Source: Gammaproteobacteria bacterium (GTDB lineage Bacteria > Pseudomonadota > Gammaproteobacteria > Methylococcales > Methylomonadaceae). From it: 38,119 bases of DNA. The notes beneath the pieces were generated by a model, which was not told the origin of the DNA, did no database searches, and saw nothing but the letters and a program-made list of their open reading frames with translations. The DNA is taken from positions 1 to 38,119 of the forward strand of contig VGVA01000010.1 in the NCBI GenBank assembly GCA_016874115.1, written 5' to 3'. The position numbers were made by a program, and so were the translations under genes. Below are positions 1 through 38,119 of this stretch, piece by piece. Positions within the stretch are counted from its first letter, which is position 1. Each line of letters begins with the position of its first letter.

Positions 1-74
1 AGCAACCTATAACCTGCGACGACTTTGCAGCCTGAAAACCTGCGGAATTTTGGCCTTTTAACGACCAAGCTGCG

Positions 75-139
75 CCTGAAATGCACCAAAAAGGGCATTT
101 CAGGATAAAAACCACTGAAAAGTGGGCAATTTTTTGCCC
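75..139. other. Two hairpins downstream of galU
   Basis: Two inverted repeats lie 3' of galU. CCTGAAATGC at 75-84 pairs with GCATTTCAGG at 95-104, and GGGCAA at 124-129 pairs with TTGCCC at 134-139 across a TTTT loop. On the minus strand they follow galU and may end its transcript, but neither is followed by a clean U-tract in that direction. They could instead be a small palindromic repeat. The rest of 1-214 shows no gene. Confidence 0.35.
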
Positions 140-214
140 TGATGCATGGGGATCAAGATTCCTATATGTCGTTGGTCAAAGCAACGGCTGATTTTCAAAG
201 TAAATCGAGGTGCC

Positions 215-1096
215 CTACAGCGTCTTGGCAAATTCTTTTAAATAAGCCTTAAATCCTTCGCCGAGTTCGGGATGACGCAAGCCGTATTCCACTTGCGCAA
301 CCAAAAAACCCAGCTTTGCGCCGCTGTCGTAGCGGATACCGTCAAATTCATAAGCCAGCACCGTCTCATCTTTCATCAAATCGGCAATGGCGTCGGTTAA
401 CTGGATTTCGCCGCCCGCGCCGCGGCCTGTATTTTTGATTTTGTCGAAAATCGCCGGAGTTAATACATAACGACCGACCACAGCCAGATTGGAAGGCGCA
501 ACCTCTGGCTTCGGTTTTTCCACGATGTGTTCGATAGGCGCGTATTTCCCTTTGCTTTCGCCAATCCTGACGATGCCGTATTTATCGGTTTCTTTTGGGT
601 CGACACGCTCGACAGCCAGTACCGATGAACCGGTTTGGTTATACAGATCAACCATTTGCTTAACGCAACCGCGTGTGCCGTCATAGATTAAATCGTCCGG
701 CAAGATCACCGCAAAAGGCTCATCGCCCACGGCAGGCAAGGCGCAGAGCACCGCATGCCCCAAACCTAATGCTTCCGGCTGGCGAATAAACACGCACTTT
801 AAATGCGACGGCAAGATGGTGCGAAGCTGTTCCAAAATGGCGGTTTTGTTGCGGGCTTCCAGCTCTTTTTCCATCTCATAGGCTTTATCGTAATGCTCCA
901 TGATGGCGTTTTTGCTGCGTCCGGTGATAAATACCATCGTGTCGATACCGGCGGCCAGCGCTTCTTCCACGGCGTATTGCATCAAAGGTTTATCGACAAT
1001 CGGCAGCATTTCCTTGGGCACGGCCTTAGTGGCGGGGAGAAAACGGGTGCCTAATCCGGCAACAGGAAATACGGCTTTGGTCACTTTTTTAGTCAT
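215..1096 (-). CDS. galU: UTP--glucose-1-phosphate uridylyltransferase
   Basis: This 293-residue protein is the usual length for bacterial GalU, which makes UDP-glucose from UTP and glucose-1-phosphate in the cytoplasm for polysaccharide and envelope synthesis. The N-terminus carries the nucleotidyltransferase signature GLGTRFLPATKAVPKEMLP (residues ~14-32). Later blocks, LPDDLI around residue 132 and the VEKPKPE region, are also typical. The ATG lies inside an ATTAATG motif, with AAGGAA about 10 bases upstream as a plausible ribosome-binding site. It stands alone, divergent from the peroxiredoxin gene. No ATTAAT occurs in the gene body, which is unusual for this window. Confidence 0.96.
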   Translation of the reverse strand: MTKKVTKAVFPVAGLGTRFLPATKAVPKEMLPIVDKPLMQYAVEEALAAGIDTMVFITGRSKNAIMEHYDKAYEMEKELEARNKTAILEQLRTILPSHLKCVFIRQPEALGLGHAVLCALPAVGDEPFAVILPDDLIYDGTRGCVKQMVDLYNQTGSSVLAVERVDPKETDKYGIVRIGESKGKYAPIEHIVEKPKPEVAPSNLAVVGRYVLTPAIFDKIKNTGRGAGGEIQLTDAIADLMKDETVLAYEFDGIRYDSGAKLGFLVAQVEYGLRHPELGEGFKAYLKEFAKTL

Positions 1097-1393
1097 TAAT
1101 CATTTTCCTTAGTATTGGCAACAGTTAATATGAGCGATTGAATAAATACAAACTATTAATAAGTTCGACTATCTTGCATGAATGAATTAATTCTAGCATC
1201 AAGAACGACCTGCACCGGTCTTTTTAATAAATTTAATCACTTATCTAATTAAAACAGCAGAAAATGAATGCTGTATTAACGGGTTAACTTTATGTCTGGA
1301 CTTTAGCAACTTTGCTATCTATCATGAACAAGACACGAACGGCGGTCAAAAAATCACTATATTAATAACATACTAGTTGTAGAGGAGGTTTTT

Positions 1394-1861
1394 ATGTTAG
1401 CAAATCAACAAGAAGCGCCTAATTTCAGGTCGTTCAACCAGCAGAATCAAATCGTCAGTTTGTCTGATTATTCCGGCGATAAAAATGTTGTTCTGTACTT
1501 TTATCCCAAAGACGACACGCCCGGCTGCACTATCGAAGCCAACGACTTTACCGCCCTGGCTGACGAATTCGCCAAGCTGAACACCGTTGTGATTGGGGTC
1601 AGTAAAGATTCCTGTCAAAGCCACGTCGATTTCATTAATAAATACGGCCTGAAAGTGGAATTGCTGGCGGATGAATCCGGCGAATTGTGCGAACTGTACG
1701 ATGTATGGCGGGAAAAGGAAAAGGACGGCGTCAAAAAAATGGCAATTTTACGCTCAACCTTCATCATCGATAAAAACGGCAATCTGGCCGATGTAGAGTA
1801 TGGTGTTAACCACGAAGGCCATGCGGCGGCGGTGTTGGAAAAGGTCAAGGCTTTACAATAA
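1394..1861 (+). CDS. bcp: Peroxiredoxin, PrxQ/Bcp type
   Basis: This is a 155-residue thiol peroxidase of the AhpC/TSA superfamily, PrxQ/Bcp subgroup, which reduces hydrogen peroxide and organic hydroperoxides with thioredoxin. The peroxidatic cysteine is C45 in the signature DDTPGC. In the E. coli type the resolving cysteine sits five residues further on; here that position is Asn. C74 (in DSCQSH) and C99 are the remaining cysteines, so this may be a variant whose resolving cysteine lies on a later helix, or a one-Cys enzyme. A strong ribosome-binding site, AGAGGAGG, lies 5-6 bases before the ATG. The gene is monocistronic and followed by a palindromic repeat pair. Confidence 0.93.
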   Translation: MLANQQEAPNFRSFNQQNQIVSLSDYSGDKNVVLYFYPKDDTPGCTIEANDFTALADEFAKLNTVVIGVSKDSCQSHVDFINKYGLKVELLADESGELCELYDVWREKEKDGVKKMAILRSTFIIDKNGNLADVEYGVNHEGHAAAVLEKVKALQ

Positions 1862-1868
1862 TAAGAAC

Positions 1869-1957
1869 GTAGGATGGATAAGCGCAGCGCATCCATCAGA
1901 TTTAATCCTTACAAAGACAAATTTATAAGATGGATGTGCTGCGCTTATCCATCCTAC
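1869..1957. repeat. REP-like inverted repeat pair
   Basis: Two 29-base arms face each other at 1869-1897 and 1929-1957, identical after reversal except for one base. They begin GTAGGATGGATAAGCGCAGC. Each arm is itself a smaller palindrome (GATGGAT...ATCCATC), so the unit could fold as one long hairpin or two short ones. This is the layout of bacterial REP/BIME-type elements. It sits between bcp and the GFA-domain gene. I see no transposase or other copy of this family in the window. Confidence 0.75.
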
Positions 1958-1996
1958 ATGCCATGAGTTTTATTGATTAGTTAATCGGAGGCCGCG

Positions 1997-2404
1997 ATGG
2001 TTGAAGGCAGTTGTCTTTGTGGTTCAGTTAAATACGAAGTCGAGCTGATCCCAGAAAAAATCTTTAACTGCCATTGCAGGTTCTGTCGTAAAGCGCACGG
2101 CGCGGATTATGTCGCCGTGGCTCTTGCCAAGGGCAGCACTTTGAAAATTACGGATAAATATGGCGCATTAAAAGAATATAAAAACGCTATCGGCGGCTAC
2201 CGGGCTTTTTGTGGCAAATGCGGCACACGGCTGATGAATTATCCTGAAGATAAAAACATCTACCTTGCCGTCATCTTGGCAACCGTCGATACACCAATGG
2301 ACGTAAAGCCCGTCGCCCATGTGAACACAGAATCCAAAGCGAGTTGGTGTACGCCATATCAGGGTATTCCAAGTTATGAAGGGCTTCCGGAAGGAATTTT
2401 GTGA
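1997..2404 (+). CDS. GFA-family (glutathione-dependent formaldehyde-activating-like) zinc protein
   Basis: This 135-residue cytoplasmic protein has the GFA/CENP-V fold, recognised by its zinc-binding cysteine clusters: CLCG near residue 6, CHCRFC at ~26-31 and FCGKCG at ~71-76. The family is named after Gfa, reported to speed S-hydroxymethylglutathione formation from formaldehyde and glutathione. Most members have no proven activity, so a role in formaldehyde handling is only an attractive guess in a methylotroph. The ATG follows TCGGAGG, a good ribosome-binding site. It is flanked by a palindromic repeat upstream and a 380-base gene-free stretch downstream. Confidence 0.82.
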   Translation: MVEGSCLCGSVKYEVELIPEKIFNCHCRFCRKAHGADYVAVALAKGSTLKITDKYGALKEYKNAIGGYRAFCGKCGTRLMNYPEDKNIYLAVILATVDTPMDVKPVAHVNTESKASWCTPYQGIPSYEGLPEGIL

Positions 2405-2782
2405 AAAATATAATATTGCTCCGGTTGGCTAATGAAGGATTATTAGGTTACATGGAATACGATGAAGCGCTTATAAATCGAAATCCTTTCAGAAGTTAAC
2501 TCAATCTCTTATCGTCCTAACGTTAGCGATGTTAATAACCACTATCCGCGTAGTGGCTATGGGTCAAATTATTCTTAATTAAATCCCGTTGGGACTGTGG
2601 AAGCATGGACGCCGTTCGATCAAAGCTTTTCCAGGCAAAGCCGAAGGACTCAACACGAACGGGATAAAGCTCACATGTCCCGAAGCAATAACAACAGGTA
2701 ATTACCGCTAAGTAAGATTTTTACGACACAATGCAGCCTTCCAGCCGGACTTAGGTTATCATTTTCCAGCTTTAATCGATTA
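2405..2782. other. Gene-free interval with a possible structured leader
   Basis: No convincing gene is visible here. A small hairpin, CCACTA/TAGTGG, lies at 2539-2556. A longer closing helix is formed by ATCCCGTT at 2583-2590 and AACGGGAT at 2658-2665, eight perfect pairs enclosing 67 bases that include GGCAAAGCC. This looks like a folded RNA element upstream of the methyltransferase gene, but I could not match it to a known riboswitch class. GCAAAGCC recalls part of the GEMM (cyclic di-GMP) core, while the rest of that consensus is absent. Confidence 0.3.
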
Positions 2783-3766
2783 ATGGAAACCAACATGCAG
2801 CGACACCAACTGGAAACGTGTTCACAACCTTGCACAGTCTGCGGCGGCAGCAACGTTGCCGTGCTTGCCACTACCAGCCGCAGCGGTAATGCGCTCAGAA
2901 CGGTAATCTGCCAGGACTGCGGTATGGTGTGGTCGGATCCATTTCCCCACAATCCGCGCAGTTTTTACGAAGACGATTACCGCGTTGCCTACAAAGGCAC
3001 GTTTACGCCAAAACCCAAACATATACTACGCGCGGGTAAAGTTGCGTTATCCCGCCGCGCTTTGTTGGGAAAATGGATAGAAAAACCTGTGAAAATGCTG
3101 GATGTCGGCACAGGGGGTGGTGAATTCGCGTATTTGATGCAAACGTTAGGACATGATGTCAGCGGAATTGAACCGAACAAAGGCTATGCCGAATATTCAA
3201 GGGAAGAATACGGTTTAAAGGTGCAAATCGGCTTTATTCAGGATATTAATCAAGCACCGGAATCGTTCGATTTAATCACCATCTGGCATGTGCTGGAACA
3301 CACCGAAAACCCGCACGATGTATTAACCAAATTACATTCGCTTTTAAAATCGCAAGGCATTCTGGTGGTGGAGGTGCCCACCATTGAAGCTACTTGTCAG
3401 TCGCCCAAAAGCACCTTCCATGAAGCGCATATTTTTAATTTTAATCTCGCTACTTTAAACAAACTGGCCGAGAAAGTTGGCTTTACTCAGGTGGAACATA
3501 AAGTTTCGGCAGACGGTGCGAATATGACCGTATTTTTCCGGAAGAACGCTATTAATGAATCCGCGAAAGCCCAACAGAATTTTACGATTCCGGGCAATGC
3601 CGACAAGATTATTAAAATCGTCAAAAACCATACCGCTATCCGGCATTATTTGACCTTATGGCCTTATCAGCGTTTTTTTAACCGGATGAGCAAAGCTATT
3701 AATGAAAAACTGGCGACCGCTGATTTTGTCAGCGGCAAGCAATTGCTGGATAAGCTTTATACTTGA
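2783..3766 (+). CDS. Class I SAM-dependent methyltransferase with N-terminal zinc ribbon
   Basis: A 327-residue protein. Residues ~14-50 form a four-cysteine knuckle (CTVCGG ... CQDCG), followed at ~95-190 by a Rossmann-fold methyltransferase domain with motif I LDVGTGGGEFAYLM and the acidic strand-2 end GIEPN. The block WHVLEHTENP is typical of the Methyltransf_23 group. Relatives with this architecture often act in cell-surface sugar or natural-product pathways, but the substrate cannot be told from sequence. The ATG at 2783 overlaps an ATTAATG motif and has no clear ribosome-binding site. A second in-frame ATG at 2795 has TGGAAA upstream and is a reasonable alternative start. Confidence 0.8.
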   Translation: METNMQRHQLETCSQPCTVCGGSNVAVLATTSRSGNALRTVICQDCGMVWSDPFPHNPRSFYEDDYRVAYKGTFTPKPKHILRAGKVALSRRALLGKWIEKPVKMLDVGTGGGEFAYLMQTLGHDVSGIEPNKGYAEYSREEYGLKVQIGFIQDINQAPESFDLITIWHVLEHTENPHDVLTKLHSLLKSQGILVVEVPTIEATCQSPKSTFHEAHIFNFNLATLNKLAEKVGFTQVEHKVSADGANMTVFFRKNAINESAKAQQNFTIPGNADKIIKIVKNHTAIRHYLTLWPYQRFFNRMSKAINEKLATADFVSGKQLLDKLYT

Positions 3767-3812
3767 TTGATAGATAAAAAAGCCTGAGAAACGCAGTCTA
3801 ACGAAGCACCTG

Positions 3813-5246
3813 CTATTTAATATCCAACTCTTTGATTTTTCTGGTTAATGTGTTGCGTCCGTAGCCCAGTAAAATCGCGGCTTCATGGCGGCGGCCTTTG
3901 GTAAATTCCAGGGCGGCTTTAATTAAAATGCTTTCCACAATCGGTATCGTATGTTTGGCGACATCGCTGTGTTCGGTATGGCCGGAATGCGCGCGCTTGA
4001 TAAGCTGCTGATTAATCCAGTTTCTTAGCGAGCTTTCCCAATCGGTTTCCTTCTCATATCTTTCCCCTGCTACCGTATTCAGCAATTCGGGCGGCAAATC
4101 GTCCACCTGTATTGCCTGCCCCGACGCCATCACTGTCAGCCAGCGGCTGCAATTTTCCAATTGCCTGACGTTACCCGACCAATCCAGGTTGCTCAAGAAA
4201 TTTTCCGCTTCTTTGGACAGTTGTTTAACTTCGGTATTCAGTTCCTTGGCCGCCTGCGTCAAAAAATGTCGCAACAGCAAGGGAATGTCTTCCTTGCGTT
4301 CCCGCAAAGGCGGTATTTGAATGCGGATGACATTCAACCGATGGAACAAGTCTTCGCGGAACCGGCCTTCCTGCACCATCTGCTCCAGGTTCTGATGAGT
4401 AGCTGCGATAATGCGCACATCCACTTTAATAGGGTAATGCCCGCCGACCGGATAAAACTCCCTGTCCGCCAGCACCCGCAACAACCGGCTTTGCAATTCA
4501 GCAGGCATATCCCCGATTTCATCCAAAAACAGGGTGCCGCCGTTGGCTTGTTCAAAGCGGCCGGAACGGCGCGATTGCGCACCGGTAAAAGAACCTTTTT
4601 CATGGCCGAACAGCTCCGACTCCATCAAATCTTTCGGAATGGCGGCCATATTCAGTGCAATAAAGGGTTTGCTGGCGCGCGGACTGTGCCGATGCAAAGC
4701 TTTGGCGACGAGTTCTTTACCCGTACCGGATTCGCCATTAATTAATACAGTAATGTGGGACCGCGCCAACCTGCCGATGGCCCGAAACAACTCCTGCATG
4801 GCGGGTGCGGCGCCGATAATTTCCGGGGTCGCCGCTATTGTATCCGGTTGTTGACGCACCTCGTCCTTTTGTCGACGGCTATGCTGAACCGCCCGCTGGG
4901 CAAGATCGACAACGTCCTTAATATCAAAAGGTTTCGGCAAATAATCGAAAGCGCCGCCATGAAACGCGGAGACCGCGCTTTCCAGATCGGAATGAGCAGT
5001 CATGATGATGACCGGTAAATCGGGATGATCCAGCTGTATTTTATCCAGCAACTCCAAACCGTCGATGCCGGGCATACGGATATCGCTGATTAATGCGTCT
5101 GGCTGCTCAATCGTTAATGTCTCCAGCAAGTCTTTGGCGGAAGCAAAACTGCGGGTATGAAAATCTGCTTTCTGCAAGGCTTTTTCCACCACAAATCGGA
5201 TCGATTTATCGTCATCGACTACCCAGACGGTTTCAGGCGGCAGCAT
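3813..5246 (-). CDS. glnG: Nitrogen regulation response regulator NtrC
   Basis: A 477-residue sigma-54 enhancer-binding protein. It has a receiver domain (residues ~5-120) with acidic pocket DDD and phosphoacceptor D55. The AAA+ domain (~145-385) has Walker A GESGTGKE and the sigma-54 contact loop as GSFTGA, a common variant of GAFTGA. A C-terminal Fis-type helix-turn-helix follows (RRHEAAILLGYGRNTLTRK, near residue 460). Phosphorylated by NtrB under nitrogen limitation, it activates glnA, glnK-amtB and similar promoters. It starts 12 bases after ntrB in the same direction, so the two form an operon. NtrC-like sites near ntrB, glnA and glnK1 are its probable targets. Confidence 0.95.
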   Translation of the reverse strand: MLPPETVWVVDDDKSIRFVVEKALQKADFHTRSFASAKDLLETLTIEQPDALISDIRMPGIDGLELLDKIQLDHPDLPVIIMTAHSDLESAVSAFHGGAFDYLPKPFDIKDVVDLAQRAVQHSRRQKDEVRQQPDTIAATPEIIGAAPAMQELFRAIGRLARSHITVLINGESGTGKELVAKALHRHSPRASKPFIALNMAAIPKDLMESELFGHEKGSFTGAQSRRSGRFEQANGGTLFLDEIGDMPAELQSRLLRVLADREFYPVGGHYPIKVDVRIIAATHQNLEQMVQEGRFREDLFHRLNVIRIQIPPLRERKEDIPLLLRHFLTQAAKELNTEVKQLSKEAENFLSNLDWSGNVRQLENCSRWLTVMASGQAIQVDDLPPELLNTVAGERYEKETDWESSLRNWINQQLIKRAHSGHTEHSDVAKHTIPIVESILIKAALEFTKGRRHEAAILLGYGRNTLTRKIKELDIK

Positions 5247-5258
5247 CGGCGCTTCTCC

Positions 5259-6314
5259 TTATACCTCGATCGGCAGGATGATTGAAAATACCGTATTGCC
5301 AGGTTCGCTGTGGCATTCAATCAGGCCGTTATGTTGATTAATTAATGACTGCGCTATCGATAACCCCAGCCCCGTGCCTTCCGCCCGGCTGGTTATCATC
5401 GGGTAAAAAATCCGCTCCATGATGTCCGGATCGATACCCGGACCGTTGTCGATAATATCGACTTTTACCGCCAGTTTATGATGCTGGCGGCCTATAGTCT
5501 GGTTTCTTTGGACACGTGTTCTTAGAATAATTCTGCCCTTATTATTAATGGCTTGAACGGCGTTCTTGACTATATTCAATACCGCCTGAATCAGCAGGTT
5601 GCGGTCGGCTTTGATATCGGGAATGCTGGGATCGTAGTCGCAGATAATGGTTAGCCCACCAGTCGATTCCGCCTCTACCAACTGCCTTACGCGTTCGACA
5701 GCTTCATGAATATTGAGCGGCTTGATTTCCGGCGGCTTGTTGGGACCCAGCAGTTTGTCCATTAATTCCTGCAGCCGGTCGGATTCGGCAATAATAATCT
5801 GGGTGTATTCTTTAAGATTAAGATCCAGTAATTCAAGATTGAGCAATTGCGCCGCGCCGCGCAATCCGCCCAAAGGATTTTTGATCTCGTGCGCCAAGCC
5901 GCGCACCAGCAGGCGCGCCGTATTTTGCTGGCTTAACAATTGTTCTTCCTTGGAAATCCGTACGTGATTATCGACCCGCTGCAGCTCCAGCAAAATCTCA
6001 CTCACTCCATTTCCTTTCATTAATGGCGTCGCGCTCAGATTGACCATAAAGCTGTGCGACATCCGGTCCAGTAGCAGTTCGCGGTCGACTAAGGATTCAC
6101 CCATCGTCAAGCATTGGTGTAGATTTGCCAGCAACGCCGGATCGGACGATTTGAACAAATCCGCCGCGTTTAAGCCGAACAGATGGCGCGAGCTATCGGC
6201 CAGCAATATTTCGCCCGCAGTGTTGATGTAGACCAGATTTAACTTATCGTTGAATAGCAAAACAGCGGTATTCAGATGGTTTAACAGATTTTTATTTTCG
6301 TTGGAGTCAATCAT
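5259..6314 (-). CDS. glnL: Nitrogen regulation sensor kinase/phosphatase NtrB
   Basis: A 351-residue cytoplasmic histidine kinase with no membrane segment, as expected for NtrB. An N-terminal PAS domain (~10-115) is followed by the dimerisation and phosphotransfer helix with H142 in GLAHEIKNPLGG. The ATP-binding domain has N-box, DNGPGID and GTGLGLSIAQ motifs. In known systems, PII protein binding switches it from kinase to NtrC phosphatase when nitrogen is sufficient. The gene precedes ntrC by 12 bases. Its upstream region carries a good NtrC dyad and a sigma-54-like element, suggesting autoregulation. Confidence 0.94.
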   Translation of the reverse strand: MIDSNENKNLLNHLNTAVLLFNDKLNLVYINTAGEILLADSSRHLFGLNAADLFKSSDPALLANLHQCLTMGESLVDRELLLDRMSHSFMVNLSATPLMKGNGVSEILLELQRVDNHVRISKEEQLLSQQNTARLLVRGLAHEIKNPLGGLRGAAQLLNLELLDLNLKEYTQIIIAESDRLQELMDKLLGPNKPPEIKPLNIHEAVERVRQLVEAESTGGLTIICDYDPSIPDIKADRNLLIQAVLNIVKNAVQAINNKGRIILRTRVQRNQTIGRQHHKLAVKVDIIDNGPGIDPDIMERIFYPMITSRAEGTGLGLSIAQSLINQHNGLIECHSEPGNTVFSIILPIEV

Positions 6315-6359
6315 GCATATTCATAAAAAACAGATTAACCTAACAATAAGCAATTAATA

Positions 6360-6376
6360 AGCCAAGTTTGCGCCTA
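6360..6376 (-). promoter_or_regulatory. Candidate sigma-54 promoter of ntrBC
   Basis: Read on the minus strand, TAGGCGCAAACTTGGCT has the invariant GG and GC exactly ten bases apart and matches about 9 of 13 defined positions of the -24/-12 consensus. It would place transcription start near 6349, about 35 bases before the ntrB ATG. The NtrC-type sites at 6450-6507 would then lie about 110 and 150 bases upstream, the usual enhancer distance. Confidence 0.5.
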
Positions 6377-6449
6377 CCACAAAACTGCCCGCACGTTCTT
6401 AACCAGTCAGTATCAAAGGTCTGCTATTAATAATCAAAACAGGGTATTT

Positions 6450-6507
6450 CGTACCAAAATGTGCAAATTTGGATAAAGCTTATCTGGTTACGCACCAGTA
6501 TAGTGCA
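6450..6507 (-). promoter_or_regulatory. NtrC-binding sites upstream of ntrB
   Basis: CGCACCAGTATAGTGCA at 6491-6507 matches the NtrC dyad consensus TGCACYANNNTRGTGCA at every defined base but the first. A second, poorer site with ACCA and TGTGCA half-elements lies at 6450-6466, about four helical turns away. The remaining sequence of the 6315-6629 gap shows no gene and no clear terminator for the haoBA genes. Confidence 0.65.
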
Positions 6508-6629
6508 ATTAATGACAAGGTGAAGCCTGCGAAGTTTCTGACGCCTGACAGGATAAAATTGGCTTGCTTTCACGAGTCAGTCATTAATAGCATCCGTATT
6601 AATGGTCAGTTAAAGTGGTAAGGCAGGGC

Positions 6630-7652
6630 TTATTCCGCTGTCAGTTGATAAATCGCCAGATAGCCGCCCCAGTGGTTTTGATAAACCAGTTTAAGCCCCT
6701 CCGGCAGGTGTTTTAAGGAATTTACAAACGGCAGCAAACGCACCAGCAATGTGTTTTTTTCGCCAGCCGAATCTGTTTTAGGCGACCACATCCGATAGCT
6801 AAGACCGTTTTTTTGCACCAAGTAATCGCCGTTACCCTGATCTTGCGCCCATCGTTTAATTTGCGCGATATCGCCGTGCAAATTATCGTGCGCGTTGAAA
6901 GCATTAGCCGCAAAATTCAGGCGCGCGCCGCCGTAAGATTCCAGTTCCTGCAGGCGATACAGCAAGTCGGTTGTGATTAATAAATATACAGGCCGCGCTT
7001 TGCCGAACGTTTTTTTGATATCCACCACAGCTTGATCGCAATCCATGGTTAACCAGCGCGCCATTGCCGCCAGTTCCTTGGTTTCGACCTCCGACGCAAT
7101 CGGCATGTCGTCTTGCAAAGGGCGCATAGCCGCTTGATCGAATGAAATTGCAGCAGGATTTTTTATCCACGCGTCTCTTCCGCTAAGAAAATGAATGCGT
7201 TGACCGTCATCCCACCAGCTTAAAAACAGTGCATTCGGCGCAGTGTTCCGAGTGATGGCTTGAGCGGCTTCCTGCCAGATGGATTGCCGCAATTCGTTGG
7301 GATTGGGCAATACGCTCCCCGTTGACGGCTTTCCGGCATGATAGAGCATGACCCGATGCGGTTGATTCTTGTCTTTATAATGCGCCAGCAAAAAGCCGGA
7401 TGCGTCCTTGCCTTGCCATGTAATGTTATAGGCGGTAACCGAATCCGCCGGAAATGCACCTTGCAAATCAGTCGCTTGCCCTTGTTTGCGTTGCAGAGAA
7501 AATGAAGATGAATCTGCCGTTGACGCAACCCGGTTATTCCAGACAATCCTAAGTTGTGGATATAACACAGCGCCGCCCGTTATTAATAAGGCGGCGCTTA
7601 TTGCTATTAATACGCTTTTTCTTAACTTTACCGATTCCAGCTTAATCGGCAT
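6630..7652 (-). CDS. haoB: HaoB-like protein encoded with hydroxylamine dehydrogenase
   Basis: I call this HaoB mainly from position: it follows haoA directly and overlaps its 3' end, as haoB does in ammonia oxidisers and in methanotrophs such as Methylococcus capsulatus. The protein is about 340 residues with one N-terminal membrane segment (VLIAISAALLITGGAVLYP) and a large, presumably periplasmic, domain. It has no CxxCH motif. Its biochemical role is unsettled in the literature. I prefer the ATG at 7652, an 11-base overlap with haoA, over the TTG at 7682 that would add ten residues, because the membrane segment then begins near residue 14. No strong ribosome-binding site is seen, consistent with translational coupling. 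Confidence 0.75.
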   Translation of the reverse strand: MPIKLESVKLRKSVLIAISAALLITGGAVLYPQLRIVWNNRVASTADSSSFSLQRKQGQATDLQGAFPADSVTAYNITWQGKDASGFLLAHYKDKNQPHRVMLYHAGKPSTGSVLPNPNELRQSIWQEAAQAITRNTAPNALFLSWWDDGQRIHFLSGRDAWIKNPAAISFDQAAMRPLQDDMPIASEVETKELAAMARWLTMDCDQAVVDIKKTFGKARPVYLLITTDLLYRLQELESYGGARLNFAANAFNAHDNLHGDIAQIKRWAQDQGNGDYLVQKNGLSYRMWSPKTDSAGEKNTLLVRLLPFVNSLKHLPEGLKLVYQNHWGGYLAIYQLTAE

Positions 7653-9258
7653 TTTGTTTGGATTTAAAGGCAAGATATCCAATAAACAAGCCCAATGCCG
7701 CCAGAATCAGTCCAACCAGGATCGATCCGAAACTCGATTGCTGGGTGCTTTGTTCTACAGCACCCGCCTTGGCATTGGTTTTGACGGCCGCCGCTTCCCG
7801 CAGGCGGGTATCTTCGTCCATAATCTCGGCGTAATCCGCCATTAATTCAGACCAGCCTTCGGTATAGGTATAGCCGCCCGGATTGGCGTGGAAAATTCCT
7901 TTGTAATGTTTAATCACATCGTGTTCCCACATATTGGCGTATACCCGTTCGACATGGCTCGGATTGTTGCCTTTCGCCCAGAATAATTGGAAAAAGCCGC
8001 CTGCTTCATCTTTTTCCGGCTTCGGCGGCGCAGGTCTATTTGTGCTTTGGCCTGTCAATAATCCATCTTTAAACAGATCATTAATCACCTTTTTTGCTTC
8101 CTGTTCTACTTTCAGACCTTGGATGGTGCCTTTGTCGGCGGTGTCCAAATAAGCCTTCGCAAAGCTTTCGGAATGGCATAAGGTACAGGTTTGCAGCCAA
8201 GCTTGCTTACGCTCCTCAAACCAGGGATGGTTTAGATTGTCTGCAATTTTCGGTGTAGGATTGAATGCCCAGCGGACTTTACGCACCAGATTATGAGAAA
8301 ACTCGCCATGATATTCAAAATGGCACAACTGGCAGGTCGGCGCTGTGTAATTGCCCTTGGTTAGAGCCTCTTTCAGCGGCGCTTCAAAATTCCACTGTTT
8401 TTTGCCCATCGTCAGGAATTGCGTACCGTGCTTGGACAACATAAAATTTTCAAACTCATTGTGGTCTACGCCGTTATGGCAAGTAGCGCATGCTTCCGGT
8501 TGCCGGGCTTCCGCTACCGAGAATGAATGCCGGGTATGGCAGCCGTCGCATTTGTTTTGCTGATAATGGCAGGAGTCGCAACCTTGCGCGACTTCCCGTT
8601 CCGGCATGGCCGCCCAGACTGCATTCTCCACATTCGCTTGCCAGTCGACCGCATGCGACGGATGGCCTTTATCCCATTGTTTTTGCGGCCATTCTTGTTC
8701 TTTTTCCGACTCAGCCTCGGCAAATTCCTGCTGATGGCAGGTGCCGCAAGCCGCCCGATCCGGCATGATTAATTCTTTACTGTGATCCATGGTCTGTTTA
8801 CCGGCGCCGGCATGGCAATCGATACAACCGACCTGCTCTAACTGTTTACCGTCTTCAAGTAACCCCAGTTTCCGTAAATTGTTTTCAATTTCCGCTAACT
8901 TGGCTTTTTTATAAGCACGCACATCGCCGTCAGGCAAATTTCGGATCGCCGACATGTTGCTGTGTACGCTATTCTTCCAGGCATGAAAGGCTCCCGGCGT
9001 GGTCGCCTGATGACATCCGACGCAGTTTTCCTGGCTAAATTCGCCTTGAACCGTTTGTGGCGGTTTATAGAAATCTTTCGGATTCCAATATTTTTGGATG
9101 GGTATAGGCTGCCAAAAATCGCCATGACTGCCTTTGCCCGGATGGGTTTTATAGTAGTTATCTTTAACTTTGGCAAAATCGGCTTGTTCGGCCAAAACAA
9201 ATTGACCATTAATGAAGAACAGCACTGAAGCCAATACAGTCAGGAAGGCAGCTTTCAT
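7642..9258 (-). CDS. haoA: Hydroxylamine dehydrogenase, octaheme cytochrome c HaoA
   Basis: A 538-residue exported protein with signal peptide (cleavage near residue 23, LAEQ). It has exactly eight CxxCH heme sites, starting at residues 79, 145, 171, 227, 237, 257, 309 and 358, as in the HAO family. The fourth would carry the P460 catalytic heme. Y463/Y465 lie in the region where the family's cross-linking tyrosine is found (position inferred). HAO oxidises hydroxylamine. In methanotrophs it removes hydroxylamine formed when methane monooxygenase attacks ammonia. A hydrophobic segment at ~510-531 followed by lysines predicts a membrane anchor. A -10-like TATAAT lies at 9294-9299, and AGGTAA precedes the ATG. 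Confidence 0.93.
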   Translation of the reverse strand: MKAAFLTVLASVLFFINGQFVLAEQADFAKVKDNYYKTHPGKGSHGDFWQPIPIQKYWNPKDFYKPPQTVQGEFSQENCVGCHQATTPGAFHAWKNSVHSNMSAIRNLPDGDVRAYKKAKLAEIENNLRKLGLLEDGKQLEQVGCIDCHAGAGKQTMDHSKELIMPDRAACGTCHQQEFAEAESEKEQEWPQKQWDKGHPSHAVDWQANVENAVWAAMPEREVAQGCDSCHYQQNKCDGCHTRHSFSVAEARQPEACATCHNGVDHNEFENFMLSKHGTQFLTMGKKQWNFEAPLKEALTKGNYTAPTCQLCHFEYHGEFSHNLVRKVRWAFNPTPKIADNLNHPWFEERKQAWLQTCTLCHSESFAKAYLDTADKGTIQGLKVEQEAKKVINDLFKDGLLTGQSTNRPAPPKPEKDEAGGFFQLFWAKGNNPSHVERVYANMWEHDVIKHYKGIFHANPGGYTYTEGWSELMADYAEIMDEDTRLREAAAVKTNAKAGAVEQSTQQSSFGSILVGLILAALGLFIGYLAFKSKQNAD

Positions 9259-9371
9259 ATCGATTACCTATGATTAATGTCGTAGTCGTATTTATTATAT
9301 CGATTCACTACTATAAGCGATACACATTTTTTGTTATTTTTGTTTTGGTAAAGATTAGTCGAATAAGGCGA

Positions 9372-9632
9372 TTACTCATCGTCAGGCTCCCGGACAGGCC
9401 GTACTGCCGAATGCAACAACGCTAACTCTTCCGCCAGCGTATTGTCCGGCAAAGCTATACCGGCACGGTGGTACCAATAAGCCGCATTGCCAAAATCGCC
9501 TTCAATCCAGTGCAGATAACCGTGAATACGGCAGGACAGAGGATCCGAGTAATCTTGTATTAATCGATGAGCAGCATCCCAGTCGTCGTTATTAATATGA
9601 TCTAACGCTTGCTGATAGATTCGTTTCATCAT
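9372..9632 (-). CDS. Small helical repeat-like protein of unknown function
   Basis: An 86-residue, acidic, probably cytoplasmic protein with no signal peptide or membrane segment. The pattern ALDHINNDDWDAAHRLIQD followed by IEGDFGNAAYWYHRAG resembles one and a half tetratricopeptide-type helical pairs, so protein binding is a fair guess. I do not recognise a named family. It lies between glnA and haoA on the same strand. The glnA terminator separates it from glnA, and it could share a transcript with haoAB or stand alone. The start is an ATG-ATG pair with weak ribosome-binding signal. Confidence 0.7.
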   Translation of the reverse strand: MMKRIYQQALDHINNDDWDAAHRLIQDYSDPLSCRIHGYLHWIEGDFGNAAYWYHRAGIALPDNTLAEELALLHSAVRPVREPDDE

Positions 9633-9723
9633 CGCCCGACTTCCGATTAATTATCTTTCTGCGATGGATTGTACACCCGGAATACGAAGTTGAAACCAAC
9701 TTCAAAAATTGCGGGCAATAAAA

Positions 9724-9751
9724 AACCCCGCACCATTAATAGTGCGGGGTT
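9724..9751 (-). terminator. Rho-independent terminator of glnA
   Basis: AACCCCGCAC at 9724-9733 pairs with GTGCGGGGTT at 9742-9751. On the minus strand the stem is followed by a run of T, just after the glnA stop codon. The loop contains the ATTAAT hexamer. Confidence 0.88.
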
Positions 9752-9777
9752 CCAGTTTTACTGCTTTGTTATCGTTA

Positions 9778-11187
9778 TTATAAGCTGTAGTACATATCGT
9801 ATTCGACCGGATGTGTGCTCATGCGCAGACGAGTAACTTCGGCCATTTTCAGGTCGATGTAGCCGTCGATCGCATCGTCGGTGAATACGCCGCCTTTTTT
9901 CAAGAACTCACGGTCTGCATCCAGCGCTGCCAAAGCTTGGTCGAAAGCGTGGCAAACTTGCGGGATGGCTTTTTCTTCTTCTGGCGGCAGGTCGTACAAA
10001 TCTTTGTCCATCGCTTCGCCCGGATGAATTTTATTTTGAATACCATCTAAACCAGCCATTAACATGGCGGAGAATGCCAGGTAAGGGTTTGCTGTGGAAT
10101 CCGGGAAACGCACTTCAATCCGGCGACCTTTCGGGTTGCTGATGAAAGGAATACGGATAGAAGCCGAACGGTTGCGTGCTGAGTAAGCCAGCATAACTGG
10201 CGCTTCAAAACCCGGCACCAGACGCTTGTAGCTGTTGGTAGAGGCGTTGGTGAAGGCGTTCAGGGCGCGGGCGTGCTTAATGATACCCCCGATGTAGTAC
10301 AACGCGGTTTCAGACAGGCCGCCGTAGAGGTCGCCAGAGAACAGGTTAGTGCCGCCATTGGCGATGGATTGGTGCACGTGCATACCGTTGCCGTTGTCGC
10401 CGACCAGCGGTTTCGGCATAAAGGTTGCCGTTTTGCCGTATGCGTGCGCAATGTTGGCAACGACATATTTCAGCATTAATACTTCATCGGCTTTTTTAAC
10501 CAAAGTATTGAATTTTACGCCGATTTCACATTGACCCGCCGTTGCGACTTCATGGTGATGCACTTCAGTCGCCAAACCCATTTCGTCAAGTGTAGAACAC
10601 ATGGCGGAACGCATGTCTTGCAAAGAATCGACCGGCGGCACGGGGAAATAACCGCCTTTTACGCCTGGACGATGGCCGATGTTACCGTCTGGGTAAACTT
10701 TTTCCGAGTTCCAGCCGGCTTCTTCGGAGTCTACTTTGTAGAATGAACCGCTCATGTCGGCGCCCCAGCGGACGTCGTCGAAAATGAAAAATTCGTTTTC
10801 CGGGCCGAAATAGGCAGTATCGGCTAAACCAGTTGATTTAAGATAGGCTTCGGCGCGTTTGGCAATGGAACGCGGGTCGCGCTCATAACCTTGCATGTCT
10901 TTTGGTTCGATGATATCGCAACGCAAGATCAGGGTTTTTTCGTCATAGAACGGATCCATCACGGCGGTAGATGCTTCTGGCATCAAAATCATGTCGGATT
11001 CATTAATATGCTTCCAACCGGCAATGGAAGAACCGTCAAACATTTTTCCGTATTCGAAAGTGTCTTCATCGATTGCGCTGGCGGGAAAAGTTACGTGCTG
11101 TTCTTTGCCGCGGGTATCGCAGAACCGAAAATCGACGTATTTAACGTCGTTTTCCTTCATCATTTTTAATACATTTGCTGCTGACAT
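9778..11187 (-). CDS. glnA: Glutamine synthetase, type I
   Basis: A 469-residue GSI-beta enzyme that makes glutamine from glutamate, ammonia and ATP as a cytoplasmic dodecamer. Visible landmarks are the latch-like [13 protein letters not shown], the metal and glutamate-binding [10 protein letters not shown], the ATP-site block [10 protein letters not shown], the flap region [13 protein letters not shown] and the adenylylation tyrosine in DLYDLPPEE near residue 398. That last feature implies control by an adenylyltransferase. AGGAGA sits eight bases before the ATG. The upstream divergent region holds two NtrC dyads about 31 bases apart, close to the E. coli glnA enhancer layout. I could not find a convincing -24/-12 element. 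Confidence 0.97.
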
Positions 11188-11325
11188 TTATATTGTCTCC
11201 TGGATGTTATATTCTGTGTTTAAGGCCAAACTGGGTAAAGATAACATTTTTTTTGTTGACTTTGCCACTAAAAAAAACAACGTGTTGAAAACCTCTGGCA
11301 GCATTAATTAAGCAATTTATTAATT

Positions 11326-11373
11326 CATGCCAAATTGGTGCGTTTTTTCTCTATATTGCACTATTTTTGTGCA
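11326..11373. promoter_or_regulatory. Pair of NtrC-binding sites between glnA and the porin gene
   Basis: TGCACTATTTTTGTGCA at 11357-11373 is a symmetric 17-base NtrC dyad. CATGCCAAATTGGTGCG at 11326-11342 (CGCACCAATTTGGCATG on the glnA strand) is a second good match. Their centres are about 31 bases apart, three helical turns. They lie ~140-190 bases before glnA and directly upstream of the porin promoter candidate, so they could serve either gene. Confidence 0.65.
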
Positions 11374-11386
11374 AACTTTTTGATGC

Positions 11387-11415
11387 TTGCCGTAAAGTCC
11401 TTACTGATTCATAAT
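11387..11415 (+). promoter_or_regulatory. Candidate sigma-70 promoter of the porin gene
   Basis: TTGCCG at 11387-11392 and CATAAT at 11410-11415 are separated by 17 bases and match the -35 and -10 consensus at 4 and 5 of 6 positions. Transcription would start about 35 bases before the ATG at 11456. The NtrC dyad at 11357-11373 lies immediately upstream of the -35. Confidence 0.45.
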
Positions 11416-11455
11416 TAACTGCCCTTGTCTTTAAAGTAAAATAAGAGGAAATATT

Positions 11456-12808
11456 ATGAATATCAATAAAAACCACCGAAACCTATGTATTGGCATTGCC
11501 TTAACGCTACCTGTCTTGGCGGCTATGGAAACGGCTCACGGTAAAAGCCTAACGGAAGCCACTACTTTGTTAGAAGCCGCCGGAGACCCCAATGAAAGCA
11601 GCTTTATGAAAGGCAATAATCTCCGCATTGGCGGCTGGGCGAATGCCGGTATTACCTATAATGCGGCAGCACCGGATAACGGCTTTAACGGACCGGTAAC
11701 TTTCGGCGACCGCGAAGGCGAGTTTCAGTTGAATCAATTGAACTTGTTCGTGCAACGCACAGTAGCAACCGAAGGCAATTCTTTCGATTTGGGCGGACGT
11801 TTCGATGTGATGTTCGGCACCGACGCCATTTTTACCCAAGCTTACGGCGTACCGGCTTACGACGTCAATACCGCCCGCGCATTACGCAGAAATCACTGGG
11901 ATTTGAATTTGCTCGGCGGCAGAGACAATCGTTTTTACGATCTGGCGATCCCGCAAGCCTATCTGGAGGCATATATTCCTATAGGCAACGGTTTAAACGT
12001 AAAAGCGGGCCATTTTTATACTCCGATCGGTTACGAAACCGTGCCCGCGCCGGATAACTTTTTCTATACCCATGCCTACACCATGCAGTACGGTGAACCT
12101 TTTACGCATACCGGCGTTATGGGCAATTACACCGTCGACGACAACTGGGCAGTGATGGGCGGCGTCGTAACCGGCAGCGCGACCGGCGGCTGGGACGGCG
12201 GCTGGGACAAGCATCTGGGAAATTGGGCAGGATTAATGGGTGCAACTTGGACAAGTCCTGATAAAAATACTTCAGTCAACGTTAGCGGCACTTACGGTGG
12301 CACTTCCGAGCAAAGCTCCAAAGACTGGGCCATGTACAGTATCGTCGCCAAACACAACATAACCGAAAAAATGCATTTAATGGTGCAACACGATCATGGT
12401 TTTGCCGACGGCACCTTTGATTTTGCCACCAACAGGGCAAACGCAATCGATGCGGAATGGTACGGCGTGAACACGCATTTAACCTACGATGTCATGGACA
12501 ATTTAACCGCCGGCGTACGCGGCGAGTGGTTCCGCGACCAAAACGGTTTCAGGGTTTGCTCGCCCGGACGCGTCTACGCGGCTACGTATGACGCCAACAG
12601 CGTTACCGGAAGCTACGCTGCGAATTTCCTGTCCAGTTGTTCGGCAGCCAGTTATTACGCTGTAACCGCCGGTGTTAACTGGAAGCCGCTGAAATGGTTA
12701 AATATCAGGCCGAATGTCCGCTACGATTGGGCTGACGGCGCGCGGCCTTTCGGCAACAACAAGCAAGATCAGTTTTTGTTCTCAACCGACATGAATATCG
12801 GTTTTTAA
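11456..12808 (+). CDS. Putative beta-barrel porin-2 (OmpL-like, bbp2) family protein
   Basis: A 450-residue outer-membrane protein with a signal peptide (hydrophobic residues ~10-22). Most of the chain is alternating short strands rich in Gly, Asn, Tyr and Trp, and it ends in FSTDMNIGF with a terminal Phe, the usual barrel-assembly signal. The features fit the bbp2/OmpL-like family of predicted porins; the substrate is unknown. It starts after AGAGGAA, five bases before the ATG, diverges from glnA, and shares an intergenic region with two NtrC dyads. It is also upstream of glnK1-amtB1. This makes a nitrogen-related porin an attractive inference. A UUCG-loop terminator follows. Confidence 0.8.
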   Translation: MNINKNHRNLCIGIALTLPVLAAMETAHGKSLTEATTLLEAAGDPNESSFMKGNNLRIGGWANAGITYNAAAPDNGFNGPVTFGDREGEFQLNQLNLFVQRTVATEGNSFDLGGRFDVMFGTDAIFTQAYGVPAYDVNTARALRRNHWDLNLLGGRDNRFYDLAIPQAYLEAYIPIGNGLNVKAGHFYTPIGYETVPAPDNFFYTHAYTMQYGEPFTHTGVMGNYTVDDNWAVMGGVVTGSATGGWDGGWDKHLGNWAGLMGATWTSPDKNTSVNVSGTYGGTSEQSSKDWAMYSIVAKHNITEKMHLMVQHDHGFADGTFDFATNRANAIDAEWYGVNTHLTYDVMDNLTAGVRGEWFRDQNGFRVCSPGRVYAATYDANSVTGSYAANFLSSCSAASYYAVTAGVNWKPLKWLNIRPNVRYDWADGARPFGNNKQDQFLFSTDMNIGF

Positions 12809-12843
12809 TGTAATCGTCTGACCTACTTCGCTTAAATTTCAGC

Positions 12844-12869
12844 AAATGCGCCTTCGGGCGCATTTTTTT
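12844..12869 (+). terminator. Rho-independent terminator of the porin gene
   Basis: AAATGCGCC and GGCGCATTT form a nine-base-pair stem (12844-12865) capped by a TTCG tetraloop and followed by a run of T. The rest of 12870-13303 holds the glnK1 promoter elements described separately and no gene. Confidence 0.92.
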
Positions 12870-13080
12870 GTTTTATAGATCCACATAAAACGGTACTGGT
12901 TTTGTTTAACAGCGACCTTTTCTCCATTAATAAATATTTCGATTTTGCTGTTGCGATTTAGGCAAGTATTCATCGATCGATTAACGTTGATGAAATTATT
13001 CGAATTTTCCGCTCATTAATAAAATTAACGCCCCGCTTTATCTTACTTCCAACGAAAATTTATCGATAACGGCTACTTGG

Positions 13081-13097
13081 AGCACTGTTTTAATGCG
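13081..13097 (+). promoter_or_regulatory. NtrC-like dyad upstream of glnK1
   Basis: AGCACTGTTTTAATGCG keeps GCACT and TA-TGC of the NtrC consensus in the right 17-base frame, with mismatches at the outer bases and one inner base. Its centre is about 129 bases before the predicted sigma-54 start. Half-sites GGTGCA (13125-13130) and TGCACT (13154-13159) lie between. Confidence 0.5.
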
Positions 13098-13190
13098 TCT
13101 TGATTTTCCGTCCACCCCTTTTTGGTGCATTGATGTCGCCTACCGCTTCCTGCTGCACTGTAAGCCCGCTGATTTTATGGCAATATGAAA

Positions 13191-13207
13191 TTGGCATAGT
13201 CCATGCT
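13191..13207 (+). promoter_or_regulatory. Candidate sigma-54 promoter of glnK1-amtB1
   Basis: TTGGCATAGTCCATGCT matches the -24 element TTGGCA exactly and has the -12 GC at the required ten-base spacing from GG, followed by T. Transcription would start near 13218, giving a leader of about 85 bases. glnK-amtB operons are classic NtrC/sigma-54 targets, which supports the reading. Confidence 0.65.
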
Positions 13208-13288
13208 TGTTAATCATTGAGATCTTATTTTTGCACCAGTTCGTCTAATGGAATGAGTACGAAATGGCCGGTAAATTCAGCAATATGA

Positions 13289-13642
<354 letters not shown>

Positions 13643-13652
13643 GGGAATGGTT

Positions 13653-15065
13653 ATGATAAGTAAATTTTCAGGTTTGGTAAAAACAGTCTGTATGTTGTCC
13701 TTGTTGGGTATATCTCAATATGCGGCAGCGGAAGAAGCGGCGGCTGCAGTTACACAAACCATTAATAAAGGCGATACCGCCTGGATGATCGTCGCAACCG
13801 TCCTGGTGATTTTGATGGTGATTCCTGGTCTAGCCTTGTTTTATGGCGGCATGGTACGCGCTAAAAACATGTTGTCGGTCTTAATGCAAGTGTTCATTAT
13901 TTTTTCGATGATGGCGCTGTTATGGGCTATTTACGGTTATAGCGTGGCGTTTACCGAAGGTAACGCCTTTTTCGGCGGCCTAAGCAAAGTCTTTCTAAAA
14001 GGCATTACGCCAGAATCCATGGCGGCTACCTTCAGCAAAGGGGCTTATGTACCGGAATATCTTTATGTTGCCTTCCAGTTAACCTTTGCCGCTATTACCC
14101 CGGCGTTAATCATCGGCGCATTTGCCGAGCGGGTTAAGTTTTCCGCCGTGCTGGCTTTTATGTTGCTGTGGTTTACCTTTGCTTATCTGCCGATGGCTCA
14201 CATGGTCTGGTACTGGGCAGGGCCTGACGCCTATACCGATGCGCAGGCAGGCGAAGCCGCTGCCGCCACTGCCGGTTTCCTGTTCCAAAAAGGCACACTG
14301 GATTTTGCAGGTGGTACGGTGGTGCATATTAATGCCGGTATTGCCGGCCTGGTCGGTTGTTTGATGATCGGCAAACGTATCGGTTTCAGAAAGGAATCTT
14401 TAGCACCGAACAGCGTTACCATGACCATGATTGGGGCGTCGCTGTTGTGGGTGGGCTGGTTCGGTTTTAATGTCGGCTCTAACTTGGAAGCCAACGGACT
14501 GGCGGCATTGGTGTTCGTTAATACCTTATTAGCCAGTGCGGCGGCAACCTTATCCTGGATGTGCGCGGAATGGCTTATGCGCGGCAAACCCAGCATGTTG
14601 GGCGGCGCTTCCGGCGCTATCGCCGGGCTGGTGGCAATCACCCCCGCTTGCGGATGGGCGGGACCGATGGGAGCAATTGGCTTAGGTCTTTTCGTGGGCG
14701 CAATCTGTTTCTGGAGTGTCACCGGCTTAAAAAGCAAGCTGGGTTATGACGACTCTCTCGACGCTTTTGGCGTACACGGTATCGGCGGCATGTTCGGCGC
14801 GGTCGGCACGGCGTTTGTCGCCAATCCGGCTTTGGGCGGTACCGGCGTGTGGGATTATGTCTCCAACGGCGTGGCGGAATTCAATCTCGGCGCGCAAATC
14901 GTCAGCCAGCTGTGGGGCGTAGGCACCTGTATCGTTTGGTCGGGCGTTGTTTCGTATCTTGCCTTTAAGGTGGTCGACGTATTAATCGGCTTAAGAGTCA
15001 GTGAAGATGTGGAACGAGAAGGCCTGGATATTTGCGAACACGGCGAAACGGCTTACCACATTTAG
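13653..15065 (+). CDS. amtB: Ammonium transporter AmtB (copy 1)
   Basis: About 470 residues: a signal-peptide-like N-terminus cut near AAAEEA, then eleven predicted membrane helices of the Amt/Rh family. The pore twin-histidine residues lie in GGTVVHINAG and DAFGVHGIGG. Recruitment-site landmarks HMVWYW and LDFAGG are present. Between them is a ~20-residue insertion (AGPDAYTDAQAGEAAAATAG) absent from the second AmtB, probably a periplasmic loop. I chose the ATG at 13653 because GAGGGA sits seven bases before it; the ATG at 13647 is too close to that site. The protein carries ammonium across the inner membrane and is gated by GlnK1. Confidence 0.95.
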   Translation: MISKFSGLVKTVCMLSLLGISQYAAAEEAAAAVTQTINKGDTAWMIVATVLVILMVIPGLALFYGGMVRAKNMLSVLMQVFIIFSMMALLWAIYGYSVAFTEGNAFFGGLSKVFLKGITPESMAATFSKGAYVPEYLYVAFQLTFAAITPALIIGAFAERVKFSAVLAFMLLWFTFAYLPMAHMVWYWAGPDAYTDAQAGEAAAATAGFLFQKGTLDFAGGTVVHINAGIAGLVGCLMIGKRIGFRKESLAPNSVTMTMIGASLLWVGWFGFNVGSNLEANGLAALVFVNTLLASAAATLSWMCAEWLMRGKPSMLGGASGAIAGLVAITPACGWAGPMGAIGLGLFVGAICFWSVTGLKSKLGYDDSLDAFGVHGIGGMFGAVGTAFVANPALGGTGVWDYVSNGVAEFNLGAQIVSQLWGVGTCIVWSGVVSYLAFKVVDVLIGLRVSEDVEREGLDICEHGETAYHI

Positions 15066-15078
15066 TTAAATGCAACGA

Positions 15079-15131
15079 ACTAAACCCTCTGGCTGGAGCG
15101 TATCTCCACACCGGAGGGTTTAGTATTTTTT
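15079..15131 (+). terminator. Rho-independent terminator after amtB1
   Basis: ACTAAACCCTCTGG at 15079-15092 pairs with CCGGAGGGTTTAGT at 15111-15124 (14 pairs including one G-T), followed by a T-rich tract. It separates the two glnK-amtB units. Confidence 0.92.
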
Positions 15132-15213
15132 TATCTTAACACAACGGAATTTTAACAAGTGAAGCGTTTAATCATCTTCATGACCGTCAACTTTTCAAGT
15201 TGTATGTTAGTGA

Positions 15214-15609
<396 letters not shown>

Positions 15610-15647
15610 TCGGACGCCCTGCTAACGGTGCCCAGGAACAATTAATA

Positions 15648-16943
15648 ATGATAAAAAACAACTTTAAACACACGAGCTACTTCTTTTTGCTGTTTTTACC
15701 GGAACTCTGTTTGGGCGCCGAATTGAATCAGGCCAACACGGCGTGGATATTGACTTCCACCGCGTTAGTGCTGTTCATGACCATTCCCGGTCTTTCCTTA
15801 TTTTACGCCGGACTGGTGCGCAGTAAAAACGTGTTATCGGTATTAATGCAATGCTTTGCGATTACCTGCTTGGTTTCACTGCTGTGGCTGGCCGGAGCTT
15901 ATAGTTTTATTTTTGCCGACGGCGGAGACCTACAAAAATTTTTAGGCGGCGCCAGCAAGGCCTTTTTACCTGGCCTTGGTACAGATGCCTTAACGGGCGA
16001 TATCCCCGAAACTGTCTACTTTATGTTTCAAATGACGTTTGCCATCATCACCCCGGCATTAATCATCGGTGCTTTTGCTGAACGCATGAAGTTTTCCGCT
16101 ATGTTGTGGTTCAGCGGCTTGTGGCTGTGCTTGGTCTACGTACCGGTATGCCATTGGATTTGGGGCGGCGGCTGGCTGGCCGAGTTAGGCGCGATGGATT
16201 TTGCTGGCGGCATTGTTATCCATATTAATGCCGGTGTTGCCGCGCTGGTGTCAGCCTTGGTTATCGGTCGTCGTAAAGGTTTTCCCACGACCGCCATGCC
16301 ACCGCACAACATGACAATGGTGGTGACCGGCGCGGGCATGTTATGGGTCGGGTGGTACGGCTTCAACGCTGGCAGCGCCTTGACATCCGATGGACGCGCC
16401 GGTATGGCTATGCTGGTTACCCACATTGGCGCTGCCGCCGGCGCATTAACCTGGATGACGATAGAATGGATTAAATTCGGTAAACCCAGCGTACTGGGTA
16501 TCGTCACCGGTATGGTGGCCGGACTTGGCACCATAACCCCGGCTTCCGGCTTTGTCGGGCCGCTGGGCGGATTGATTATTGGCGTAGTTGCCGGTGTGCT
16601 GTGTTTTTTCGCCACCCAATTCGTAAAGCGCAAATTAATCATCGACGACTCTCTCGATGTTTTTCCCGTTCACGGGATCGGCGGCATCACCGGCTCGTTA
16701 TTAACCGGCGTATTTGCCGATAGCGCCTTAGGCGGCTTAGGTTTGAAAGAAGGCGTCACCATTATGGATCAGGTCGGTGTCCAAGCCTTGGCAATTGTAG
16801 CAACCATTGCGTGGAGCGCCGTTTTTACTTACGCCATCCTGAAAATACTGCAACTTAGCATCGGTCTTCGCGTTACCTCAGACGAAGAAGTACAAGGTCT
16901 GGATCAGGTGTTGCATGAAGAAACAGGGTATTTAGACATTTAG
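15648..16943 (+). CDS. amtB: Ammonium transporter AmtB (copy 2)
   Basis: A 431-residue Amt protein with a signal-like N-terminus (cut near LGAEL) and eleven predicted helices. Pore residues occur in GGIVIHINAG and DVFPVHGIGG, and CHWIWGGGW marks the external recruitment region. It lacks the ~20-residue periplasmic insertion of AmtB1, and differs from it enough to suggest an old duplication. It starts 38 bases after glnK2 with a weak AGGAAC ribosome site. It may have a different ammonium affinity from AmtB1, but the sequence alone does not show this. Confidence 0.95.
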   Translation: MIKNNFKHTSYFFLLFLPELCLGAELNQANTAWILTSTALVLFMTIPGLSLFYAGLVRSKNVLSVLMQCFAITCLVSLLWLAGAYSFIFADGGDLQKFLGGASKAFLPGLGTDALTGDIPETVYFMFQMTFAIITPALIIGAFAERMKFSAMLWFSGLWLCLVYVPVCHWIWGGGWLAELGAMDFAGGIVIHINAGVAALVSALVIGRRKGFPTTAMPPHNMTMVVTGAGMLWVGWYGFNAGSALTSDGRAGMAMLVTHIGAAAGALTWMTIEWIKFGKPSVLGIVTGMVAGLGTITPASGFVGPLGGLIIGVVAGVLCFFATQFVKRKLIIDDSLDVFPVHGIGGITGSLLTGVFADSALGGLGLKEGVTIMDQVGVQALAIVATIAWSAVFTYAILKILQLSIGLRVTSDEEVQGLDQVLHEETGYLDI

Positions 16944-17093
16944 GGGCGTTCTCATTTAATCCAGATAAGATGCTGGCTAGGTACAGCATTGTCAGGTTTT
17001 ACCGATGCTGTTAGCTTGAACGTGGTTAAAATATTATAAACGGGGCAATATGCCACGTCCGGCGAGAAATGAGAAAACATCATAGCGCGAAAA

Positions 17094-17149
17094 CCGTTCA
17101 CCCTTCGACAGGGCTTGTTGCGAGCTTGTCGAATATTCAGGGCGAACGG
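17094..17149. repeat. REP-like palindrome between convergent amtB2 and leuA
   Basis: CCGTTCACCCT at 17094-17104 pairs with AGGGCGAACGG at 17139-17149 (one mismatch), and an inner pair TCGACA/TGTCGA extends the fold. The left arm and the GCTTGTCGA core belong to a palindrome type common in proteobacterial spacers. TTTTTT follows on the plus side, so it may also end amtB2 transcription. The rest of 16944-17172 shows no gene. Confidence 0.65.
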
Positions 17150-17172
17150 GCTTTTTTGCCTTGTTCTTATAA

Positions 17173-18717
17173 TTACACATCCCCCTTCTGCGGATGCCGC
17201 CGTTGATCGGGTGATAACAACTTATTCACCGCATTGATATAGGCCTTGGCGGAGGCAATAACGATGTCGGTGTCCGCGCCCAAGCCGTTGACGATGCGTC
17301 CTGTCTTTTCAAGACGGACGGTGACTTCGCCCTGGGAATCGGTGCCGTTGGTGATGTTGTTGACGGAATACAGAGCCAACACGCTATCCGACTGCACCAG
17401 TTTTTCGATGGCTTTCAGGCTGGCGTCGACCGCGCCGCCGCCTTGGGCGTTACCGGTGACTTCCTTGTTGTCGATGCGCAGGGTAACCGAAGCATCCGGT
17501 ACTTCGCCGGTTTCCGAGCAGACTTTCAAGGCGATGAGCTTAATATGCTCGTCCTCGGCTTCAAAACCGACTTCCGAGATTAATGCCTGCAAGTCTTCGT
17601 CGAAGATGTCGTGTTTTTTGTCGGCCAATTGCTTGAAGCGGGCGAAGGCTTCGTTCAGTTCTGCTTCCGATGGGAATTCAACGCCCAATTCCGCCATGCG
17701 GCTTTTGAAGGCGTTGCGCCCGGAATGCTTGCCCAACACCATCCGGTTGGCGCTCCAGCCCACGTCTTCCGCCCGCATGATTTCATAAGTCTCGCGGTTT
17801 TTTAACACGCCGTCCTGGTGGATGCCGGATTCGTGCGCGAAGGCGTTCGCGCCGACGATGGCCTTGTTGGGCTGCACCGGAAAGCCGGTAATACTTGACA
17901 CCAACTTTGAGCAGGTCAAGATTTCTCGGGTGTCGATGCGCGTTTGGCAAGGAAATACATCATGTCGCGTCCGTACTGTCATCACGACTTCTTCGAGCGA
18001 GGCATTGCCCGCGCGTTCGCCCAAGCCATTAATGGTGCACTCCACTTGTCGCGCACCGTTCAATACGGCGGATAAGGAATTTGCCACCGCCAAACCTAAA
18101 TCGTTATGGCAATGCACGGAAAAGATGGCTTTATCGGAATTGGGAATGCGCTTGATTAAATTGGCGATGGTCGCGCCGAACTGATGCGGCAGGCTGTAAC
18201 CCACAGTATCGGGGATATTTAAGGTCTTCGCGCCCGCATCAATCACGGCTTCCAAAATCCGGCACAAGAAATCCTCTTCAGAACGGCCTGCATCTTCGGG
18301 CGAGAATTCCACATCATCGGTAAATTGCCGTGCCCGTTTGACTGCTTTTACTGCGTGTTCAACCACCTGATCCGGTGTCATCCGCAATTTCATCTGCATG
18401 TGGATGGGCGAGGTGGCGATAAAGGTGTGGATGCGCGATCGCGCCGCGCCTTTCAAAGCCGCGCCCGCCTGGTCTATGTCCCTGTCCAACGCCCGCGCCA
18501 AACCGCACACGGTGCTGTCTTTGATGCAATTAGCGACTGCTTGCACGGATTCGAAATCGCCGGGGCTGGCAGCAGGAAAGCCTGCTTCAATCACGTCCAC
18601 CCGAAGTTTTTCCAAGGCTTTGGCAATGCGGACTTTTTCATCCCGAGTCATGGATGCGCCCGGACTCTGCTCACCATCCCTTAAAGTGGTGTCAAAAATA
18701 ATCAACTGGTCTTTCAT
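17173..18717 (-). CDS. leuA: 2-isopropylmalate synthase
   Basis: A 514-residue enzyme of leucine biosynthesis that condenses acetyl-CoA with 2-oxoisovalerate. The N-terminal TIM barrel opens with [16 protein letters not shown] (substrate and metal site) and carries the second family signature in NIPDTVGYS and [15 protein letters not shown] (metal-binding HxH). The C-terminal ~130 residues form the LeuA regulatory domain, where leucine feedback acts. GGAGAAACC directly precedes the ATG. It lies downstream of pssA on the same strand, separated by 230 bases, matching the ilv-pssA-leuA order of many proteobacteria. Confidence 0.96.
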
Positions 18718-18947
18718 GGTTTCTCCATTAATGGATAGACGTTAAACTGCTCTCAGCAAGCAGCCGAAAAAGGGTTAGGATTTTTTGGAAAAAAGATTCT
18801 GTGCCCCTTAGGGCAGCAGGACTAAGAGCAGAGGGCGCAGGTAAATACCAAGCCGCAGAGTAAGTGCGCTACGGCTTTCGATTAAATGCTGATGTTTGCT
18901 GGAAGGAATAAACATAGCTAAAACTATAACTTAGAACGCATTAATGC

Positions 18948-19703
18948 TCAAGCAGAATCTGCGCTTTTACGTTCTTGCAAACGTTTTTTGCGTATTAATA
19001 GCGTTACCAACGGCCCGGAAATGGCGTAACACAAAGCTAATAAAAAGAGCATGGTTTCCGGTGTTGCCATGATAAATGCAATCGCCAGCATGACCGAAAT
19101 TGCCACGATGAAAGGAACTTTGCCATGTAGGTTAATTTCTTTAAAGCTGTAATAACGGAAATTGCTGACCATTAATAAGCCGGTACAGATCGTTAATACT
19201 ACAGTCGGATATTTCAGCATAGCAGCGTCATAGCCGTGATGGATCGATATCCAGATAAAACCGGCGATAATAGCCGCTGCCGCCGGGCTGGCTAAGCCCT
19301 GAAAATATCTTCTATCCGCTGTGCCGACCTGAGTATTGAAACGCGCCAGCCTCAAGGCTCCGCCCGCCATGTGGACGAATGCCGCGAACAAACCTAATTT
19401 GCCCAATCCGGTAAACGCCCACAGATACATCACCAAAGCAGGCGCCACTGCAAAAGAAGTCATATCGGACAAGCTGTCGTACTGAACGCCGAATTCGCTT
19501 TGCGTATTGGTCAGGCGCGCTACCCGGCCATCCAGGCCATCCAGAATCATGGCGACAAAAATAGCAATAACAGCGGTTTCAAAACGTCCGCCGATAGCGG
19601 AAATAATGGCGTAAAATCCGGCAAATAACGCGCCAGTCGTAAATAAATTCGGCAGCAGGTAAATGCCGCGGCGGCGGATGGAGCGTTTTTCAGGTTTTTT
19701 CAT
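18948..19703 (-). CDS. pssA: CDP-diacylglycerol--serine O-phosphatidyltransferase
   Basis: A 251-residue integral membrane enzyme that makes phosphatidylserine, the precursor of phosphatidylethanolamine. The CDP-alcohol phosphatidyltransferase motif is present as DGLDGRVARL followed by GVQYDSLSD (residues ~55-80), with all three catalytic aspartates. About six to eight membrane helices follow, with a basic C-terminus. The ATG is part of CATTAATG and lacks an obvious ribosome-binding site. It has the usual position between the ilv genes and leuA, except that the PPi-phosphofructokinase gene intervenes on the ilv side. Confidence 0.94.
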   Translation of the reverse strand: MKKPEKRSIRRRGIYLLPNLFTTGALFAGFYAIISAIGGRFETAVIAIFVAMILDGLDGRVARLTNTQSEFGVQYDSLSDMTSFAVAPALVMYLWAFTGLGKLGLFAAFVHMAGGALRLARFNTQVGTADRRYFQGLASPAAAAIIAGFIWISIHHGYDAAMLKYPTVVLTICTGLLMVSNFRYYSFKEINLHGKVPFIVAISVMLAIAFIMATPETMLFLLALCYAISGPLVTLLIRKKRLQERKSADSA

Positions 19704-20016
19704 TAATGAATAAATTAATAAGTATTATTAATATAGATTATACAACGAGCTATTAAATCATACTCATGTTTAAAAAATGTTACTGCTGATGATGGGCAAT
19801 TAATGAAATTTCATTCGGAATCAATTTCGATTTTAGGTTCAGCGCCACCGTGGATAGAGTCAACAGGAATATTCCCAGCAAAAATTCTGTAGTGCTGTGA
19901 TAAATTATTTCATACAATAAAAAGTTAATTGACAGCAAATATTGTATTGATTTGAGTAAACTTAATCGAACAAGAGGCTGTTATTCAATATTATTAACCT
20001 CAGATAAAACATCATT
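19704..20016. other. AT-rich divergent intergenic region
   Basis: This 313-base spacer between the divergent pssA and pfp genes is AT-rich and carries four ATTAAT copies (near 19704, 19715, 19726 and 19799). It probably contains both promoters, but no element was clear enough to assign. No gene is visible. Confidence 0.6.
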
Positions 20017-21246
20017 ATGAATAAACCAAAAAAAGTCGCAATCCTGACTGCAGGCGGTTTAGCGCCCTGCCTTAACTCCGCCATCGGCAGTCTAATCGAA
20101 CGTTACAACGAAATCGACCCAAGTATCGAAATAATTTGCTACCGCAGTGGCTACAAAGGTTTATTGGCGGGCGATTCTTACAAAGTTACGGCGGAAATTC
20201 GGGAAAAAGCCGGATTGCTGCAAAAGTTCGGTGGATCGATTATCGGCAACAGCCGGGTGAAGCTGACCAACGTCAAAGACTGCCTGAAACGCGGCTTGGT
20301 GAAAGAAGGCGAAGATCCGCAGAAAGTTGCAGCAGACCAACTGGTTAAAGACGGCGTGGATATCCTGCACACCATCGGCGGCGATGACACCAATACCGCT
20401 GCGGCGGATTTAGCGGCTTTTTTGGCGAAAAACGACTACGGTCTGACTGTAATCGGTTTGCCCAAAACCGTGGATAACGACGTTTTCCCGATTAGACAAT
20501 CTCTTGGCGCCTGGACGGCGGCAGAACAAGGCGCGCGATACTTCTGGAACGTGGTTGCCGAAAACAACGCCAATCCGCGTATGTTAATCGTGCATGAAGT
20601 GATGGGCCGTAGCTGCGGCTGGCTGACTGCGGCAACCGCAGTGGAATACCGCAAATTGCTGGATCGCGCCGAATGGCTGCCGGAACTGGGTTTAAGCCGC
20701 GAAAGCTATGAAGTCCACGGCATTTTCATCCCGGAAATGGCGATTGACATCGAAGCCGAAGCCAAACGCTTGCGCGCCGTGATGGATAAGGTCGATTGCG
20801 TCAACCTGTTCGTTTCCGAAGGAGCGGGCGTGGAATCCATCGTTGCGGAAATGCAGGCCAAAGGCCAAGAAGTACCGCGCGATGCTTTCGGTCACGTCAA
20901 ATTGGATGCAGTTAATCCCGGTAAATGGTTTGGCGAGCAATTCGCACAAATGTTGGGTGCCGAAAAGACATTGGTGCAAAAATCCGGTTATTTCTCCCGC
21001 GCGGCGGCAGCAAATGCCGAAGATATTCGATTAATCAAATCCTGCGCGGATTTGGCGGTCGAATGCGCGTTCAAACGCGAATCCGGCGTAATCGGTCATG
21101 ATGAAGATCGTGGCAATGTGTTGCGCGCCATCGAGTTCCCGCGCATCAAAGGCGGTAAGCCGTTTAATATCGACCTGCCTTGGTTTGAAGAAATATTATC
21201 GGATATCGGCCAAAGTAAAGGCGCTAAAGTCGATACCAGTCATTAA
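20017..21246 (+). CDS. pfp: Pyrophosphate-dependent 6-phosphofructokinase
   Basis: A 409-residue PFK-family enzyme. The donor-site motif reads GGDDTNTAA, where ATP-dependent enzymes have GGDGS, and the active site reads PKTVDNDV rather than GTIDND. Both changes mark the PPi-dependent class. MGRSCGWLTA also fits. It reversibly phosphorylates fructose-6-phosphate with pyrophosphate; PPi-PFK is the characterised form in several gammaproteobacterial methanotrophs, where it serves glycolysis and the ribulose monophosphate cycle. No good ribosome-binding site precedes the ATG. A strong terminator follows. The gene lies, in the opposite direction, inside the otherwise conserved ilvIHC-pssA-leuA block. 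The inorganic pyrophosphatase gene, which competes for PPi, is 5 kb away. Confidence 0.93.
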   Translation: MNKPKKVAILTAGGLAPCLNSAIGSLIERYNEIDPSIEIICYRSGYKGLLAGDSYKVTAEIREKAGLLQKFGGSIIGNSRVKLTNVKDCLKRGLVKEGEDPQKVAADQLVKDGVDILHTIGGDDTNTAAADLAAFLAKNDYGLTVIGLPKTVDNDVFPIRQSLGAWTAAEQGARYFWNVVAENNANPRMLIVHEVMGRSCGWLTAATAVEYRKLLDRAEWLPELGLSRESYEVHGIFIPEMAIDIEAEAKRLRAVMDKVDCVNLFVSEGAGVESIVAEMQAKGQEVPRDAFGHVKLDAVNPGKWFGEQFAQMLGAEKTLVQKSGYFSRAAAANAEDIRLIKSCADLAVECAFKRESGVIGHDEDRGNVLRAIEFPRIKGGKPFNIDLPWFEEILSDIGQSKGAKVDTSH

Positions 21247-21273
21247 TTAAATTTTCTGCAACAACCAGAAACA

Positions 21274-21299
21274 AAAAAGCCCGTTAATACGGGCTTTTT
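21274..21299. terminator. Bidirectional Rho-independent terminator, pfp/ilvC
   Basis: AAAAAGCCCGT at 21274-21284 and ACGGGCTTTTT at 21289-21299 form an 11-pair stem with a TAAT loop. The A-tract and T-tract make it functional in both directions, so it can end pfp and also ilvC. Confidence 0.92.
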
Positions 21300-21337
21300 C
21301 ATTTAATCTAACCTATCTCAGAATTTACAATTAACCC

Positions 21338-21388
21338 GTTCTCTGAGTCCTTCGACTATGCTCAGGAGAGCCTTTTCGAAGTACGAAC
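21338..21388. repeat. Degenerate REP-like palindrome between pfp and ilvC
   Basis: Nested inverted repeats, GTTC (21338) with GAAC (21385) and CTGAG (21343) with CTCAG (21361), plus CTTCGA/TCGAAG, form an imperfect palindrome. The core CCTTCGACTATGCTCAGGA belongs to the same broad class as the 17.1-kb element, the 'CTTCGAC...GCTCAG' palindromes common in proteobacterial spacers. Both lie between convergent genes. Confidence 0.5.
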
Positions 21389-21418
21389 ACTTTAAAATCT
21401 GATGATTTACAAAAAATT

Positions 21419-22453
<1,035 letters not shown>

Positions 22454-22519
22454 TTAATAATTAATAATATTTTGTTCGAGTTTAGTTAACTGGATTAATG
22501 TCGTAATTTTTCAGTAACC

Positions 22520-23011
22520 CTATAGATGCAACCCTTTTTCCCCTCGACTGATCCCCGTCGCCCCCGAGCGCACGACTTCAATAATGCTGTCTCTATCAAT
22601 TGCCGCGATAAAAGCGTCCAGTTTTTCCGACGGGCCGGTCAGTTCGATGACATAAGTGGTTGGCGTGATGTCCAGTATCCGGCCACGGAAGATGTCGGCC
22701 ATGCTGCGGATTTCCTCGCGGTTGATTTCCGTGGTTTTGACTTTAATGAGCATTAACTCGCGCTCGATGTGGGCGGATTCGGCCAAGTCGATCAGTTTGA
22801 CCACATCAATCAGCTTATTCAATTGCTTGGTGATTTGCTCGATGATCTGGTCGCTGCCGGTTGTTACCAAGGTCATGCGCGACAGGCTGGGGTCTTCGGT
22901 CGGTGCGACGGTCAAGGATTCGATGTTGTAGCCACGCGCCGAAAACAGGCCGGCCACCCGCGACAACGCACCGGATTCGTTTTCCATTAATATTGAGATG
23001 ATGTGCCGCAT
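22520..23011 (-). CDS. ilvH: Acetolactate synthase small (regulatory) subunit
   Basis: A 163-residue subunit with the N-terminal ACT domain opening [30 protein letters not shown], whose glycine-rich loop binds valine for feedback inhibition, and the ALS small-subunit C-terminal domain. It activates and regulates the catalytic subunit. Its ATG overlaps the stop codon of ilvI by one base (TAATG), so translation is coupled and the subunits are made together. Confidence 0.96.
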   Translation of the reverse strand: MRHIISILMENESGALSRVAGLFSARGYNIESLTVAPTEDPSLSRMTLVTTGSDQIIEQITKQLNKLIDVVKLIDLAESAHIERELMLIKVKTTEINREEIRSMADIFRGRILDITPTTYVIELTGPSEKLDAFIAAIDRDSIIEVVRSGATGISRGEKGLHL

Positions 23012-24747
23012 TATGCCAACTCCGTGTCGGTATTGATGCCGGGCGCAACGCGCAGTTTCATGTCGTGGTGCGCCTTGCCGGCTTCGATCATCGGGAACAC
23101 GTTTTCGGTTTGGTCGGTGATGATGTCCAAAAACACCGTGCGGTCTTTCAGGGCGAAGGCTTTTTCCAGTGTCGGCCTGACTTCGTCCGGCTTATCAATT
23201 CGCATCCCGACATGGCCGTAAGCTTCCGCCAATTTGACGAAATCCGGTATGGTGTCGAGGTATGAATGCGAATAACGGCTTTCGTAGGAAAACTCCTGCC
23301 ATTGCCGCACCATGCCCATGTAACGATTATTCAAGTTAATGATTTTAAGCGGTGTTTTATATTGCAGAGCAGTGGAAAGCTCCTGGATGCACATCTGGAT
23401 GCTGGCCTCGCCAGTGACACAAGCGACATCGGCATCAGGATGCGCCAGCTTAACGCCAATGGCGGCAGGCAGACCAAACCCCATCGTGCCCAATCCGCCC
23501 GAATTAATCCAGCGGCGCGGCTTGTCGAATTTATAATACTGCGCTGCCCACATTTGATGCTGGCCGACGTCGGATGTTACGAAGGCCTCACCCTTGGTAA
23601 CTTCATACAGCTGTTCGATGACGAATTGCGGTTTGATTAACTGGCTGTCGTGGTCGTAGCTCAGGCAATCCAGGTTTTGCCATTGTTTGATTTGTTGCCA
23701 CCAGGCTTCCAATGCTTTTTTATTGGGTTCTTTTTTGCTTTCTTTAAGCAATTCGATCATCTGTTCCAGCACCGGTTTTACTTCGCCGACGATCGGTACA
23801 TCTACCTTCACGGTTTTGGATATCGAAGCCGGATCAATGTCAATGTGGATAATCTTGGCGTACGGGCAAAACTGGTCGAGCTTGCCGGTAACCCTATCAT
23901 CAAAGCGCGCACCGACGGCGATAATCAAGTCGCTTTCGTGCATGCCCATGTTGGCTTCGTAAGTGCCGTGCATACCCAACATGCCGATGAATTGCTTATC
24001 CGTGGCGGGAAATGCGCCCAAGCCCATTAGGGTATTGGTGACGGGATAGCCCAAAAGTCGGCTGAGTTCGGTTAATTCCTTGCTGGCTTCGCCCAATACC
24101 ACGCCACCGCCGGAATAAATCATCGGGCGTTCGGCTTCCAACAGCAAATCGACCGCCTTCTTGATCTGGCCTTTATGCCCGGTAGTAGCTGGATTATACG
24201 AACGAATGTGAACCTTTTTCGGATATTTATACGGTACTTTAATGCGCGGGTCGGTGATGTCTTTGGGAATATCGACCACAACGGGGCCGGGGCGTCCGCT
24301 TGACGCTACGTAAAATGCTTTTTTGATGGTTTCCGCAATCAGACTAACATCTTTAACCAGAAAGTTATGCTTAACGCAGGGACGGCTGATGCCAACCATG
24401 TCGACTTCCTGGAAGGCGTCGCTGCCGATGACCGGCGAAGGCACCTGGCCGGAAAGGACGACCATGGGAATGGAATCCATGTAAGCGGTGGCGATGCCGG
24501 TAATGGCATTGGTCGCGCCGGGACCTGAGGTGACCAGCACCACGCCGGGTTTGCCGGTGGATCGGGCGTAACCGTCGGCGGCATGGGTTGCGCCTTGCTC
24601 GTGCCGCACCAAAATATGCTTGACCGCCTCCTGCTTAAACAGGGCGTCATAAATGTGCAACACCGCCCCGCCGGGATAACCGAATATGTATTCGACACCT
24701 TCGTCTTTTAGGCTTTGTATGAGAATGTCTGCGCCGCTTAGCTCCAC
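23011..24747 (-). CDS. ilvI: Acetolactate synthase large (catalytic) subunit
   Basis: A 578-residue thiamine-diphosphate and FAD enzyme forming acetolactate from two pyruvates, the first shared step of branched-chain amino acid synthesis. Landmarks are the catalytic glutamate in [16 protein letters not shown], the quinone-like [15 protein letters not shown] block and the ThDP/Mg2+ motif from TGEASIQM to [13 protein letters not shown]. Glu stands where many homologues have Asp in GDG; proteobacterial relatives are known with Glu there. The start is GTG, preceded by GAGG six bases upstream. It heads the ilvI-ilvH-ilvC run. The leader contains the palindrome GCCATTAATGGC at 24801-24812 and no evident attenuator peptide. 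Confidence 0.96.
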
Positions 24748-24891
24748 GTTTGCCTCAACTAAATCTGGTTTGGATTTTTGTTTATTAATGAAGTTGTAGG
24801 GCCATTAATGGCTGATTTTGCCTAAATTAATGGGTACGTAACTGAATATTGTACTATTTTTCAGATGAAATTAATAATGATAACTGGCTTC

Positions 24892-25707
24892 TTAACTTAA
24901 AAAAACAATTTCATAACCGGAAAATTTCCTGATATTGATTACGCCGCTATCGAGCAGCAAGTATTGCCCTTTAATACCCTCCAAAACGCCCTCAACGATG
25001 GGATTAACATCCAAGTTAAACGATTTCAGTTTGTCTGGATAACGCATGGCTGGATAATTAATGCTAATCAAATCGGCATTGGGCAATAATGTAAAAGAAT
25101 TGTCGCCGAATTGCTTGCTGACGCTGGTCAATTCAGTTTGGCAGACTGCCAGTAGTTCGTCGCGTTGTTGTTTAAGGTCAATGGGCGTTACCTTGTGTTT
25201 CAGCATTTGCTGCCAACTGGTTTTGTCACTGATATGCTGAGCGATGATGACTTCAAGCAAACCGGAAATGTGTCTGGATTGCGCTTTAATAATCGCCAAC
25301 GCCTGTACTGCGCCTTGATCTATCCAGCGGGTTGGGATTTGGTTTTGCCGGGTAATGCCGACTTTAATGCCGCTGGAGTTGGCTAGATAGACGTAGTGAT
25401 CTTGCAAGCAGTGTGTTTCCGCCCAGGCCGGTTCCCGGCAAGTGCCATGCGCGTAATGGCAGGTTTCCGGTTTCATAATACACAAATCGCAACGCGCCAA
25501 GCGTGCGAAACATGGGTAACAATAGCCCTGATTAAAGCTTTTTTTGGTAAGTTTTCCGCAGTGGATACACGTAATTTTACCGGTGAAAGTCAGCTTAATA
25601 CGCTTTCCCAGATAGGGATTAAGCGCGATTACCTGTTCGCCTAACAGTAATTCGTACTGTACGGGTTGTTCAAGCCGTACCTGCATTTTGGAAAGTTGGC
25701 CTTGCAC
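24892..25707 (-). CDS. DUF2797 domain-containing protein
   Basis: A 271-residue protein that fits the DUF2797 family. A zinc-binding region at ~45-95 contains several CxxC pairs (CIHCGK, CYPC, CDLC) and histidines. The middle has VYLANSSGIKVGITRQNQIPTRWIDQGA, reminiscent of a GIY-YIG-like strand pattern, so nucleic-acid interaction is possible. No function is established. The first codon is GTG at 25707. An ATG seven codons later is an alternative, and neither has a good ribosome-binding site. It is transcribed away from ppa. Confidence 0.8.
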   Translation of the reverse strand: MQGQLSKMQVRLEQPVQYELLLGEQVIALNPYLGKRIKLTFTGKITCIHCGKLTKKSFNQGYCYPCFARLARCDLCIMKPETCHYAHGTCREPAWAETHCLQDHYVYLANSSGIKVGITRQNQIPTRWIDQGAVQALAIIKAQSRHISGLLEVIIAQHISDKTSWQQMLKHKVTPIDLKQQRDELLAVCQTELTSVSKQFGDNSFTLLPNADLISINYPAMRYPDKLKSFNLDVNPIVEGVLEGIKGQYLLLDSGVINIRKFSGYEIVFLS

Positions 25708-25807
25708 TTAAACGCTCTTTAACGAAAGCTATTGTTATAATGCTGCCATTGTACTTGCCAACACAAATGTGCTCCAGTTATGAACATTAATAAACCAGCG
25801 CGCCACT

Positions 25808-25859
25808 ATTTTTCGCGAAAGCTGAAATGGGGTCCAATCCGATTTCAGCAGCGAAAAAT
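25808..25859. repeat. Long imperfect inverted repeat upstream of ppa
   Basis: ATTTTTCGC at 25808-25816 pairs with GCGAAAAAT at 25851-25859, and GCTGAAAT at 25821-25828 pairs with ATTTCAGC at 25842-25849. This gives 17 pairs interrupted by a four-base bulge. No T-tract follows. It may be a solitary mobile palindrome. It lies in the unusual region between the DUF2797 gene and ppa. Confidence 0.6.
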
Positions 25860-26111
25860 GACGTGGCGAGTTTGCCTTCGGCGGCCTGCGTTCGTCCCGC
25901 TACAGCCCAAAACACAAAACATCGGCTTCCGCCTTGCTTCGTATTTTGACCTTGCGCGAATGACTTGACGCCGTGTCGTATGGGCTTGCATTTTGACTAC
26001 GCACTACGCACTACGCACTACGCACTACGCTTGCGCTCCAACTCCGTCAAAACGCCCGGCCTCTACGGCTACGCAGGGGTCGTCGTACATCGCTCGGCTT
26101 CGCTCGCTTCC
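25860..26111. other. Atypical, gene-free sequence 5' of ppa
   Basis: Sequence rich in TTCG/CTTGC runs, unlike neighbouring spacers and without any ATTAAT. Open frames cross it (for example from 25780 and 25965), but their translations look random. It contains the heptanucleotide repeat noted separately. No ribosome-binding site is visible before the pyrophosphatase coding sequence, so this may be inserted or rearranged DNA that replaced the original leader. Confidence 0.4.
25996..26030 (+). repeat. Five tandem copies of ACTACGC
   Basis: A perfect run of five head-to-tail heptamers, ACTACGC, covers 35 bases. Because seven is not a multiple of three, a gain or loss of units would change the frame of any translation starting upstream (such as the in-frame ATG at 25965) and the spacing of any promoter. 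This is the form of slippage-prone contingency repeats. Confidence 0.9.
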
Positions 26112-26645
26112 ATGTGCTCCTTCAAGGATGATCTGGCAGAACTTAATGTTGTGATCGAAATTCCGGCTTTCAGCAGCCCGGTCAAATACGAAATCAACAA
26201 AGACACCGGAGCACTGACAGTTGACCGGTTTATGGGTACGGCTATGCAATATCCCACCAATTACGGATACGTGCCGAAAACGCTTTCCGGCGACGGCGAT
26301 CCGGTGGACGTGCTGGTGATTACGCCTGATCCGGTGTTAAGCGGTTGCGTCATCCGTTGCCGACCTATCGGTATTCTCAAGATGATCGATGAAGCGGGCG
26401 AGGACAGTAAAGTGCTGGCTGTGCCCGTGCAGAAATTAACGCCCTCTTACAACAGAGTGAACACCTACAAAGATATTCCTGCCGACCAGTTGGCGAAAAT
26501 ATCGCATTTCTTTAAACATTACAAAGGCTTGGAGTCTGGAAAATGGGTGATTATTGAAGGCTGGTTCGGTATTGATCAGGCTCAGGAAGAAATCAGAACC
26601 AGTATGCAACGCTACAAAGAGCTGGCGGAAAAGCCTGCGTTTTAA
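26112..26645 (+). CDS. ppa: Inorganic pyrophosphatase, family I
   Basis: From the ATG at 26112 the protein is 177 residues, the standard length of bacterial family I pyrophosphatase, which hydrolyses PPi to drive biosynthesis. Active-site blocks are intact: [48 protein letters not shown] and [13 protein letters not shown]. An in-frame ATG at 25965 would add 49 residues of implausible composition read through the heptamer repeat, so I reject that start. The first ~8 residues (MCSFKDDL) do not look like the usual N-terminus, and no ribosome-binding site precedes them, so the 5' end may be rearranged. The enzyme would compete with the PPi-dependent PFK for pyrophosphate. Confidence 0.88.
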
Positions 26646-26682
26646 CGGCAACCGTTTGTTAATGAAGGCAGGTTATTAATCA

Positions 26683-27740
26683 TTAATGACTTTTTTCTGT
26701 TGCCGAAGGCGGTTTGGCGAAAGGTTTCGCTAACGGCTCGCCGACAAAAACTCCCTGACCGGGTTGCGCAACACTTTTCCAATAAGCTTCAAGCAAGGAA
26801 CTGCCTTTCAGGTAGTATTCCATTAATACGCCGGGATTGGGAAATTTTTCCGGAAAATTGCAAAGTTCGACCACGGCGCCATAACTGCCGGTTACGCCCG
26901 CTTTCAGCCATTCTAGTATCGACATCTGATAACTGTCGGTTAATATACCGCCCGCCGAAGTCAGATGGTCGGCAATCGCTCCGGGCAGATAGGTGTTACG
27001 GTTAAGCCTTTGCACATGCGTAACACCAGTAAAATAAAACATCACATCGTTTTGGTTCTCAATATAATTTTTTTGCAAATAATGCACGGGAAAAATCCCG
27101 GCAAACTTTGCTGCCGTTTCCGGAAAATAAACGGCGCGAGAGCTTCTGGCGTTGTCGGTGGTTTTAAGCAGGTAAGCTGAACCTTTCGGCTGTTTAAAAT
27201 CAGCGGCGACGCCGCGATTAATTAATCTGGTAGCGTCGGTATAACTGTCAGCCGCCAGCATCATGGCGGGACGCCAGCCGAAATCATCGTAAGGCCGTGT
27301 GCTGAGGGATGCAAAATACGGGTTATGGCGAGTTTCTTTACACGATGTTGCGCAAAACGCCGGGTCGAATCCGGCCGCAAACGCTGTGGTAATCGACATG
27401 CAATCGACCTTGAACGGTTTTAGCCAAGTTAATACCAAGCCTTGAACGTGGGCGGGCGTCTGTTTGTCGACCTGTTGTTTGATGATTTTAAATTGTGCGG
27501 CCGGCAAATTGTCCGCGCCGGACTTAAAATGTACGTGAATAATCTGGCCGTCGGGAATCTGGCGCTTGTTCTGGTAGTATTTGGCGATCCTCGTGCTGAA
27601 AAAATCATTGTCATTAACAATCACGGTGGCGTAAGGGCAGGGGTTGCCGCGGCCAATACCGGTTTATTTTCGGCTGCGAAGACGGCTTGTTGCGCCAGAA
27701 TCAGTAATAAAGTTAATACAATGTCCCGCCATCGGAACAT
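26683..27740 (-). CDS. TIGR03790-family exported protein, apparently frameshifted
   Basis: The long frame (26683-27624, first codon GTG) resembles the TIGR03790 family of unknown function, with VNDNDFFSTRIAKYYQNKR, a GWRPAMMLAADSY block and GVTGSYGAVVELC. It begins abruptly with no signal peptide. Upstream, another frame starts at the ATG at 27740 and encodes a clear signal peptide (VLTLLLILAQQAVFAAE), then stops at a TGA overlapping the GTG. Adding one base between about 27618 and 27650, where GGGG and GGG runs occur, would join them into one ~350-residue exported protein. I therefore annotate a single gene with a one-base frameshift, either a real mutation or a sequencing error. It lies 22 bases downstream of moaE. 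Confidence 0.65.
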
Positions 27741-27762
27741 TGTGTCCGAAGGCAACGGCGAT

Positions 27763-28215
27763 TCAGCTTTTCCGGTAACCATCGGTATTGCGTTCTACCC
27801 AGCGCGTTTGTCCTGTGGACAAAACTTCTTTTTTCCAAAACGGCGCTGTTGATTTTAAAGCTTCCACGATAAAGCGGCAGGCGTCACAGGCGTCGCCCCG
27901 ATGCGTAGCCCAGACGGCGACCAGCACGATTGTGTCATTCGGTATGACGTCACCAACCCGATGAACAATCAATGCATCCAGAAACGCCCAGCGTTCGCGC
28001 GCGTCATTAATGATTTTAGCCAGTTGATTTTCGGTCATGCCGGGGTAGTGTTCCAAGGTCATACGCTGCACGGCGGCGTTGTCGTTCATATCGCGCATGG
28101 TGCCGATAAAAATGCCGGTTGCGCCAAATTGAACGTCAGGATTTAGCGCATGGTTCTGATAATCCTGTAGTTCTTGCCAGGGATTAATGGCGTCGTGGCA
28201 GATTTTAATCGCCAA
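27763..28215 (-). CDS. moaE: Molybdopterin synthase catalytic subunit MoaE
   Basis: A 150-residue subunit that transfers sulfur from MoaD thiocarboxylate to precursor Z (cyclic pyranopterin monophosphate), forming molybdopterin. Family landmarks are GATGIFIGTMRD, LEHYPGM, HRVGDV and the catalytic lysines in ALKSTAPFWKKE near the C-terminus. The start is TTG at 28215, inside the moaD 3' end (11-base overlap). Its ribosome site GGAGGA, seven bases upstream, is also the two glycine codons of the MoaD Gly-Gly motif. Confidence 0.93.
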   Translation of the reverse strand: MAIKICHDAINPWQELQDYQNHALNPDVQFGATGIFIGTMRDMNDNAAVQRMTLEHYPGMTENQLAKIINDARERWAFLDALIVHRVGDVIPNDTIVLVAVWATHRGDACDACRFIVEALKSTAPFWKKEVLSTGQTRWVERNTDGYRKS

Positions 28216-28453
28216 CAGATTGTCCTCCTGTTACCGGCGGAAAAAAGGCGACTTCATCGCCGTTGTGTACGCGGTCATCGGGGTGGGCGTATTCCATATT
28301 GACCGCAGCTAAAATATTAGCAGGCATTGACATTTCTGCGGTGTCCAGACGCCAGACATCATTAACAGTCATCTCCCGGATGAAATCGACTGTGCTTTCC
28401 GAACGCCCCAAGCGCTCGCCCAAACTAGCAAAATAACGTACCGTAATTGACAT
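28205..28453 (-). CDS. moaD: Molybdopterin synthase sulfur-carrier subunit MoaD
   Basis: A ubiquitin-like protein of 82 residues from the ATG at 28453, which has AGGAA eight bases upstream; the longer frame to 28486 adds eleven unlikely residues. FFPPVTGG near the end is the hallmark of MoaD, whose C-terminal glycine is adenylated by MoeB and converted to thiocarboxylate. Here the Gly-Gly is not terminal: five residues, QSVGD, follow. The codon after GGA-GGA is CAA, one transition from the stop TAA, so this looks like a stop-loss. Either the tail is removed by a protease, the protein is inactive, or another MoaD exists elsewhere. Confidence 0.88.
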   Translation of the reverse strand: MSITVRYFASLGERLGRSESTVDFIREMTVNDVWRLDTAEMSMPANILAAVNMEYAHPDDRVHNGDEVAFFPPVTGGQSVGD

Positions 28454-28528
28454 ATCTGTTCCTGCCGTCACACAATAGTCGCACAAACTAACATCATTTG
28501 GCGGCGCCTACCTTAATTTTACCCATTA

Positions 28529-29017
28529 ATGACTTCCTCACCACATTTTAATCAGGCCGGAGAAGCCCACATTGTCGATATCAGCGATAAAGCAATTACC
28601 CATCGGGTTGCGATTGCCGAAGGTTTTATCGAAATGCAACCGGAAACCTTGCAGCTGATTACCGGGCAGGGCCATAAAAAAGGCGATGTGCTGGCGGTAG
28701 CCAGAATTGCCGGTATGATGGGCTGTAAAAAAACGGCGGAATTAATACCTCTTTGCCATCCGCTTGCATTAACGCATGTGGAAATAGATTTTTTGCCGGA
28801 TCCTCAAGCGAATCGCGTCCGTTGTCAGGCCAAGGTTAAAACCACAGGGCAGACCGGCGTGGAAATGGAGGCATTAATGGCAACGCAAATTGCTTTGCTG
28901 ACGATTTACGATATGTGCAAGGGTATGGATCGCGGTATGGTTATCCAATCGGTTCAGTTGCTGGAAAAAACCGGCGGTAAATCCGGACGCTGGCAAAAAA
29001 ATAAGCTGCAAGACTAA
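28529..29017 (+). CDS. moaC: Cyclic pyranopterin monophosphate synthase MoaC
   Basis: A 162-residue enzyme that, with the radical-SAM protein MoaA, builds the cyclic pyranopterin of molybdenum cofactor. Signatures include [28 protein letters not shown] and the active-site region [10 protein letters not shown]...YDMCKGMD, with the general-base Asp in DMCKGMD. It diverges from moaD with a 75-base gap that must contain both promoters. The ATG is part of CATTAATG and has no clear ribosome-binding site. Confidence 0.95.
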
Positions 29018-29069
29018 CCGGTTGCGCCCGAATTCTTGCTACACTTTAGCAAAAAACCTAGAGAATTCT

Positions 29070-30110
29070 ATGCCCATAACTTTACAAGAACTTGCAGGCC
29101 AGTGTGACGCTAAGTTGAAAGGCGGCAACCCGCTGGCGCTAATCGATTCTGCGGCCGATATTACTGCGGCGCAAGCCGGGCAGGTAACGCAATTAACCAA
29201 TGCCAAATATGCCCGCTACATTAAAGAATCTACGGCGACAGCCTGCTTTGTTGCAGAAGACTATCAGCCGGACGATGCACCGCAACAGTTGGGTTTGTTG
29301 CTGTGCAAAGATACTGAAATGAGCTTTATTAAAGCCGTCCGCTTGTTGCATCCGGCGCAGACATATCGAGGCCGTATTGCCCCTCAAGCTGTAATTCATG
29401 AAACCGTCAACTTAGGATTGGATATTTTTATCGGCCCGTTTGCGGTCATCGGCGAGCAGGCGGAGATTGGCGACAATAGCGCTATTTTGCCGGGGGCGTA
29501 TGTGGGTAATCGCGTTAAAATCGGCAAAAACTGCGTCATTAATCCTTATGCGGTGATCTACGACGATACCGTAATCGGCGATAATGTCATCATTCACTCC
29601 GGGGCAATTATCGGGGCCGACGGGTTCGGCTATAAATTCAGAAACCACGCCCACGTCAAAGTACCTCAGGTGGGCAATGTCGTCATTAATGACAATGTCG
29701 AAGTCGGCGCCAATACCTGTATTGACCGCGGTGCCTTGGGTAGCACCGTAATCGGTCTGGGCAGCAAGATCGATAATTTGGTGCAGGTTGGGCATAACAA
29801 TAAAGTCGGCAAGCACGTCATCATGTGCGGTCATACCGGGGTATCCGGGTCTTGTACGATAGAAGATTATGCGATTCTGGCGGGAAGCTCCGGCATTGCC
29901 GATCATGTCACCATCGGCCAGGGCGCAGTTATTATGGCGCGGTCGGGGGTGGCGGGCGATGTGCCGGCTGGTGCGCAGTATTTCGGCAGCCCTGCAAAAG
30001 ACAAGAAAACAGCTTACAGAGAGGAAATTGCTGTCAGCAAGCTTCCAGAATTAATTAAAAAGGTGAAATTGCTTGAAGAAGAAATCCGCCAGCTTAAACA
30101 GGCTGATTGA
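29070..30110 (+). CDS. lpxD: UDP-3-O-acylglucosamine N-acyltransferase LpxD
   Basis: About 346 residues from the ATG at 29070 ([10 protein letters not shown]), matching the family; the frame opens earlier at 29022 but that extension is not LpxD-like. An N-terminal uridine-binding domain (~1-100) is followed by a left-handed beta-helix of hexapeptide repeats, with the catalytic histidine region GADGFGYKF...[10 protein letters not shown], and a C-terminal coiled coil ([11 protein letters not shown]). It adds the 3-hydroxyacyl chain in lipid A synthesis. Unusually it is not beside bamA, fabZ or lpxA, so it could be a second copy. It begins 52 bases after moaC. Confidence 0.93.
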
Positions 30111-30212
30111 TTAATGCGGGTGTGAATCGTAATTAAAACTTGGACTAAATACCGCCCTTCCTGCGAATTAACCTAAAAGGAATTCTAAGAAAGGGCAGTA
30201 AGATTTTTCAAC

Positions 30213-30416
30213 TTATTGCTTAACGTTGTTAGCGCCAGCGATAGCGTTGTGTTTTTGGCTTAATTTAGCGTCAACTTCAGCGTTAGAAGCAGCAACAGCG
30301 CCACTTGCCAAGTGTTTGGTTTCGTCTTTCTTTAACAGAACAACCAACAAGATGATGCTAGCGATTGCAAAACCAACCCAAATCCAGGTGTTATCTTTTT
30401 CTTGTGCTTCAGCCAT
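30213..30416 (-). CDS. Small single-span membrane protein of unknown function
   Basis: A 67-residue protein: a charged N-terminus (MAEAQEKDN), one membrane helix (WIWVGFAIASIILLVVLL, residues ~11-28), KKDE, then an Ala/Asn-rich soluble tail ending GANNVKQ. The positive charges after the helix suggest the tail is cytoplasmic. AGAGGA seven bases upstream of the ATG is a strong ribosome-binding site, supporting a real gene. I do not recognise a family. It is convergent with lpxD and divergent, across 520 bases, from the multicopper oxidase. Confidence 0.72.
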   Translation of the reverse strand: MAEAQEKDNTWIWVGFAIASIILLVVLLKKDETKHLASGAVAASNAEVDAKLSQKHNAIAGANNVKQ

Positions 30417-30939
30417 TTTAAAATCCTCTATAGTTATTAATATATTTATCCCCTCTTTCGAAGGTATAACTCAACAAATGCTGTGAGTAGGTTGTCGAAA
30501 AATTTTCAACAAGGTAATTTTTAACACGATATGTGGGTTTGTGTCAAAGCTATCTAAAAAAAAATCGATGTCAGGGGGGGAATTTTTTTAAACAGTCGCA
30601 TCCGCATCGTTTTTTACCGCTTTAAAAGGCAGTAGCACAAAAAAAACCATTCTCACAGGACTTTATCATGCCATTTTCGTTGTTTCCAAAACCATGCATA
30701 TGTCCGTCCGGCTCCAATGATGATAGCCGTTGAAATATCCAGTGGCAGCATCAGCGGGTATTTTTTGTATGTCTTGAGCTAGATCAAGAGAAGTTGCCGA
30801 TTTAGCTGATAAATTAATAAACCGGTCTGGGCTTTCTTATTACTGAGATTCGGATAAAATAGGCCGGAACTTGTTTAGGGATTATTAATCTTAGACGTCT
30901 CGCTAAGCAGCATACTTAAGTTTTACCCGAGGTAACCCA
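30417..30939. other. Intergenic region upstream of the multicopper oxidase
   Basis: A 520-base gene-free stretch. It contains A9 and G7 homopolymer runs (around 30555-30580), a hairpin-capable GAAAA/TTTTC near 30497-30509, and an FNR-type box at 30774. A 21-codon frame at 30668 (MPFSLFPKPC...) is too short and has no clear family. No terminator for either neighbour is evident. Confidence 0.5.
30774..30787 (+). promoter_or_regulatory. FNR/ANR-type box
   Basis: TTGAGCTAGATCAA matches the FNR/ANR consensus TTGATNNNNATCAA at 9 of 10 defined bases. It is centred about 160 bases before the multicopper oxidase ATG, the likeliest target, and would imply response to low oxygen or to a related CRP/FNR regulator. 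Confidence 0.55.
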
Positions 30940-32706
30940 ATGCAACACCGAATTTTTGCCGCTTTATGGGGTAGTACCCTGCTACTGTTGGCTAGTACCG
31001 CCAGTTTTGCGGCCACCGATTTGCCGCCATCGGCTAAAGTTGAATTAGGGCCTAAAGAGGACGTATGTTCAAATTTTGTTTCTCCCGAGGCCCGCAAGGC
31101 GCAAGTGATCGATGGAGTTAATATTCAAGAATCGGTTCTGTGCGATCCCGATTCGCCGGAAGACATCGCCGCCTTCGTTAAAGGCACCAATAACATTTCC
31201 ATGGAAACGCTCATGGCGACCCAGTTGGCGTCCGATGCGATTACCATGACAGACGACATGGATAAGGACGGCGATCCCGACAAAATCGTCATCAAACTGG
31301 AAGTGGTTGAGATTAACGGCCATTCGCCTGACATTAAAGAGCCGATTACCACCTACGATATCGCGCCGGGAATACAGCCGACGTTCTGGGTGTTCACACC
31401 GAAAACGCGCGATATGTCCACGCGCAGCCTGTACGAACCCATTGCCAACCCCTTGCTGAGAGCGCCATCGCCGGTCATCAGGGTGGAGCAGAACGATGTC
31501 ATTTGGATTGTATTGGAAAATACCCATTACCTGCCGCACTCAATTCATCTGCACGGTATCGACCACCCGTTTATGGATATGAGCGGCGCCGGCAATGACG
31601 GCGTCGGACAGACCAGTAATATGGACACCATGCCCGGCGATGTAAAAACGTATGTGATTAAACCGCGCCAGCCCGGCACCATGTACTACCATTGTCACGT
31701 GCAGCCGCATGTCCATATTCCGATGGGTTTGCAGGGTATTTTTGTGGTGGAGGAAAACCGTCCCAACAACTGGGTGCAAACGTTTAACGTAGGAGCCGGT
31801 CAAGTGCGGCATCCGTCGGTGGCGGTTCTGGAAAAATATAGCAGGGAATATGATTTACATTATCAATCCCTGGATAAAGAATTGCATGAAGTAATTGCTA
31901 GATCGGCCAATGATCCACGTCTGATCGCCAAACACATGAACACGGAATACGACATAACCGATGCAGAAGACGACTATTTCTTGCTGAACGGAAAATCGTT
32001 TCCTTATACTCTGCGCGAATCTTTGATTCATATGGTAGAGAATGAAAAAGTAAAATTGCGGATACTGAACGGGCATACCGACTCCTTCGCCATGCACATT
32101 CACGGTCATAAGCCAACCATTACGCATTACGATGGCGTTGATAACGGCCCAAGTTCGTATATCACGCGAGATGTTCATGGTATGGTGCCGGCGCAACGTA
32201 TTGATTTGGAGCTTGATGGGAAAGACGATGGCTTGCACAGCTTTGGCCAAGGCATTTGGATGTTTCATGATCACGTTGAAAAATCGTTCACTACCAACGG
32301 TATTGGTGAAGGCGGCGACATTAGTTTGGTCGTTTATAAAGGTTACTATGACGATAAGGGCATACCGATGTCTCATGGTATGAGCCTGGAGCCTTACTTT
32401 TCAAAAAATATGTGGAAAGGACAATATCCTATCTGGCAAGATTACGACAAATGGCATAGTTTAGGCTTGCCCGATTTGCGCGCTGCTTATGAGTCTGCTA
32501 AAGTTGCCGTGCAAAAGGCACCGGTACAACCCGGAGCAAGTTCGATTCAATCTGCTAAACAGCAGGATGTTTTTGCGGTAAAACTGCTTTACGGCTTTTT
32601 GTTAGGCTTGCTTAGCTATTTAATTATCGTCAAACGCGAGCAGCTTTTGGCCTTGGCGAAACAAGGTTACGGAAAAGCTAAAAAATTGTTGCCTAAACGC
32701 ACATAA
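30940..32706 (+). CDS. Membrane-anchored multicopper oxidase
   Basis: A 588-residue exported protein with a signal peptide (cut near SFAATD). The first cupredoxin domain carries HSIHLHG (H200, H203, H205) and H251-C252-H253, with H257, H259 and M262, giving a type 1 copper site and trinuclear ligands. The second has HIHGH (H386-H390) and FHDH (H443, H445) but no type 1 cysteine. Residues ~103-115 (DDMDKDGDPDKIV) look like a calcium-binding loop. A hydrophobic helix at ~545-562 with a basic tail anchors it in the inner membrane. Family members oxidise metals, phenols or nitrogen compounds; the substrate here is unknown. It is preceded by an FNR-type box and contains no ATTAAT. Confidence 0.85.
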   Translation: MQHRIFAALWGSTLLLLASTASFAATDLPPSAKVELGPKEDVCSNFVSPEARKAQVIDGVNIQESVLCDPDSPEDIAAFVKGTNNISMETLMATQLASDAITMTDDMDKDGDPDKIVIKLEVVEINGHSPDIKEPITTYDIAPGIQPTFWVFTPKTRDMSTRSLYEPIANPLLRAPSPVIRVEQNDVIWIVLENTHYLPHSIHLHGIDHPFMDMSGAGNDGVGQTSNMDTMPGDVKTYVIKPRQPGTMYYHCHVQPHVHIPMGLQGIFVVEENRPNNWVQTFNVGAGQVRHPSVAVLEKYSREYDLHYQSLDKELHEVIARSANDPRLIAKHMNTEYDITDAEDDYFLLNGKSFPYTLRESLIHMVENEKVKLRILNGHTDSFAMHIHGHKPTITHYDGVDNGPSSYITRDVHGMVPAQRIDLELDGKDDGLHSFGQGIWMFHDHVEKSFTTNGIGEGGDISLVVYKGYYDDKGIPMSHGMSLEPYFSKNMWKGQYPIWQDYDKWHSLGLPDLRAAYESAKVAVQKAPVQPGASSIQSAKQQDVFAVKLLYGFLLGLLSYLIIVKREQLLALAKQGYGKAKKLLPKRT

Positions 32707-32718
32707 AATACGGTTTAG

Positions 32719-32748
32719 CATTGGCGTTAATAGGAGTTAACGCCAATG
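32719..32748 (+). promoter_or_regulatory. Hairpin enclosing the thiD ribosome-binding site and start codon
   Basis: CATTGGCGTTAA at 32719-32730 is perfectly complementary to TTAACGCCAATG at 32737-32748. The six-base loop TAGGAG is the ribosome-binding site, and the last three bases of the right arm are the thiD ATG. No T-tract follows, so this is not an intrinsic terminator. Folding would hide the start codon in the stem base. A regulatory role is inferred. Confidence 0.75.
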
Positions 32749-33555
32749 CAACCGCTCTCAGGTATGCCGATCAATCGTCCATTCGTCCTGACGCTTTCGG
32801 GTCATGATCCTAGCGGTGGGGCGGGGATACAGGCCGATCTGGAAGCCATCATCAGCCATCAATGCCGACCGGTCAGCGTCATTACGGCGTTAACCGCACA
32901 AGACACGCACAACGTCAGCAAGTTAATTCCTCAACTTCCACAAGACATTCTGCAACAAGCCAATTTATTAATGGCGGATGTACCTGTCAAGGTCTTCAAA
33001 ATTGGTTTGTTGGGACACGTGGAAACAGTAAAAACCATCTATACTTTCTTGCAGCAATTTCCTGACATTCCGGCGGTGTTCGATCCGGTATTAGCGGCTG
33101 GTGGCGGTCAGAATTTAGCCAACAACGCGTTGATTAATGCCATTAATGAATGGTTGCTTGCCAAGGTAACGGTATTAACGCCGAACAGCCTGGAGGCGCG
33201 CAAACTTACCGGCTTGAATTATATTCATGATTGCGGCGTACAGTTAAGCAAAAGCGGCTGCCGTTATGTGCTGATAACCGGTGCGCACGAAGATTCGGCA
33301 GAGGTTATTAATCAACTTTATCACGACGGTGACTGCATACAACGCTATACGTGGCCGCGGTTGCCTCATAGCTATCATGGTTCTGGCTGTACGCTCGCCG
33401 CCAGTATTGCTGCCCTAATGGCGCGCGGATTAACGGTATTGGATGCGATTGCCGAGGCGCAGCAATATACCTGGAATGCGTTGTCCTCAGGTTTTCAACC
33501 AGGCAAAGGACAATATCTGCCTGACCGGTTTTTCTGGCTAAATCAACAATGTTGA
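32746..33555 (+). CDS. thiD: Hydroxymethylpyrimidine/phosphomethylpyrimidine kinase ThiD
   Basis: A 269-residue ribokinase-fold enzyme that phosphorylates HMP twice to HMP-PP for thiamine synthesis. Signatures are SGHDPSGGAGIQADLEAI at the N-terminus and LPHSYHGSGCTLAASIAA (anion hole and catalytic region) near the C-terminus. The start at 32746 has AGGAG nine bases upstream, both within a perfect hairpin. An ATG six codons later is possible but lacks a properly spaced site. No TPP riboswitch consensus is seen upstream. The 3' end overlaps thiE by seven bases. Confidence 0.94.
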   Translation: MQPLSGMPINRPFVLTLSGHDPSGGAGIQADLEAIISHQCRPVSVITALTAQDTHNVSKLIPQLPQDILQQANLLMADVPVKVFKIGLLGHVETVKTIYTFLQQFPDIPAVFDPVLAAGGGQNLANNALINAINEWLLAKVTVLTPNSLEARKLTGLNYIHDCGVQLSKSGCRYVLITGAHEDSAEVINQLYHDGDCIQRYTWPRLPHSYHGSGCTLAASIAALMARGLTVLDAIAEAQQYTWNALSSGFQPGKGQYLPDRFFWLNQQC

Positions 33556-34169
33556 AATTTCCTGCCCGCGGGCTTTATGCCATCACCCAAACGGAAAACA
33601 AATCAGCCGGGCAGGTTATTAATGATGTTTCCGCCGCTATTCGTGGTGGGGTTAACGTTGTCCAATACCGCGATAAAAATCCAAGCGACGCAATAAAGCT
33701 TGCTGGTGATTTGGTAGCAATTTGCCGACAGCATAATGTGCCATTAATCATTAATGACGACATCGACCTTGCTGTCAGGGTCGAAGCCGATGGCGTTCAT
33801 TTAGGCAAGGACGATGGCGATATTAATAGCGCAAGAGAACGGCTGGGTGACGAAGCTATCATTGGCATATCTTGTTATAATTCCGTGGAGCGCGCCCTTA
33901 TGGCACAAGAAAAAGGTGCGACTTACGTGGCGTTTGGGCGTTTTTTCCCTTCCAACTCAAAGCCTTTGGCGTCGCCTGCCGACGTTGCCACCTTAAAGCA
34001 GGCAAAACAAATTTTAACCATTCCGATTGTGGTGATCGGCGGTATTATGCCGGACAATGGCAGTCAATTATTAATGGCTGGCGCTGACGTTTTAGCGGTT
34101 ATCGGCGGGATTTTCGATAGCGACCCGGAACAATCGGCACGGGCTTACCAGGGTTTATTCCATGATTAA
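33549..34169 (+). CDS. thiE: Thiamine-phosphate synthase ThiE
   Basis: A 206-residue TIM-barrel enzyme that couples HMP-PP with thiazole phosphate to give thiamine phosphate. Typical blocks are VQYRDKNPSD, the metal-binding LIINDDIDLAV, DGVHLGKDD, YVAFGRFFPS and the phosphate site VVIGGI. It overlaps thiD at its start and soxX at its end (eight bases), so all three are translationally coupled. The combination of thiamine genes with sox genes is unusual and may simply reflect a shared transcript. Confidence 0.94.
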   Translation: MLKFPARGLYAITQTENKSAGQVINDVSAAIRGGVNVVQYRDKNPSDAIKLAGDLVAICRQHNVPLIINDDIDLAVRVEADGVHLGKDDGDINSARERLGDEAIIGISCYNSVERALMAQEKGATYVAFGRFFPSNSKPLASPADVATLKQAKQILTIPIVVIGGIMPDNGSQLLMAGADVLAVIGGIFDSDPEQSARAYQGLFHD

Positions 34170-34524
34170 GTTAATGGCAAAATCGATAACCCTTTTGTTG
34201 AGTGTTACTTTATTGGCTTGTGCCGCAACGCTGGAGAAAGAATCCGGACAGAAAGCCGAAACAGGCAAGGAAATCGCGTTTAGCCGCAATAAAGGCAACT
34301 GCTTGGCTTGTCACGAGATTGAAGGCGGCGAATTTCCTGGCAATATCGGCCCGCCACTAAAGGAATTACCAAAGCGGTTCAAAAATAAACAACAACTGCG
34401 CGAACAAATTCGGGATGCTACTCGCTTTAATCCTGAAACCAGTATGCCGCCGTTCGGCAAAAACAAAATCCTGAGTGCAGAAGAAATCGATCTACTCGTG
34501 GATTACCTTTGGAGTTTACAATAA
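34162..34524 (+). CDS. soxX: Sulfur-oxidation cytochrome c SoxX
   Basis: A 120-residue monoheme cytochrome: heme site CLACH at residues 47-51, axial Met near M95 in TSMPPFG, and DYLWSLQ at the C-terminus as in SoxX. SoxX pairs with SoxA to attach thiosulfate to the SoxY carrier in the periplasm. The N-terminus (LLSVTLLAC, Cys20) fits a lipoprotein signal as well as a normal signal peptide, so SoxX may be membrane-attached. Its ATG lies within thiE, whose stop is eight bases further on. Confidence 0.87.
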   Translation: MIKLMAKSITLLLSVTLLACAATLEKESGQKAETGKEIAFSRNKGNCLACHEIEGGEFPGNIGPPLKELPKRFKNKQQLREQIRDATRFNPETSMPPFGKNKILSAEEIDLLVDYLWSLQ

Positions 34525-34553
34525 TCAATTATTATCGATCCGGGTACGCAGCA

Positions 34554-35012
34554 ATGATGATTAATAGAAGAAAATTTCTGAAACTTTTACTGGTCATCGG
34601 CACAGTTGGAACGGGTATGTGGAAAACTGTGTCGGCGGCTGTTGGCTGGCCGGTATCGGACTTTGCGCCGATGAATGTCGATGCGGCAACAAAGCAACTA
34701 CTTAAAGGAAAAACCGCAACCGAAACCGATAAGATCGAATTAACCATTCCGGAAATCGCCGAAAACGGAGCAGTAGTGCCGGTAACAGTTTCAAGTAGTC
34801 TGGAAGGCATTAAAAGTGTTGCATTAATTGCAGAATTCAACCCCGTACCGCTTGCCATCCAGATGTTCGTTACGCCGGATATCGAGCCGACTTTATCCAC
34901 GCGATTGAAGCTTGCCGAGACGTCATTCGTCTATGCTTTTGCGGAAACTGAAAACGGCTGGTTCAGCACCCGGAAAAAAGTTAAAGTCACCATTGGCGGT
35001 TGTGGGGGTTAA
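34554..35012 (+). CDS. soxY: Thiosulfate-oxidation carrier protein SoxY
   Basis: A 152-residue carrier ending in GGCGG, the invariant SoxY swinging arm whose cysteine holds the sulfur substrate. The N-terminal NRRKFLKLLLVIGTVG is a twin-arginine signal, as usual for SoxY, exported together with SoxZ. I start at the ATG at 34554, which gives that signal; the frame is open from 34509 but the extra residues are not family-like. No clear ribosome-binding site is visible. SoxZ starts one base after its stop codon. Confidence 0.92.
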   Translation: MMINRRKFLKLLLVIGTVGTGMWKTVSAAVGWPVSDFAPMNVDAATKQLLKGKTATETDKIELTIPEIAENGAVVPVTVSSSLEGIKSVALIAEFNPVPLAIQMFVTPDIEPTLSTRLKLAETSFVYAFAETENGWFSTRKKVKVTIGGCGG

Positions 35013-35013
35013 C

Positions 35014-35325
35014 ATGTCCAGCATCAAAATCCGCAGCAAACGCATGGATGGCAACACGCAGATTCGCACCTTGATTTCGCATCCCATGGAGCATGGACGC
35101 AATAAGGATAAGACCACCAACAAGCTTATCCCGATGCATTTTATACAGGTGTTAACGGTTCGCCATAACGGCAAGGTGGTAGCGGCGTGTAACATGGGGG
35201 CGGGCGTTTCCAAAGATCCTTACTTTGCGTTCATGCTGAAAGGCGGTGAAGCAGGTGATGAAATCGTTATCGATTGGGTGGATAATCTGGGTAACAAAGA
35301 TTCTGCGACCCATAAAATAAGTTAA
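35014..35325 (+). CDS. soxZ: Thiosulfate-oxidation protein SoxZ
   Basis: A 103-residue immunoglobulin-like partner of SoxY, with the SoxZ blocks IRTLISHPMEHGRNKD and GDEIVIDWVDNLG. It has no signal peptide and is normally co-exported with SoxY. The ATG lies one base beyond the soxY stop, with the GGTGGGGG-like 3' end of soxY serving as the ribosome-binding region. A longer frame from 34912 reads through soxY out of frame and is rejected. Confidence 0.93.
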   Translation: MSSIKIRSKRMDGNTQIRTLISHPMEHGRNKDKTTNKLIPMHFIQVLTVRHNGKVVAACNMGAGVSKDPYFAFMLKGGEAGDEIVIDWVDNLGNKDSATHKIS

Positions 35326-35340
35326 TACTCTTCACTTATA

Positions 35341-36219
35341 ATGAAGTTAAATCGTAGCTTCAACACACAGCAATCGAAGCAGTATATTTCTTATTGTTAT
35401 AAGCTGTTTTGTATTTTATTAATAATCTTTTCGGCCTTATCAAGCGCATCGCCACTGCAGGATCAAACGCAGTTGAGGCGATATTACCAGGAACATTTTC
35501 CTAACCTTACATTAAAAGATTACAGTAACGGAATATACGCCATCGACCCGGTTGCCCGGCAATCCTGGCAAGCGATAGAAGAATTTCCACCATACGAAAA
35601 CGCGATTGAACAAGGTGAAAGGCTATTCGCCGCTGCATTACCCGATGGTAAACAATACGCCGACTGCTTTGATAACAAAGGTATGGGCATTGCCAATACC
35701 TATCCGCGCTGGGATACCGCCAAACAGATAGTAGTAACCTTGGCGGCTGCCATTAATGAATGCCGCGCACACCATCATGCCGATGAATTGGCGTATAACC
35801 AAGCCGACATGCTGAATGTGCTGGCGTATATGGCGTACACGTCGCGAGGTAAACCTATTAATGTGGTGGTTCCTGAAAAAGATGAAAACGCACTTCAAGC
35901 CTACGAACAGGGTAAAGCATTTTATTATCAGCGCCAAGGCCAGTTGAATTTTGCCTGCGCAACTTGTCATATACAAAATGTCGGCAAAAAACTGCGGGCG
36001 GAAATTCTCAGTCCGTCTTTAGGACACACCAATAACTGGCCGACGTACCGGCTGAAGTGGGGTGAGATGGGTAGCTTGCATCGACGCTTTGCCGAATGCC
36101 TAGCTAATATCCAAGCCAAAGCCTACCCGGAGCAAAGTGTGGAGTTCCGTAATCTGGAATATTTTTTAAGTTACACCAGTAATGGCGTACCGATATCTGG
36201 TCCTAGCGTACGGAAGTGA
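35341..36219 (+). CDS. soxA: Sulfur-oxidation cytochrome c SoxA
   Basis: A 292-residue exported cytochrome with a long N-region before the hydrophobic signal (FCILLIIFSALSSAS). Only one heme motif is present, CATCH at 206-210. The first domain instead has C109 and C141, which probably form a disulfide, placing it in the monoheme SoxA class. C253 in RRFAECLANI is the conserved cysteine heme ligand. With SoxX it joins thiosulfate to SoxY. It starts 15 bases after soxZ. soxB and soxCD are not in this window. Confidence 0.88.
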   Translation: MKLNRSFNTQQSKQYISYCYKLFCILLIIFSALSSASPLQDQTQLRRYYQEHFPNLTLKDYSNGIYAIDPVARQSWQAIEEFPPYENAIEQGERLFAAALPDGKQYADCFDNKGMGIANTYPRWDTAKQIVVTLAAAINECRAHHHADELAYNQADMLNVLAYMAYTSRGKPINVVVPEKDENALQAYEQGKAFYYQRQGQLNFACATCHIQNVGKKLRAEILSPSLGHTNNWPTYRLKWGEMGSLHRRFAECLANIQAKAYPEQSVEFRNLEYFLSYTSNGVPISGPSVRK

Positions 36220-36294
36220 CTGAGGTGATTAATGATCATATCGCACTTAAATTCTTAAGCGGATCAGGCTCAATCAATCTGTTTGCATTAATGA

Positions 36295-37401
36295 ATGATG
36301 ATATATTTCGATCATAACGCTACAACCCCCATTGATACCCGGGTGCTGGATGCGATGCTGCCATTTCTGAAACTGTTTTACGGCAACCCGTCCAGTTTAT
36401 ACCGGCAGGGCAGGTTGGTGCGAACAGCAATCGATACGGCCAGAGAACAAGTGGCGGCCTTGATTAATGTGCAGCCTGCGCAGATTATTTTTACCAGCGG
36501 CGGTACCGAGGCTAATAATCTGGCATTAACCGCCGTCAACTCTAGGGCAAAAATTGCGATTTCCGCGATAGAGCATCCATCCGTTAGCGAACCGGCGCAA
36601 CGGTTGCAAAGCCAGCGCGGTCAGTTGCAGCTGATTAACGTGGACAGCAACGGCGTAATCAGGCCGGAAGAAATAACGGCATTATGCCGCGCCAAGCCGG
36701 ATTTCGTCTCCCTCATGCTGGCGAACAACGAAACCGGTGTGATTCAGGATATCGCTAACCATGCGCATCCTTTGGCGGAGCAGGGTATCATCGTCCATAC
36801 CGATGCAGTACAGGCGATTGGTAAAATACCAGTGGATTTTACCCAGTTGGGCGTACAATTAATGTCATTGTCCAGCCATAAGATCTACGGTCCCAAAGGT
36901 TGCGGTGCATTAGTCATCGATAAAAAGGTATCATTAACTCCCATGATTCTGGGCGGCGGTCAAGAGCAAGGTTGCCGCGCCGGTACGGAAAACGTGGCGG
37001 CGATTGTCGGCTTCGGCAAAGCGGCGGAACTTGCCGGCGCGGAAATTGCCCAACGGCATACGTATTTGCGGCAATTGCGCGATCTGCTGGAAAGCCAACT
37101 AATGGCAATTCCCGCTATCCAGATCTTTGCACAAAAAGTAGACCGCTTACCGAATACGGTTCAGTTCGGGGTAGCAGGGCAGGATGGCGAGATGCTATTA
37201 ATGAAGTTGGATCGCAAAGGTATCGCCGTATCCAGCGGTTCTGCCTGCGCCAGCGGCGGCGGCAAATCCAGCCCGGTATTGACCGCAATGGGCGTGGATG
37301 AGGCAACAGCCAAAAGCGCTATCAGAGTCAGTGTAGGTATGGCAAACACAGAAACGGAAGTTAATGAATTTATTAATCAATTGAAATCGCTAATTAATTA
37401 A
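36295..37401 (+). CDS. Cysteine desulfurase, NifS/IscS-like
   Basis: A 368-residue PLP enzyme that releases sulfur from cysteine as a persulfide for Fe-S or thiolation pathways. The PLP lysine is in SSHKIYGPKG, cofactor contacts in SGGTEANNLAL and HTDAVQAIG, and the active cysteine loop in SSGSACASGGGKSSP near residue 325. Starts at 36295 or 36298 are both possible; the upstream ATG at 36291, in ATTAATG, is out of frame. It follows soxA by 75 bases and abuts the IscA-type gene. No IscR, IscU or HscBA is nearby, so the specific system is uncertain. Confidence 0.9.
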   Translation: MMIYFDHNATTPIDTRVLDAMLPFLKLFYGNPSSLYRQGRLVRTAIDTAREQVAALINVQPAQIIFTSGGTEANNLALTAVNSRAKIAISAIEHPSVSEPAQRLQSQRGQLQLINVDSNGVIRPEEITALCRAKPDFVSLMLANNETGVIQDIANHAHPLAEQGIIVHTDAVQAIGKIPVDFTQLGVQLMSLSSHKIYGPKGCGALVIDKKVSLTPMILGGGQEQGCRAGTENVAAIVGFGKAAELAGAEIAQRHTYLRQLRDLLESQLMAIPAIQIFAQKVDRLPNTVQFGVAGQDGEMLLMKLDRKGIAVSSGSACASGGGKSSPVLTAMGVDEATAKSAIRVSVGMANTETEVNEFINQLKSLIN

Positions 37402-37415
37402 TGATTGAGGAAATT

Positions 37416-37745
37416 ATGGCAGAGGTATCGTTTACGGAAAGCGCTGCACGGCAGATTAAAAAACAGTTGGATAAACGCGGCAAAGGTATCGGTTTAAAAA
37501 TAGGCGTTAAAAAATCGGGCTGTTCCGGCTATGCCTATACGTTGGATTATTCGGATGCGGTAACGGAGGACGAAAAAATCTTCGAAGATTTTGGTGTTAA
37601 AGTGATCGTGCATAAAGACGATCTGCCGTTGCTGGCGGGCATTCAGCTTGATTACCGTCGGGAAGGTATTAATGAAGCCTTCAAGTTCAATAATCCTAAT
37701 GTAACCGGCAGTTGCGGTTGCGGTGAAAGTTTTTCGGTAAGTTAA
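37416..37745 (+). CDS. IscA/HesB-family iron-sulfur cluster assembly protein
   Basis: A 109-residue A-type carrier with the three conserved cysteines in KKSGCSGYAY and TGSCGCGESF, which bind iron or an Fe-S cluster. The ATG at 37416 has GAGGAA five bases upstream; a start at 37401, overlapping the desulfurase stop, is less likely. It is probably co-transcribed with the desulfurase, making a two-gene Fe-S unit. I cannot separate IscA from related A-type members by eye. Confidence 0.9.
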   Translation: MAEVSFTESAARQIKKQLDKRGKGIGLKIGVKKSGCSGYAYTLDYSDAVTEDEKIFEDFGVKVIVHKDDLPLLAGIQLDYRREGINEAFKFNNPNVTGSCGCGESFSVS

Positions 37746-37755
37746 TTACTGTAAA

Positions 37756-37787
37756 AAACCCGGTTTGAAGTGATTCGCACCGGGTTT
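37756..37787 (+). terminator. Rho-independent terminator after the IscA-type gene
   Basis: AAACCCGGT at 37756-37764 pairs with ACCGGGTTT at 37779-37787, eleven bases after the stop codon. The tail is only weakly T-rich, so efficiency may be modest. Confidence 0.7.
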
Positions 37788-37811
37788 AATGTTACAACTG
37801 GGTTTTATAAA

Positions 37812-37824
37812 ACGGATAATCCGT
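37812..37824 (-). terminator. Small hairpin after the PEP-CTERM remnant
   Basis: ACGGAT and ATCCGT form a six-pair stem with one loop base, followed on the minus strand by TTTTAT. It lies six bases beyond the remnant's stop codon and fits a weak intrinsic terminator. Confidence 0.45.
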
Positions 37825-37829
37825 AAAAC

Positions 37830-38009
37830 TTACACGCTAACGGCAAGCTTAACAGACTTACGTTTCAAGCCGGTTAAACCCAGCAAAGCGGAACCGAACA
37901 ACCAAACTGCGGCAGGTACCGGTACTGCTTTCAAGCTGTAATCGACAACGATTTTGGCATTTTTATACCAGAAATCGCCCGTCACAGCCTTAATCCTTAA
38001 AAGAGCATC
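37830..38009 (-). pseudogene. 3' remnant of a PEP-CTERM (VPxPA) sorted protein
   Basis: On the minus strand a frame of about 59 codons ends with AVPVPAAVWLFGSALLGLTG followed by LKRKS. This is a textbook PEP-CTERM tail: a VPxPA motif, a hydrophobic helix and a basic end, which directs exosortase-dependent surface sorting. The preceding DFWYKNAKIVVDYS looks like the end of a beta-rich domain. An in-frame TAA at 38010-38012 closes the frame upstream, there is no signal peptide, and a rightward gene starts 55 bases beyond. I therefore read it as a truncated gene end, not an intact protein. Confidence 0.7.
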
Positions 38010-38063
38010 TTAAGGTTGCAAAAAATTGTTAACTGTTTGAAATTAAGCGGCAAGGAGGCGCTT

Positions 38064-38119
38064 ATGGCAGAACAGATCATTCACCCTTTGGGTGAACCCG
38101 AACCGAAGGCATTAATTCC
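38064..38119 (+). CDS. Start of an unidentified gene, cut by the window end
   Basis: CAAGGAGG lies five bases before the ATG at 38064, the strongest ribosome-binding site in this part. The visible codons read MAEQIIHPLGEPEPKALI and run off the end. This is too little to identify a family, but the start signals are convincing. Confidence 0.6.
   Translation, partial: MAEQIIHPLGEPEPKALI

Follow-up and report, generated by a model that had tools for sequence, protein, structure and literature searches.

Why should genes of thiamine synthesis run directly into a set of sox genes, and does this arrangement reflect what the Sox proteins do or how the cluster has evolved? The question is raised by a window of 38,119 nucleotides (the whole stretch of DNA analysed) from a genome of the family Methylomonadaceae, which carries pmoA and groups with Methylobacter-like methanotrophs. 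On the plus strand, between positions 32746 and 36219, the gene order is thiD-thiE-soxX-soxY-soxZ-soxA (table 1), with successive spacings of -7, -8, +29, +1 and +15 bases. The features on which the original prediction was built were thereby largely recovered, namely the end-to-start overlap of thiD, thiE and soxX (7-8 bases), the close succession of soxY, soxZ and soxA, and a cysteine desulfurase gene, which starts 75 bases past soxA and is followed by one for an IscA-type protein. The description of the cluster as translationally fused did not hold, because thiD, thiE and soxX are overlapping but separate open reading frames, each with its own ATG.

Table 1. Features of the thi-sox region in the window, with the profile match behind each assignment
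Feature	Description	Position	Strand	Profile match
multicopper oxidase		30940..32706	+	PF07732, PF07731
thiD	hydroxymethylpyrimidine (phosphate) kinase	32746..33555	+	PF08543, 228 bits (cut-off 27)
thiE	thiamine phosphate synthase	33549..34169	+	TIGR00693, 190 bits (cut-off 145)
soxX	monohaem cytochrome, probable lipoprotein (LLAC)	34162..34524	+	TIGR04485, 95 bits (cut-off 61)
soxY	carrier, Tat signal, GGCGG end	34554..35012	+	TIGR04488 (SoxY_true), 145 bits (cut-off 125)
soxZ		35014..35325	+	TIGR04490 (SoxZ_true), 126 bits (cut-off 76)
soxA	one CxxCH haem site	35341..36219	+	TIGR04484, 228 bits (cut-off 110)
cysteine desulfurase	NifS/IscS type	36295..37401	+	TIGR03402, 410 bits (below cut-off 531)
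IscA-type protein		37401..37745	+	TIGR00049, 108 bits (cut-off 59)

The identities of the six genes are supported by profile scores and by solved structures. ThiD scores 187 bits against NCBIfam TIGR00097, below the equivalog cut-off of 205; ThiE matches the solved thiamin phosphate synthase 1g4t and is the only ThiE of the genome above the family cut-off, two further matches remaining below it (79 and 21 bits); thiDE is read as the thiamine gene pair of this genome. SoxX, which carries a lipobox-like pattern, matches 1h31_B, the SoxA cysteine aligns with that of 1h31_A, and the haem CxxCH sites of both proteins align to solved SoxXA; the SoxZ score begins at residue 5 of the open reading frame. 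Besides soxY, the genome has a further frame of the SoxY family, roughly 300 amino acids long, on a different contig (G000:C151). Upstream of thiD, at a distance of 39 bases, lies the multicopper oxidase gene, which also precedes thiD in the same-genus loci L037, L041 (in two pieces), L042, L050 and L051, and is matched in a contig-end piece in L040. Control of the thiamine genes by a TPP riboswitch was considered and rejected, since Rfam gave no match at gathering scores upstream of thiD or in the rest of the window. Terminator scans found 8 sites, against 9.4 in shuffled sequences, and without such an excess they say little.

The Sox system had been called partial, soxB being absent from the cluster. 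A lack of soxB is refuted for the genome, which has an intact copy on a separate contig (G000:C59:6981-8636; 754.7 bits, cut-off 550), and the product of this soxB aligns along the solved SoxB 2wdc_A. The genome therefore encodes SoxX and SoxA, SoxYZ with the GGCGG cysteine arm, and SoxB. SoxC, the sulfane dehydrogenase that serves as the marker defining a complete Sox system, was looked for with TIGR04555 and had no match at E<=0.001, the assembly being 94% complete in 212 contigs. Of the genes proposed for a genome search, soxB and soxC were thus covered, and soxB alone was found. A conserved neighbour of soxB was also looked for and rejected: the 261-aa open reading frame before soxB and RpsF have no match in the 20 soxB loci of relatives (flanks of about 1.5 kb). 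Five relatives (G013, G014, G026, G043 and G049) have soxX/A and no soxB over the cut-off, and the full pathway is therefore not universal.

The thi-sox order itself is conserved, as the original prediction had asked to be checked. Among 37 genomes of the family, 21 were found to carry soxX, and in every one of these a thi gene stands directly upstream of it (thiE in 20, thiD in one); none of 40 soxY regions sampled from the rest of the class shows this. The distance between thiE and soxX ranges in relatives from overlap to +140 bases, and the overlap of the window is not conserved. The sox genes that accompany thiDE also vary, none of them being constant: soxX is kept beside thi with soxYZA or parts of it elsewhere in five genomes (G014, G015, G017, G026 and G032), and only soxYZ adjoins thiDE in 12 genomes from four families. 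The molybdenum-cofactor gene moeA is often next in such loci, as in G044 and G050, where the order is thiD-thiE-soxY-soxZ-moeA and SoxY and SoxZ are separate. Considering that the soxX-Y-Z-A order is identical outside the order Methylococcales, the soxYZ-only loci are better explained by loss of soxX and soxA than by their gain. A literature search for thiE, soxX and operon as whole words gave no match.

We consider it probable that the sox genes of the window are the soxXYZA portion of a Sox system with which a gammaproteobacterial methanotroph oxidises thiosulfate, and that the cluster descends from an ancestral thiDE-sox operon from which pieces were lost or moved. An ancestor with the operon thiD-thiE-soxX-soxY-soxZ-soxA(-moeA) would explain why thiDE lies upstream of the sox genes. 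The latter could have been carried on a housekeeping transcript and coupled to it in translation, and different sox pieces would then have been lost or relocated in the descendants of this ancestor. Consistent with this, the complete and the orphan SoxYZ of the family fall on one common branch of a tree built with G044 and G050 included. Judged by their protein families, SoxXA would join thiosulfate to the SoxY cysteine, SoxB would free sulfate, and the electrons would pass to the periplasmic cytochrome pool. In Methylobacter sp. S3L5C, the excerpted results report that soxB and sqr transcripts rise with sulfide plus organic matter (PMC12211021). The cluster is best read as an ordinary sulfur-oxidising system whose gene neighbourhood is conserved, not as a new route of sulfur transfer, and it shows that genes for thiosulfate oxidation are an old syntenic trait of this methanotroph family.

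The original prediction offered two other explanations, a transcript shared by chance and a sulfur-transfer role. In the latter, SoxYZ, together with SoxXA and the cysteine desulfurase, would pass sulfur on towards thiamine or a different cofactor that contains sulfur. The conserved linkage and the frequent presence of moeA agree with such a role, and so does the retention of soxYZ beside thiDE without SoxXAB in the 12 genomes from four families, a pattern that could mean that SoxYZ and thiDE are tied to each other and have not simply been left over by passive decay. However, the reactions of ThiD and ThiE concern the pyrimidine and the joining of the two halves of thiamine, not sulfur insertion. 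Export or lipoprotein signals are present in SoxX, SoxY, SoxA and SoxB, whereas none is apparent, on inspection by eye, in ThiD and ThiE; with exported Sox proteins and cytosolic thiamine enzymes, transfer between them is unlikely. Moreover, the piece retained beside thiDE may be soxX alone, and 57 of the 80 named thiE loci have no adjoining sox gene, although some contigs stop soon after thiE. A module of Sox proteins and desulfurase was rejected, since the desulfurase has no match in 125 thi/sox loci of relatives. We therefore regard sulfur transfer to a cofactor as very improbable. A neighbourhood that arose by chance in the window genome alone deserves even less credence: the conserved thi-soxX linkage makes plain chance too weak an explanation and refutes this reading for the thi-sox genes, and only the desulfurase-IscA pair, unique to the window genome among the loci examined, fits it. 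The IscA-type protein likewise has no match beside the sox genes of relatives, and both genes are neighbours in this genome only and are not counted in the system. Of the findings named beforehand as decisive against the prediction, soxB did turn up elsewhere in the genome, but separation of thiDE from sox genes in close relatives did not; what had been observed is in part confirmed, and what was concluded from it is in part supported.

What does SoxYZ do where its partners are gone? SoxYZ without SoxX/A/B occurs in 21 of 61 genomes, among them G044 and G050. On the one hand, the SoxY cysteine is kept in all 21 of these orphan genomes; on the other hand, the GGCGG end is kept in only two of them, as against 26 of 26 genomes with SoxX/A (the SoxY of G032 ends in GGCGG). 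Strong matches to PF09242, the profile used for flavocytochrome c sulfide dehydrogenase (FCSD), with 62-81 bits (a line set by us after the scores were known), are confined to 10 of the 61 genomes, all within the 21 orphans, and G009 has an fccA-fccB-like gene pair. It is conceivable, if doubtful, that in these relatives SoxYZ works as a stand-alone periplasmic sulfur carrier, with FCSD or an enzyme like it as the donor of sulfane sulfur. However, 11 of the 21 orphan genomes have no PF09242 match, the SoxX/A genomes G007 and G035 match it weakly (29-30 bits, Pfam cut-off 26), and the Fisher p values for the overlap (4e-6 for strong matches, 2e-4 at the Pfam cut-off) ignore kinship, six of the ten genomes belonging to one family. 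The genome of the window itself encodes SoxXAB and gives no match to FCSD. Extended to the Methylococcales as a whole, the tentative suggestion is that SoxYZ may be separable from SoxXAB and loaded by FCSD or another sulfide-oxidising enzyme, that its invariant cysteine would be kept while GGCGG, needed only for SoxXA, decays, and that it may often be maintained through the thiDE-moeA housekeeping operon. The partial clusters are a natural experiment on the role of SoxYZ without SoxXAB, and the loss of GGCGG alongside SoxXA, with the FCSD overlap, makes the question testable in cultured methanotrophs.

Truncated Sox systems (SoxXYZAB without SoxCD) are known from symbiotic and purple sulfur bacteria. 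The window genome resembles them in having SoxX, Y, Z, A and B with no soxC found, and differs in that its soxXYZA lies directly behind thiDE and that a lipobox-like motif of SoxX, by a crude pattern, is present in 18 of 21 family members versus 4 of 56 class members. The fusion described by TIGR04557 (quinoprotein dehydrogenase-associated SoxYZ-like) is likewise a SoxYZ-type carrier of C1-using bacteria, and the SoxY-family frame on G000:C151 may be a further point of likeness, but the SoxY and SoxZ of the window are separate and score 79 and 62 bits against a cut-off of 140. Closer at hand, the excerpts consulted describe soxXYZABCD in a Methylobacter MAG (PMC13322032) and soxB in Methylobacter strain S3L5C (PMC12211021), the same group of organisms with the same gene set; those excerpts make no mention of thiDE, and the window genome has no SoxC match. 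SoxYZ and SoxCD without SoxABX are described, in the relevant passages, for Methylococcus, where the role of SoxYZ is called not clear (PMC8527097), and for Methylotetracoccus (PMC6553558). These are orphan SoxYZ in methanotrophs, as found beside thiDE in the relatives of the window genome, which, unlike them, itself has soxXAB.

Linkage of thiamine and Sox genes was followed in a set of 61 genomes of relatives (G numbers; G000 is the genome of the window itself), 37 of which belong to the family Methylomonadaceae. SoxX is known in 21 of these 37 genomes, 13 of them by the SoxX model with sub-cut-off matches excluded (among them G000, G003, G013, G014, G015, G017, G025, G026 and G032); in the remainder tblastn located it next to soxA. 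A thiamine gene lies directly 5′ of soxX in all 21, thiE on the same strand in 20 and thiD in G014, and the thiDE-sox arrangement is thus conserved within the family; in G014, G015, G017, G026 and G032 soxX stands beside the thi genes while soxYZA, or parts of it, is located elsewhere. Two further families of Methylococcales have soxXYZA without adjoining thiDE (G042, G056, G059; G043, G049). Neither thiD nor thiE was found in 40 soxY regions of other orders (40 genomes), which are the top of the places listed in the class-level search (several cut by contig ends, some being second soxYZ copies), or in 30 SoxX loci of the class with flanks of up to 1.5 kb.

Genes of the thiamine-Sox cluster and other features (window coordinates unless a contig or locus is named)
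Feature	Position	Strand	Remark
multihaem cytochrome	7642-9258	-	seven-haem Pfam domain PF13447, 491 bits
multicopper oxidase	30940-32706		directly 5′ of thiD; same position in same-genus loci
thiD	32746-33555	+	below NCBIfam cut-off, well above Pfam cut-off
thiE	33549-34169	+	above NCBIfam curated cut-off
soxX	34162-34524	+	above NCBIfam curated cut-off
soxY	34554-35012	+	above NCBIfam curated cut-off
soxZ	35014-35325	+	above NCBIfam curated cut-off
soxA	35341-36219	+	above NCBIfam curated cut-off
cysteine desulfurase, NifS/IscS-type	36295-37401	+	3′ of soxA
IscA-type protein	37401-37745	+	3′ of desulfurase
soxB	G000:C59:6981-8636		TIGR04486, 754.7 bits
second SoxY-family frame	G000:C151:3425-3757		~300 aa, size of quinoprotein-associated SoxYZ-like fusion
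soxX in two pieces	L258:7678-8230		Bathymodiolus platifrons methanotrophic symbiont; behind thiE, no soxYZA after

From thiD to soxA the spacings are, in turn, -7, -8, +29, +1 and +15 bases. Every gene has its own start codon, and what the original prediction called a translational fusion is therefore an overlap. From thiD to the desulfurase, no intergenic gap showed a + strand terminator-like site, in scans that perform no better here than on shuffles. Aligned to SoxA 1h31_A, the SoxA of the window keeps a CxxCH haem site and a cysteine matching one in 1h31_A, which we take to be catalytic, and is without the first CxxCH. A lipobox-like motif is present in SoxX of 18 of 21 family members versus 4 of 56 class members (a crude pattern with at least one doubtful match, L129), and the sequences suggest that SoxX of this family is membrane-anchored. 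A relative of the multicopper oxidase lies several kb from thiDE-soxYZ in L219 (L numbers denote fetched loci).

The window is a complete contig of a 2.48 Mb assembly (212 contigs, 94% complete), which also carries a gene of the PmoA family (PF02461, 429 bits). Because the best 80 of 572 thiE loci from named genomes are mostly those of Methylobacter, Methylomonas, Methyloprofundus, Crenothrix, other Methylococcaceae/Methylococcales records and methanotrophic symbionts, we infer a gammaproteobacterial methanotroph near Methylobacter. The soxB gene, missing from the Sox run of the window, is present on another contig as an intact 551-aa ORF; its product begins with a likeness to a Tat lipoprotein signal and is alignable along the solved SoxB 2wdc_A. 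No soxC match was found in the 94% complete assembly, and therefore the genome codes for SoxXYZAB without SoxC.

Of those best 80 thiE loci, 15 continue with soxX, 8 with a soxYZ that lacks soxX (such as those of Candidatus Methylobacter titanis and Crenothrix polyspora) and 57 with neither, a count that includes contigs stopping soon after thiE. Searches of named genomes detected SoxB in 7 of 14 that are soxX-linked, 0 of 8 that are soxYZ-only and 0 of 11 others; their completeness is not given, and some of them are also in the relatives set. The split soxX of the B. platifrons symbiont, whose locus is one of the 15, suggests decay. Genomes with soxX (mostly with soxYZA) and no soxB over the cut-off are G013, G014, G026, G043 and G049, and, among named genomes, those of L258, L261, L264, L270, L272, L279 and L293, methanotrophic mussel symbionts included.

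SoxY (PF13501) is present in 47 of the 61 genomes, 26 with SoxX or SoxA over the cut-off and 21 with neither and without SoxB (orphan SoxYZ); the SoxX model was run on 15 of the 21, all but G041, G044, G050, G052, G055 and G058. SoxA-like matches below the cut-off (46-59 bits; G046, G052, G055, G057, G058) are probably other cytochromes. The SoxY cysteine is kept in all 21 orphan genomes, and the exact GGCGG end in two (G009, G023) versus 26 of 26 genomes with SoxX/A; since five of the latter are without SoxB, this end tracks SoxXA rather than SoxB. Of four orphan SoxY scored by NCBIfam SoxY_true (cut-off 125), G009 (126) and G036 (136) pass, and G028 (117) and G041 (53) fall below. The loci L214-L220, L224-L226, L361 and L362 read thiD-thiE-soxY-soxZ in genomes where no soxX/A/B was found, with the SoxY cysteine kept and GGCGG mostly lost.

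Flavocytochrome c sulfide dehydrogenase (FCSD, PF09242) exceeds the Pfam cut-off in 12 of the 61 genomes: at 62-81 bits in ten, all with orphan SoxYZ (G009, G018, G023, G036, G039, G046, G051, G054, G057, G060), and at 29-30 bits in two SoxX/A genomes (G007, G035). The association with orphan SoxYZ (Fisher p 4e-6 for strong matches, 2e-4 at the Pfam cut-off) ignores kinship, six of the ten being from one family. PF09242 had no match in 11 of the 21 orphan genomes, so FCSD cannot be the sole partner of orphan SoxYZ. The G009 match sits in an ORF pair resembling fccA-fccB, and its ORF has no NCBIfam match over a cut-off.

The genes seen next to thiDE are soxXYZA, only soxX, only soxYZ, or moeA without intervening sox genes, and in some loci none of them is there. 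Twelve genomes from four families have the soxYZ-only form behind thiE (G009, G016, G022, G028, G036; G044, G050; G046; G041, G052, G055, G058). The moeA gene comes after soxA or soxZ in many loci and directly after thiE in L262; the ORF that comes next in L178 and in L181 is moeA-like by its start (unscored). The SoxYZ tree puts G044/G050 on one branch with the window's family (86/89), within which orphan rows lie at several points, and the rows of family f6 stand apart on a long branch. As the soxX-Y-Z-A order outside Methylococcales is that of the window, it would be simpler for an older thiDE-soxXYZA-moeA block to have lost soxX and soxA than for these two genes to have been added later, one on each flank of soxYZ. 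The soxYZ of families f4 and f6 may be of independent origin.

SoxXA, SoxYZ and SoxB most probably oxidise thiosulfate together in the periplasm, and the sox genes would be expressed downstream of two housekeeping thiamine genes, in an operon suggested by spacing; export signals were called by eye and simple patterns, and the genome is fragmented. No supported chemistry joins thiamine to Sox. In Methylobacter sp. S3L5C, soxB and sqr transcripts rose with sulfide plus dissolved organic matter (PMC12211021), and soxXYZABCD is reported from another Methylobacter MAG (PMC13322032).
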